Source: an uncultured SAR86 cluster bacterium (GTDB lineage Bacteria > Pseudomonadota > Gammaproteobacteria > Magnimaribacterales > D2472). Taken from it: a DNA stretch of 64,000 nt. Each line of letters begins with the position of its first letter. Position 1 is the stretch's first letter. The position numbers were made by a program, and so were the translations under genes. The notes under the pieces were generated by a model. The model saw nothing but the letters and a program-made list of their open reading frames with translations, was not told the origin of the DNA and searched no databases. Location of the stretch: the NCBI GenBank assembly GCA_905181645.1, contig CAJIYN010000001.1, forward strand, positions 248,001 through 312,000. The letters run 5' to 3'. Positions 1 to 64,000 of the stretch are shown here, piece after piece.

Positions 1-744
1 TGTTGTTAAGGTAATAAATCTATCCTTGTCAAAGTTTTTTAGAATATTAAAAAGGCTTGGTTTTAAAGAAAAAGGCATCGCTCCTAAATTAATCAAATCT
101 GATGGAGTAGAGTTAGCTAGAAAATCTTTAATATCTTTTTTTAGTATCTCATTATCCTCATTAAGAGCTTTGCCGTGTGTAGTAAATAAAAATATATTAT
201 GCTCCATAAGCTCATCTTTGCGTTTATATAGAGCGCTTGATGGGCCCATATTGGAAATATGAAATACTTTCTCTTTATTAACTAATTTCCTTAGATCATT
301 CATTTTTTCAACATATCCCTTACTGGGATCAGAAAAGGCATTTGACCTTAGATCAAAAAGATTAAGACTTTTAAAGTCTATATTTTTTGAAAGTGCGGTG
401 GTGTTAAATAAGAGCGTAGTTTTTGAAGAAACTTTCTTTATGTTGTTAGTTTTTGTTTCGCCTATTGAAGCAAAAGCTCCAGGAGATGTTGCAAAAGTTC
501 CAGCATCCTTTATGCCAGGGCCGTAAGCAACCATTAAACTTTTGACACCTAAATCAGTTCTTAATCTTGTAAGTCTATCTTTAGTCTCTCCGATACCACC
601 ATCTGAATTGATTCTATTTTCTATAAGTTTAGATGTTTTTTTGCCTAAAGCTTGAGCCTGCTGGCCAGATTTGCTGGAAGCGGACCATAATAAAAACTTG
701 ATGGGATGATTTATTAAAAGTTTACTTTCGAGGCGGAAGAGCAT
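1..744 (-). CDS. Unrecognised protein, 3' end beyond the window
   Basis: An open frame of 248 codons runs off the left edge. It starts at an ATG at 744, inside the last codons of the DUF1330 gene (23-base overlap), and reads MLFRLESKLLINHPIK. It has no signal peptide or obvious membrane segment. It is Lys/Asn/Ser-rich, and a hydrophobic stretch with FLFTTHGKA near residue 185 faintly recalls the 'THG' core of CHAT-type cysteine peptidases, but I cannot confirm a family. Same strand and overlap suggest co-transcription with the two upstream genes. Function unknown. Confidence 0.55.
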   Translation of the reverse strand, partial: MLFRLESKLLINHPIKFLLWSASSKSGQQAQALGKKTSKLIENRINSDGGIGETKDRLTRLRTDLGVKSLMVAYGPGIKDAGTFATSPGAFASIGETKTNNIKKVSSKTTLLFNTTALSKNIDFKSLNLFDLRSNAFSDPSKGYVEKMNDLRKLVNKEKVFHISNMGPSSALYKRKDELMEHNIFLFTTHGKALNEDNEILKKDIKDFLANSTPSDLINLGAMPFSLKPSLFNILKNFDKDRFITLTT

Positions 745-1039
745 GAACCATCGTTATGGATTTAGTGTCAGCCCCTGCTCTACGATGTTCAGATAAGGCT
801 TGATATTCTGGATCATTAAACCATGCATCTGCCGCAGCTTCTGATGGAAATTGAAAAATAATCATTCGGCCTGATCTGGGTTCTGAACCTTCTAAATGCT
901 TCGGATTGTCATCAAAGGTAATAAAAGAGCCCCCGTGCTTCTTTAAGATTGGAAAGAAACCTTTCTCATATTTTCTATACTCACTCAGATCTTCATGGGT
1001 CTCTAGATTAGCAATCATATAAACTGGTACGTCTGACAT
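722..1039 (-). CDS. DUF1330 family protein
   Basis: A 105-residue protein of the DUF1330 type (ferredoxin-like alpha/beta fold, related to dimeric alpha-beta barrel proteins). Family features visible are PVYMIANLETHEDLSEYRKYEKG at the start, the segment around GGSFITFDD, and RMIIFQFPS followed by AWFNDPEYQ. The ATG at 1039 is preferred over one 9 codons upstream because an AAGGAG ribosome-binding site lies 8 bases before it. It begins 19 bases after the stop of the haloalkane dehalogenase gene, so the two probably form an operon. The biochemical role of the family is not established. Confidence 0.85.
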   Translation of the reverse strand: MSDVPVYMIANLETHEDLSEYRKYEKGFFPILKKHGGSFITFDDNPKHLEGSEPRSGRMIIFQFPSEAAADAWFNDPEYQALSEHRRAGADTKSITMVHALPPRK

Positions 1040-1058
1040 GTGATTTCTCCTTACTTGT

Positions 1059-1940
1059 CTATACAAGTATTTTATACCATTTTGCTATAGCTTGGCCTAT
1101 TTCAATAGGTGAGTCCTCTTGTATAAAGTGAAGCCCCTTAACTGTGACTTCTTGCTGATTTGGCCATGTTCTGCAAAATTCACGCTGCCTTCCAGTCAAA
1201 ATTGAGCCGGGTTCAGCATTAATGAATAATTTGGGCATTTGGCTGTTTGTCATAAAAGCTCCATAGTCATTAACTAAACTTACTATCTCCTCTGGCTCGC
1301 CTTCGATGGGAATCTGACGTGGCCAATTTAACAGAGGCTGGCGGTCATCGCTATTTAAATGTGGAGCACGATAAGCATTCATTTCTTCATCGCTGAGCTT
1401 GCGCATAATTGATGAGGGAAGCACAGCTTCTATAAACATATTACGATTAAGTATTAAGTCTTCGCCCTTATCAGAACGAAAGCCTTTAAAAATTCCAACA
1501 GCATCTTTATGCCAATCATCCCAGGTCATAGGTTTTACAATTGCTTCCATGTAAGCAATGCCTTTGGTTTGCTCTGGATTACGCATAGCCCATAAAAAAC
1601 CAATCCCGCTCCCCCAATCATGAATAACAAGGGTAACTTTTGTATTTGCTCCAATAGTCTCAAGCAAACCATTCACGTAACTGTAAGCAACCTCAAGGGA
1701 ATATCTGTCAGGGCCCTCAGTAACTGATAATTTTTCAGAGTCTCCTTGACCTATAAGATCAGGAACTATGACTCTACCTAAGTCAGTTAGTTCAGGAATA
1801 ATATTGCGCCATAAAAAAGATGAAGTTGGATTCCCATGAAGAAGCACAATTGGATCTCCAGACCCTTCCTCCACATAGGCTATTTGTTTTCCAGCTACAC
1901 TGGCAAACTTCTTTTTATACTGCATAGTTTCACTTATCAT
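1059..1940 (-). CDS. dhaA: Haloalkane dehalogenase (alpha/beta hydrolase)
   Basis: A 293-residue alpha/beta hydrolase expected to hydrolyse carbon-halogen bonds of haloalkanes to alcohol plus halide. Catalytic residues fall at the positions known for the LinB/DhaA group: nucleophile Asp108 in IHDWGS, halide-binding Trp109, Asn37 in HGNPTSS, acid Glu132 in YMEAI, and the base His in GLHFIQEDSP near residue 272. LFINAEPG and FCRTWPNQ are also typical of this subfamily. An AAGGAG site precedes the ATG at 1940. Full length and undamaged, unlike many neighbours. The physiological substrate cannot be read from sequence. Confidence 0.93.
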   Translation of the reverse strand: MISETMQYKKKFASVAGKQIAYVEEGSGDPIVLLHGNPTSSFLWRNIIPELTDLGRVIVPDLIGQGDSEKLSVTEGPDRYSLEVAYSYVNGLLETIGANTKVTLVIHDWGSGIGFLWAMRNPEQTKGIAYMEAIVKPMTWDDWHKDAVGIFKGFRSDKGEDLILNRNMFIEAVLPSSIMRKLSDEEMNAYRAPHLNSDDRQPLLNWPRQIPIEGEPEEIVSLVNDYGAFMTNSQMPKLFINAEPGSILTGRQREFCRTWPNQQEVTVKGLHFIQEDSPIEIGQAIAKWYKILV

Positions 1941-1959
1941 AACGGTACTCCTTAATTAC

Positions 1960-2518
1960 TTATAGATTCCTTATTTTGCTGATTAGACTTTCTTCAAGGA
2001 TGTGCTTAGATAGGCACTCCCTTTGAGGTAGAGCTCCTTCTGCAGGAGTTGCAACCCATATTGAGGCAGGTTTGTTAGAGGAAAATTCCCAAGTTGTTCC
2101 ACTTTCAAGTGAAATAAAAGTATATGAAATATCTAATGAGGCATTAGTAGTGCTCTGATTAGTTTCTTTAAGTTGGATAACTAAATCAGCTCTTAAGGAA
2201 GATTCAAAGATCCTATCAATGTAATCAACATATATTTCATTATTCATCATTCCGCAATCAACATACAAAGAGGCATTCTAAGAATATTGGTGGAAAAATA
2301 TTTTTGTTTTCTTTAGCCTGATTAAGAATCATAAAATCCTGGCTAACTAATGCAGATATATCGGACTGGGTAGATACAAGATCTTGATTAAGAGTAATGG
2401 AGAAATCTTGAAAGGGTTGTTCGACTGGTGCAAAGTATTGATTTTGCTTCAGCTCACCACAAGCTGTTAAAAATAACACTAAGACAATAGTTAGTTTTTT
2501 ATTTAATGCAATTGTCAT
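1960..2518 (-). CDS. Putative lipoprotein, reading frame broken once
   Basis: The N-terminal part (2258-2518) has a lipoprotein signal peptide with the lipobox LTAC at residues 17-20. The C-terminal part (1960-2268) lies in a different frame and overlaps the first by 11 bases. Reading through the shift gives one protein of about 185 residues. No domain is recognised. It follows a second lipoprotein gene by 5 bases, so the pair likely forms an operon of envelope proteins. Two overlapping genes remain possible, but the second piece has no ribosome-binding site of its own that I can see. Confidence 0.6.
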
Positions 2519-2523
2519 TTGGT

Positions 2524-2976
2524 TTAAGCGTTGCCATAAAAAACAACATCATAGCCCTGGTTTTCTAGACATATTTCTATATTTGAATATTCCCTATATT
2601 TGCCAGTTGCTTGAGTGGCCCAAATTGCACCTCCCCCTGCGAGGACAACCATAGAGCCCCCCAATACTGCTAGTGGACCAAAGAACCCACCGCCTGCAGT
2701 TGCTATTACATATAAACCGTTGGCCACAATAGTTGCTCCGACTCCTGTCCCAAGCTTATTAGTCAGATTAGCCTTGTCTTTTGAGGATAATATGCATTTG
2801 GATAAATCTTCATCAAAGCTTAATTGATTTACATTCTCGGCTTTTAATACATAAATAGGGGTGTTGATTATGTGAAAATAATTATCCTGGCTTGGGCTCT
2901 CTATTGCTGTATTTGAAATACACCCGCTTAATACAAGAAATGTCGAGAGGATATAAATCCTTTTAAGTTGTTTCAT
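2524..2976 (-). CDS. Lipoprotein with glycine-rich hydrophobic segment
   Basis: A 150-residue protein starting with a lipoprotein signal (MKQLKRIYILSTFLVLSGC, lipobox LSGC). Residues 75-120 form a Gly/Ala/Val-rich hydrophobic hairpin (GTGVGATIVANG, then AGGGFFGPLAVLGGS) resembling the glycine-zipper segments of small outer-membrane lipoproteins. Two cysteines are present apart from the lipidated one. The start overlaps the end of the DUF952 gene by 14 bases. No family could be named. Confidence 0.7.
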   Translation of the reverse strand: MKQLKRIYILSTFLVLSGCISNTAIESPSQDNYFHIINTPIYVLKAENVNQLSFDEDLSKCILSSKDKANLTNKLGTGVGATIVANGLYVIATAGGGFFGPLAVLGGSMVVLAGGGAIWATQATGKYREYSNIEICLENQGYDVVFYGNA

Positions 2977-3333
2977 AACTTTCTACCCGCAATAAAATAT
3001 CTTCAGGCAATATAAATGCTCCTCTTTCCAGATGCCATATTTGTGTAATCTGGCTGACTTTTAGTTTGCCATACAGGTGAGGAAATGCGCTCTGTCGTCT
3101 ATCTTCTGGTTTTGTAGTTTCATATTTCAGTTATCTCCAAGTCATGCTCTGCCCTAGTAATAGACTGAAGGCCTTGATCAGTAAAATAAAAAGCTAACGT
3201 AGCTGCAAGCTGTTGAGCTGTTGATAGGTGAATAAAACCATCTTTGATATCTAAGTCTGTTTCTATGATGCCGCTTTGATATTATGGTTTTACTGACTAC
3301 AAAAAAACAAATAGTATAAAATACTTTGTTCAT
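2963..3333 (-). CDS. DUF952 family protein, frame broken
   Basis: Three frames together give a DUF952 protein (family usually about 110-120 residues). The N-terminus is MNKVFYTIC from the ATG at 3333. The core SGIIETDLDIKDGFIHLSTA contains the family signature DGFIHLST, and the C-terminal half (LKYETTKPEDRR then AFPHLYGKLKV) carries the second signature FPHLYG. Frame changes lie near 3290 and 3130. The family has no settled function. The 3' end overlaps the downstream lipoprotein start by 14 bases. Because both signatures survive, the breaks look like sequencing indels. Confidence 0.72.
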
Positions 3334-4161
3334 TTTATTTGGTTTATGGTTAATAAGGTGCGAATGTAATATAAAAATGTACAAGATATTATCTTTTATT
3401 CCCTTCTGCACAGGGGTAACATCCACACCTTCACTAATAAGCCTCTGATAAGCATCTTCAATATTCTTAACTTCCCAGGCTAATCCCCATAATTGATCAT
3501 TTGCTGGCTGACCATCCTTGCTTTCAATAACTTCTATGGTAGTTTTATTAAGCCTGAAAAAAAGCATTCTTTTTTTCCAATGCTCTATGGTTTTATCTAA
3601 AGCTAATCTTATTTTAAAAATATCTTTGAAAATTTTAATAAATCCATCTGCATCATTGGTATTAATTACAACATGATCAAGTTTGTTGATAGATGACGAT
3701 TTAAATCTTTCAGGTAATGGGAGCTCTCCTTCGGTATGTTGAATAACAAATGAAAATAATCCTCTTGTAAGTTCTGGAGGTAAAAAAAGGTTCTTCCATT
3801 TTCTTATCTGCTTATTTTTAAAGTTAACCCCCTCTCCATCAGATGGTTCTGTTATGTTGAAGCCTTTTTCATGCAAGGAACTTGTAACTTTATTCATATC
3901 ATCTGTTCCAAGCACCATTCCGATAAGTCCCTCGCCACTTTCTTCAAGGTAATGATTCACAAGAGCTGCCCCAAGACCCTCACCCTTTATGGCAAGGAGT
4001 TCAAAGTAAGTATTTTTAAAATTGAACATTGAGTTTATTGTGCCTAATTCTTTGTGCTCGCCTCGCCATACAGGAGGCATACCAAATACTTTTGTGTAGT
4101 CCTTCTCGGCTTCATCTAGATCTTTTACAGCAATGATTAAATGATCTAATGAACTAATCAT
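3334..4161 (-). CDS. VOC (glyoxalase-like) superfamily protein
   Basis: Two vicinal-oxygen-chelate modules are visible: residues 4-130 (SLDHLIIAVKDLDEAEKDY onward) and about 160-275 (NKLDHVVINTNDADGFIKIF onward). The arrangement resembles glyoxalase-like two-module proteins whose substrates vary. His and Glu positions compatible with metal binding occur (LDHLIIAV; FELLAIKG; IEVIESKDG). The end is uncertain: in the main frame the protein runs on into the DUF952 gene, while another frame ends in a TGA overlapping the DUF952 ATG, which I think is the natural end. Substrate unknown. Confidence 0.7.
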
Positions 4162-4176
4162 GTGTCTACTAAATGA

Positions 4177-4948
4177 TTATTCGCTCTCGACATTAAATAA
4201 CTTATTGTAGATTTTCCACTCGCCCTCTTGCTTAATAAAAGAAAGAGTGTCAAAAAAAGTTATTCCTAAATATTTAGCCTGATCATATGGTACCCAATCA
4301 TCCTTGGTGCCATGAATAGTTAAAACCTGTGGCGAGTTTGGACCTACTAAATTAATAGGTGAAAATTTTTCTGATGCTTCTTCAAGGGTTAAACTTTCAG
4401 GCAACCATGTCTTAATGTAATTTGAAAAAGAAAAGAATTTATTCTTCATCAAGAAACTTGTGAGGTTCTAAATTCTACAATTTCCAAGTTTTTCCAAATT
4501 AGTTAGTTTTGAATAAGAATATCTTCGATAAGAATGTTCAAGATTATATTTATTAGAAAATCCTACCAAGCTGGCTTGCAAACTAGTTTTTGCATCATTT
4601 AGCTCCAACTTGTAGTGCCATTTTCTTATCGTCAACAATTTTTTTATAAAGTTTAGATCTTTCATTGTCACTTTAATATATAAAGAACCTGTAACCAATC
4701 ATGTAAACATTTAGTTTTTCATGATCTATAAAATGATTCTGAAACCTCTTAATCCATCTTTCAGAACGTTTATCCCCAAAAAGCCATCCGCCTCCATGAA
4801 TCCATATTAAAACTTTATCTGATGACCCTTCATACAAATCAATTTTTTGCTTTTCATTAATTCCATATGAAATTTCACTTGAGTATAAGGGCTCTTCCGA
4901 GAAAGCTATAAAAGGCAATAATAGTGATAATCTTAAAAAATTTTTCAT
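4177..4948 (-). pseudogene. Secreted esterase/lipase-like gene, broken, joined to an NTF2-like tail
   Basis: The 5' part encodes a signal peptide and the oxyanion-hole motif WIHGGGWLFGDKR of the carboxylesterase/BD-FAE alpha/beta hydrolases. A middle part (4468-4698) is in another frame and is not clearly recognisable. The 3' part (4177-4452) holds LTIHGTKDDWVPYDQAKYL, which matches the acid-residue region of the same fold. Straight after it comes FDTLSFIKQEGEWKIYNKLF, which instead looks like the C-terminal strand of a SnoaL/NTF2-like protein. The expected catalytic His region is therefore missing. It is a degraded or chimeric gene with no assured function. Confidence 0.5.
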
Positions 4949-4987
4949 ACAAGATTTTTATGATAAGGATTAAACTGATTAATATTT

Positions 4988-5095
4988 CTACAACAACATG
5001 TAATAAAGTGGTGTCGTCATTAAGAGATAGACCAATATCTGAGCGCCAATCACTTCAAAAGTAATTGCGCCAAAAAGCATTAAATATGTATACAT
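4988..5095 (-). pseudogene. 5' fragment resembling a small multidrug-resistance (SMR) transporter
   Basis: A 35-codon frame from an ATG at 5095 begins MYTYLMLFGAITFEVIGA, which fits the first membrane helix of SMR/EmrE-type efflux proteins, including the conserved Glu of that helix. Similarity stops after about 18 residues. It sits in the 250-base gap between the esterase remnant and rhlE. The direct repeat TTCTACAACAACA (near 4985 and 5101) brackets it. It is too short to function. Confidence 0.35.
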
Positions 5096-5196
5096 TTAAG
5101 TATTCTACAACAACAATCCTAACTATTTATTGACCGCAGGCATCTAAGTCTATAACCTGCATTCATCTGAACACTCTCACCAACCCTATTTAAAAA

Positions 5197-7087
5197 ATGT
5201 CATTCAAAGAACTCGGTTTATCTGAACCAATATTAAAATCTCTAGAAGAGCTTGATCATTCAAAGCCTTCTGAAATTCAACAACAAGCAATCCCCGTAAT
5301 TCTTGCAGGCAAGAACCTTATGGCTGCTGCCCAAACAGGTACTGGTAAAACAGGAAGCTTTGTTCTCCCAATGTTAGAAATGTTGATCGAAAAAGCAAAG
5401 CCTTATGATAAAAATGTTCATGCCCTAGTTTTGACTCCAACTCGAGAACTTGCAGCTCAGGTCAGAGAGAATGTTCATAAGTATGGAAAGTTCACTAATA
5501 TCAAATCAACAGTTGTTTATGGGGGGGCCAAAATTTTCCCTCAAAAATCTAAGCTTCAATCAGGAGCCTCTATTTTGATTGCTACTCCGGGAAGGATGTT
5601 TGATTTATTGAGTCAGGGAATGATTGATGTCACTCATTTGAAAATGCTGGTCTTGGATGAAGCCGATCATATGTTGGACTTAGGTTTTATTCATGACATC
5701 AAAAAGATTATTGGCATGACTCCCGCCTACAAGACAAAATTTACTCTTTTCAGCAACCTTTTCAAAAACAAATTAAAAAGCTAGCTCACTTTTCAGGAAG
5801 AGGATTTGATAGAAATTAGTGCTCAATCGCCAAACACCACTGTCAACATTAGGAGAGGACGTTGATAAAAATAAAAAAACTGACTTGCTGGCTCACATGA
5901 TTCAAGAAGAGCAATGGGAGCAAGCGTTAGTTTTCTCTAGAACCAAGCACGGCTGTGAAAAAATTGCTGATTATTTAAATGCAGCAGGAATTGAAACAGA
6001 AACTATTCATGGTGATAAAACTCAAGGAGCAAGAACTAAAGCTCTAAGAGAGTTCAAAGGAAAATTTGTACGAGTGCTTGTTGCCACAGATGTTGCTGCT
6101 AGAGGAATTGATATCAGCAATCTTCCTTTTGTTGTTAATTTTGATATGCCTACTTATCCAAATGATTATATCCACAGAATTGGTAGAACAGGTCGAGCAG
6201 GGCAAGAAGGAACTGCTATATCCCTTATGAGCTCAGATGAGCATAAGTTTTTAAGAGGGATTGAAGGGCTATTAAAAATTAAAATTGATCAAACTAGCCA
6301 TGAAGCTTTTAAGCCAAACGACAAGCCTTCGGGTGGAGGTCGTGGCAATCCTAGGTCAAGAGGCCCAAGAGGAGGAAAGCCAAGTTTCTCAAGGAATAGA
6401 CGAAGCTCTGATGATAAATCTGGAAACAGTTTTTCCAAACCAGGTGGAAGTAGCTCAAGACCAAGCAGTGGTGGTGGAAGACCAAATACTAGCGGAGCTG
6501 GAAGACCAAGTTACGGCGGCAAGCCAAATACTAGCGGAGCTGGAAGACCTGGCGGCGGAGCTGGAAGACCGGTGGCAGTGGAGCGGAAGACCTGGTGGCA
6601 ATAGTTCAAGACCGGGCGGCAGTGGAGCCGGAAGACCTGGTGGCAATAGTTCGAGACCTGGTGGCAGTGGAGCTGGAAGACCGGGCGGCAGTGGAGCCGG
6701 AAGACCTGGTGGCAATAGTTCGAGACCTGGTGGCAGTGGAGCTGGAAGACCGGGCGGCAGTGGAGCCGGAAGACCTGGTGGCAATAGTTCGAGACCGGGC
6801 GGCAGTGGAGCTGGAAGACCGGGCGGCATAGCTGAAGACCGGGCGGCAGTGGAGCCGGAAGACCTGGTGGCAATAGTTCAAGACCGGGCGGCAGTGGAGC
6901 CGGAAGACCTGGTGGCAATAGTTCAAGACCGGGCGGCAGTGGAGCTGGAAGACCTGGTGGCAATAGTTCAAGACCGGGCGGCAGTGGAGCTGGAAGACCT
7001 GGTGGCAATAATGCTGAAAAGCCTAGTGGCAATAAAGCAAAAAAACCATACAATAACAAACGAAAAACAAGACTAGAAGGATGGTAA
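5197..7087 (+). CDS. rhlE: DEAD-box ATP-dependent RNA helicase, RhlE type, with repeat-rich tail
   Basis: An ATP-dependent RNA helicase likely acting in RNA remodelling or degradation. The N-terminal RecA domain has the Q motif (FKELGLSEPILKSLEE, PSEIQQQAIP), motif I AQTGTGKT, PTRELAAQ, ATPGR and DEAD (LDEADHMLD). After a frame break at 5750-5820 (the SAT motif is recoverable) the second domain shows RGIDI and HRIGRTGRAG. From residue 380 on, the tail is built of Gly/Arg/Pro/Ser repeats, with further breaks near 6570 and 6825. It ends with a basic stretch ending in LEGW at a TAA (7085-7087). The tail is unusually long and repetitive for the family. Confidence 0.93.
6568..7011 (+). repeat. Tandem repeat encoding the RhlE glycine/arginine/proline tail
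   Basis: Units of about 24 bases encoding GGSGAGRP alternate with 21-base units encoding GGNSSRP, giving a 45-base higher-order period with few base differences between copies. This is coding sequence in the helicase gene; copy-number change and indels are expected here, and the frame shifts twice within the array. Confidence 0.85.
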
Positions 7088-7096
7088 GATAAAATT

Positions 7097-7491
7097 ATGA
7101 AAAAACCAAATATATTTAGACGAACAGTAATGTTTATAGTGGACAGTTGGAGAGTTGTGATGGATGTAAAATACAACCCTTTAAATATATACCAGATCCA
7201 AGTCTACAAACTTACTTTATGTTGGTGTTATTTACTATTTGGAGTATAACTTTTGGAGTGATAGCAATTTTTTGGTTAGGGTTTATTGGATATAATATTC
7301 TTACAAGTATATTAGTTCATGCAGCAGTAGTAATTCCGCTAGCCTTTACTAATGCAATTTTTGTAGATGCCGAGAGAGATGGTGAGAACTGGTTAAAAGA
7401 ATGGCGTGAGGAACAATCAAGATATAAATTAGTTATGAACAGGCTTAAGACTAAGAATTTAGTCTTATGGGACCCAAATAAAGAGGCTTAA
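7097..7491 (+). CDS. Small membrane protein of unknown function
   Basis: Starts at the ATG at 7097 (MKKPNIFRRTVMFIVDSWRVVMDVKYNP), 9 bases after rhlE. One frame change near 7180 leads into the main frame (KYIPDPSLQTYFMLVLFTIW). The joined protein has about 130 residues with two hydrophobic segments (about residues 42-62 and 66-88), followed by a charged tail with ENWLKEWREEQSRYK. Likely inner-membrane with the tail in the cytoplasm. Family not recognised. It may be co-transcribed with rhlE. Confidence 0.6.
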
Positions 7492-7513
7492 ATAGTCTTA
7501 CATAGTCTTTCTG

Positions 7514-7870
7514 TTAGACCTGACATATTTTCTTAATACCCTCTATTGAGATCAGCATGCCTTGATGAATACTATCAGCAAATATTTCGGGTTTAATTTC
7601 CGTTGTCCACTCAAGAGAGCAGGTAGAATTATCATTGGGTACAATTTTCATTGTGGCCAAATGATGCTCTATGGGTGCTGGTGTCTCTATTGCTGAATAC
7701 TGCAAAATCATCTTCTCATTATCTTTTAAAAGTATTTTTTCTGTAATAGTCCCCATGCCCTCCATCTCAAAGAGCCTGCAATCTCCATCAAGTGTTATTT
7801 TGTCTATTGTTGGCACCCAATCGCATCTTCCAACATCAGACAAAATGCTCCAAAGGTATTTAGCAGAACA
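7514..7870 (-). CDS. SRPBCC (START-like/polyketide cyclase) protein, 5' end missing
   Basis: The readable protein begins [25 protein letters not shown], the usual first helix and strand of the SRPBCC ligand-binding fold, and ends with a long C-terminal helix ([19 protein letters not shown]). No ATG is available. The frame hits a TAA just inside the divergent pyrF start, so the first 10 or so residues were lost or replaced where the pyrF piece begins. A TTG at 7843 would remove the conserved start and is unlikely. Ligand unknown. Confidence 0.65.
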
Positions 7871-8112
7871 ATGAATAAAAAAGAATTAATAGATCAAATT
7901 CGAATTAAAAAATCTTTTTTATCCATAGGTCTAGATACCGATATTTCAAAGATTCCTAAATTTTTATTAGAATTTGAAGATCCTGTTTTTGAATTTAATA
8001 AAAGAATTATTGATTCAACTAAAGATCTTTGTGTTGCTTATAAACCAAATATTGCATTTTATGAGGCAATGGGAGCTAAAGGCTGGGAAAGCCTTAAAAA
8101 AACAGTAGATTA
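7871..8112 (+). pseudogene. pyrF: Orotidine 5'-phosphate decarboxylase, 5' fragment
   Basis: About 80 residues, [20 protein letters not shown] then [20 protein letters not shown], match the start of the PyrF group with the LDTD strand and [10 protein letters not shown] segment, as in UMP-synthase-like decarboxylases. After KKTVDY the similarity ends abruptly and the sequence continues as the antisense of a DoxX gene start. The catalytic Asp-Lys-Asp region is absent, so this cannot be a working enzyme for UMP synthesis. Confidence 0.75.
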
Positions 8113-8117
8113 TAATC

Positions 8118-8236
8118 ATATTGTGGGCTTCCATAAGCGCCACATGGGAATCCCAAGATGTAAATTTTCCTATTCCAGGTGCAAGAAAGTACAAAGCTAG
8201 CAAAACTCGACCGATATGCATTAGTATATTTTTCAC
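8118..8236 (-). pseudogene. DoxX family membrane protein, 5' fragment
   Basis: From the ATG at 8236 the frame reads [20 protein letters not shown] and then [20 protein letters not shown], the typical DoxX N-terminus: a membrane helix, the PGIGKF motif and a short loop. Beyond the Met the frame runs into antisense pyrF and stops resembling DoxX. The remaining three helices are missing. A TTCTCC-complement ribosome-binding site lies upstream (8242-8252). Confidence 0.7.
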
Positions 8237-8280
8237 TATTTTCTCCTTATTTGATTCTATTTACTAGTTTTAAATTGCGA

Positions 8281-9364
8281 TTAATTTATAACATTTAATT
8301 TACGAGTAAGCTCAGAAAGAATCTCTGGTCCATCCTTTCTTAGAATTACAACCTCTTCAAGTCTTACTCCAAATCTTCCTTGAAGATAGATTCCAGGCTC
8401 AATCGAGAACACCATTCCTTCATCAAGAATTACTTCAGATGTTGCTGTTATATAAGGGGGTTCATGAATATCAATTCCAAGCCCATGCCCTAAACGATGA
8501 ACAAAGAATTCTCCATAGCCAGCTTCGGTAATGACGTCTCGTGCAGCGGCGTCAACATCTTTTGCCATTACTCCGGGTCTTGCAGCCAACATTGCAGCTT
8601 GCACAGCACGCTCAACAATAGCATGAATCTCGAGGTAGCCTTCTGGCGGCTCTCCTAGAACCGACATACGAGTCATGTCGCTTGGAAATGTTCCCTTTCT
8701 TCCACCTATATCTATCAAGATAGCATCCCCATACTCGATTTTTCTATCGCCAGTATGATGATGCGGAAAGGCACCATTTGGCCCTGAGCCGACAATGCAA
8801 AATTGAGGTTTAGCGCCTTCTGAGATAAAGTGTTTATTTATTGCCTCACCAATTTCAAGCTCTGTCACACCTTCTTTAATGGCAGCAAAACCTGCCTTCA
8901 TTGCACGATCATCAATTAATGCATTTTCTTTAAGGTTGATAAACTCTGTCTGATCTTTACGCATCCTTAAGGCGCCAATTGTTGAGCCGGTAAACTCATG
9001 GGTTGGATTTGGCAGCGCATCTATAAGTATTAAAGCAAAGTGAGAGCGCATTGCTTCATCTATGGCGATATGTTTTGCAGAACTTTCATCTATATATAAA
9101 AGTGCTTCTTTAAGAGCTTGATCTGGACCATTTTCATCACTTCAATATTAATTTTTATATCAGTTTTAAAAGTTACTTTTTTAGTTTTACAGATGGCATA
9201 ACAAATGCCTCTTTTTCTTTTCCTATTAAAAGCATAGATGGCCTCTCATCTAGGGGAGGGCTGAAACCTAATAACCATCTCAAATGTGTTCCTGGCCCAA
9301 GAACAAGAAGGTCGATACTGTTGTCCTTCATTAGAGTGCGTACAGAGGTTATTTTATGTTGCAT
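8281..9364 (-). CDS. M24 family metallopeptidase (Xaa-Pro aminopeptidase-like)
   Basis: Pita-bread metallopeptidase related to Xaa-Pro aminopeptidase/creatinase. The N-terminal creatinase-type domain starts MQHKITSVRTLMKDNSIDLL (9364). The frame changes between 9051 and 9180. The catalytic domain then shows all metal ligands: Asp in LIDIGG, Asp in PSDMTRM, His in GHGLGIDIHEPP, Glu in SIEPGIY and Glu in VRLEEVV. GPNGAFPHHH is also characteristic. About 360 residues, normal for the family. It would release N-terminal residues next to proline in the cytoplasm; exact specificity is unclear. Confidence 0.88.
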
Positions 9365-9399
9365 AAGTATTTCTCTATTTAATTAATTCATTTTACAAA

Positions 9400-9417
9400 T
9401 TACTCCACAGTTACGGA
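9400..9417 (-). repeat. glmS-tail repeat copy 5 (SVTVE-stop)
   Basis: On the minus strand the 18 bases read TCC GTA ACT GTG GAG TAA and encode Ser-Val-Thr-Val-Glu-stop, the C-terminus of GlmS, but no glmS body precedes it. A second, degenerate copy (PVTVI) lies 27 bases upstream on the same strand. Copies 2-5 all lie downstream of the true glmS end at 14786-14803. This copy is the outer border of the array, 36 bases from the M24 peptidase start. Confidence 0.8.
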
Positions 9418-9500
9418 GTTGTTTATAACCGTTACTGGGTAAGATTGTATATCTAATGGATATAATCCTTTCATTTTGTTAGACGAATTTCTTTAGCCAC

Positions 9501-9656
9501 TCATATTTTAGAAATTAGATCATCAACGGTGACCTCGCCATCAAAGTATTCATCTAAATCATCTTTAAATGTCTGTCTTTGTTCATCTGTTAAAGCATCT
9601 ATCCCACTCTGGAAATTGACCAGAACACTATCCATATCTACATAAACAATTTTCAT
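9501..9656 (-). pseudogene. 5' fragment of a 5'(3')-deoxyribonucleotidase-like HAD protein
   Basis: A 51-codon frame begins MKIVYVDMDSVLVNFQSGID, the HAD motif I region (DMDxVL) of the small deoxyribonucleotidases common in phages and bacteria. The rest (LTDEQRQTFKDDLDEYFDGE, then TVDDLISKI) lacks motifs II-IV and may belong to another gene. A HAD enzyme needs over 150 residues, so this is inactive. Confidence 0.5.
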
Positions 9657-9667
9657 GAATTCTTGTA

Positions 9668-9721
9668 TTAATTAATCCTTAAACTTGCTTTTTTAAGCTT
9701 GTTTGTATTTATATCAATCAT
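9668..9721 (-). pseudogene. Very short 5' gene piece
   Basis: From an ATG at 9721 with an AGGA-type ribosome-binding site, 17 codons read MIDINTNKLKKASLRIN and then stop. It has the look of the start of a gene cut after its first codons, like its neighbours. No family can be assigned. Confidence 0.25.
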
Positions 9722-9767
9722 ATGTTTTTCCTAAATTATTAATAATAAGATTAACTGAAGACGTCTG

Positions 9768-10013
9768 TTAAATAGAACAAAATAATTCTCGTTCAGGCTC
9801 TTCAAGCTGATCTAGCTTATCAACTTGTACAAAATCAACCGCTAGCTTTTTAGCAGACTCAATTAAAGAATTAACATCCTCTTCATTAAGATCAAATATT
9901 AATCTACTTCCGTCATCTTCATCATCTTCATCGTAAATTTTCTCAAAAGAATGCTTATTTGGTACATCAAACCCACAACCTAATAGCTCATCGATAAATT
10001 GTCTTTTAATAAT
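9768..10013 (-). pseudogene. Unidentified acidic protein, C-terminal piece
   Basis: A frame joined to the ribonucleotide reductase piece reads RQFIDELLGCGFDVPNKHSF, then an acidic run (DEDDEDDGS), and ends VDKLDQLEEPERELFCSI before a TAA. It has no start codon. The piece could be the end of a small regulatory protein, but I recognise no family. Confidence 0.4.
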
Positions 10014-10279
10014 GCTTGAAATAACTCTTGAGCACCTATTGTTTGTTTAGGAATAGATTTATCTTTTTCATATTTCAAATACATATCGTCAAATTCAGGC
10101 ATACCAAATGCTTCATATAAACCAGGTACATGATTAGGTGAGAATAAAGTTATCTCAGCATTCTTAATAAATCTTTCATAGAATAGCTTACTAATCTGTA
10201 TTGAGTAATCTAACTTTCTAACTCTGTTATCTTCTGTACCTTTATTGTTTTTCAATACAAGTATGTCTTCAATCTCTTG
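9998..10279 (-). pseudogene. Ribonucleotide reductase class I alpha chain, internal fragment
   Basis: About 90 residues, EIEDILVLKNNKGTEDNRVR then KLDYSIQISKLFYERFIK, ITLFSPNHVPGLYEAF and KQTIGAQELFQALL, match the central NrdA barrel (in E. coli LLVLKNNRG and ITLFSPSDVPGLYDAF). Only this slice is present; both ends join unrelated sequence. Phage-encoded NrdA is a plausible source given the nucleotidase piece nearby, but that is inference. Confidence 0.7.
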
Positions 10280-10403
10280 GTGTTGAAGAGATATATGTCT
10301 TTACTCCGTTTCGAACAAAACCTTCAGCTATCATTGCTCCAATACCCCTTGATCCACCAGTAATTAATGCTATTTTACCTTTTAAATTAAATAAGTTTTC
10401 CAT
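10269..10403 (-). pseudogene. Short-chain dehydrogenase/reductase, 5' fragment
   Basis: From the ATG at 10403, 44 codons read MENLFNLKGKIALITGGSRG then IGAMIAEGFVRNGVKTYISS. This is the first strand-helix-strand of an SDR with the cofactor motif TGGxxGIG. It then joins the ribonucleotide reductase slice and stops. A GGGAAAAT stretch upstream may be its ribosome-binding site. The catalytic Ser-Tyr-Lys region is absent. Confidence 0.7.
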
Positions 10404-10529
10404 ATTTTCCCTAAATGTTAATTATATTAAATTATTAGTTGTGATTTTATTTAACATGATAAATAGTAAAAAGATTATCATATTTAATTTTCTTTTAAAA
10501 TAATTTTGGAGTGTTAATAATTACTTATT
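10404..10529. promoter_or_regulatory. Divergent intergenic region between two truncated genes
   Basis: A very AT-rich 126-base gap separates the SDR start (leftward) from the phosphotransferase start (rightward). It looks like an intact divergent promoter region carried along with the 5' ends of both genes. No operator is recognised. Confidence 0.35.
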
Positions 10530-10667
10530 ATGAATACTATCGACCAAGAGTTAATTAATGTTAGAACAGACGAAAAGCTAGATCTAAATAAATTAAATAT
10601 CTACCTTAAAAAGGAATTAGATTTTAGCTTCGATAATATCGAAATATTTCAATTTCATCAGTGCTAG
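10530..10667 (+). pseudogene. Phosphotransferase (APH/ACAD10-like), 5' fragment
   Basis: From the ATG at 10530, 45 codons read MNTIDQELINVRTDEKLDLN and then KLNIYLKKELDFSFDNIEIF followed by QFH. This fits the start of aminoglycoside-phosphotransferase-fold proteins often linked to acyl-CoA dehydrogenases, where the next residues would be GGQSNPTY. The gene stops exactly there. On its right side it meets another tiny 5' piece on the opposite strand (ATG at 10697, MVLAAGTLIVLA, with a GGAG site). Confidence 0.5.
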
Positions 10668-10721
10668 AACTATAAGCGTGCCGGCCGCTAAAACCATATT
10701 TTATTCTCCATTTGGTTTGGA

Positions 10722-12395
10722 TTATTTATTGAATGATGAATCAGTTTCGCCCTTATAGCAATTTATGATGTATGGAAATGAATCAGTAACGTAATACCCA
10801 TACTCTCCTTTGTATTCCATCCCATTACACTCATCTAAATCACCAGAATCAGTCCACTCCCAATCTTCTTCGTAGATACCTGAATACTCTCCTCCAGGGT
10901 TGGTGTTAGTTTTTGTAGATCTAGTACCCCAGGACTGATAAATAGATAAGCTTTCTTGGCACTCTTCTATCTTCAAGTCTCTAATTAAATGAACAGGATT
11001 ACCTCCTCCTCCTTCACGCGCACCATTCTGAGCTACTGTAAGGCATAGGTTGGGATTACTATTAACCACAATATTACCGTTTGTAAGAAATGTAAATTTT
11101 TGGAGCTCACTTCCATTACAAAGACCTAATGCTAAATCATTATCTGTACTATTAAACGTCATACAAACCTCAAAACTAGGCATAAAAAATTCATGTTCGC
11201 TGATTCGATCTTTATCAAATCCTTGATCAACGGCTATCTCTCCTTGATACGAATAGCATGTATGCGCCTGAAGTCCACGTTGAGTATCGGCGTTCGCTTT
11301 AGATCCTACAATATCGATGCAGAAATTCCTTGAATCTTCTAATGGATCTAGTAAATAAATTTCAACTATTGACCCTCGCGTTCCTTCTTTTAGGGTATAT
11401 CCTGAGAGTGCTTTGCGATAGGTTCCTGTTAGTGAATCTAATATATAAGAGCCATATATAGGAAATCCATCTGCTGCCCATCCAATCACCGGAGAACCAT
11501 CTCCAGATGGTGAATCATCAAATAATGCATTTGGATTGCCGTGGTAATGGTAAGTTCCATCTGGCTGAACATGCGCATTATGGATATCTACTCCAAACAT
11601 GGATGTGTACTCAAGTGGGACTAGATTCCATTGAGCTGATTGACCACATCCAGCTGCTATGTTCCCGTCTGAATTAGCATTAGGGCTTGATGGTGAATAA
11701 CATCCAGCACTTTTTAAATCAACAACTACACCGTTAATCATAATGGCATCCCAAGATCCACCATCAATATCTGAGTTTACTTCGGCTATTGATGGATTTC
11801 TTGAAATTACAAAATCTCTTTGGATTTCGGTAGCATCAGTTCTGAAATTAGCTGAAGAATCATTAAAATCATGATTAGGAATTGCATCACTTGATAAAGT
11901 ACATGACGTTTCAGAGGATGCAATATCTACATATCCTTCAAAATCTATAGCCCTAGTTAAATCTCTTACACTAGATTTATAGTTTTCATCATAATCAGCG
12001 CAATCACTGCTTCTATTAGAAAAAATATCATTGGTTATATCTATCATGGGAATCACTCCATTTACCATAACCGATGCGCTGCTAGAAGTTGCATTACTTG
12101 CTGAACAATTCAAAGTAAAAGTATTGCTTCCTTCTTTATTAATATTAACTCCTTCATTGCCGGACACTGCTTTACTGCCTGACCAGTCACCAGTTGCTGA
12201 ACAGGTCTGAGCATTGGTTGATGACCATGTTAAGGTGATGAGAGAACCCACTTCTGCTTCATTGGTGCTTGCAGATAGTGATAATGTGATTAGTGTTACA
12301 GGGTCAGTAATGGGGTCACTAGAACCTCCGCTGCCTCCACCGCATGCTACAAGAGTAGTTAGTAGAATGATTAAATACCCATAGTTCTCTTTCAT
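10722..12395 (-). CDS. Large lipoprotein: Ig-like domain plus YHYH domain with a nested ricin-type lectin
   Basis: A 557-residue surface or periplasmic protein. The lipobox VACGGG (about residue 18) is followed by a Gly/Ser linker. Residues 35-115 are a bacterial Ig-like repeat (ITLTWSSTNAQTCSATGDWS). The YHYH domain core is near residues 277-312 (HVQPDGTYHYHG, DGFPIYG). About residues 368-491 form a ricin-B-like beta-trefoil (VCMTFNSTDN, LQKFTFLTNGNIV, NPNLCLTV). The YHYH domain then resumes with WEWTDSGDLDECNGMEYKG and DSFPYIINCYKG. The lectin is therefore inserted into a loop of the YHYH domain. Substrate unknown. Intact frame. Located inside module E4. Confidence 0.85.
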   Translation of the reverse strand: MKENYGYLIILLTTLVACGGGSGGSSDPITDPVTLITLSLSASTNEAEVGSLITLTWSSTNAQTCSATGDWSGSKAVSGNEGVNINKEGSNTFTLNCSASNATSSSASVMVNGVIPMIDITNDIFSNRSSDCADYDENYKSSVRDLTRAIDFEGYVDIASSETSCTLSSDAIPNHDFNDSSANFRTDATEIQRDFVISRNPSIAEVNSDIDGGSWDAIMINGVVVDLKSAGCYSPSSPNANSDGNIAAGCGQSAQWNLVPLEYTSMFGVDIHNAHVQPDGTYHYHGNPNALFDDSPSGDGSPVIGWAADGFPIYGSYILDSLTGTYRKALSGYTLKEGTRGSIVEIYLLDPLEDSRNFCIDIVGSKANADTQRGLQAHTCYSYQGEIAVDQGFDKDRISEHEFFMPSFEVCMTFNSTDNDLALGLCNGSELQKFTFLTNGNIVVNSNPNLCLTVAQNGAREGGGGNPVHLIRDLKIEECQESLSIYQSWGTRSTKTNTNPGGEYSGIYEEDWEWTDSGDLDECNGMEYKGEYGYYVTDSFPYIINCYKGETDSSFNK

Positions 12396-12648
12396 ATGTT
12401 TATCTTATTAATTATTTATTATTATTTTATAGACTTGGAATTTAAAAAAGTTTCTTTCTTTTCTGATTCTTGCTCAACCGAGAAATCTACCTTTATTCCA
12501 CCGTGACTGATTAGTTTTGAACAGAGAATTAGATTTCTTGTTCTGAAATGCTTTGTGAAAACTTTTGTAGAACTTGATATGTATTTCTTCCATTGAACTT
12601 TCTCAATTTTTTACACTCTAATAAATATAATAACAATATGGGGTCCTT
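12396..12648. other. Intergenic region holding a module border
   Basis: AT-rich gap between the divergent YHYH lipoprotein and the small secreted protein. It contains the glmS-tail copy at 12493-12510 and, directly after it, the left inverted repeat of module E3 (12512-12529). Promoters for both neighbours should lie here but no convincing -35/-10 pair stands out. Confidence 0.5.
12493..12510 (-). repeat. glmS-tail repeat copy 4 (SVTVE-stop)
   Basis: Minus strand reads TCA GTC ACG GTG GAA TAA, encoding SVTVE-stop, preceded by a TAA in the same frame. It is followed (minus strand) by AGG and then TAGATTT, the same heptamer found right after copies 1 and 2. It separates modules E4 and E3. Confidence 0.8.
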
Positions 12649-12996
12649 ATGAAAACAAAATTAATACCAATCATGCTAACTGCTGTATTTACAGTAAATG
12701 CTTTTGCAGATGTTGAACTCAAAAGAAAAAACATCAAAACAGTTGAGGATGTAAAAGAGTATCGTGCTCAGGTCATTGATAAGATGAATCAAAGACTTGA
12801 TTCGGGTGAGTTAAAGGATAAAAGAGCAAATGCTCTTGAAAAAAGGATTGCTCTGCTTTCAGACAAACCTCTTCCTACTCAGGAACAGATTGATTGGAGA
12901 GTGGAAAATCGTTCAGGTAAAAAATCTATCATTAAAAGAAAGGGGAAAGGTTTACGGGGAACAGCAAAACAAAAGAGAAGAAATTTTATTAGTTAG
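12649..12996 (+). CDS. Small secreted basic protein
   Basis: A 115-residue protein with a Sec signal peptide (MKTKLIPIMLTAVFTVNAFA, cleavage after AFA). The mature part is charged and probably helical (VEDVKEYRAQVIDKMNQRLD, then ELKDKRANALEKRIALLSDK) and ends in a Lys/Arg-rich tail. A GGGGTCC stretch before the ATG is a weak ribosome-binding site. It is the only gene of module E3. No family recognised; periplasmic location is inferred. Confidence 0.65.
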   Translation: MKTKLIPIMLTAVFTVNAFADVELKRKNIKTVEDVKEYRAQVIDKMNQRLDSGELKDKRANALEKRIALLSDKPLPTQEQIDWRVENRSGKKSIIKRKGKGLRGTAKQKRRNFIS

Positions 12997-13056
12997 GAAT
13001 TTTTTGGAATTGGGTAAAGTAAGTTGTTTTGCCCTTTTCTTATTCTCTGTTCGAAA

Positions 13057-13074
13057 CTACTCCACAGTGACCGA
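13057..13074 (-). repeat. glmS-tail repeat copy 3 (SVTVE-stop)
   Basis: Minus strand reads TCG GTC ACT GTG GAG TAG, encoding SVTVE-stop. It lies between the right inverted repeat of module E3 and the left inverted repeat of module E2. The core is quasi-palindromic (GTCAC against GTGAC), so it reads similarly on both strands. Confidence 0.8.
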
Positions 13075-13274
13075 GTTGAATTGGTTGTACCTGTTTTCTT
13101 ATTTTGTATTTTTTATGGACTGAGAAAACTCCACATCAACCACATCATAAATCCAATACTTAACCACAACATAAAATTACTATTTTTAGGTGTGTTCTTA
13201 TCTTTACTCAAGTTATAATTCCTCAGAGTTATAATTCACTGTTCTCATATTCAAAAGAACTGGTACAACCAAAT

Positions 13275-13292
13275 CTATTCAACCGTAACCGA
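13275..13292 (-). repeat. glmS-tail repeat copy 2 (SVTVE-stop)
   Basis: Minus strand reads TCG GTT ACG GTT GAA TAG, encoding SVTVE-stop, and continues ATTT exactly as the true glmS end does. It separates modules E2 and E1. Confidence 0.8.
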
Positions 13293-13374
13293 CTAAATTT
13301 ATAAGACAATTTACTCTCCACTATTCCTGCGGTGTTTGATGAAAGTTAGAATTTTAAACAAAAGTCCGCTTGAA

Positions 13375-13563
13375 CTAGGAAAAAATCACAATAATTATCA
13401 TAATTAATACAAAAAAGAACAATCCGAACCCAATTAATGTATTAATTACTGCAAAAAAACCGCTGACTGGTTTCCATTCATATTTATTTGGATGTCCACA
13501 GTGTGGGCAGATTGTTGCTTCTGATGAAACCTTGTCCCCACAGGCGCTGCAATCTTGAATCAT
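13375..13563 (-). CDS. Zinc-ribbon membrane protein
   Basis: A 62-residue protein. Residues 4-24 contain two CxxC pairs (CSACGDKV, CPHCGHPN) forming a zinc ribbon. Residues 33-60 are strongly hydrophobic (FFAVINTLIGFGLFFFVLIM), enough for one or two membrane passes. Its ATG overlaps the upstream lipoprotein stop (ATGA), so translation is probably coupled. This architecture is common in small bacterial membrane proteins without an assigned role. Confidence 0.75.
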   Translation of the reverse strand: MIQDCSACGDKVSSEATICPHCGHPNKYEWKPVSGFFAVINTLIGFGLFFFVLIMIIIVIFS

Positions 13564-14572
13564 TTCAGAGATATGCTAACGTCATACATGTTAAACGAAT
13601 TGTCATAAGTATACGAAAGTTTAAACTTGTTACTTAAATTATCTAGGTTTATCGTATATCTACTATATCCATCACTTTCACAAATGTCGTACATATCAGT
13701 TCCTTCTTTGTAATTGTGCTGCCAAAAATTACAAATTATAGTTTTTTGGAAATGTTCTGGATCTATGTCTGTAAGTTTTGATACGTATGCACTTATTTTT
13801 TCTACATCCATTTCGCTATCATTTGTATTCGGTCGATCTCCTTTGTCCTGCTCTTATTGAAAAGACTATGTTCGTTATGCCGTTTTCGTCCCAGAAAAAA
13901 TAAGGTCCCTCTTGATTGACGTTTATGAAACCTAGGTCAAACTTGTCTCGCTTTTTATCAAAATTTACATCATAGTGAATTTCATGAGGACCATCACGAT
14001 CATAGTTTTTATATGGTGAATATCCCATCTCATTTAACATTGGAATGACTTCATTAAGAGGGTTTTCAGGCAAAATCTTAAAACTGATCTCGGTGCTACC
14101 TGGATATAAAAAACTCTCTTCCGTATTTATCCGTTCCAAAAATTCACATTCTTCTTTTGGACAGTAGTTCTTATTCATACTGCAATCTATGTTTATATAT
14201 TTGAGTTTTTCTGAAGAGATTTGAAAATCAAAAGTGTTTGCGTTCCTGTTAACCCTATCACCCTCTACATTCAAAATGACTGCTTTGTGTTATTTCAAGC
14301 AACTCTTCTTCCGAAAGGTTTCCGGATTCATCATAAAAAGCACCAAGGACAGATATATCTTCATTAGACTTCACAACAAAATGAGGCACCTCCTCTGTTT
14401 GATTCTCATAATTTCTATGCGGAAGAGAGTGCTCAAATAAAATATTGTTTTGTGGTTCAATAGTTAATTTTATACTTAGATTTTCTAAATTATATAGAGG
14501 GTTGGGGTTGGGGTCCTGTCCCCCTCCACATGCTGTTAATAAAAAAACTAATAAAAAATAAAATAGTCTCAT
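13560..14572 (-). CDS. Lipoprotein of unknown function, frame broken twice
   Basis: Starts with a lipoprotein signal and lipobox (FLLTACGGG) at 14572. Three consecutive frames (14258-14572, 13819-14274, 13560-13811) join naturally: ITQSSHF into VEGDRVNRNANTFDFQ near 14265, and FSIRAGQ into GDRPNTNDSEMDVEKI near 13830. Together they give about 335 residues with several Cys pairs (DCSMNKNYCPKEEC). No family is recognised. Three separate small genes would lack ribosome-binding sites. It is cargo of module E1 and forms an operon with the zinc-ribbon gene. Confidence 0.55.
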
Positions 14573-14785
14573 CTTATGCTCCGTTCAATTTGTACTTTAT
14601 TAATTGTGGCATATCAATTTACTTAGATACTTTATTAAACCTCAATAAGTTATATCAACTCCTTATGACTTCCGCTAACACGAAAAAATAGGTGAAATTT
14701 TTAGGGTAGTTTTTCTGGGATCAGTTTAGAATTTTGGAATTATCTTACAATGATATGCGAGGTTAAAATTAAACCTTGCGTAAAT

Positions 14786-14803
14786 CTACTCGACCGTGAC
14801 TGA
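14786..14803 (-). repeat. glmS-tail repeat copy 1: the true glmS C-terminus
   Basis: Minus strand reads TCA GTC ACG GTC GAG TAG, the end of the real glmS (RNLAKSVTVE-stop). This is the segment recognised by TnsD in Tn7-type insertion in known systems, and the reference for the four downstream copies. Confidence 0.85.
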
Positions 14804-16599
14804 CTTAGCTAAGTTCCTTGGTTGGTCGAGGTCTGTCCTCAATTAAAAGGGCTACTTCATAAGAAAGCAGTTGAAGGGGGATGGTATAAATAATAGGTGT
14901 TAAAAGAAAGTCGCACTTAGGCATGCTTATCACAGCGCCATTATTTACATCCATAGTCACTGATGGGTCAGCAAAAACATAAAGGGTTCCGCCTCTAGCT
15001 TTTACTTCTTCTAAATTACTTACTAGCTTTTCAGCAATTTCACTCTCTGGGGCTAAAGCTATAACTGGCATATTTTCATCTATTAGTGCTAATGGGCCAT
15101 GTTTAAGTTCGCCAGCAGGATAAGCTTCAGCATGAATATATGAAATCTCTTTTAATTTTAAGGCACCCTCTTTTGCAATCGGGTAAAAGACTCCTCTTCC
15201 CAAGAAAAGCGCATTATCTTTGCTCGCTATGCTTGGGGCTATAGCTGCGACTTCTTCTCTTAACTCTAAGGCTTCTGTAATTGTTTCTGGAAGGAGTCTT
15301 AGGCCCTTAATAACTCTTGCTCTAAGTAATGGGTTAAGGTCTCTACTTTTAGCCAATGACAGGGCTAAAAGCATAAGGCCTGCTAGCTGAGTGGTGAATG
15401 CTTTTGTGGAAGCTACGCCAATTTCAGGCCCTGCATTAGTAAATAAAACAAAATCTGATTCTCTTGCCAGTGAGCTTGTTGGGACATTACAAATTCCAAC
15501 CGAGCCTAGATAGTCTTTTTCTTTTGCGTATCTTAAGGCAGCAAGGGTATCTGCGGTTTCTCCACTTTGAGAAAATAATAATAAAGAGTTCTTATCAACT
15601 ATTTCTACCTAAGCTACTTCATAAACACATATATGTGAACTCTGAGATAGAAGAAAACCAACTAGCTGCTACTCGGCCAGCATGCAAACTAGTTCCACAG
15701 GCTACTATTTGAATTCGCTCCACTTGTGCAAATAATTCAGCTGAACCCAGGCCAAAAATATTATCCAGCACATCATCGCCGCCTATTCTGCCATCAATGG
15801 TATTTAGAATAGCTTGGGGCTGCTCATAAATTTCTTTTTCCATATAATGCCTGTAGTCACCTTTTGAGGTTGCTTGGCTTGAGATGTCTATTGTTGTTAT
15901 TTCTCTGGTAACTTCTTGTTTATTTGTATCAAAAATTGTGTAGGCTTCGGCAGAAATTTCAGCCACATCGCCGTCTTCTAAAAAGATAAATTCATTGGTT
16001 AATTGACCAATTGCCAAAGGGTCAGATGCAGCAAGTATTTCGTCTGTGCCTAGGCCCAATAATAAAGGTGACTTGTTTCTTGCTACTACAAGGTTTTCAC
16101 TGTCATTGATATCAATGGCTGCAATTGCATAAGCCCCATCTAGTTTTTCTTTGGCTAGGTACATGGCATCAATCATGTTGTTGCCTTGATTAAGATAAAG
16201 GTCAAGAAGGTGGGCTATAAGCTCTGAGTCTGTTTGCGATGCAAACTCATAACCATCATTAATGAGTGATTCTCTTAAGGCAACATAGTTTTCAATAATT
16301 CCGTTATGAACAATATAAACAGAATCTTTTGATTTATGTGGATGGGCGTTGGCTTCTGAAGGTTCGCCATGGGTTGCCCATCTTGTATGCGCTATACCAA
16401 GCTTGCTCTTTGGTTTTTCAGCAACCATTTTGTCTTCAAGTAACTGAACTTTTCCAAGCGCTCTAAGATGCGCTATTGATTCGTTTTGATGAAGGGCTAT
16501 ACCAGCAGAGTCATAGCCTCTGTACTCCATCTTATGAAGACCTTGAACTAAAAGTTTACCGACATTTCTAGTAGATGCAGCAGCTATAATTCCACACAT
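14786..16599 (-). CDS. glmS: Glutamine-fructose-6-phosphate aminotransferase
   Basis: Makes glucosamine-6-phosphate from fructose-6-phosphate and glutamine, the first step to UDP-GlcNAc for peptidoglycan and LPS. The N-terminal glutaminase domain begins MCGIIAAAS with the catalytic Cys2 and keeps HTRWATHGEP. SIS domains follow with YRHYMEKEIYEQP, YISYIHAEAYPAGELKHGPLALI-type residues and DQPRNLAKSVTVE at the end. Frame breaks lie at 15374-15619 and near 14835. Length about 604 residues, normal. Its ATG overlaps the glmU stop by one base. The 3' end is the origin of the repeats downstream. Confidence 0.95.
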
Positions 16600-17931
16600 T
16601 ATTTTTTATCCTTAGACCAATCTTCTTTAATAACCTGTTTTCCTCGGCCTACGGCCAAAGCATTATCTGGAACATCTTTAGTAATAACTGAGCCTGCGCC
16701 CACATAGGCATTTTTTCCAATTTCAACGGGTGCGACTAAAGATGAATTGGTACCAATAAAACTATCACTGCCTATAGTGGTCTGATGTTTGTTAGTCCCG
16801 TCATAATTACAAGTAATCGTTCCCGCGCCAATATTAGTATTCTCACCAACCTCCGCATCACCAAGGTAGGTAAAGTGATTGGCTTTAGCGCCTTTGCCTA
16901 AAGTGGTTTTTTTAGTTTCTACAAAGTTGCCAACTTTAGCTCCATCCTCAATTACGCTGCCCTCTCTTAGTCGAGCATAAGGGCCGATACTGCATTGTGA
17001 ACCAACCTTTGCATTACACAGATGAGAAAAGGGCTCGATAGTTGTGTTATCGCCAATGACGACATCTTTTAAATAGTTGTTTTCTGATTGTTTGGCTAGT
17101 TTGTATAGATTTTCAAAAGTCACATCTTCATTGATTAATAATGAAAGATCTCGTTTAACCTCAGTTCTTGATTTGTCGGCTAGTGTTATGCCTTTATCTA
17201 ATAAGTCTTGTGCATTCATATTTCTTAAAATTGATTCTAATGATTCAAGTTCAGATTTGCTGTTAGCTCCTCTTACCTCATCATTGTTTGCCCTAATAGG
17301 TACTATATTAGTCCCTTTTGCGGAAATAATCTTTACAAGGTCTGTTAAATAAAATTCTTGAGCTGCATTATCATTGCTTATTTCTTCAAGTCCGGTTGCT
17401 AAGAGTTCTTGATTAATGCACAAAATTCCAGTGAAAATCTCTTTAACAAGCTTTTGATCATCTGTGGCATCTTTTTCTTCAACTATAGCTTGGGCTATAT
17501 TGTCAGCATTAGTAACCACTCTGCCATAACCAAAAGGATTATCTAGAGAGGTAGTAAGAATTGAGAAACCGTCCTTGGATTTTTTAATTAATTCTCTTAA
17601 GGAGTCTTCTGAAATCAAAGGAACATCGCCATATAGAATTAAAATTTTCTGGTTCTTGGTATTAGGCATAGCACTTTTTACAGCATCAGCAGTACCAAGT
17701 TGATTAGCTTGAATCACTGTTGAGATACTGCCTTTAATATTTTGAAGATGTTTTAGAACGCCTTCTTTGTCATGGCCTAGCACAACTGTCGACTTTGAGT
17801 TTAAGATTTGCTGTCGTTCTTAGAACTCTTTGCAGCATAGACATACCACCAATTCTTTGGAGAACTTTGGCTTTATTGGATTTCATTCTAGAGCCAGCCC
17901 CAGCTGCAAGAATAATAGTATGTATATTCAC
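16599..17931 (-). CDS. glmU: Bifunctional UDP-GlcNAc pyrophosphorylase / glucosamine-1-phosphate acetyltransferase
   Basis: Acts after GlmS and GlmM to make UDP-GlcNAc in the cytoplasm. The N-terminus from a GTG at 17931 reads NIHTIILAAGAGSRMKSNKA with the nucleotidyltransferase loop. The frame changes near 17790-17810 before VVLGHDKEGV. ILYGDVPLI, the left-handed beta-helix hexapeptides and the acetyltransferase end (NFVETKKTTLGKGAKANHFT, NIGAGTITCNYDG, KYVxxxS-type residues) are all present. About 444 residues. Sits between atpC and glmS, the standard gammaproteobacterial place. Confidence 0.94.
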
Positions 17932-17956
17932 AATATTTTAAAGTTAAAGACTAACC

Positions 17957-18370
17957 TTAAATGTTTTTGCGCAGTTTTTGAATAGTTTTTAATCTTGCTA
18001 CCGCTTCGGCTAGTTGAGCTGATGCTTTTGCATAGTCTAAAGTTGCATCTTTATTGGCAAGATCTTGTTCTGCGGCCTCTTTAGCTTTAATGGCTTCAGA
18101 TTCATCTAAATTATCTGCTCTTTCGGCTGTATCAGACAAAATAGTAACCATGTCTGGTTGAACTTCAACAAAGCCGCCTGAGCAAAAAAATGCTTCTTCT
18201 TCTGAGCCATTCTGAACTCTCACAGGTCCTGGAGCTAGTCCAGTTAAAAGAGGTGTATGACCAGGAGCTATACCAAGTTCGCCTAGTGACCCAGTAGCAA
18301 AAACCATAGTGGCTTCGCCTGAGTAGATTTCCTCACTTGAGGACACTATGCTGATCTTAATATTGCTCAT
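17957..18370 (-). CDS. atpC: ATP synthase F1 epsilon subunit
   Basis: A 137-residue subunit of the F1 central stalk that couples and regulates rotation. The N-terminal beta-sandwich reads KISIVSSSEEIYSGEATMVF and ELGIAPGHTPLLTGLAPGPV. The C-terminal helical hairpin (KAKEAAEQDLANKDATLDYA) is present. Intact frame. Two bases after the atpD stop and last of the atp operon. Confidence 0.96.
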   Translation of the reverse strand: MSNIKISIVSSSEEIYSGEATMVFATGSLGELGIAPGHTPLLTGLAPGPVRVQNGSEEEAFFCSGGFVEVQPDMVTILSDTAERADNLDESEAIKAKEAAEQDLANKDATLDYAKASAQLAEAVARLKTIQKLRKNI

Positions 18371-18372
18371 AC

Positions 18373-19770
18373 TTATAATGTTTTAGCTTTTTCTACTGCT
18401 TCTTCTATGGTACCAATCATATAAAAAGCCTGTTCTGGTAAATCATCATAGTCACCATTTACTATTCCTCTATGCATTATATTATTTATAATAGTGATAC
18501 ATATTTACCTGGTGAACCTGTAAAAATTTCAGCTACGATGAAAAGGTTGAGATAAGAATCTTTGTACTCTTCTTGCTCGTGTACTACTAATTTATCTTCT
18601 TCAGATAATTCATCCATACCTAAAATAGCAATAATGTCTTTCAGCTCGTTATATCTTTGTAAGATCTGCTGAACACCTTGAGCTACATCATAGTGCTCTT
18701 GTCCAACCGTAAAAGGTTCAAGCTGTCTGCTTGTAGAATCCAAGGGATCCACAGCTGGATAAATACCAAGTTCAGAAATAGATCTAGATAAAACAACTGT
18801 TGCATCCAAATGAGCAAATGTTGTCGCTGGTGATGGGATCTGTTAAATCATCAGCTGGAACATATACCGCTTGAATTGAAGTAATAGAACCAGATTTAGT
18901 AGAAGTAATTCTCTCTTGCATTGCTCCCATTTCCTCAGCTAGTGTTGGCTGATAACCAACAGCTGATGGCATTCTTCCAAGCAAAGCTGATACTTCAACA
19001 CCTGCAAGTGTGTAACGATAAATATTATCAATAAATAAAAGCACGTCTCTGCCCTCATCTCTGAATTTTTCAGCCATTGTTAGTCCTGTTAGGGCAACAC
19101 GAAGTCTATTTCCTGGAGGCTCATTCATTTGACCATATACCATGGCAACTTTTGACTCTTTCATATTTTCTAACTGAATTACTCCAGCCTCTGCATTTCG
19201 AAGTAGAAATCATTTCCTTCTCTTGTTCTCTCTCCTACTCCTGCAAAAACTGAATAACCCTGAGTGCTCGGTAGCAATATTATTAATAAATTCCATCATG
19301 TTAACTGTCTTACCAACACCCGCTCCGCCAAACAATCCAACCTTTCCACCTTTTGCAAAAGGACACATAAGATCAATAACTTTAATGCCTGTTTCAAGCA
19401 AATCATTAGAGGCTGCTAGCTCTGTATAAGTAGGTGGTTTTCTGTGAATAGGCATTTTTTCCTCTGCGCCAATTGGCCCTCTTTCATCAATAGGATTTCC
19501 TAGAACATCCATAATTCTTCCAAGAGTTTTATGCCCACTGGAACTGAAATAGGTGCGGCGGTGTTATGCACTCAATCCTCTTTTTAACCCTTCAGTAACT
19601 CCCATAGCAATAGTTCTAACAACACCATCCCCTAATTGTTGCTGAACCTCTAAAGTAAGGTTCGCTTTTTCTTCAATAGTTAATGCTTCGTATACCCTAG
19701 GAACATTGGTCTTTTCGAATTCAACATCGATAACCGCTCCAATAATTTGTGTAATTAACCCGTTACTCAT
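18373..19770 (-). CDS. atpD: ATP synthase F1 beta subunit
   Basis: Catalytic F1 subunit. The true start is the ATG at 19770 ([20 protein letters not shown]), after an AAGGAG site; an upstream in-frame ATG is ignored. Walker A GGAGVGKT, the [15 protein letters not shown] segment, FIDNIYRYT, the [18 protein letters not shown] motif and the C-terminal [19 protein letters not shown] are all present. Frame breaks occur near 19540, 19185, 18800 and 18485. Length fits about 465 residues. FIDNIYRYT has Tyr where Phe is usual. Confidence 0.95.
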
Positions 19771-19780
19771 ATTTTTCTCC

Positions 19781-20640
19781 TTAAACTGCTGATGCGCCGC
19801 CAACTATCTCTGAGAGCTCTTGAGTGATAGCTGCCTGTCTTACGTTGTTATATAAAAGTTCTAATTCTTTAATCAAATCACCTGCATTGTCTGTTGCGCT
19901 TTTCATAGCAATCATTTTTGCCGCTTGTTCACATGCATTATTTTCAACTACTGCCTGATAGATTAAGGACTCGATATAACGATCCAATAGTCCGTCGAGA
20001 AGCTCCTGAGCGTCTGGCTCGTAGAGGTAGTCCCAATGGCCTTTTAGTTCGTCTTCGTCTGACGGCTCGAGTGGCAGAAGCTGCTGTACGTTTGCTTGCT
20101 GAGTCATTGTATTAACGAACTCATTGCTAACAAGATATCAATCTCAAGTGTATCTCCATTTTTATGAAGATTTTTTAGAATTGGATTTAATCCAATTAAA
20201 TCATCAGGGTTTGGTTTATCCCCTAACTTCTCTACTTTAGCAACAACCTCGCCACCTATGCTCTTAAAAAAGGATGCTGACTTTGAGCCAATAAGAGCAA
20301 AGCAAGATTCAATGCCTTGAGCATTTAATTCAGCTGACTTAGTAATAACCTTTTTAAATACATTAATATTTAATCCGCCACATAAACCCTTGTCAGATGA
20401 AACAATAATAAAACATGCTTTTTTAGCAGTTCTTTCTTCATAAAACGGATGCGGATATTCTGAAAATAGAAGTATCCCAAATATCAACATCTTTAATTTT
20501 TTCAGAATAAGGTCTGCCTTCAAGCATTGTCTTGAGTTTTTTTCATCTTACTCGCTGGCAACCATCTCCATAGCTGAAGTAATCTTTTGAGTACCTTTAA
20601 TGCTCGCAATCTGCTTTCTTACTTCTTTTGTATTAGCCAT
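19781..20640 (-). CDS. atpG: ATP synthase F1 gamma subunit
   Basis: Rotor shaft of F1. The start at 20640 reads [20 protein letters not shown] and the C-terminus [20 protein letters not shown] followed by [13 protein letters not shown] is typical. [16 protein letters not shown] is in the middle. Frame breaks lie near 20535 and 20105. Codons for about residues 185-230 ([20 protein letters not shown] and beyond) are markedly GC-rich compared with flanks, suggesting a recombined patch. Confidence 0.95.
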
Positions 20641-20653
20641 TATTTATTTCTAA

Positions 20654-22201
20654 TTAAAATGTTTGAGTCTTTTTAAAGTCTTCAACTAAAGCTGTGAACT
20701 GACTTTCAATATCATCATTCCAATCACCCGTATCGTTGATACTTTTTTCTAGATCAGGTTTTCTCAGCTGTTAAGTAGCCATGTAGTGCTTCTTCAAAAG
20801 CTAAAATTTTGTTCACTTCCACATCTGCCAAATAACCTCTATCTGCAGCAAATAAGCTTAGCGCTTGTTGAGCTACTGACATGGGTGCAAATTGCTTTTG
20901 TTTTAAAAGCTCTGTAAATGCTCGTCCATTTGCAAGCTGTTGCTTTGTAGCCTCATCTAAATCAGATGCAAATTGTGAGAAAGCTGCAAGTATAACCAAT
21001 TAAATAAAGCTGTTCTAACTCCACCAATAAGTTTTTTCATAATTTTAGTTTTTAGCAGATCCACCAACTCTTGAAACAGAAATACCTACATTAATAGCAG
21101 GTCGTATTCCTGAATTAAATAATTCAGTCTCAAGATAAATCTGACCATCTGTAATTGAAATTACATTAGTTGGAACAAAAGCCGAAACATCGCCTGCTTG
21201 AGTTTCAATAATAGGCAAAGCTGTTAATGACCCTGTTTTGCCTTTAACTTTTCCGCCAGTTGCCTTTTCTACATAGTCAGCATTAACTCTAGCTGCTCTT
21301 TCTAATAATCTTGAATGTAGATAGAAAACATCTCCTGGATATGCTTCTCTTCCTGGAGGACGTTTTAATAGCAAGTGATATCTGTCTATAAGCTACAGCT
21401 TGCTTAGATAAATCATCATATACAATCAAAGCATCTTCACCCTTATCTCTGAAATATTCTCCCATTGAACACCCGGCATATGCTGAAAGATATTGCATAG
21501 GGGCTGGATTCTGCTGCTGTTGAAGCTACTACTATTGTATGGTCTAAGGCTCCATGTTCTTCTAATTTTTTAACAACATTAGATACAGTTGATCTTTTTT
21601 GACCAATGGCAACATAGATACACTTAACGCCTGTGCCTTTTTGGTTAATAATCGCATCAATAGCTACAGCAGTTTTTCCTGTTTGTCTGTCGCCAATAAT
21701 AAGCTCTCTTTGACCTCTGCCAATTGGAACCATGGCATCAATAGCTTTTAGTCCTATTTGAACCGGTTGATCTACAGATTGACGAGCAATAACACCAGGG
21801 GCAACAACCTCAACAGGCGCAGTTCCTTCTGCCTTAATCTCACCCTTTCCATCAATAGGAACTCCCAATGTGTTTACAACCCTTCCTAAAAGAGCCTCAC
21901 CCACAGGAACTTCTAAAACCTTTCCTGTACAGACAACTTTCTGCCCTTCAACAAGTTCTAAGTAGTCACCTAAAACAACAGCGCCAACTGAATCTTGCTC
22001 TAAGTTAAGCGCTAAACCTAGCGTTCCGTTTTCAAATTCTATTAATTCACCATACATAACATCACCCATGCCATGTATACGAACAATACCGTCAGAAATA
22101 CTAACGATAATGCCCTCATTTTTTCTTTCTGCAGATAAATCTAAGCCTGCTATTTTGTCTTTTAGGACGCTTGAGATTTCAGATGGATTTAATTGACTCA
22201 T
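20654..22201 (-). CDS. atpA: ATP synthase F1 alpha subunit
   Basis: Regulatory nucleotide-binding F1 subunit. [20 protein letters not shown] opens the protein; Walker [36 protein letters not shown], the [14 protein letters not shown] motif, [20 protein letters not shown] and the end [11 protein letters not shown] (stop at 20654) are recognisable. Frame breaks lie near 21480, 21370, 21020 and 20755. About 515 residues. Starts 10 bases after the atpH stop. Confidence 0.96.
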
Positions 22202-22210
22202 TTTTTCACC

Positions 22211-22744
22211 TTAAAAATTTAATTGGTTTACTAGTTTTTTAACTCTTCCTTTGATGGAAAGGTCTAAAGTTTCATCACCAACCTTTAAAAACATGCCGCC
22301 CATTATAGAGGCATCTTCTTTAAAGTTAATGTTTGCACTTGCTCCATGCAAGGCTTGAAGTTTGTTAATAATATTTTCTTTCGATTCATCACTTGGTTCT
22401 GAAGCCACAACAACCTCTATAGAGCTTTGATTGTTGTGCTCTTGCAGAAGGTCTTGATATATTTCAAAAATGGCATAAAGGAGATTTAATCTGCCATTTT
22501 CTGCTAATACATTTATAAGACGTTTAGTCAGGTTTGATAATTCTGCATCAAAAACATCACCAGCTTCTGCTGTTTCTGTTTTAGAGAGTTCTGGGTTTTC
22601 TATAATTTTATTGATTTGCTCTGTTTGAATAGCTTGGCCTAGAAGGTTCAGTTCACTTTCAACAGAATTAACTTCGCCCGCCTCTAAAGCGGCAGAAAAT
22701 ATTGCTTTCGCATATGGTCTGGCTAATGAGGTGAGTTCAATCAT
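22211..22744 (-). CDS. atpH: ATP synthase F1 delta subunit
   Basis: A 177-residue subunit linking F1 to the b-subunit stator. The N-terminal helical domain (ELTSLARPYAKAIFSAALEA) and the C-terminal part (DASIMGGMFLKVGDETLDLS then IKGRVKKLVNQL) match the family. Frame intact. Lies between atpF (2 bases apart) and atpA. Confidence 0.96.
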   Translation of the reverse strand: MIELTSLARPYAKAIFSAALEAGEVNSVESELNLLGQAIQTEQINKIIENPELSKTETAEAGDVFDAELSNLTKRLINVLAENGRLNLLYAIFEIYQDLLQEHNNQSSIEVVVASEPSDESKENIINKLQALHGASANINFKEDASIMGGMFLKVGDETLDLSIKGRVKKLVNQLNF

Positions 22745-22746
22745 TT

Positions 22747-23212
22747 CTAGAGTTCCGCAGCTGCTTTTTTTAGAAGGTCATCGTGTTTTTCAGATGAAAT
22801 TTCTTGATCCAAGATTTTTTGAGTTGTATCAATGATAATCTCAGACATCTCTGCTGATAATCTTCTTTTGCATTATTTGTTGTATAATATCTTATGAGCT
22901 TCTTTTAAAATCTTTTCAGCTTCATCTTTTGAAACTGCTTCTTTAATGTTCAACTATTTGGGAAGCCCTTTGATTAGCTTTATCAATTAACTCTGAAGCT
23001 TCTACTTTTGCTTTATTTAGTTCTTTATCAAAAGCAAGTTGAGCTTCTTCTAATGAGTCATCTGCTTTTTTAGCAGCCTCTAACCCATCAGCTATTCTTT
23101 TTTCGCGCTCAGCCATGGCAGCAATAATTGGCGGCCATACATACTTCCAGCATATAGCCACAAAAATAACAAAAGCTATAGTTTGTCCGAATAAGGTGGC
23201 ATTAATATTCAT
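22747..23212 (-). CDS. atpF: ATP synthase F0 b subunit
   Basis: Stator stalk. Begins [20 protein letters not shown], one membrane helix followed by [20 protein letters not shown] and a long charged helix ([20 protein letters not shown]). The frame breaks near 22860-22945; the end KKAAAEL-stop is at 22747. About 155 residues, normal. Confidence 0.93.
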
Positions 23213-23218
23213 TCTAAA

Positions 23219-23452
<234 letters not shown>

Positions 23453-23469
23453 TCAAAAATGAGGATCTA

Positions 23470-24632
<1,163 letters not shown>

Positions 24633-24712
24633 GTGTATAAAAAAATATTAGGAATACAGGCGAGAATTATAGAAAGATAACGCTTGAAGAACAAGCTATT
24701 TAAGTCTTTAAA

Positions 24713-25545
24713 TTAGACTAATTTACTTATAATGTTTTCTAGCTCTTCCGCAGTTGAATAATGTATTAAGACTTTGCCGTTTTTTTTGTTTTTTGCATCA
24801 ATTTCTATCCTGTGACCAAAACCTTCTGACATCTCTTGTTCGATATTTAAAAGGTCTTTAGATTTTATTTTTGAAGGGGTTTTGTTTGGTTTTTTAGAGA
24901 TTAGAGTTTGTGCCTCTCTAACCGTTAAGTTTGATTCAATAATTTGCTTTGCAAGGTTTGATGCTTTGTCGGCATCAAGTGAGGCTAAAAGCTTTGCATG
25001 ACCCTTTTCAATTTGTCCTGAGGACAAGAGGTCCAAAACAGTTGCGGGTAGTGATAATAGTCTTATTGAGTTGGCAATTGTGCTTCTTGCTTTGCCAGTT
25101 GATTTTGCAACATCATCCTGTGTAAGCCCAAATTCTCTTTTTAATCTGTCGTAACCTCTAGCCTCTTCAACAGCATTTAGATCTTCTCTTTGAAGGTTTT
25201 CTATCAAGGCAGACTCAAGGGCATCTTGATCTTTTTTCTGATCTACTAAACAAGGTATCGTTTCAAGCCCTGCTTTTTTGGAAGCTCTTAACCTTCTCTC
25301 ACCAGCTATAACCTCATATTTGTTTAACCCAAGCTCTCTTACAAGAATTGGAGATAAAACGCCATGTTTTTTAATAGAGCTAGTAAGCTCTGCTAGTTTT
25401 TCTTTATCAAAATTTGTTCTTGGCTGAAACCTTCCAGCGTTATATTTCTGATATTTGTATTTCTTTTACCGATCTTTGGATTGGGCCCTGTGTTGATCCA
25501 AGAAGGGCATCTAATCCCCTGTTTAAAACTTTTTTATCAGACATT
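24713..25545 (-). CDS. parB: Chromosome partitioning protein ParB
   Basis: CTPase/DNA-binding partition protein. Starts MSDKKVLNRGLDALLGSTQG at 25545. After a frame break near 25445 come NAGRFQPRTNFDKEKLAELT, the CTP-binding GERRLRASKKAGL, ENLQREDLNAVEEARGYDRL and the helix-turn-helix (TQDDVAKSTGKARSTIANSI). The C-terminal dimer domain ends ELENIISKLV. A parS site (near-palindrome TGTTTCACGTGAAACA) was looked for by eye and not found in the window. Confidence 0.94.
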
Positions 25546-26296
25546 TTCTACCCTTCTAATTAACTCACCAGCAAGCGCTAGATAAGATTGAGCCTCTAGA
25601 GGACTTATCATATATCAATACCGGCAGCCCGTGACTTGGGGCTTCTGCAAGTTTAATGTTTCTTGGTATTATTGTATTAAACAACAAGCTTGGAAAGTGT
25701 TTTTCAAGCTCTTCTGAAACTTCTTTTGCCAAATTATTTCTCATATCAACCATGGTTCTAATAATACCCAAAACTCTGTTTGATGACAGATTTTTATTTG
25801 AAAGGGATTGAATTGTGTCCATGAGCCCAGATATTCCTTCGAGCGAATAGTATTCACACTGAAGAGGGATAAGTGTTCCTGATGCAGCAAAAAGCGCCTC
25901 TATTGTTAGTTGATTTAGTGTTGGCGGGGTATCAATTATGGTGTAATCAAAATCCGTGGTTATTGTTTTAATGGTTTTGGCTAAAAATTGTTGTTGGTTT
26001 TGATTGCGTATTCCAATCTCTAGGGCTAAAAGGTCTTGCCCGCCTGGGAGTATTTGGTAACCGCCTGAGCTTTCATAAATACTCTCATTGATAGAAATAT
26101 TGTCGAAAAATATCTCATAAAGAGTGTTGGGGCTTTCTTCTTTAATCCCAGCTGCTGTTGTTGCGTTGCCCTGTGGATCTAAATCTATAACTAAAACTTT
26201 TTTTTTAGTGGCTGCAAGGCTTGCTGCAAGGTTAACAGCTGTTGTGGTTTTGCCAACTCCGCCTTTTTGGTTTGCTATAGCTAGAATTTTATTCAT
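25538..26296 (-). CDS. parA: Chromosome partitioning ATPase ParA
   Basis: Deviant Walker A ATPase that positions the chromosome with ParB. Starts MNKILAIANQKGGVGKTTTA, with DLDPQGNAT and the IIDTPPTLNQLTIEALFAA segment. The last codons shift frame near 25600; the natural end RGS-SYLALAGELIRRVENV terminates at 25538, overlapping parB by 8 bases. About 252 residues. Confidence 0.95.
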
Positions 26297-26884
26297 TAAT
26301 CTTTATCTTTAAAAAATGCTGTCTCTCTTCATATTTATTTTTAACTTTGATTATTTCACACTTGTGTTCTTTTTTGTTTATAGTTTCTCTCGTCATTGAT
26401 TTTTTTCTTCTTTACCCTTTAGCAGCAAATACCTTCCTCCTGTTTGTAAAAATGGGTTGCATATATTAATTATGTTTTGGGTTTGTGAGAACGCCCTTGC
26501 TGTCACCACATCAAAGATTCCTATATCTGATTTGTTTGTAAGGTGTTCCTCTTGAACTTTTATGTTTAGTATTTCAAGCTTCCTAATGGTCTTCTTTAAG
26601 AAATATGTTTTCTTTTTATTTGACTCTACAAGGGTTATTTTGGTGTCTGGTCTTATGATGCCAATTGCAGATCCACAACCATAAGTCTTAAACTTAACAT
26701 CTAATATTTTATCGTTTTTTTCAATAAATTTTATTAGTGGCATACAGTCGTTGATGTCCTTTTGGTATATCTCTTCAATTGATTTTCTTACAAAAAGGTT
26801 ATGGGCTTTGTTGTATCGAAAAGCTTCCTCTACAAAGGTTTGTATTTTTTGCTCTTGGTTTTTAGGCAGGTCTAGGTTATACAT
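26289..26884 (-). CDS. rsmG: 16S rRNA G527 N7-methyltransferase
   Basis: SAM-dependent methyltransferase (GidB). The N-terminus [20 protein letters not shown] and FRYNKAHNLFVRKSIEEIY are typical, and ITLVESNKKKTYFLKKTIRK and FDVVTARAFSQTQNII follow. The SAM motif normally reading ILDVGSGAGFPGIPLAIIRP is here ILDVKFKTYGCGSAIGIIRP, an odd divergence that could be clustered sequence error. The frame breaks near 26400, and the natural end (HFLKIKINE) stops at 26289, overlapping parA by 8 bases. Confidence 0.88.
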
Positions 26885-28754
26885 CTAAAGTTTCAAGTTC
26901 TGCTTTTTTTATATATACCAGTAGTAAATTTATAGCTGCCGGCGTTACGCCTTCTATTTTTGATGCCGCCCCAACTGTTGTTGGTTGTGTTTTGTTTAGT
27001 TTTTCCTTTACCTCGTTAGAGAGTCCTGATATTGATGTGTATGGAAAGTTCTTTGGAATGTCTTTTAGGTTAAGTTTTTTGTTTTTAAGGACTTCTCTTT
27101 TTTGCTTTTCTATATAGCCGCTATACTTTATCTCTACCATGGCCCTATCTAAAAAAAGAAGGTTTTCTGGGCCTGTGTCTGATATCTCTATAATGTTTTC
27201 TCTGGAAATGTCTGTTCTTTTTAAAATTGTTTCTATGCTTGCCTTTTCCTTTAAGTCAATTTTTTTGCCGCTTGAGTCAATAAAGCTTTTTACTTTTCTT
27301 TTTATAATGCTGTTTTCTAAGAAGGTGTTGTATGCATTCTCTTTTTTCTCAAAGCTGTTGATTCTTTTTTCAGACACGAGGTCTGCTTTTTTTGCAATAA
27401 TTAAAAGCCTTTGTTCGGCGTTATCTTGACCAAGCATCAGCCTGTGTTCGGCTCGGCTTGTAAACATTCGGTAGGGCTCGGTTGTGCCTAAGTGTAGTTA
27501 GGTCGTCTACCAAGCACGCCTATGTATGCTTCGCTTCTCTCTAGAAAAAAAGACTGGCTTTTTTTTAAGGCTTTTGAGGCCGGCGTTAGCTCCTGCCGCA
27601 AGACCTTGTGCCGCAGCCTCCTCATAGCCTGTTGTGCCGTTTATTTGTCCGCTAGATATAAAGGTTCTCTATTAGACTTTGTTTCCATGGTTGGGTTTAA
27701 TGGATCTTGGGTCTACATAAAGTCGTATTCAACCGCATAGCCGTATTCCTCTATCTGAGGAGTTCTCCATTCCTAGCAATTGAGTATATAAAGTCTTCTT
27801 GTGCTGTCTTTGGGCAGGCTGGTTGAGATGCCGTTTGGGTATACCAGGTCTTTGTTTATGCCCTCGGGCTCTATAAATATTTGGTGGCTGTCTTTGTCCG
27901 CCAAAGCGGACTACCTTGTCTTCAATAGAGGGGCAGTACCTGGGCCCTATGCCTGAGATGTTTCCGGAATACATCGCTGAAAGGTGAATGTTTTTCTTAA
28001 TTATTTTGTGGGTGTTTTTGTTGGTTCTGGTTATATAGCAAGATAACTGCTTTTGGTGTTCTGTGGGGTGTTCTGATAAAGCCATCCAGGGTGTTGGGGT
28101 TTCTCCTTTTTGCTCCTCCATTAGGCCAAGGTCTAGGCTAGACATTTTAATTCTTGCCGGTGTGCCTGTTTTCAGCCTGCCCATTGGAAGGTTGAGGCTA
28201 TATAGTTTTCTTGAAAGGGGTATTGCTGCGGACTCGCCGACTCTGCCGCCTTGAATTTTATCTTGGCCTGTATACATTATGCCGTTTAAAAATGTTCCTG
28301 TTGTTAGGATTGTTTTTTTACCTCTCACCTCTGTGTTGTCCGCCAAAAGAACTCCAAAAACACTTTCCTTGTTTGACAATAGGTCTATTACCTCGCCTTC
28401 TATGATTTCGATGTCTGTTAGTTTGAGTGTGTCTTGAATTGCTTTTTTATAAAGCTCTCTATCGCACTGAGCTCTTAGGGCTTGAACAGAGTTACCTTTT
28501 CTTGTGTTTAGGGTTCTATATTGAATTCCTGACATGTCCGTTGCTTGAGCCATTATTCCGCCCATGGCATCAACCTCCCTTACTAGGTGCGACTTGCCCA
28601 GCCCTCCTATCGCGGGATTACAAGACATTTGGCCAATGGTTTCGTATGAAAAAGACACAAGCGCGCAGCTTAGGCCGCTTCTGTAAACGGCGTGCGCAGC
28701 CTCCACCCCGGCATGGCCACCACCAACTACAACAACATCATATTTATTATTCAT
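26877..28754 (-). CDS. mnmG: tRNA uridine-5-carboxymethylaminomethyl modification enzyme MnmG
   Basis: FAD protein that with MnmE modifies wobble U34 of certain tRNAs. Starts [20 protein letters not shown] with the FAD loop. [43 protein letters not shown] and [10 protein letters not shown] follow; the C-terminal part has [20 protein letters not shown] and a helical end. Frame breaks lie at about 28470-27470. About 625 residues. Overlaps rsmG by 8 bases. Coding strand here is A/C-rich, opposite to the genes on the other side of the 28.8-kb gap. Confidence 0.94.
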
Positions 28755-28990
28755 AATTAACTTATCAACAAAACCTTATTAAATAACATAAGTATTATTA
28801 TACTTATTGTTATTATTATTGGGTGTGGTTTTTTCTGTGCAAAACTCAAACCACCCCAAACCCCAAAAGGCCTAAGGGTTGTTTACAAACAACACTAAAC
28901 CCTTTGGAAAAGCTATAAACAAGCTTTACAAAAACTGTTGACTAAAAAAACAGTATTTTTTAACAACAGCCTATACACATAAAAATAACA
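28755..28990. other. mnmG-mnmE intergenic region with DnaA-box-like sequences and skew switch
   Basis: A 236-base, very AT-rich gap, large for this genome. It contains TTATCAACA near 28761 and CTATACACA near 28972, each one mismatch from a DnaA box, a TGTTTACAAACA palindrome near 28878 and runs of C and A. The base bias of the plus strand flips here from T/G-rich on the left to A/C-rich on the right. In E. coli oriC lies beside gidA (mnmG), so a second origin-related element is possible. No gene seen. Confidence 0.4.
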
Positions 28991-30317
28991 CTATTTGCCT
29001 ATACAAAAATCACTAAAAATATCTCCAAGAAGAGAGTCAGAAGTTTTAACCCCAACCACCTCATCAAAAGACGCCCTTGCAAACCGCAGATCCTCCGCAG
29101 CCAACTCAACATCACTCCCGGACCTCAATTTAAACATAGCGGCCTCAAGAAAACCCAACCCCTCATCAAACAACTTAATATGACGACTTCGAGCGAAATA
29201 CTTTTGACCATCAGGCCCGGCATTCTCAGAAACTAAAGATATTTTATTCTTAAGCTCCGTTACACCATCTCCGTTTTTTGCAGAAACCAAAACATCAAAC
29301 AAACCATCTTTATTAAAAACACCCAAATCAGACTTATTTAGGACATGATATTCATCTTAAAAGATAATTTCTTTTATTTCCAACAAAGCCACAGGATCAA
29401 CGGAATCAAAAACACCAACAACAACATCAACATCTTTTATGTGTGCAATTGTTAACTCTATTCCTTTGCCCTCTACAACATCATCTGTTTCTCTGATACC
29501 GGCGCTGTCAAGAACACGAAAGGAAGAGTTGTTATAAAAAACCTCGGACTCAATCAAATCCCTTGTTGTGCCTGGAATATTTGACACTATTGCCTTATCC
29601 TCATTAACTATAGCATTTAAAAGGGATGATTTTCCTGCATTGGGTTTCCCAGCAATCGTTACAGTATCTTTAACTCACCCTCCCCAGCCAGGTAGCATTT
29701 ATTTACAAACCCACCAAAGTCAGCACAAAGGCATGAAATATCATCTACAACACCACCCTCTTTTATAAAATCATAATCTTCATCAGAAAAATCTATTGAC
29801 CCTTCAATAAACTTTCTAAGAGTATCAACCCTTTCCGAGAAGCTATAAATTTCTTCAGAAAACCCCCCGCTTAAGGAGTTTAAGGAAACCTCTAAAACCT
29901 CTTTACTAGAGGCGTTGATAACATCCACAACACTCTCAGCCTCACTTAAAGATAGCTTATTATTTAAAAATGCACGCTTCTAGAAAAATCACCAGGTGCT
30001 GCCTCTTCAAAACCCAAGCCCAAAAAAACAGACGCTAACTTCCTGATCACAGGAAGTCCCCCATGACAAAAAACTTCTACAGAGTCTTCTCCTGTGAAGC
30101 TTTTAGGCCCTTGATAAAAAACAACAGAACAACGATCAACCAAGACCCCTTCCCACAAAATATCTCGAAGACAAACTTCTCGGTAAGACGAAATAGGCTC
30201 ACTCAGAACCGAGTTAAAAGAATCAACACAGCCTGAGCCAGAAGCCCTAAAAATAGCGAGCGCTGATTGTGCAACAGGTGTTGCTAAGGCAAAAATCAAA
30301 AAAGTGCTCCTATCCAC
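28991..30317 (-). CDS. mnmE: tRNA modification GTPase MnmE
   Basis: Partner of MnmG. The start is probably the GTG at 30317 (VDRSTFLIFALATPVAQSAL), overlapping yidC by 8 bases. Then CVDSFNSVLSEP and VEVFCHGGLPVIRKLASVFL, the G domain with AGKPNAGKSSLLN, NIPGTTRDLIESEVF and DSAGIRETDDVVEGKGIE, and the terminal CIGK motif with its formyl-transfer-linked Cys. Frame breaks lie near 29945, 29650, 29590 and 29345. About 443 residues. Confidence 0.93.
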
Positions 30318-31862
30318 CAACACCAGAATTAAAATCTGATGCCCCATATTTTTTATACATAGCTCTTTGTTGGACCAAAGAGATCCCACTATTCGCAACA
30401 GAATATAAAACCAAACCAGAAGGCATGATCACAAAAATACCAGCAATCATAAGTGGCATAAACTTCATTACCTGGGCTTGAGTTAGGATCAGATCCTGGC
30501 ATAGGCGGAGCTAGTTTTTGGGTCATAAACATTATGAAAGCCATTAAAAACGGAAGAATAAACAAAGGGTCTGGAGCAGACAAGTCTTGTAACCATAAAC
30601 CCAGAGGCGCATGTCTCAACTCCACACTTTCACGCAGTGCAAAAAACAAAGCGATAAAGAAAGGGAACTGCGGCAGCATTGGTAAGCAGCCACCAAGCGG
30701 GTTAATACCCTTTTTCCCATAAAAACTCATTATTTCAACTTGAGCTTTTTGTGGATCATTTTTATATCTATTCTTAATCTCAACAACATCATCCTGATAG
30801 AGTCGCATTTTTGCTACAGACCTAAAACCTTTAGCTGACAAAGGCCAAAAAATAGCTTTAAAAGAATTGTGAAGATAATAATTGAAAGCCCCCAACTACC
30901 AACAACACCATTAATTAAGTCTAAAAATAAAACCATCGGTTGAGATATAAACCAAAACCAACCCATGTCAATTGAAAGCTCTAAATTTTCTGCCCTTTCA
31001 GAAAGGTCTTTTCTAATTTTTGGCCCAATATACAACCTGTGCTTATGATCATAAACAAGGTTTTGTGTTTCAGCTTTTTCAACCGTATAACCCATGCTAT
31101 AGATTCCAGCATTTGCCGGCTGAGCAATATAGTTATAAATAACACCCTCAGAACCTAACAAGGCAGCAAAAAAGTATTTTTCAATAAAGGCTATCCAACC
31201 AGAACGAGAAAGTTCAGATATTGGCTCATCCAAAGACCTTAGCCTTGTTGTTTCATAGGCATCATTTTGAGTGCTAATCGCCACACCCTCGTATGAACTG
31301 CTGTTCATAAAACCACCATCTGCCATGTTTGTTTTTAAGTCTGATTTCTATATAATGCTATATAAGGCTTAAAAGAGGTACCTGATAAATTTTCATCAAA
31401 TATATTTATCTCATATGGAGTTTCAGACAAAGATATTGTTTTTCTAGCACCAACCTCTTTCGACTCAAGAATAATTTTATTAGTATCTGAGGCAACAACC
31501 GTGTAAGGAAAAGGTGTATTTTTATTTAAGCCACTAAACCCACTTTTTAAGTAGTACTTTAATGCAGCCTCACCCGACGGAGATTTCTCACCAGAACCTA
31601 AAACCCTCACACCCCTTTGGGAGCCAGGGTAAACTGGAAACTCTTTAAGCCTAGACTCAACAATCAAACCATTTTGATTATTAACACTAATCTTTAATAA
31701 ATCGTTTTCTAAAATAGATATATCGCCAAGACCGTCTACTTCAATCTCAGCTCGAGCTTGTTCAACGTCAATCTCTTTAGTTTTTTGCTCTTGTCCCCAT
31801 TGAAAAAACAAGACATAGGACAACGATAGAACGATTGCCATGTAAATATATCTTGGGTTCAT
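30310..31862 (-). CDS. yidC: Membrane protein insertase YidC
   Basis: Inserts proteins into the inner membrane. Starts MNPRYIYMAIVLSLSYVLFF followed by a periplasmic domain; MGWFWFISQPMVLFLDLING, GLSIIIFTILLKLFF, YKNDPQKAQVEIMSFYGKKG, INPLGGCLPMLPQFPFFIAL and the C-terminal SGISLVQQRAMYKKYG are diagnostic. Frame breaks lie near 31330, 30830 and 30450. About 517 residues. It follows rnpA directly; no yidD lies between them. Confidence 0.94.
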
Positions 31863-31887
31863 GTTAGCCTTTTAAATTTATCTTGTT

Positions 31888-32163
31888 TCATGATTTTACA
31901 GCCTTACATATCTCAAAAGAAGCCTCTTGATAACTTAATAATAAAAAAGGCTTAAAAACCATTAATTCATTAACATCATTTTTATTTAAATCATTAATTC
32001 TAAAAACTTCCTTGATACGTCTTTTTATAAGATTTCTCGACACAGCAAGCTTAAAATTTTTTTTAGATATTGATATTCTTAGGGATTCCTTGTCGTTTTT
32101 TAGAAAGAAAATTTTTATATTTTTAGAAACAAATATTGGCTTAGGGAGCCTTTGGAGAGCCAA
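31888..32163 (-). CDS. rnpA: Ribonuclease P protein component
   Basis: A 91-residue cofactor of RNase P for tRNA 5' processing. The basic RNR-type motif appears as SRNLIKRRIKEVFR; the start is ALQRLPKPIFVSKNIK. Slightly short compared with E. coli (119). Lies 6 bases after rpmH. No frame break. Confidence 0.88.
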   Translation of the reverse strand: MALQRLPKPIFVSKNIKIFFLKNDKESLRISISKKNFKLAVSRNLIKRRIKEVFRINDLNKNDVNELMVFKPFLLLSYQEASFEICKAVKS

Positions 32164-32169
32164 CTTTAT

Positions 32170-32304
32170 TTAAGCAGAAAGAACCTTTCTACCCTTTTTT
32201 CTTCTATTTGAAAGTACAGCTCTTCCTGCTTTCGTGGCCATGCGAGCTCTAAAGCCATGAGTTCTGCTTCTTTTAAGTGTGCTAGGTTGAAATGTTCTTT
32301 TCAT
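32170..32304 (-). CDS. rpmH: 50S ribosomal protein L34
   Basis: A 44-residue protein: [20 protein letters not shown] then [20 protein letters not shown] and VLSA. It is almost invariant across bacteria and heads the rpmH-rnpA-yidC-mnmE run. Intact. Confidence 0.97.
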
Positions 32305-32484
32305 ATCTGTCCTGTTAAATTAGGTGGGGCATTATAGCGCAAAAAATAAAAAAACCACCCATTATCTTAACAAACTAATGATATTTATTTATAAACAACT
32401 TATCCACAAGAAATACTAGGACTTATACTGTAGATATCTTGTTAATTTTTGTTAGACTATCAGATCTATTTTAGGAGAATAACT
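32305..32484. other. rpmH-dnaA intergenic region, candidate oriC
   Basis: A 180-base AT-rich gap between leftward rpmH and rightward dnaA. A perfect DnaA box TTATCCACA is at 32400-32408. The rpmH-dnaA interval is the oriC locus in Pseudomonas and others. Only one perfect box is seen, so it may be part of the origin or the dnaA autoregulatory region. Confidence 0.55.
32331..32336 (-). promoter_or_regulatory. Putative -10 box for rpmH
   Basis: Minus strand shows a perfect TATAAT (within GCGCTATAATGCCCC) 26 bases before the rpmH ATG. A matching -35 is weak. A short leader fits the known rpmH promoter layout. Confidence 0.5.
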
Positions 32485-33778
32485 TTGGAATTTTGGTCAA
32501 AATTTACAGAAAAACTTGAAAACAAACTTACTCAAGAAGAGTTTAACACTTGGATCAGGCCTCTAAAAGGAAATCTAAATAAAGATACTCTGGAAATAAC
32601 AGCCCCAAATGACTTTGTTTTAAACTATGTGGTTCAAAACCTATCAGACGAAATTAATCAAATTATTAAAAACCAGTCAAAAAAGGACATAAGTTTAGTT
32701 TTTAAAACACACACAAAGGAAACATTTGTTGATAAATATAAAAAAGGTAGTGAATCAGGCCAATCTAAGTTAGTTGATTCATATGTTTTTGATACCTTTG
32801 TTGAGGGAAAGTCCAATCATCTTGCTCTAGCGGCCTCAAAACAAGTAGCCTCAAACCCTAAGGGAGATTACAACCCCTTGTTCATATATGGTGGAGTGGG
32901 ACTAGGTAAAACCCATTTAATGCATGCTGTGGGCAATGAAATCCGCAAAAATGATCCGGATAAGAGAATTGTATACGTCCACTCAGAAAAATTTGTTTCA
33001 GATATGGTAAAGGCCCTTCAATTGGGCGCAATGAACGAGTTTAAATCCTTTTACAGGAATGCAGATGCCCTGTTGATTGATGACATACAGTTTTTTGCTG
33101 GAAAAGAGCAATCCCAAGAAGAGTTCTTCCATACATTTAATGCCTTATTAGATCAAGACAATCAAATGATTCTAACTTGTGACAAATACCCCAAAGAAAT
33201 TGATGGTGTTGATGATAGGCTTAGGACAAGGTTTAGCTGGGGCTTAACGGTCTCTATTGACCCTCCAGAGCTTGAAATAAGAGCAGCTGTGCTTCTGAAG
33301 GCATTAAGTTTAATGGGTGTAGACCTGTGCGTGTTAAGACATCCAGAATGCAAAAAATATTAAAATTAATGTCAGAGAGCTTGAAGGAGCCCTTCGTAGG
33401 GTAATCGCAAACTCACAATTTACAAATCAGCCGATAGATATTGCCTTGGTTAAAGATGCATTAAAAGATCTTTTTGTGATATCCGCTAAAATGGTAAGCA
33501 TAGAAAATATTCAAAAAACTGTTTCAGAGTACTACAACATAAAGTTATCTGATCTTTTATCAAAAAGAAGAAGCAGGTCTATAACAAGACCAAGACAATT
33601 AGCAATGGCACTTACCAAAGAGCTAACAAACCACAGCCTGCCAGAAATAGGAGAAGCTTTTAATGGAAGAGATCACACCACAGTTCTTCATGCTTGTAAA
33701 AAAATTGCAGAACTTAGAAAGGAAGACCCTTCCCAGGAAGAGGATTATAGAAATTTAAACAGAGCATTAACAAACTAA
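32485..33778 (+). CDS. dnaA: Chromosomal replication initiator DnaA
   Basis: AAA+ initiator binding DnaA boxes. The TTG at 32485 is chosen ([20 protein letters not shown]) because it follows TTAGGAG at proper spacing and gives the conserved start. Walker [16 protein letters not shown], Walker [16 protein letters not shown] and the C-terminal signature [16 protein letters not shown] are present. A frame break lies near 33310-33360. About 431 residues, on the short side because the domain II linker is short. Confidence 0.96.
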
Positions 33779-33780
33779 TT

Positions 33781-34884
33781 ATGGATTTTTACGTAAAAAA
33801 ACAAGATATAGTAAAAGCCCTATCTTCAACGCTTGGGGTTGTTGAGAAAAGACAAACACTTCCCATTTTATCTAATGTATTAATCGAGGTAGATGAGGGC
33901 TCTATGCAGTTAACAGCAACAGACCTTGAATCACAAATCTCCACAAGCTCTGTGGTTTCTAACTTCATTAGTGGCGGCAAAACAACAGCATCAGCAAAAA
34001 AATTAAGTGAGCTTTGCAGACTATTGCCAGATGATTCAGAAATCCATATATCTCTAGATGGAGATAAGTTAGTGATTGAATCTGGAACAGGTAAATACAA
34101 CTTAAAAACTTTGCCAAGTGACGGCTTTCCTATTTTTGAAGAAGAGAGTGAGGGAGAGGCCATTCAAATAGACTCGAAGAAACTTAAATCATTAATCAAT
34201 AAAACATCTTTTGCTATGGGCAATCAGGACTGGAGACATTACTTAAACGGCCTTTATATCACCGTTGAGGGCTCAAATATCCTTGCAGTAGCCTCTGATG
34301 CGCACAGACTAGCAATAGCATCAACAGATCTAGACGCAGTCTCGTCAAACAACACAAGTGGAATAATTCCCAGAAAATCAATTAATGAAATAGCTAAGCT
34401 TGTTGGAGATGTAGAGGGTGTTGTGGAAGTTAACCTAAGCAATAGCTCTATAAAAACTAGTACGCCAAATGCCTCATTTGTTAGTAAGTTGATTGAAGGC
34501 AAATTCCCTGACTATGAACAAGTTATACCATCTGGAGATAGCTCAGTTTTAAAGGTTTCTACAAAAAAATTCTCTGAAGCTTTAAGTAGAGTTAGCGTAC
34601 TCTCTAGTGATAAATATAGAGGCGTAAGAATGGTTACATCTAGCGAAGGCGTTATGATATCAGCCAATAATCCTGAGCAAGAAGAGGGCGAAGAGTTCTT
34701 TAATACCAACTATGAAGGAGAAGCTTTAGATATAGCTTTTAATGTAAATTATTTTCAAGAAATACTTTCAACGCTAGATGATGATGAATGTGAAATCCAT
34801 TTCTTCGGAGCAGACAAAAGCTGCTTAATTACACCGCCAAATAGCCAACATCTAAAATATGTTGTTATGCCTCTGCTTATATAG
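33781..34884 (+). CDS. dnaN: DNA polymerase III beta sliding clamp
   Basis: A 367-residue clamp. Starts MDFYVKKQDIVKALSSTLGV VEKRQTLPILSNVLI, with three clamp domains, NQDWRHYLNGLYITVEG in the second and LKYVVMPLLI at the end. Frame intact. Two bases after dnaA and overlapping recF by one base. Confidence 0.97.
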   Translation: MDFYVKKQDIVKALSSTLGVVEKRQTLPILSNVLIEVDEGSMQLTATDLESQISTSSVVSNFISGGKTTASAKKLSELCRLLPDDSEIHISLDGDKLVIESGTGKYNLKTLPSDGFPIFEEESEGEAIQIDSKKLKSLINKTSFAMGNQDWRHYLNGLYITVEGSNILAVASDAHRLAIASTDLDAVSSNNTSGIIPRKSINEIAKLVGDVEGVVEVNLSNSSIKTSTPNASFVSKLIEGKFPDYEQVIPSGDSSVLKVSTKKFSEALSRVSVLSSDKYRGVRMVTSSEGVMISANNPEQEEGEEFFNTNYEGEALDIAFNVNYFQEILSTLDDDECEIHFFGADKSCLITPPNSQHLKYVVMPLLI

Positions 34885-35960
34885 TGGCATTAAGCTCTAT
34901 AACTCTATCAAACTTTAGATGTTTCGATTCCCTCAAGATTGATCTTTCTTCTGGCGCTAACTTTTTCTTTGGTAGAAACGGTTCAGGAAAAACCTCTATC
35001 CTTGAAGCTGTGTATCTTGTATGCAGCGGAAGATCTTTTAAAAGCAGCAATATTGAATCAGCTGTTATGCTTGATAAAAATAGCTTTAGCCTCAAGGCCT
35101 ATGATAATGAATCTGGATTCATAATAGAGGCCTATAAAGAAAGAAGTAAATCTATCCAACTAAAACTAAATAACAAAAAAATAACAATTAGCGAAGCTGC
35201 AAAAACTTTCCCCGCCACTATTATTGATAATAAAACATTTTCCTTTACAGAGGCTGCTCCAGCCTTTAGAAGAAAAATATTAGACCGCGCAGTTTTTTTA
35301 AGTGATGAGAGTTATTCAGCTAATTGGTTTGCTTATTTCAGAGCACTGAAACAAAGAAATAAACTTTTAAAAGATAGACAGCTTGCATCGCTAGAGCCTT
35401 GGAGCGAAAAGTTAGCTTCATTAGGCGAGACTCTAACTGACAAACGTAAAATTTTTTTTGATCAAACTAAAAATGAATTTAGCAACATAATAAAAAGCCT
35501 TAACCTTAAAGCTGAAAAAATTTTTATAAACGATATTGATGTTCAATATGATCAAGGGTGGTGTAATTCACAAGACCTTATAAGCACTTTAAATCAAGAA
35601 AGAGATACTGACATAAGAAGAAAAGTAACTACGAGAGGACCTCACAAAGCTGATATTAAGATCTTTATAAAAGACGTAGATGCAAAAGAAATACTCTCTC
35701 GGGGAGAGCAAAAACTTTTAGCTATTATATGGCTTTGTTCTCAACATGAAGTACTAAGATCTATCTACGGAATTAAACCAACTCTTCTTATTGACGATGT
35801 GAAATCAGAACTAGATATTGATACATTTAATATTTATATATCCTTATTAAAGCTTATTCAAAATCAAGTGATTTTTTCAAACATAGAGGACCAAATTAAT
35901 AGTAAAATAGAGGCTGAATTAATTAATATTAAAAAGTTCCACGTGGAACAATTGAGTTAA
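34884..35960 (+). CDS. recF: DNA repair protein RecF
   Basis: A 358-residue SMC-like ATPase of the RecFOR gap-repair pathway. GTG start at 34884 inside the dnaN stop. Walker A GRNGSGKTSILEAVYLVCSG, the signature LSRGEQKLLAIIWL and Walker B PTLLIDDVKSELD are present. Intact. Six bases before gyrB. Confidence 0.96.
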   Translation: MALSSITLSNFRCFDSLKIDLSSGANFFFGRNGSGKTSILEAVYLVCSGRSFKSSNIESAVMLDKNSFSLKAYDNESGFIIEAYKERSKSIQLKLNNKKITISEAAKTFPATIIDNKTFSFTEAAPAFRRKILDRAVFLSDESYSANWFAYFRALKQRNKLLKDRQLASLEPWSEKLASLGETLTDKRKIFFDQTKNEFSNIIKSLNLKAEKIFINDIDVQYDQGWCNSQDLISTLNQERDTDIRRKVTTRGPHKADIKIFIKDVDAKEILSRGEQKLLAIIWLCSQHEVLRSIYGIKPTLLIDDVKSELDIDTFNIYISLLKLIQNQVIFSNIEDQINSKIEAELINIKKFHVEQLS

Positions 35961-35966
35961 TAAAAA

Positions 35967-37886
<1,920 letters not shown>

Positions 37887-37890
<4 letters not shown>

Positions 37891-38347
37891 TGCCTGCTAG
37901 ACCTGCTGCCGAACCATTCTCTAACTTCCTTAGTTAAAGCTTTGGGGTCATTTCCGCTAAAAAGAGGACCAATACTTACATTTATAGTTCCAGGCCTTTT
38001 AATAAATTTTTTATTTTTCCAAAACCTACCTGAATTATGACATATAGGCAGTATAGGGATATTATTTTGAGCTGATATAAGCCCACAACTGTTACTAAAT
38101 TCTGCAATACCGCTTTCTGGCTTTATTCTAGTTCCCTCTGGAAAAACAAGAACAGAAAAACCGTCCTCAAGCCGTATTCTTGCTGTGTCTATCACTTTTC
38201 TTAGGCTCTTAAATTTATTCTTTCTATTAATTGGGATAGGGCTCATAAAGGCTACAGCCCACCCAAAAAAAGGTATGAAGAGTAATTCTTGCTTGATAAT
38301 ACTGGAAATCGGATGGGTAAGAGTTTGAAGGTATATAGACTCCCATT
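37887..38347 (-). pseudogene. plsC: 1-acyl-glycerol-3-phosphate acyltransferase, 3' part
   Basis: Enzyme family adding the second acyl chain in phosphatidic acid synthesis. Present: ESIYLQTLTHPISSIIKQEL, FIPFFGWAVAFMSPIPINRK, VFPEGTRI and the C-terminal half, in two frames. Missing: the N-terminus with the catalytic HxxxxD motif, which should sit just before ESIY. There the sequence changes to a carbonic anhydrase start. Overlaps the convergent gyrB stop by 4 bases. Its place after gyrB matches Pseudomonas gene order. Confidence 0.85.
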
Positions 38348-38590
38348 GGCCTTGGTGAGTGGAATTAAATTAGCAATGTTTCGATGTATAAAAAATTCTC
38401 CAGTTTCAGCACCAAACATGGAAGTTGCATGCACCCTTGAGTCACAGCAAGAAATAATCATGGCAGGTGGGCTCTGGCCTTCTAATGCAAGGTTTTCATA
38501 AGTAGCTCTATCGTTAGCAAAGCTATCACTTTTCCAGTTTTTATATCTTTCAATAAGGTCTTTGGGTAAAGGTTGAATAAGTGACTTCAT
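38348..38590 (-). pseudogene. Beta-carbonic anhydrase, 5' part
   Basis: Starts MKSLIQPLPKDLIERYKNWK and has the first zinc-site segment MIISCCDSRVHATSMFGAET followed by GEFFIHRNIANLIPLTKANG. The second half with the His/Cys zinc ligands (HxxCGG) is absent; the frame runs into plsC. About 80 of over 200 residues, so inactive as written. Confidence 0.85.
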
Positions 38591-38603
38591 AACTGATTAT
38601 GAT

Positions 38604-39947
38604 TTAATCGAAATATGTTTGATAAAAATTAACTAACTCTTCTGTGTTAAGTCTTTTTTGCTCCATTGTATCTCGATCTCTAACCGTAACAGTTTTATCC
38701 TCAAGAGATTCAAAATCAACCGTTATACACATAGGAGTTCCAATTTCATCATGACGCCGATAGCTTTTACCAATATTTCCAGAATTTTCTAGCATCACTC
38801 TACCCATGCCTAATTTCTGTAAGGTATTTTTAATATCTTTAGCAATTCAACCAGACCTTCATGATTTCTTTTTAAAGGTATTACAGCGGCTTTAATAGGA
38901 GATAAATGAGGTTTTAGGCTTAAAACTGTGCGTTCTTTACCGCCCTCAAGTGTTTCCACGCTATATGCTTCATTTAAAACAGCTAAAACGCCCCTATCTA
39001 CACCAGCTGAGGGTTCAATAACATATGGAACACTCCATTTATTTGTTTCAATATCTTGAACAGCTAGCTTTGCATTAGAGGCTTTATTTTCATTTACTTT
39101 TGCACTTATACCAAGTTCAGATTGATTTTTACTGTGAGACCCTAAATCAAAATCAGTTCTATTTGCTATACCTTCAAGCTCTTCAAGGCCGTGTGGAAAT
39201 TTATACATAATATCCACGGTTGCTTTTGAATAATGAGCTAACTCATCTGCAGGCACATGATATAGCTCTAAGACGTCTTTACTCACACCTTGATCTTCCC
39301 ACCACTTTAATCTTGATTCTATCCAAAGCTTATGCCACTCCTCATCAGTTCCAGCTGCACAGAAAAATTCTAACTCCATTTGTTCAAACTCTCTCACTCT
39401 AAAAATAAAGTTTCTAGGCGTTATTTCATTTCTAAAAGCTTTACCAATTTGCGCAATACCAAAAGGCAGCCTTCTCGAAGTAGAATCAACAACATTTTTA
39501 AAATTAGTAAATATACTCTGAGCAGTTTCAGGTCTTAAGTAACCGAAACTCTTACCATCATCAATAGGGACCTATATTTGTTTTAAACATTAAGTTAAAT
39601 GGCCTGGGTTCAGTTAGGTCTGAAGATCCACAGCCAGGGCACTTATTATCTTCAAGTAAATCACTTCTCCACCTTGATTTACAGGATTTACAATCAACCA
39701 TTGGGTCAGAAAATGTTTCCTCATGACCAGAATATTTTAGAACCATAGGATTAGTTAGTATTGAAGTATCGATCCCTTCAACATCATCTCTCTCGTAAAT
39801 CATCGATTTCCACCAGGCACTTTTGAGATTATTTTTTAACTCAACACCTTATGGCCCATAGTCATAAAGACCCTGAAGACCACCATATATTTCATTTGAT
39901 TGAAAAATAAAACCTCTTCTTTTACAAAGAGCAACAAGCTCTTCCAT
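38604..39947 (-). CDS. glyS: Glycyl-tRNA synthetase, single-chain (alpha2) type
   Basis: Charges tRNA-Gly. Starts at 39947 ([32 protein letters not shown]), with [20 protein letters not shown], the zinc-like CKSCKSRW and CPGCGSSDL pair, [40 protein letters not shown] and [20 protein letters not shown]. This is the eukaryote/Gram-positive-like alpha2 enzyme, not the GlyQ/GlyS tetramer usual in gammaproteobacteria. Frame breaks lie near 39560 and 38808; an in-frame TAA after YDYGP looks like a substitution for a Leu codon. About 447 residues. Confidence 0.92.
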
Positions 39948-40136
39948 TGTTTTAGCTGCCAACGTACTTCCTTATATTGTGTTTGAATAGATCAAGATCA
40001 TAGAACCCAGTATATTCCTGTAAAATAATAATTATATATTTAATAACAGTTTTTTTTAATTAAAGATAAATTATAAGGTTTAAAAATTGGCTTTGGCATT
40101 CGGGCGAAGTCAGCCGTTTCGATATAACTATGTTGA

Positions 40137-40896
40137 TCGACTTTATTAGAAGCATATAAAATAACTTTAATAAACATAAGCACATGTTTTCCAAACCTAT
40201 CAACAGATGAGAAAGAAAGCTTAGCTAAAAGAAGCTTTGTTGAAACGGCATGCAGTTTCTATGAAACTCTATATTCTTTATCTAGATCTAACAAACAAAT
40301 CTCAAAAAATATTATCAGGGTAGATAATAGATATTTAATGTCCGAAGCATTAAAAGAGAAAAACGGCCTGTTGATCTCAGGAATTCATAATAGAAGTGTA
40401 GACATGCTTCTGCAGTGGATTAATTCCCAAACGCCCACAGTTGGAATATACAAACCAATTAAAAATAAGATTGCGGATGCTCATGTAAAAAAACATAGAG
40501 AGCAGCTAAAGAGTAAAGTTTATTCAACTAGTTACAAAGGTGTAAAAGAGCTATTCAAAGCAATCAATAAAAATAAAGTAATTATTATGGCATCTGACCA
40601 GGTACCTCAAGACGGGATGGGTGAATATGCAAAGTTCTTTGGTAGAGAAGCCTACACAACAACTCTGATACCCTCCCTGGCTAACAAAACAAGAAAACCT
40701 CTATTGTATATAGGGCTATTTAGCGCGTCTGAAAATTCTTTAAAAATTTAGGCGACATATATTTATCCTATGAAAGTGTGGTATAAAATAAGATATCGAA
40801 AATCTTATAAATATTAATCCTAAAGATTATTCTTGGGAATACAAAAGATTTAAAAAACCTCAGACAGGAATAGATAATCCTTATTTGAGTATTTAG
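40137..40896 (+). CDS. LpxL/HtrB-type lipid A acyltransferase
   Basis: Late acyltransferase family for lipid A. KITLINISTCFPNLSTDEKE, the HxxxxD-type motif in ISGIHNRSVDMLLQ, IIMASDQVPQDGMGEYAKFF and the C-terminal NPKDYSWEYKRFKKP all match. The N-terminal membrane segment (about 30 residues before 40137) is scrambled across frames, and another break lies near 40740. It ends directly against the trkH stop. Position after glyS recalls the Pseudomonas order. Which acyl chain it adds is unknown. Confidence 0.82.
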
Positions 40897-42316
40897 CTAT
40901 CCTCTCCAGAACATTGGAGTAAATAAAACTAATAATGTGAAGATTTCTAGTCTTCCTAAAATCATTGCGAAATGCTAAAATGCCTTTACCTGCACTGGTA
41001 ACAGAAGAATAATTTGCAGAAACCTCACCAAGCCCTGGACCCAGATTATTTAAGCAAGCGCCAATTGCAGAAAAAGCTGAAGTAAAATCTAGACCGGTGG
41101 CAAGAAGAGCAAATAAAAGCAACATAAATGAAATAACATAAATAGAAAAGAAGCCCCAAACTGATTCAGCAACAGAACCATCAACAACTTTAGAACCAAT
41201 CTTTACAGATACCACTGCGCGAGGATGAATAATTTTAATTAATTGTTTGTGCGCATGATTTAGCATAATCAAAATTCTCCATGACTTTATCCCTCCTCCA
41301 ACTGAACCAGAACAGCCGCCTATAAAGGCACCAATTAATAATAGAAACCCAATAACTGATGGCCATAAAGAATAATCAGTTGTGGAAAATCCTGTTGTTG
41401 TGACTATCGATACAGAATGGAACAATAAGTCTTTAATAGAGCCATTATTATTATTTGAAAACTGATTAATTAACAATGAAATAACAAAGATTAAAGCCAT
41501 GATCGATAAAAAGAACTTAAGCTCTGGATCATAAAAATACTTTAAAGGTTTCTTTTTATATATTGCAAAGTAGTGCAAGGTAAAACTTAAGGCAGAGAGC
41601 AGCATAAAAATATTATACAAACAAGCTCTATACCAAAACTATTAAAAAATCCGATGCTATCGTCGTGAGTCGAAAATCCGCCAATTGAAACAGTGCTTAA
41701 GCTATGGGCTATTGCATCAAAACCATTCATGCCAGCAATCCAGTACATAAGAGCACAAAGCACAGTTAGACCAAAATAAATTGTCCATAACGCTTTTGCA
41801 GTTTCAGTAATTCGAGGTGTAAGCTTTTGGTCACTCATTGCTCCAGGAATTTCAGTTTTATAAATTTGGCCGCCACCGATCCCAAGAATAGGCATGACAG
41901 CTATAGGTTGGATTATCAACACTGAATCCTCCCAACAATAACGTTAGAATAGATTCTCCTACAACTGGTATCGTTGCAACAAGATTAGTAATAACAGTTG
42001 CACCCCAAAAACTCATTTGACCCCAAACAAGAACATAACCCATAAAAGCTGTAATAATCATAAGAAGAAAAATAACTACACCCAGTATCCACAAGACCTC
42101 TCTAGGCTCCTTATAAGAGCCATAATAAAGACTTCTAAACATGTGAATAAAGACTGCCAAAAAGAACATCGAGGCAAGAACCAAAAGAAAAGTAATTAAA
42201 AAAGTATTCAGACTAGAGTCACTATATAAAAGTGAAATACTTATTGGAACAATAAATGACAAACTGAACAGCATCAGCAGAATGCCAAATAGATTAGAAA
42301 TAGCTTTAAGGTTCAT
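40897..42316 (-). CDS. trkH: Trk potassium uptake membrane subunit
   Basis: Potassium channel-like transporter working with Trk[16 protein letters not shown]-type filter ([20 protein letters not shown]) and [18 protein letters not shown] are two of the four filter loops, and [20 protein letters not shown] is typical. Frame breaks lie near 41890, 41610 and 40975; reading through gives the expected end [17 protein letters not shown]. About 473 residues. One-base overlap with trkA. Confidence 0.92.
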
Positions 42317-43664
42317 TAGATTTTAGTAAATAACTTTTCTACTTCTTTGACCTTCTCTTTATTAGAAAGGAAGATAATAAGATGATCTTCTATGCAAAGC
42401 TCTATTTCAGAAGATGGCATTACCACAACGCCTTTCCTCACAATTGCACCTATTGAAGCCTCTTCAGGTAGAGGTAATTCTTTTATAGATTTACCAAAAT
42501 AATCACTTGTATATTCATTTGCATGAACAATTCCTTCGAGAGCCTCCGCTCCTGAGTGCATTTTTAAAATAACATCTTGGGCAACATCACTCTCTCTAAG
42601 ATGTTGCAGCACAGATGACACTGTAAGCCTATGAGGGGCAATGCAACTATCTACAAATCCAGGAAGTATATTTACATAGGAAGGATTATTTAATATAACC
42701 ATTGTCTTTGTTGCTCCAAGCTTTTTAGCTAGATCTAAGCCATTAAATTATCCTCATCATCATTAGTTAAAGCAAGTACAGTTTCAATTTCATCTATATT
42801 TGCTTCCATTAAAACTTCTTCATCTAAACCATTATCTGCTTTAAGATTCGTTGGTATAAAATTTTCGAAACCTTGCATGGCATCTCTAGGACATTCAATA
42901 ATTTTTACTTTATATAAATTTTATTCTGTTTTAGCTAAAGCAAAGCCAATTTTCCCACCACCAATTATCATTACTCTCGAGTATCCTTGCTCAAGCCTCA
43001 TTTCGTTAACCACAGCATCTACATTTTCGCTTGCTGTAACAAAATAAACCTCATCACCCTCTTTTACTATGGTATCGCCAGAGGGAATGAAGGGTTTCCC
43101 CTTTCTGTAAATAGAAGGAATATAGCTTTCTATGCCGGGCATATCATCTTCAATAGTTCTAAGTGCCTTATCTACTAATTTTCCAGATTTTTTTACCTTT
43201 ACTGAAACTAATTTAACTTTACCATCTGCAAATTCCTCAATCTGCTCTGCACCAGGATGATCTATTAGATCCTTTAAATGAGAAGTGACCTCATTTTCTG
43301 GACTTATAGGAATATCAATTACATTCTCACCAAATGAATCAAGGCAACTTAGATAGGTATTGTCTTTAAATCTACATATAGTTTTTTTAACAGAGAATTG
43401 AGCTTTTGCTATCTGACATGCAGCTATGTTTACTTCATCATTATTTGTAACTGCAAGGACAATAGTCTCATTATCAGCCCCACATTTTTTAAATGAATTA
43501 GGATGAGCAGCATGGCCAACTATTGCGGCAACATCTAACCGATCTTGAAGATAATCAATCTTACTTTTATCAAGATCTACAAGAGAAACATCATAGCCAT
43601 CTTGTGATAAATTTCTTGCTAAACTCTCTCCAACTTTACCTGCACCTAAAATTACTACTTTCAT
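42316..43664 (-). CDS. trkA: Trk potassium uptake NAD-binding subunit
   Basis: Cytoplasmic regulatory subunit gating TrkH. Two RCK halves: the first starts [20 protein letters not shown] with the Rossmann loop, and the second starts [14 protein letters not shown] near residue 232. Each is followed by a TrkA-C domain ([37 protein letters not shown]). The middle (42703-42920) is in other frames. About 449 residues. In Pseudomonas rsmB follows; here fmt follows after 72 bases. Confidence 0.93.
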
Positions 43665-43736
43665 AACCTCTTAAATTAAACCTCTTTTAATAGAATTAAA
43701 ACCCCTAGAAATATTCTTTGATTTTGGTAAAAAAAC

Positions 43737-44632
43737 TTAAGTAAGTAATCTTTTGTAGTACCTAAAGGTTTTATGGGGAAACTGTAAGTAAGTGATTACT
43801 ATCGCTGAATTATATGTTTTTACAAGTATTCCAAGCTTATCAAAATTTAAGATTGAGCCTGGTTCAGCATCATAGTTACTATTATCTATATGCATTGCAT
43901 GCACCTTAACCATTATTTCTTTATGTAAAAAATATGAACCAGGCCAGCCTTTATAAGCATTAAATTTCCTTAATATAACCTCAGAAGATTCCTTAAAATT
44001 AATTTCACCATCAACTTTTTTTATTTTTGAGCAGTATGTAGCCAATACTTCATCTTGAGTTTCTAGTCTGAAATTATCAGCCAGAACATCCTTCAAGATA
44101 GCATTAATATTATTTGCAGCCAGATCAGATAATCTATCTTCTAATTCATCTTTATTATCTTTTATAAAGTTTCCATAGGGCTGTGTTTGATAATATCGCC
44201 CTCATCCATTCTTTCATTCATTTTCATAAAACTTATCCCAGTTTCAAATTCGCCACTTATCAAGACTGATTGAATTGGAGAAGCTCCTCTGTATTTAGGC
44301 AGCAAAGAGAAATGAATATTAATAGGTAATTTATTAGGATGCTCAAGTAACCACTGGGGAATAATTTTTCCATATGCCGATACAACTACAAAGTCTACAT
44401 CTAATGATTGAACTAAGCTCTTAAAATCTGGATCATTAAGATCTAAGGGTTTAATTGTTCTAAGATTTAACTCTTGTGCGACTATAGACACTTTGCTGGG
44501 ATCTGTGCTTGAGCCCCTTTTACTTCTTTTATCAGGTTGTGATATAACTAAACTAATATTAATACCATCTAAATGCAGTCTTTTAAGTATCTTTGCAGAC
44601 GGGGCCGGGCTTCCAGCAAATATTATATTCAT
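43737..44632 (-). CDS. fmt: Methionyl-tRNA formyltransferase
   Basis: Formylates initiator tRNA. Starts MNIIFAGSPAPSAKILKRLH, with the HxSLLPKYRGASPIQSVLIS motif (NIHFSLLPKYRGASPIQ) and the C-terminal OB domain (FNAYKGWPGSYFLHKEIMVK). Frame break near 44100-44160. About 298 residues. Ala-Pro in the first loop replaces the usual TPxFA. Transcribed with def. Confidence 0.93.
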
Positions 44633-44677
44633 TATCAGTAAGTTCCTCTAAAATCTTCTAAATTCTTCTAAAAGAAG

Positions 44678-45171
44678 CTATTTAGTAGCTTTGCTCTTTA
44701 AACGGGCCCTTTTTAATGGACTCAGATAGTCAACTAACAATTTTCCCTGCAAATGATCTATCTCGTGCTGTATACATACTGCCAAAAGTCCCTGAGGATT
44801 GTCTTCGTGCTCATTTCCTTTTACATCTAACCAATTTAGTTGGATTTTATCAGGACGAGTTACCTCAACGCTTGCACCAGGAATAGAAAGACAACCTTCC
44901 TCACAAGGAACAAGACTTTTGTTGTCTAATACCTTCACAATAGGATTTACAAAGATAAGCGGGTCATTTCTTTCATCAGATATATCTATAACTATAATTC
45001 TTTCATGAAAATCTACTTGACTGGCGGCCAAACCAATCCCATTTTCTTCATACATTGTTTCTAGCATGTCAGAGACAAAATTTTTAAGAGACTTTTGTCG
45101 AATTTTGTTACATTCTCTGCTACTGTCCTCAATCTTGGATCTGGGTACTTTAATATTTTTAAAATAGACAT
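44678..45171 (-). CDS. def: Peptide deformylase
   Basis: Removes the N-formyl group from new proteins. Start at 45171 (MSILKILKYPDPRLRTVAEN). A frame break near 45075 leads to GIGLAASQVDF, EEGCLSIPG and QHEIDHLQGKLLVDYLS, the three metal-site motifs. About 165 residues. Forms the def-fmt pair; divergent from purE. Confidence 0.95.
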
Positions 45172-45230
45172 ATTGGCATATTATAATCTCTTAATTTATA
45201 ATCTGCATTATTTAAGAGGTTAATGTAAAC
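45172..45230. promoter_or_regulatory. Divergent promoter region of def and purE
   Basis: A 59-base AT-rich gap contains two TATAAT hexamers on the plus strand (45182-45187 and 45197-45202). The second is suitably placed for purE. -35 elements are not clear. AAGAGGT precedes the purE ATG. Confidence 0.3.
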
Positions 45231-45733
45231 ATGACAGAATGGGTACGCCGTTTGTAGCAATTTTGATGGGATCTGATTCTGATTTGCCTGTTGTAAGTGA
45301 GGTTTTCAAGATTTTTGATCAATTTGGGGTTAAATACAGTAAAAGTGTACTTTCGGCTCATAGAAGCCCTCATCAAGTCATAGAGCTGATCAAAACATCT
45401 GAATCGAATGGGTGTAAGGTTTTCATTGCAGCAGCCGGAATGGCGGCACATTTAGCAGGCGCAGTTGCAGCACATAGTTATAAACCTGTAATAGGTATCC
45501 CAATTGAATCCGGCGGGCTTGGAGGTTTAGATGCACTATTATCGACAGCACAAATGCCCCCAGGCATTCCTGTTGCAACAGTTGCAATTGGGAAAGCTGG
45601 CGCTAAGAATGGTGCAATTTTAGCTATACAAATGATAGCAATTTCAGACAACGATATGGCGCAAAAACTAAGTGATTACAGAACGAATTTAACTAACGAA
45701 GTCTTGGAAAAAAACAAGAATTTAAATGCATAA
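45231..45733 (+). CDS. purE: N5-carboxyaminoimidazole ribonucleotide mutase
   Basis: De novo purine step producing 4-carboxy-AIR. VAILMGSDSDLPVVSEVFKI, SVLSAHRSPHQVIELI and AAAGMAAHLAGAVAAHSYKP are the class I PurE motifs. The ribosome-binding site points to the ATG at 45231 (MTE), one base out of frame with the main frame that could also start at 45239; I take the former with an indel. About 165 residues. purK is not adjacent. Confidence 0.95.
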
Positions 45734-45736
45734 TTT

Positions 45737-46297
45737 GTGAGAGTTTTCTTATCTCAGAGTGACGCTTCTGAGTGGCTAAAAAAAGGAAAAATATTAATAT
45801 ATCCCACAGAGGGTGTATGGGGCATTGGTTGTGATGCATTTAATAAAGACGCTGTTGCAAGAGTCTATGAATTAAAGCAAAGACCGGCAGATAAAAGCTT
45901 AATTCTTTTATGCAAAAGCTTGGGAGCAATGAATAATTATTTAGCACCCTTAGCACAAAAAGACATTGATTTTATAAAGACTCTGGGTGTAAATCCTACA
46001 ACTATATTATATGAATATGATCCAGAAAGGATGCCAAATCATCTGCAGAATAAAAGTGGTAAATTAGCTATACGAGTAAGTACTCACTATCATATAAAAT
46101 CATTAATAGAAGGATTTAAAAGTCTAATGGTTTCTACATCTGCAAATATATCTGGAGAGCCAAAATCTATCAATATTGATGAAATAAAAAATAATTTTGA
46201 TTTTAGTGATGTTGCATTTTATAACAAACCTATTGGAATTTTAAATAGACCTACCTCTATAATAGATCTACAAACTCAAGAGGTCATAAGGGCTTGA
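45737..46297 (+). CDS. tsaC: Threonylcarbamoyl-AMP synthase
   Basis: YrdC/Sua5-fold enzyme making the TC-AMP intermediate for t6A37 of tRNA. GTG start at 45737. ILIYPTEGVWGIGCDAFNKD, ELKQRPADKSLILLC and STSANISGEP are characteristic. 186 residues, the short TsaC form. Stop overlaps the hemF ATG (TGATG). Intact. Confidence 0.93.
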   Translation: MRVFLSQSDASEWLKKGKILIYPTEGVWGIGCDAFNKDAVARVYELKQRPADKSLILLCKSLGAMNNYLAPLAQKDIDFIKTLGVNPTTILYEYDPERMPNHLQNKSGKLAIRVSTHYHIKSLIEGFKSLMVSTSANISGEPKSINIDEIKNNFDFSDVAFYNKPIGILNRPTSIIDLQTQEVIRA

Positions 46298-47199
46298 TGA
46301 TTAAACAACTAGAAGCACATTTTCAAGAAATACAAAATGAAATCATAGATCATTATTGTGACTTTGAAACTACTAAATCTTGCACAATTTCCGATGATAA
46401 TTGGACCAGATCACAGGGAGGCGGTGGAAGAACTTATATAATTGAAAATGGTAAATTTTTTGACAAGGCGGCTGTTAATTTTTCATCTATTTCTGGAACA
46501 AAACTTCCTCAATCAGCTCGCGATAATATAAAGAATAAAAAAGCAATTTCGTACAGAGCGATGGGGGTATCCGTTATTACTCATCCAAAGAATCCTTTCA
46601 TTCCGACAAGTCATATGAATATTAGATTATTTTTACTTCTAAACAAGAAAAAAGAAATCATTGAGTGGTGGGTAGGAGGTGGTTATGACCTCACTCCATA
46701 TTTTGCATATGAGAAAGATTGTTTGATGTGGCATAGGGATGCAAAACTTAATTTTGATCATTTTAATAAGAAATATTACAAAAAATTTGCAAAAAACTGT
46801 GACGACTATTTCTTTTTGCCGCATAGAAACGAAAAAAGGGGTATTGGAGGGGTATTTTTTGATAATTTCAATGATTTAGAGTTAGATGCATCTATGCAAA
46901 TGCTTAAAAATACTGCTAAAACCTACCTCAATAGCTATTTAAAGATAATTAATCTTAGAAAAAGTCGTGAATATACTGCTAAGGATAAAGGTTTTCAGGA
47001 GTATAGAAGAGGAAGATATGCTGAATTTAACCTTTTATATGACAGAGGGACCTCTTTTGGCCTTCAATCAGGTGGAAGAATCGAGTCAATCCTTGCTTCA
47101 CTGCCTCCAAAAGCTTCCTGGGTCTATAAAAAAGATAAATCTTTTGAAAAAAATGAAAAAAATCTATTATTAAGCCTAAAAAAGAAATGGAGAGGTTAA
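46297..47199 (+). CDS. hemF: Oxygen-dependent coproporphyrinogen III oxidase
   Basis: Converts coproporphyrinogen III to protoporphyrinogen IX with O2. RSQGGGGRTYIIENGKFFDK, RAMGVSVITHPKNPFIPTSH MNIR, WWVGGGYDLTPYF, GIGGVFFDNF and YAEFNLLYDRGTSFGLQSGG are family blocks. 300 residues, intact. Oxygen dependence agrees with the aerobic oxidase cluster nearby. Confidence 0.97.
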   Translation: MIKQLEAHFQEIQNEIIDHYCDFETTKSCTISDDNWTRSQGGGGRTYIIENGKFFDKAAVNFSSISGTKLPQSARDNIKNKKAISYRAMGVSVITHPKNPFIPTSHMNIRLFLLLNKKKEIIEWWVGGGYDLTPYFAYEKDCLMWHRDAKLNFDHFNKKYYKKFAKNCDDYFFLPHRNEKRGIGGVFFDNFNDLELDASMQMLKNTAKTYLNSYLKIINLRKSREYTAKDKGFQEYRRGRYAEFNLLYDRGTSFGLQSGGRIESILASLPPKASWVYKKDKSFEKNEKNLLLSLKKKWRG

Positions 47200-47211
47200 A
47201 ATTTATAAATA

Positions 47212-48014
47212 ATGTCTAAATTATATAAATTAGGAGTTATAGGCTCTCCTATAGATCACTCTTTATCCCCATTTATACATTCACGATTTGGCAGGCAGGA
47301 AAATATAAATTTAGATTACAGTTTTTATAAAGTTGAAGATGAAAACCTAGAAGCCTTTGTCAAAGAATTTTTTCTCTCAAAAGACGCTAAAGGACTAAAT
47401 ATAACCTTGCCTCATAAAAAATCTGTAGCAAGAATAATTAAAAATCTTTCTGATGAGGCATCTTTTATAGATGCAGTAAATACAATCAATAAAATCTCAA
47501 ATAAATTACTTAAAGTGTTTAAGGCCTTATTAAGGACATGGATGAAAAAAATATTAAGATTAAGAATCAAAATATATTGGTTCTTGGTGCGGGAGCAGCT
47601 GTTGAAAGTGTTCTATTTAAAATTATCCAATCCAAACCTAAATCTATAACTTTAATTAACAGGACAGAGGAAAAGTCTAAAAAGCTGCATTCTAAATATT
47701 TGCACATGATCGATATATCTCTTGGACTAGGAGCTAATAATTATGATTTGGTTATAAACGGGTCATCTGCTGGGCTCACTGGTAATTTTTTACCACCAGA
47801 AGATACTTTTTTTAACGAGAAAACAGTTTTTTATGACCTTAACTATTCATTAACAGGAACAGCATTTTGTAATTGGGCAGATAATATTTCTGATCATTCT
47901 TATGACGGCATGGGTATGTTGATATCTCAGGCTGCACTATCTTTTTATGAGTGGTTTGGTGTGTTGCCATCAACAACAAGCATTGCTGATGAGCTTAGAG
48001 ATTTAAGAAATTGA
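47212..48014 (+). CDS. aroE: Shikimate dehydrogenase
   Basis: NADPH-dependent step of aromatic amino acid synthesis. YKLGVIGSPIDHSLSPFIHS, NITLPHKKSVARI (catalytic Lys) and DAVNTINKI are in the N-terminal half. After a frame break near 47500 come LVLGAGAAVESVLFKIIQSK, INRTEEKS and DGMGMLISQAALSFYEWFGV. The GFNTDG loop falls at the break. About 267 residues. The stop overlaps the next gene. Confidence 0.94.
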
Positions 48015-48226
48015 AAAAATTTACACAATTTATTGCGGGAGCAGTTTGCCCCAGTTGTTCAGAGCAGGACTCCATAGCAATTCATCAAGATGATGATGAG
48101 ATATTTTGTGCCAAATGTGGGTACAAAGAATATAGGCCTGGCTCCATAAAAGACCCTAAAAAAGATACAACAATTAAGGCAGTTAATGTTGTTGATATTA
48201 AAGATTTTAATAAGATTAAAAAGTAG
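48011..48226 (+). CDS. YheV-like zinc-ribbon protein (DUF2387)
   Basis: A 71-residue protein starting at a TTG: LKKFTQFIAGAVCPSCSEQD. FIAGAVCPxC and the second pair FCAKCGYKEY define the gammaproteobacterial YheV family, a probable metal-binding protein of unknown role. Overlaps the aroE stop by 4 bases. Confidence 0.85.
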   Translation: MKKFTQFIAGAVCPSCSEQDSIAIHQDDDEIFCAKCGYKEYRPGSIKDPKKDTTIKAVNVVDIKDFNKIKK

Positions 48227-48334
48227 TAATTTATTCGTCAAAGTTATAGAATACACGCAATTAAAGCCATAAAAACTGAGTAACTTTTTACGGCATCAAA
48301 TGTTCTATAAAAAAACTGGTTATAAGGGATATAC

Positions 48335-49489
48335 ATGACTAATGTTAGAAGTTTAATTTGTTCATTTAAAACACAATTTACAGTTATATTTTTTGCACTT
48401 TCCAACAAGGCTTTAGCTGAATGGGAAGATCTCAATATGACTCAAGGTGCAACTGCTATAAGTAGAGAAGTCTATGATCTTCACATGCTTATTTTTTGGA
48501 TATGTGTTGCTATTGGCGTGGTAGTGTTTAGCGTCATGTTTTACTCAATGTATGCATTCACCAAGAAAAAGAATCCTGTTGCAGCAACTTTTCATGAAAA
48601 CACTAAAGTGGAACTAGCATGGACAATTATTCCATTCTTAATTCTTATCGCAATGGCAGTGCCTGCCTCTAAAACCCTTCAGTCTATTTATAATGACGAA
48701 GCTGGAGATGTAAACATTCAAGTTGTTGGTCATCAATGGTACTGGCAGTACAGATATTTAGAAGATGATGTTAATTTTTATGCAAACCTATCAACTGATC
48801 AAGATGAAATTTATAACAAAGTTCCTAAGGGTGAAAACTATCTCCAAGAAGTTGATGAAATAGTAGTAATCCCAGTAGGTAAGAAAGTTAGATTTCTTAT
48901 AACAGCAAATGATGTTATCCATTCATGGTGGGTACCGGCGTTTGCTATAAAACAAGATGCAATCCCTGGTTTTATAAATACTGCTTGGACTATTGTTGAT
49001 GAGCCAGGACTATTTAGAGGGAAATGCACAGAGCTTTGTGGAAAAAATCATGGCTTTATGCCTATTGTAGTAAAGGCTGTTGAGCAAGATGAGTATGATC
49101 TTTGGATAAAAGAAAAACAATCAGCAGCAATAGCTTTAGCTGAATTAACAGAAAAAGACTGGACAGCTGAAGAGCTTGTAGCAAGAGGGGAATCTCTATA
49201 CATAACTAACTGTGTAGCATGTCATGGACCTAGTGGTGCAGGTGTTACAGGAATTTTTCCTGCTCTTGCAGGAAGTGACATAGTTTTAAATAATAAAGCT
49301 CGCCAAATAGAAATTTTGATGGAAGGAGTTCAAGGAGCTGCAATGGCATCTTATGCAGAAAAACTTGCCGAAGTTGATATGGCAGCTGTGATTACTTATA
49401 CAAGGCGATCTTGGGGTAATGCAGAAAAAGGGGACGGAGAAATAGTTGTTCCAAAAGATATAGTTGAATATAAACAAAATAAAATTTAG
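48335..49489 (+). CDS. coxB: Cytochrome c oxidase subunit II with fused cytochrome c domain
   Basis: Electron entry subunit of an aa3/caa3-type oxidase. Signal peptide, two membrane helices (residues 46-70 and 90-110), then the CuA domain with the electron-entry segment GHQWYWQYRY, His in NDVIHSWW and GKCTELCGKNHGFM. A C-terminal cytochrome c module has the heme site NCVACHGPSG and the distal Met in AMASYAEKL. 384 residues, intact. First of the cox cluster. Confidence 0.96.
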   Translation: MTNVRSLICSFKTQFTVIFFALSNKALAEWEDLNMTQGATAISREVYDLHMLIFWICVAIGVVVFSVMFYSMYAFTKKKNPVAATFHENTKVELAWTIIPFLILIAMAVPASKTLQSIYNDEAGDVNIQVVGHQWYWQYRYLEDDVNFYANLSTDQDEIYNKVPKGENYLQEVDEIVVIPVGKKVRFLITANDVIHSWWVPAFAIKQDAIPGFINTAWTIVDEPGLFRGKCTELCGKNHGFMPIVVKAVEQDEYDLWIKEKQSAAIALAELTEKDWTAEELVARGESLYITNCVACHGPSGAGVTGIFPALAGSDIVLNNKARQIEILMEGVQGAAMASYAEKLAEVDMAAVITYTRRSWGNAEKGDGEIVVPKDIVEYKQNKI

Positions 49490-49507
49490 TATTAAACGAG
49501 GGTATAT

Positions 49508-51094
49508 ATGAGTGCTGTAATAGAAAATCACCACGACGATCATGGTCATCATGGCCCAGCTAAGGGTCTTAAAAGATGGTTCTACACAACTAACCATAAA
49601 GATATAGGTACATTATATCTATGGTTTAGTTTTGCTATGTTCCTAATTGGCGGAGCCATGGCAATGATTATTAGGGCCGAGCTATTCCAGCCAGGAATGC
49701 AAATTGTCGAGCCAGAATTTTATAATCAAATGATTACTCTGCATGGATTAATTATGATTTTTGGAGGGGTTATGCCGGCCTTTGTAGGTCTTGCTAACTG
49801 GCTGGTGCCTATGATGATAGGTGCACCAGATATGGCTTTACCAAGAATGAATAATTTAAGTTTTTGGATATTACCTTTTGCATTCACAATGATGCTTAGT
49901 ACTTTATTCATGGAAAGTGGTGGTCCAGCAGCTGGCTGGACATTGTATCCGCTCCTCTTTCAACTACTTATGCGCCACCAAGCACAACCTTCTTTATATT
50001 TTCTGTGCATATTATGGGAGCCTCATCAATAATGGGCTCTATTAATGTGATAGTAACAATCATGAACATGAGAGCTCCAGGAATGGGGCTTATGAAAATG
50101 CCATTGTTTGTATGGTCTTGGTTAATTACTGCATATTTACTTATTGCAGTTATGCCAGTTCTTGCAGGCGCTGTAACTATGATGTTAATGGACATTCACT
50201 TTGGTACAAGCTTCTTTGATGCAGCAGGTGGCGGAGATCCCGTTCTATTTCAGCACATATTTTGGTTCTTTGGGCATCCAGAAGTCTATATTATGATTCT
50301 TCCAGCCTTTGGAATTGTCTCTCATATTATTGAGACCTTCTCTAGAAAGCCTATCTTTGGATATTCTTCAATGGTTTATGCAATGGCCTCTATCGCAATT
50401 TTCATTTGTAGTTTGGGCTCATCACATGTTTACAGTTGGCATGCCTCTTGCAGCAGAATTATTCTTCATGTGGTCAACAATGCTTATTGCTGTTCCAACT
50501 GGAGTAAAAGTCTTTAACTGGATAGCAACAATGTTTAGAGGCTCAATAACATTTGAGACACCTATGCTATTTGCATGTGCTTTTGTAGTGCTATTTACTT
50601 TGGGTGGTTTTTCTGGATTAATGCTAGCTATTACTCCAGCTGATTTTCAGTATCACGATACATATTTTGTTGTAGCTCATTTTCATTACGTATTAGTTCC
50701 TGGAGCTATCTTCTCAATAATGGCAGCAGTCTATTACTGGATACCAAAATGGTGTGGAAATATGTATGACGAAAGACTAGGTAAGCTTCATTTCTGGCTT
50801 TCATTTATTGGAGTGAACGTTACTTTCTTCCCTCAGCATTTTATTGGATTAGCAGGTATGCCTAGAAGGGTTCCAGATTATGCACTGCAGTTTGCAGATT
50901 GGAACATGGTTTCAACAGCTGGAGCATTCTTATTTGGTTTCTCACAAGTATTTTTCTTATTTATAGTAATTAAAACAGTAATGGGCGGCAAAAAAGCAAC
51001 TGGCGAAGTATGGGAAGGTGCTAGAGGTTTAGAGTGGACTGTGGATTCACCTGCTCCATATCATACATTTGGTACGCCACCTAAAGTAAGTTAA
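49508..51094 (+). CDS. coxA: Cytochrome c oxidase subunit I
   Basis: Heme-copper catalytic subunit reducing O2 to water and pumping protons. [14 protein letters not shown] (heme a ligand), [20 protein letters not shown] (CuB His, cross-linked Tyr, pump Glu), [10 protein letters not shown] (CuB His pair) and [15 protein letters not shown] (hemes a and a3) are all present. Frame breaks lie near 49990 and 50410. About 528 residues. Confidence 0.97.
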
Positions 51095-51096
51095 TT

Positions 51097-51652
51097 ATGG
51101 GCAATAAGAGAAAGACTATATTAAAACTTTCAGCCGCAGTCCCTTTAATGTTTGCATTTGGTTTTGCTCTTGTTCCTTTATATGATGTTTTTTGTGAAGT
51201 TACTGGAATAAACGGTAAAGTTTTTCAATCAAAAGATGTAGAAAAATTGGTTATCGATGACGGCAGAGAAATTGGGCTTCAGTTTATTTCTCACAATAAT
51301 GCCGGCATGCCTTGGGAGTTTAAACCCTCAAAAAAAGTTTCAAAAATAAAGACAGGAACGCTTTATGAAGCTACATTTTATGCAAAGAATACTACTGACA
51401 AGATGATGACTGGAAGGGCTGTTAATAGCGTTGCGCCCTCTAATGCAAAAGATTATATTAAAAAAATAGAATGTTTTTGTTTCAGGCATAGAATTAATGC
51501 CTGGTGAAGAAATACTTCTTCCAATCAAAATGGTTGTTGACGATGAGCTGCCTGAAAATATTAAGAATATTGTTCTTTCATACACTATCTTTGATAGCAA
51601 GATAGAACACAATATAACAATGGATCATGATGGTGATCATGCGGGGTCTTAA
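51097..51652 (+). CDS. ctaG: Cytochrome c oxidase assembly protein CtaG (Cox11)
   Basis: Membrane-anchored chaperone delivering copper to CuB of subunit I. One N-terminal helix (LSAAVPLMFAFGFALVPLYD), the FEVT-like VFCEVTGINGK and the copper-binding CFCF motif at the frame break near 51480. The rest (LMPGEEILLPIKMVVDDELP) is in the next frame and ends at 51652. About 185 residues. Confidence 0.94.
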
Positions 51653-51655
51653 GAT

Positions 51656-52573
51656 ATGAGCGGTGGAAATTATTACGTACCTGATTCAAGCAGATATCCA
51701 ATTTTTGCTGCTGTTTCATTATTTCTTCTTGTCATGGGAGCTGGTGGAACAATAAATGGAACAGTAACGCGGTATATGTTCTTTACTCAGGCTTAGCAGT
51801 CTTGGCGACGACCCTATTTTTTTGGTTTAGAACTGTAACCAAGGAACATATAGCAGGTTTAGATAGCGCTCAATTACAAAAATCATTTGTATTTGGCATG
51901 GGTTGGTTCATTTTTTCTGAGGTTATGTTTTTTGGGGCCTTCTTCGGCGCTTTATTTTATGTAAGAAATTTTGCAGTGCCATGGTTAGCAGGTGAGGGAG
52001 AGAAAGGCGCACCAATTGCATTTGTTCAAGAGATGGGCGTAGACTTTTGGACTGGATTCCAAAATACGTGGCCAGTTATAGCTACTCCAGATGCTGGAGA
52101 TGCATACGAGATGGCTGATAAAAGTATGGCTTTTCCTGGTTGGTCGCATGTTGCTGAGTGGTTACCTCTTTGGAATACAATCATTCTTCTAAGCTCAAGT
52201 GTTACCGTACATTTTGCTCATCTAGGTTTAAAAAATGGAAGCAGAAAAGCTTTTAATAGATGGCTTGGTGCAACAGTCGGCTTAGCTGTAATATTTTTAG
52301 GACTCCAAGCTGCAGAATACTATGAAGCATATGCACATTACGGACTAACCCTTAATTCTGGAATATATGGCTCGACGTTTTACTTATTAACTGGGTTTCA
52401 TGGCTTCCATGTTTTTTCTGGAGTAGTTCATGCTTTCAGTAATGCTTGTTAGATCAGTATTCTTTAATCACTTTGAAAAAGATCACCATTTTGGTTTTGA
52501 AGCAGCATCATGGTACTGGCACTTTGTAGATGTTGTTTGGGTAATGTTATTTTTCTTTGTATATATAATTTAA
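51656..52573 (+). CDS. coxC: Cytochrome c oxidase subunit III
   Basis: Membrane subunit stabilising the oxidase. Starts [20 protein letters not shown] at 51656. The frame changes near 51780 and again near 52435. [43 protein letters not shown] and the end [21 protein letters not shown] identify the family. About 305 residues. Overlaps the convergent DUF2909 gene by 4 bases. Confidence 0.95.
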
Positions 52574-52795
52574 TTAACTTGGTCCCAAGGAACGCTATTA
52601 CCTAGCTGCCCTGTATAAAGACCATAAGTAATTAAAATTATTAATATAGATCCCAAGACTAACTCTAGCTCCTAAACCATAAACAGTTCTTTTGCTTTCG
52701 GTTAAGCCCTGATCCTTCAAGAGAAAGAATAGGCTACTTACTAAACTTAAAAGGATTAATGCGATTACAATGAATATTGTAGTTTTTAATAACAT
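52570..52795 (-). CDS. DUF2909 twin-helix membrane protein
   Basis: Start [20 protein letters not shown] at 52795, then [26 protein letters not shown]. After a frame change near 52655 the second helix and end [21 protein letters not shown] match the family, which usually sits inside gammaproteobacterial cox clusters on the opposite strand, as here. About 75 residues. Role unknown, probably oxidase biogenesis by association. Confidence 0.85.
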
Positions 52796-52832
52796 CTTGC
52801 GGGTATTGTAAAACATAGTTTTTTTTTTAGAT

Positions 52833-53542
52833 ATGACTAGAAACAAATCTTTTAATATTCTTCAAAAATCTCAGTATTTTTTATCTTCTTTGCAGCAGTA
52901 TTTTTTGCACTGGGCGTGTGGCAGATAGAAAGAGGTCAAAACAAACAACAGGTATTAGATGCATTTAATGCAGCAATTAAAGCAGAACCCTCTGTGCTTA
53001 GTTCAACTTCAAAAAAATGGCAGCGTGTATATGTATCTGGAACATTTGATGAATCACGTCAAATTTTAATTGACAACACAATTTTTAGAGGTCGCGTAGG
53101 TTTTAAAGTTTTTACTCCTTTTATCTTAAAGTCATCAGAGCAATTACTGCTTGTTGATAGAGGCTGGATACAACAAGAAGACTTTAGAGTAAATTTACCA
53201 GCCATACCTATCAAAAGCCTATCTGCAGACCTTAGTGGGTTACTTGTAAAACCAGAGCTTGGCTTTGTTCTGTCTGATGAGTTAATATCTAAAACATGGC
53301 CAAAGATAAGCCAGACCCAATCATTAGATTACCTTGTAAAAGAATATCCAGAAGAGCTGTATCCATTTATTTTAGTTGCTGAACCAACCTTTAAGGATGC
53401 GCTAAATTATATGGAAGTAATACCAACAAATATGCCTCCAGTAAAACATTATGGATATGCACTTCAGTGGTTTACTATGTTTCTTGTTTTATGTGGGATG
53501 TATATATATTTTGGTTTAAAAAATAAAAATTATGAAAAATAA
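52833..53542 (+). CDS. SURF1 family oxidase assembly protein
   Basis: Assists insertion of heme a into subunit I. ATG at 52833; a frame break near 52880 leads to FFALGVWQIERGQNKQQ. Then VYVSGTFDESRQILIDNTIF, the VDRGW motif (LLLVDRGWIQ) and the C-terminal helix HYGYALQWFTMFLVLCGMYI. About 236 residues. Overlaps the next gene by 11 bases. Confidence 0.92.
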
Positions 53543-54080
53543 AATAGCATTAATATTTATCTTATTAACTCCTATTCTAATTGTAGCCCTGTCTTCAATT
53601 TATTTTAGTATGGGATATTCACCTGAAGGTACTAAAAATGAAGGAGTATTTTTCAATGAATACTTTGATGTAACGGACATGGATATCTACAAAAACGATG
53701 AAACTATTTCATTTGAAGATGGAAAATGGATTATGGGAGTTTATGTCACTGATCCTGATAAAGCTGAAAACTCTTTATATCTTATGCGTCAGTTAAATGT
53801 AGCTTTAAATAGGGATGTAATCCAAGGAAGTGGTGTTACTTTTTATAATAATAAAGAATTAGAAGCAGCTATAAAAAATACAAAGAGCGAATATCCCAGA
53901 ATAGGCATCTATAAAGATCCTTCAAATATTTTCTTTAACTCTTTACAAAACAATTCTGATCTAGATCTTACTCTAGATAATCCAATTTTTGTTATAGATC
54001 CTTACGGAAGAGTTGTTATGTACTTTAATGTTGATCTTGATCCTAAGAAAATCTTAAAAGATTTGAAGGTATTAATTTAA
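53532..54080 (+). CDS. Membrane-anchored protein of the cox cluster, unknown function
   Basis: A 182-residue protein with an N-terminal membrane anchor (ALIFILLTPILIVALSSIYF). The soluble part ends PIFVIDPYGRVVMYFNVDLD, which resembles the last strands of a thioredoxin-like fold, but no Cys pair is present. Its place between surf1 and ctaA is common in gammaproteobacteria and points to oxidase assembly. Intact. Confidence 0.75.
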   Translation: MKNKIALIFILLTPILIVALSSIYFSMGYSPEGTKNEGVFFNEYFDVTDMDIYKNDETISFEDGKWIMGVYVTDPDKAENSLYLMRQLNVALNRDVIQGSGVTFYNNKELEAAIKNTKSEYPRIGIYKDPSNIFFNSLQNNSDLDLTLDNPIFVIDPYGRVVMYFNVDLDPKKILKDLKVLI

Positions 54081-55054
54081 TGACATACATAAGAAATTTA
54101 TCTCTATTTGGAGTTTTATTTGGCTTTGTTGTAGTGGCTTTAGGCGCTTGGACTAGGTTGGTAGATGCTGGACTAGGTTGTCCAGATTGGCCTGGATGCT
54201 ACGGGTTTGTTGTTTTTCCAACTAGTGAGCTAGATGTTGCGATAGCTGAGCAACGATTTCCACAGTTTCCATATGATATCAATAAAGCGATTCCTGAAGT
54301 AGTTCATAGATATTTTGCTGCTACATTAGGGTTAGTTGCCATAGTACTTTCTTTCTCTATCTTTTAAGCAAAATGAAAACAAGTCTATAAGAAGATGGTC
54401 TATCGGTCTGTTAGCATTTATTTGCTGCCAGGGGCTCTTCGGTTATTTAACTGTTAGTCTAAAACTCTTACCAATTATAGTTACAGGCCATCTCTTTGGT
54501 GGTTTCACAACGGTATCACTATTCTTCTTTATCTTTATTAGAGCTGGAAATTTTCCCATATTGAATACTTTTAATATTCAAAAAGTTAAATATATAGCTT
54601 TAACTTGCTTGGTACTTTTATTAGTTCAAATATTTTTAGGTGCCTGGACAAGTACCAATTATGCTTCACTAGCGTGCCCGGATTTTCCCACCTGCCAGGG
54701 TTCTTTTTCTCCTGATATGGATTTCAAGAATGGATTTAATTTAAATCAAGAGGTTGGGCCAAATTACTTTACGGGTTGCTAGATAATGATGCAAGAGTTG
54801 CAATTCATTATTCTCACAGGGTGACCGCTTTAATTTTAATGCTCGCATATTTAATATTAATATCCAAACTTTGGTTTACAGCGGCAGCTCCATTAGCATC
54901 TTCAGTTGGCGTGATACTACTAACTCAAATATCATTAGGTATCATGAATGTTGTATATGTTTTACCTCTTTATATTGCTATAGCGCATAATCTAGTAGCT
55001 GCATTACTTTTAATCATAACGCTAACAATTAATTATTTAGCCTGGAAAAGATGA
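54080..55054 (+). CDS. ctaA: Heme A synthase
   Basis: Oxidises heme O to heme [21 protein letters not shown] and the mirrored [20 protein letters not shown] are the two family repeats; conserved His in [30 protein letters not shown] and [11 protein letters not shown]. Frame breaks lie near 54360, 54555 and 54780. About 325 residues, eight helices. Confidence 0.94.
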
Positions 55055-55912
55055 CTATAGTTAGAAATTACTACGAACTCTGTAAACCCAATGTTGTATT
55101 GATGATGTTGCTCTGTGCACTTGTGGGGATAGTTCTTGCTAGCGAAACTTTAGTTCCACTGATAGATATTATTGTTCCTTTAATAGGCATCGGGTTATGT
55201 TCGGGCTCAGCGGCTGCTATTAATCAGATCATAGATAGAGAAGCTGATGCTGAAATGGATAGAACAGATAAAAGACCAATACCGCAGGGTGAAATTTCTG
55301 TTAGAAACGCTTCCATTTTTGCTCTAACGATTGGACTGCTTGGGGCAGCAATACTTATATTTCTTGTTAACAGCTTAACAGCCATTCTTACAATCTTGGC
55401 TTTAGGCGGTTATGCCTTTATCTATACAATCTATCTCAAAAGAGCAACACCACAAAATATAGTCATTGGTGGATTAGCTGGTGCAGCTCCCCCTTTGCTT
55501 GGATGGGCATCAGTTACTAACACGATTGAACCAAATGCTCTTTTACTTGTTTTGATAATATTTATTTGGACTCCACCACATTTTTGGGCTTTAGCAATTT
55601 ATAGGAAAGATGATTACGCAGCAAAGATACCTATGCTCCCAGTAACTCATGGCGAACAATATACTAGAGTGCATATAACTCTATATACCGATTATTTTAT
55701 TTTTAGTTAGTTTGTTTCCATATATTGTTCTTATGTCTGGAATAATATATCTAGTGTCAGCTTTAATTCTTAGCTCACTTTTCTTGTTTTACTCAGTTCG
55801 ACTGTATTTAAGTGATGATGATAAATATGCAATGCAAACCTTTTGGTTTTCAATCTATTATATTTTTCTTATCTTCATTGCCTTAATAGTTGACCACTTT
55901 ATAGCTATATAG
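55051..55912 (+). CDS. ctaB: Protoheme IX farnesyltransferase (heme O synthase)
   Basis: Converts heme B to heme [21 protein letters not shown], the prenyl-binding [38 protein letters not shown] and [13 protein letters not shown] are present. A frame break near 55690 separates the last two helices. About 287 residues. Overlaps ctaA by 4 bases. Confidence 0.95.
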
Positions 55913-56563
55913 ATGCAAAAAGGAATCAAAGTAAATCTAGCGCTAATAATAGTTTTTATCATTATTGTAATGAGCCTATTTATAAGCAAACTTACAACTC
56001 CAAGAGTACTAAATAATAATGAGCTTTTGGTAAATGGACTATTTCTATTTGAGAAGCCTAAGCAGATATCTAATTTTGAATTCTTTTCCTCTAATAATTC
56101 ATCTTTTACAAAATCTGACTTAATTGGGAAATGGACATTAATGTATTTTGGGTTTAGCAGATGTCCAGATGAATGTCCTACAACAATGTATCAACTTTCA
56201 AAGTTAATTAAGGTCTTAAAAGAAAAGAATTACCAATTAGATAATAAGCAGTGGGTTCTTGTTTCCATAGACCCAGAAAGAGATAGCCCAGAGATTATAG
56301 ACACCTATGCCAAAGGTTTCGATGAGGATTTTATGGGAGTTTCTAATACAAGGCCTATGTTATTAAGTCTCGCAACCCAGCTTGCTGTAAATAATAAAAT
56401 GCCGCCAATGAACAATGAAGATGATAACCATGATCATCTAGATGCTCATGTAAATAATATTATTTTAATAAATCCTGAAGGAAAGTTCGTAGGATTTTTT
56501 AGACCGCCATTTGATATTTCCAGGTTATCACTAACCTATCAATCGGTAACTCAGCCTAACTAA
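55913..56563 (+). CDS. SCO1/SenC copper chaperone
   Basis: Thioredoxin-fold protein supplying copper to the CuA site. One N-terminal helix, FGFSRCPDECPTTMYQLSKL with the CxxxC copper motif, SIDPERDSPEIIDTYAKGF, and His in DHLDAHVNNIILINPEGK. 216 residues, intact. A diverged copy of its last 43 codons occurs at 56936-57067. Confidence 0.94.
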   Translation: MQKGIKVNLALIIVFIIIVMSLFISKLTTPRVLNNNELLVNGLFLFEKPKQISNFEFFSSNNSSFTKSDLIGKWTLMYFGFSRCPDECPTTMYQLSKLIKVLKEKNYQLDNKQWVLVSIDPERDSPEIIDTYAKGFDEDFMGVSNTRPMLLSLATQLAVNNKMPPMNNEDDNHDHLDAHVNNIILINPEGKFVGFFRPPFDISRLSLTYQSVTQPN

Positions 56564-56944
56564 GGAGATTCTGGCAGATTTTCATAGCTTAGATCGTTAT
56601 ATGGGTTTTGAGCTCCAATAGCATCTGGATGGACAACCGATATATCAATATCACTTCCATAATCACCAGAAATAAAACCAGCTACTGTATTTTTTGGCGC
56701 TATATAAATAGTTGCAAATCTTCCATTTTTTGCATAAACCAATGTGACTTCTTCACCAACTTTAGATGAAACAAGTACCCAGCCCGTTGTAAGAGTTTCC
56801 GCCCCTAACACCTTCATCTGCAGTGATTATATATTCAGATTTGCAGTCATTAATTCTTCCAGAAATAGATTCACCAGTTCCTAATAAGACAGTTGGAGCT
56901 TTAACAATTTCAGCATCTGTAGGCAAAGGAAAGAGCATAAACAT
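56560..56944 (-). CDS. Secreted protein of unknown function, 5' end missing
   Basis: Two frames (56762-56944 and 56560-56817) join into about 125 residues: FMLFPLPTDAEIVKAPTVLL, GTGESISGRINDCKSEYIIT, then ETLTTGWVLVSSKVGEEVTL and GAQNPYNDLSYENLPESP. The first residues look like the tail of a signal peptide (FPLPTDA) whose start is cut at the junction with the second sco copy. Convergent with sco, overlapping its stop by 4 bases. Family not recognised. Confidence 0.55.
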
Positions 56945-57067
56945 TTAGACAGTCATGCCAATAATATTATTTTATTAAATCCAGACGGAGATTTTGCAGG
57001 AATATTTAGACCGCCATTTGATATCTCAAGACTTTCCTTGACCTACCAATCTGTCACCCAAGACTAG
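56936..57067 (+). pseudogene. Second, diverged copy of the sco 3' end
   Basis: Forty-three codons encode HKHLDSHANNIILLNPDGDF and then AGIFRPPFDISRLSLTYQSV TQD before TAG. This is clearly homologous to the end of the intact sco gene (HDHLDAHVNNIILINPEGKF and on), but most codons differ at the third position, so it comes from another lineage. No upstream sco body. It ends overlapping the convergent qor stop by 4 bases, as sco itself does with its own neighbour. Confidence 0.9.
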
Positions 57068-58062
57068 ATATTAATTATTACTTTTCCTTTAGCTTTTCTA
57101 TTTGCTAAATGCGAGAAAGCCTCAGCAGAGTCTTCTAAAGCGTATCTTTGCGAAACTTCTGGATTTATTTTTCCTTCTGCATGCAGCTTAAATAACTCAT
57201 CAAAATTCTTTTTATTTTCATCTGGGAATAAGCCAACCCATGCTCCCCAAAACACACCAACAATTTGGCATCCTTTCAAAAGCGTTATATTCAGAGGAAT
57301 TTTTGGAATTTCGCCTGCAGCAAAACCAATAACAAGATACCTACCTTCCCAAGCAGTTGCTCTAAGACAGGGCTCAGCATAACTATCGCCAACTGGGTCA
57401 TAAACAACATTTGCGCCCATTCCTCCTGTTAATTCTTTAATCTTATTTGACAGTTGCTTTTGCTGATCTCTATCAAGATTACCACTTGGATATATAAAAC
57501 CCTCATCAGCTCCATGAGCCATACACATATCAATTTTATCTTGAGTGGATGCGGCTGCAATTACTTTTGCACCCATAGCTTTCCCTAGTTCTATAGCAGC
57601 TATACCAACACCACCTGAAGCTCCAAGAACAAGCAAGGTCTCACCTGGTTGGATATTTGCTCTTTGCTTAAGTGCATATAGACTAGTTCCATAGGTCATT
57701 GATAGAGCTGCTGCTGAATCATAATCCATTGAGTCTGGTATTAATGTGCAGCTATTTTCATGAGCTAATATCTTCTCTGCAAAAGCTCCGGTTCCAGTCA
57801 TAGCAAAAACTTTATCACCAACTTTAAATTTAGTTACACCTTCTCCGATTTCTGAAATGATTCCTGCTGATTCACCGCCTGGAGTAAAAGGTAGAGGAGG
57901 TTGATATTGATAAAGTCCTTGAATCATCAAAACATCAGGAAAGTTTATACTGCCTGATTTAACATCTATGACAACATGCCCAGGAATAGCCGAAGGGGAT
58001 TCAACTTCATTTATTTTAAGTTTATCTGGACCACCTAATTCAACACACTGCAAAGCTTTCAT
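57064..58062 (-). CDS. Quinone oxidoreductase-like zinc-independent MDR protein
   Basis: A 332-residue medium-chain reductase. GroES-like domain with INFPDVLMIQGLYQYQPPLP and PGGESAGIISEIGEGVTKF. Rossmann domain with LVLGASGGVGIAAIELGKAM and YDPVGDSYAEPCLRAT. No structural or catalytic zinc Cys cluster. Probably reduces quinones or enones with NADPH; the substrate is unknown. Intact. Confidence 0.88.
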   Translation of the reverse strand: MKALQCVELGGPDKLKINEVESPSAIPGHVVIDVKSGSINFPDVLMIQGLYQYQPPLPFTPGGESAGIISEIGEGVTKFKVGDKVFAMTGTGAFAEKILAHENSCTLIPDSMDYDSAAALSMTYGTSLYALKQRANIQPGETLLVLGASGGVGIAAIELGKAMGAKVIAAASTQDKIDMCMAHGADEGFIYPSGNLDRDQQKQLSNKIKELTGGMGANVVYDPVGDSYAEPCLRATAWEGRYLVIGFAAGEIPKIPLNITLLKGCQIVGVFWGAWVGLFPDENKKNFDELFKLHAEGKINPEVSQRYALEDSAEAFSHLANRKAKGKVIINI

Positions 58063-58094
58063 TATTTATCTCCTAAATTTGTGAGTTATATTGC

Positions 58095-58418
58095 TCAACA
58101 TAAGCCTCTATATTTCTTTGAGACTTCTTTAACATCGTCTTTAAATCTTTTCAAAGAACCTAACTCTCCAGAGTAAACTACAATTCCCTCTCTTATAATT
58201 CTTACTTGGTGATTTCGATTAATTTTTCCATCTGTCACATAACATCCAGCAATGGTTCCAAATTTAGTGATTTTAAAAGTTTCTCTTATTTCAGCTGTTC
58301 CAACAATTTGTTCTTTAAATTTTGGAGAAAGCATTCCTTCCATAGCTTCTTTAATTTCTTCAAGCGCTTTATAAATAATGGAGTATAACCTAATATCTAT
58401 TTCTTCTTTTTCTGCAAT
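58095..58418 (-). pseudogene. infB: Translation initiation factor IF-2, C-terminal-region fragment
   Basis: About 100 residues: [60 protein letters not shown] and [25 protein letters not shown]. These match domains 3-4 of IF-2 (compare LYSIIYxxxEExKxAMEGML and [12 protein letters not shown]). The G domain and the last 40 residues are missing. The 5' side starts inside the end of gshA. Confidence 0.88.
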
Positions 58419-59578
58419 TTGGTTGAATTATTTCGACCGGAAGCCACCATATCAGTATGATTTTTTTGTAATTGGATATTTTCTTCATCAGTTAGCTCCG
58501 GACTCTCGCTGACAAAACAATGTATTAAGAATAAATCTATTAAACGCATTTGATCTTTAGAAATGCCCCCAAGAGTATCTGGACTTATATCAACACCCCT
58601 TACTTCAACGTACTCAATGCCATGCTCTTTCAGTGCATTGGCTGGTCTTAAGCCTTCCGACGAAGTTCTTTTTGGTCGAATGGTGTCATAAAGCTCATTT
58701 TCTATTTGAATAATTCCATCTGATATTTGGTGTCTGTTGCCTTCGGGATCATGCAGCCCAAGGCTTTTAAAGTCTGGATGAGGAATTTTAATACCCTTTT
58801 TAACTGACTCGATAAAACCATCTAAAGAGTTATATCTAATACCAAGTGAGGTTTGAATAGGACTTTGATAACCAATATTACTCATCCTTAAAGAAGTAGC
58901 ATTGGGCATAAAAACATCATTTGCATTTAACTCTTCAAGATCATGCTTCTTCCAGATACATAGGATTTATCAGCGACAGGAGATGCTGATAACTGAGCTA
59001 AGATAAACCAAAAATTTCTTTTAAAATTCCTAATTCACCTTCAATACGAACTTCATCAACCATGTCTTGAGTATATTCATCACCCAAAAGATTCTTATAA
59101 CAAGCTGCATCAATTGAAAAATTATAATGAATTCCTGAAACACATTGCATGATGCTAGGTTCGTTGGTAAAAAACTTTCTGAACCAACTTCATCATATTT
59201 TAATTTTGGTCCAATATTAGAAATATTAATATCAGATTCTTTTATAAATAATTCTAAATAGAGTGCGCCCATAAATACTCATCTTCATCAATATTTTGTG
59301 CAGTAAATACATGCAAGTCTTGTAAACAAGAATATAGATCATCAACATTATCAAATTTAGGTGTAACTAATTCAATGAGAGCTTCTGCAAAATCAGTAGT
59401 TATGTATGGATTAGTTAAAGCAGAGCCTAGTGATTTTGGATGTGGTCGCTTTGAAATAGAGCCATCATGAGATAACTCTTAAAGTTTCACGTTCAATACC
59501 TCTATTAAATTTAAGATTTTTTAATGAAGTCTTTTCATTCCAACTTTTAAGTTGGTTAGTAAAGCTCTCATCAAACAT
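58397..59578 (-). CDS. gshA: Glutamate-cysteine ligase, 3' end replaced
   Basis: First step of glutathione synthesis. Start at 59578 ([20 protein letters not shown]), [65 protein letters not shown] and [20 protein letters not shown] are typical of the E. coli GshA class. Several frame breaks lie between 58910 and 59480. It stops after [11 protein letters not shown], about 120 residues short of normal, where IF-2 sequence begins. The active-site core is largely present, but function is doubtful as written. Overlaps pckA by one base. Confidence 0.85.
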
Positions 59579-61122
59579 TAAAAACCTGGGCCAGCTTTTA
59601 CTATCTCATCATTAACACTAAAATTTTTAAAGTTTTCTTCAAACTCAGCAACAACTTGTTTCACAGTTTGCTCATAAGCGTTTTGGTCATCCCAAGTTTT
59701 TACAGGATTAAGAAGTTCTGTTTTTAACACCCTCAACCATCAAAGGAACTTCTAGATTTAGCCCAGGAATGCTTTGTGTTTCAACGCCTTCTAACTCACC
59801 ATTTTGAATAGCATTAACAACCCTTCTAGTTGTTGGTATATTAAATCTAGAGCCAACGCCATAAGGTCCACCAGTCCAACCCGTATTTACAAGATAGACC
59901 TTAGATCCAAAAGCTTCCACTCTTTTCATAAGAAGATCAGCATAGACTCCAGCTGGTCTTGGAAAGAAAGGAGCGCCAAAACAAGTTGAAAAAGTAGACT
60001 CAATCGCTGAAGTAGAACCAACCTCTGTTGAACCAACCTTGGCTGTATAGCCGCTTAGAAAATGATAGGCAGCTGCTTCTTTAGATAATATAGATACAGG
60101 AGGAATAATTCCGGTTAGATCGCAAGTAAGGAAAATAACCGAATCAGGCTCACCAGCAGCATTTTCTGGAATTGCGTCATTAATAAATGCTCGTGGGTAA
60201 CAACACCTTCCATTTTGAGTAAGGGTTACGTCTGAATAGTCGGGAGTTCCTGCATCATTTAAGACAACATTCTCTAGTATGCTGCCGCTTTTAATAGCAT
60301 TCCAAATAACAGGTTCATTTGCTTGAGAGAGATCAATAGTTTTTGCATAGCAACCCCCTTCAAAATTAAAAACGGTATTCTGACCAGCCATGCTCATCAT
60401 CGCCAATCAACACGCGGGAGGGGTCTGCGGAAAGGGTTGTTTTCCCTGTTCCAGACAGTCCGAAGAAGATAGCCTACTTTTCCATCGGCATTAACATTTG
60501 CAGAACAATGCATAGGAAGGACATCTTTAGCTGGTAATAAAAAGTTTTGTGCAGAAAACATAGATTTTTTCATTTCTCCTGCATATTTCATTCCTGCAAG
60601 TAAAACCTTTCTTTGAGCAAAGTTGATGATTACACATCCCTCTGAATTAGTTCCATCTTCATGAGGATTACATTCATAATTTGCAGCACTTAAAATTTCC
60701 CACTGGTCTTTATTTGAAGGATTATGGACCTCAGGAACAACAAAGATCAATCTAGCAAACAAGCCATGCCAAGCTGTTTCAGTAGTAACTTTCACGGGAA
60801 GGTAATGATCGACATGAGAGCCAACATGAACCTTAGAGACATATCTATTTTTTTCAGCTATGTATGATTCAACCTTATTCCATAGCTTATCAAATTTATC
60901 AACATCAAAAGGCTTATTAACAGAGCCCCAATCTATTAAATCAGAAGATCCTGATTCTTGAACTATAAATCTATCATTTGGACTTCTGCCAGTTCTCTCT
61001 CCAGTGATAGCCGAAAAAGCGCCATTGCTTGCTATAACACCTTCATTATTTTTAACAGCAACATCAATTAGCTCTTCTGTTCCTAATTCAAAGATTTCTG
61101 ATGTATTTATTTCCATGTTCAT
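59578..61122 (-). CDS. pckA: Phosphoenolpyruvate carboxykinase (ATP)
   Basis: Gluconeogenic enzyme converting oxaloacetate to PEP. ATG at 61122. [30 protein letters not shown], the ATP-binding [16 protein letters not shown] (split by a frame break near 60430) and [29 protein letters not shown]-type residues and [15 protein letters not shown]. Another break near 59730; the end is IVKAGPGF. About 514 residues. Confidence 0.95.
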
Positions 61123-61282
61123 ATTTTTAGTTACCAAATCATTTTATAGGACTAAGAGAGTTCAATAAATATATTAAACAATAATAATCAGCCTTATTTT
61201 GTAGTGAAGTTAATCTTAATAGGATTTAAAAGTCAATAATATAGGTTTTTACCTTCAATTCAGCGGCTTTTACAGCATATTT

Positions 61283-61815
61283 TTATGTAGTTTTACTACC
61301 AAATTTAAGCTTTCCAAGAGTAGATATTAAATAAATAATAAAAAATACCAAACCCCATTCTGCAAAATTAAATATAAACCTCCAGCTTTCCTCAGCACAT
61401 GCTGGTCCGCCCTTAAAAGCATTTGCAAGACCACCAAACAGTCCAAAATATTCAATTTGAGTTTCAAGAGGCATATCACAACCCATTGGCAACATAGCAA
61501 TTTCTTCAGGTGATAGATTTTGAAGATATATTAGTTTTAATGAAACAGCGATTCCATAAACTGAAGCAAAGATATTAATAACTTATTTAAGATATAAAAC
61601 TTTTTAATCAAGAATCCCATCAATGACATAACCGCAATTACACCAAAAATATATCTTGTAAGAATACAAAGAGGACAAGCTCTAAGGTTCAAACAGAAAA
61701 ATTATTTAAACAATGGATTAATAGCTTTAAAAAAGATGCAATTTCAAATGGAATAACTAATACAATATTTGATACATATTTATAATTTTTTGAAACATAT
61801 TTGCCTATAAATCCT
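61283..61815 (-). CDS. dsbB: Disulfide bond formation protein B
   Basis: Membrane oxidase that re-oxidises DsbA and passes electrons to quinone. RACPLCILTRYIFGVIAVMS has the CxxC of the first periplasmic loop; the second Cys pair is in MLPMGCDMPLETQIEYFG and GGPACAEESW. Four hydrophobic segments. Frame breaks lie near 61690 and 61570; the start is uncertain (about 61810). About 175 residues. Confidence 0.85.
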
Positions 61816-61872
61816 TTCTTTTATAGAGATTAAAAAATACCAATGACATAATAGATTTTAACTTAACTATAA

Positions 61873-64000
61873 ATGAAAAACAGAATATTTATCATCGATG
61901 GCTCCTCCTATTTGTATAGGGCTTATCATGCTATGCCTCCACTTTCTACCTCAACTGGTAAACCCACTGGAGCTGTCAAAGGCGTCACGAATATGCTCCG
62001 CAATCTTAGGAATGAAAATCCTAACTCTCATTACTTAGCAATTTTTGATGCTAAGGGAAAAAACTTTAGACATTCTATTTATAAAGATTACAAACCATAG
62101 AGAAGCAATGCCTGATGGCTTGCGTGATGCACTTCCATATATTGATGCATTACTTGATGCATACAATATTCCTAAGTTATTTGTAGATGGTTATGAGGCA
62201 GATGATGTAATTGGTACATTAGCAAAAAAAGCCGAAAAAAAAGGCTTTCAAACTTATATGATGACTTCCGATAAGGATTTTGCTGCAGCTAGTTGAAGAT
62301 CCTTTTACTACATTAATGAATACTATGACTCACAAAACCTTTAATGAGACTATGGTATTTGAAAAATTTGGTGTTAAGCCAAATCAAATAAGAGATATGC
62401 TAGCTTTGGTTGGAGATACTTCAGATAATATACCCGGGGTCCCAAAAGTTGGTCAGAAGACAGCAGCAAAATGGCTTAATGAATTTGGAGGTACCAGACT
62501 ATTAAGGCTAATGCTGAGCTTGTAAGTATCTCTACAATAGCAAAATATACCCCCTAATCTCGATAGGAATATTGAGCTTGTATCTTTAAAGAGTGATCTA
62601 GATCTAAAAACAGATTTTGAAGGTTTATTAGTTTTAAATAATGCTATGAAGCTTTAGCTGAACTATCGTAAGATTTTATATAAATATTTGGAGAAGGTGG
62701 AGTTAAAAAAACTGCTGAAGAAGTCGCAGTTGTTAATAGTAAGTATGAAACTATAGATAAATTAGAAGATTTAGAAAAATGGGCTAAGCAACTAGACAAA
62801 TGCATTGCTTTCGCCATTGATACTGAAACCTCGTCTTTAGATACTATTACCGCAGATTTACTTGGAATTTCATTGTCTGTTGAAGAAGGCAAAGGTTGTT
62901 ATATACCTATTGGCCACGATTATGAGGGCGCTCCAAAGCAACTACCTTTAGATAAAGTAGTAAGTATTTTAGGAGCCTCAATAGAATCAAATCAGAGAAA
63001 AGCTATAGGCCAAAACTTAAAATTTGATATACCTATTTTAGCTAGGCATGGAATTAAGCTTTCTGCTTTTTTAGCAGATACTATGTTGATGTCTTATGTT
63101 TTAAATAGCACAGGAACAAGACATAGCATGGATAGGATGGCAGAGCATTATCTTCAGCTATCAACAATCAAATATACAGATGTAACAGGCACAGCCTCAA
63201 AACAAATTAATTTTTCTAAAGTAGATATCGCAACTGCTACTAATTATGCAGCAGAAGATGCCGACATCACATTAAGGCTTTATAAGCATCTAGAAAATTT
63301 ACTCAAAGGGCAAAATAGCCAATTAAACTTATTAGAAGCAATTGAGTATCCCCTTGTCCTCGCTTTAGTAACAACAGAGACAAATGGCGCAAAAATAGAT
63401 AAGGACAAGCTGGCCGCGCATTCAAAAGAGCTTGGAGAAAAAATAGAGATTTTAACCAAAGAAGCCTATAAGCTTGGCGGGCAAGAATTTAATTTAGATT
63501 CACCCAAACAGCTCTTAGAGATTCTTTATGAGAAACAAGGGTTGCCAGTTTTACAAAAAACACCCAAAGGACAACCTTCAACGAATGAAGCAACTCTGCA
63601 AAGACTAGCTGAAGAATATGATCTGCCAAAAGTTATTTTAGAATACAGAACACTGGCAAAACTCAAGTCGACTTATACCGATAGTCTTATAGCGATGGAA
63701 AATCCAGTGACTAAGAGAATTCATACTTCTTATCATCAAGCAGTTACTTCTACTGGAAGACTTTCTTCAACAGAGCCAAACTTACAAAACATACCCATTA
63801 AAACGGCAGAAGGTAGAAGAATTAGAGAAGCATTTGTTCCTGAAAAAGGTAATGTGCTTATTTCAGCTGACTATTCTCAGATTGAATTAAGAATAATGGC
63901 GCATTTATCAGGTGATAAAAATTTAACTAATGCCTTTAATAATAATCTAGATGTTCACTCAGCAACTGCAGCAGAAATTTTTAGAGTTGATATTAAAGAT
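61873..64000 (+). CDS. polA: DNA polymerase I, 3' end beyond the window
   Basis: Repair and Okazaki-fragment polymerase. 5'-3' exonuclease: IFIIDGSSYLYRAYHAMPPL, VDGYEADDVIGTLAKKAEKK, LVGDTSDNIPGVPKVGQKTA. The 3'-5' exonuclease with intact acidic motif AIDTETSSLDT and NYAAEDADITLRLYKHLE, so proofreading is expected. Polymerase domain with TSTGRLSSTEPNLQNIPI and motif A SADYSQIELRIMAHL. Frame breaks lie near 62095, 62285, 62500 and 62640. The window ends just after VHSATAAEIF. Confidence 0.96.

Follow-up and report, generated by a model that had tools for sequence, protein, structure and literature searches.

The duplicated 3' end of the sco gene described here is almost certainly a technical artefact of MAG making that exists in no cell, a splice made in silico from DNA of several marine SAR86 bacteria and other plankton, as judged from the deposited letters and those of related assemblies. 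The window, a stretch of 64,000 nucleotides from an uncultured SAR86 cluster bacterium, carries in succession sco (+ strand), a broken gene that we call X (− strand), a second sco 3' end (+ strand) and qor (− strand). The first sco frame is open over the whole gene (55913-56563, + strand) and encodes a SCO1/SenC protein (Pfam PF02630, 1e-27). Residues 170-214 of this protein are matched again at 56927-57061 with an E-value of 1e-18, far beyond chance, and the second gene end noticed in an earlier, sequence-only reading of the same DNA is therefore present in the deposited letters. That reading had counted 43 codons in it; the similarity in fact begins slightly upstream and the tail 2 frame, KEHKHLDSHANNIILLNPDGDFAGIFRPPFDISRLSLTYQSVTQD followed by a stop, covers about 45 codons at approximately 56930-57067 (+ strand). 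The two tails share 76.8% identity in DNA (over 125 bp) and 81% in protein (over 42 residues), and each overlaps its convergent neighbour by four bases, as had been read: CTAA at 56560-56563 between sco and X, and CTAG at 57064-57067 between tail 2 and qor.

Gene X had been taken for an opposing gene with a single cut. It is indeed cut, but in two places: the remnant (56560-56933, − strand) has lost its 5' end at 56933, and with it the first ~40 residues, and its frame is broken by a foreign insert of about 65 bp (56803-56866, − strand) that is unlike X and translates into a piece of acetyl-CoA synthetase, RINDCKSEYIITADEGVRGG, with matches in PDB, NCBIfam and the acs genes of the SAR86 order. 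The peptide finds acetyl-CoA synthetases in 107 of 203 genomes of that order at identities of no more than 74%, which indicates that the donor of the patch is not among the genomes searched; at the DNA level, no convincing source emerged from the window's own genome and 11 related ones. The intact gene, as seen in FRAM18_bin308 (C8, 42458-42946), encodes 163 residues with a lipoprotein-like start, MKNKTLLTLLFSTILFSGC, and neither this protein nor the remnant in the window matched a Pfam family above threshold. X is patchily distributed, occurring in 39 of the 203 SAR86-order genomes; in the genus to which the window belongs it separates sco from qor, and in others it lies elsewhere, for example about 73 kb from sco in FRAM18_bin313.

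We checked gene order in relatives for direct adjacency of sco and qor, as the sequence-only reading had proposed. All three congeners used for comparison (FRAM18_bin308, or G001, together with G003 and G004) carry sco, an intact X and qor in this order, with a single sco tail, whereas in most of the other genera of the family for which the flanks were read sco stands beside qor without X. The second sco tail is absent from 60 relatives and from 107 genomes of the family, two overlapping sets, in which the remaining second matches to sco are either weak paralogues that span the full range or short matches due to chance.

Assemblies matched by the pieces

The pieces of the locus trace to different assemblies of one data set, and do so above their genome-wide relation, as is expected of a chimera. 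Exact matches to FRAM18_bin308 cover 56375-56697 (323 bp, from the end of sco into X), 56717-56799 and 56851-56933. Upstream of about 56375, by contrast, sco is 92% identical to FRAM18_bin313 (G127), a SAR86 member of another genus, and only 72-73% identical to FRAM18_bin308. The sco gene that had been called intact is thus open in frame yet chimeric, switching at about 56375 from a FRAM18_bin313-like 5' part to a tail 1 (56375-56563, + strand) identical to that of FRAM18_bin308. Tail 2 and qor in turn are together 93% identical over 1161 bp to FRAM18_bin313, where sco directly adjoins qor. The window's qor itself (57064-58062, − strand; zinc-binding-dehydrogenase family by Pfam) is a mosaic, 93-94% identical to FRAM18_bin313 and FRAM18_bin308 alike and including two stretches, of 161 and 164 bp, that are identical to the former.

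With tail 1 and X matching one assembly, and tail 2 and qor closest to another from a different genus, the alternative of a join between two strain haplotypes, which the sequence-only reading had also offered, is borne out. The evidence points to a chimeric assembly near 56936-56945, the very outcome which that reading had set against its own proposal. Exact matches of at least 60 bp with the window number 101 for FRAM18_bin308 and 6 for FRAM18_bin313 (in 36 kb sampled), compared with 1 for G003 and 3 for G004.

The two matched assemblies also resemble one another unevenly. Their qor genes are 92% identical across the genus boundary, compared with 81-84% between FRAM18_bin308 and its congeners, and the 5' parts of their sco genes are only 70% identical. 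The high qor identity would reflect either an exchange in nature or an artefact of the same kind in FRAM18_bin308.

Mosaicism and gene damage across the window

The patchwork extends well beyond sco. We compared 49 kb of the window (14601-64000) with FRAM18_bin308, scoring both identity and gene damage, and found perfect identity alternating with stretches of 50-85%. Identity follows a bimodal distribution: out of 494 bins of 100 bp, 110 show perfect identity, where a uniform mean identity of 88.5% would predict 0.002, and 43 stretches fall below about 65%. In most of the longer low-identity stretches, G003 or G004 is much closer to FRAM18_bin308 than the window is. Genes that are whole in FRAM18_bin308 are fragmented in 26 of 44 cases in the window, compared with none of 44 in G003 and one of 29 in G004. 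This assembly bears nearly all of the damage and G003 none of it, again as a chimera would have it. The window belongs to contig 1 of a normally sized genome (1.33 Mb in 3 contigs) with a completeness score of only 59.8%.

The patches break genes mostly internally and are of two kinds. Some hold foreign versions of the same gene, as in atpG, gyrB, polA and yidC; the presence of such patches in gyrB, atpG and polA, genes normally needed by living cells, argues against a biological origin. Others hold pieces of unrelated genes, as with the acetyl-CoA synthetase fragment in X. A cytochrome b fragment (41906-42149, − strand; NF040969, 2.5e-25) replaces part of trkH (NF008020), and an IF-2 fragment (58095-58423, − strand; TIGR00487, 2.5e-35) stands in for part of the C-terminal end of gshA (TIGR01434).

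At both of these latter patches the replaced gene and its replacement have a long exact word in common and in register, a 21-mer at 41984 for trkH and cytochrome b and a 20-mer at 58138 for gshA and IF-2, while in a control of 20,000 random 260-bp pairs no pair had a common word of 18 or more bases. We dropped a further 20-mer, at 38655, as evidence of this kind, as the adjoining gene may itself belong to the family of the patch, glycyl-tRNA synthetase.

Two further places in the window deserve mention. At 38364-38679 a plsC-like acyltransferase gene lacks the part for its first ~75 residues, and the same stretch holds a frame resembling, by eye, a carbonic anhydrase fragment. The tail of glmS, near 14780-14840, changes frame ahead of its final 16 residues, and a FRAM18_bin308 contig begins at the same place. 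The sequence-only reading had seen in the sco locus a repeat of a glmS pattern, a gene tail of another lineage followed by a new neighbour; this pattern is probably the same artefact.

Probable origin in read correction, and competing explanations

The window's MAG appears to belong to the Fram Strait (FRAM18) data set, because its sequence coincides exactly in places with that of two FRAM18 bins, only one of which is of its genus. For the Fram Strait long-read MAGs, PacBio HiFi reads were corrected with Illumina reads by FMLRC v1.0 and then assembled with metaFlye 2.6 (PMC8254474). Regions of rare k-mers count as weak for FMLRC and are overwritten, from a solid seed onwards, by a path through a de Bruijn graph, the path being chosen for least edit distance at the expected length with no mention of a similarity cut-off, and with a default k of 21 (PMC5807796). 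In mixed samples, hybrid correctors mistake strain variants for errors (PMC10690975). Correction of this kind ahead of metaFlye would yield just such a patchwork, and we consider it probable that FMLRC, and not another step, made the junctions between sco, X and tail 2.

We propose that a SAR86 strain of low abundance had its long reads corrected with short reads that came from the entire mixed community. The strain's own k-mers would have been too rare to be trusted, so that the corrector would walk the community de Bruijn graph from a shared seed of ~21 bases and insert, at about the expected length, sequence of other strains, of other taxa and even of unrelated genes. At the sco locus this would have left a FRAM18_bin313-like start of sco, a FRAM18_bin308-like tail 1 and X, and the acetyl-CoA synthetase patch within X, while extension from qor would have overwritten the true start of X with a FRAM18_bin313-like tail 2. 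The common words at the trkH and gshA patches are close in length to the k of the corrector. Where X meets tail 2, seed-and-extend correction at a read end would presumably need no shared seed word. The process resembles the known over-correction by FMLRC and LoRDEC, in which sequence peculiar to a strain is read as error and overwritten with a path of the graph of short reads (PMC10690975, PMC5807796), but differs in that the replacements here include other taxa and unrelated genes and persist into the contig.

A chimera from a different technical step, be it amplification during library preparation or the collapse of several strains by metaFlye, is the strongest competitor, if a fairly unlikely one. 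Strain mixtures and low-input libraries are well-known sources of chimeras, and the qor of FRAM18_bin313, from the same data set, likewise carries a frameshift. Short patches of unrelated genes of similar length, with 20- and 21-base words, nevertheless speak far more for graph correction at k=21 than for template switching or consensus collapse.

Natural recombination fares far worse. Under such a scenario, a sco-X segment from a FRAM18_bin308-like relative would have entered a genome with adjacent sco and qor by homologous recombination within sco and an illegitimate join beyond it, leaving the old tail behind. The sco-X-qor and sco-qor arrangements are both natural, and the order of FRAM18_bin313-like sco 5' part, tail 1, X, tail 2 and FRAM18_bin313-like qor is the one that this event would produce; homology-facilitated illegitimate recombination, a process of bacterial transformation, would similarly pair a homologous join with a non-homologous one at the opposite end and duplicate a gene end. 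That process, however, is one event at one place, whereas the patches here span the compared stretch and break many genes. A single event in otherwise undamaged genes is not what the window holds: X has two defects, the second being its acetyl-CoA synthetase interruption, and the fragmentation of 26 of 44 genes, with gyrB, atpG and polA among those patched, has no counterpart in the congener G003. Dozens of patches from other taxa and the exact identity to FRAM18 assemblies would likewise go unexplained. Because of the damage to those 26 genes we keep natural recombination only as a small rival and judge it very improbable; there is an equally slim chance that a real strain did acquire a sco-X segment from a related species, by homologous recombination on one side only, between its sco and qor genes, that a sco tail persists there as a vestige, and that only the surrounding patches are artefactual.

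Least credible of all, and in our view extremely improbable, is the sequence-only proposal of an insertion using the gene end as its target, in which an integrating element would recognize the sco 3' end and bring a replacement tail. Phage 21 and e14 integrate in this way at icd, swapping the 3' end of the gene for a synonymous copy, and two synonymously diverged tails do flank an inserted segment here, each ending at a convergent neighbour. The likeness to icd is superficial and goes no further than a gene end present in two diverged copies, and the locus holds no integrase, element or target-site structure. The "insert" is a mere 0.37 kb of broken lipoprotein gene; between the tails we found no integrase or recombinase, the only notable frame being the remnant of X. 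The same place holds an intact X and no second tail in three congeners, tail 1 is FRAM18_bin308's own with FRAM18_bin308's own neighbour, and the second tail recurs in no other genome searched; nor did any relative show a larger, integrase-bearing insert between sco tails. With no integrase, no recurrence and no intact insert, and with similar, mostly internal patching in 26 of 44 genes, we rejected gene-end-targeted integration.

Consequences for genomes made in this way

The duplicated sco tail, read as a product of hybrid read correction, is a warning and not a discovery: what look like duplicated gene tails, fused genes or cross-genus mosaics in this genome can be products of such correction, and genomes made in the same way are perhaps affected too. 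Suspicion is accordingly due to any other finding from the window between 14601 and 64000 that depends on a gene fragment, a frameshift or an unusual neighbour. In a collection that keeps one genome per species, like the one searched here, a chimeric sequence of this kind can stand as the entry for its species, and there it could feed false claims of recombination or of new insertion mechanisms.
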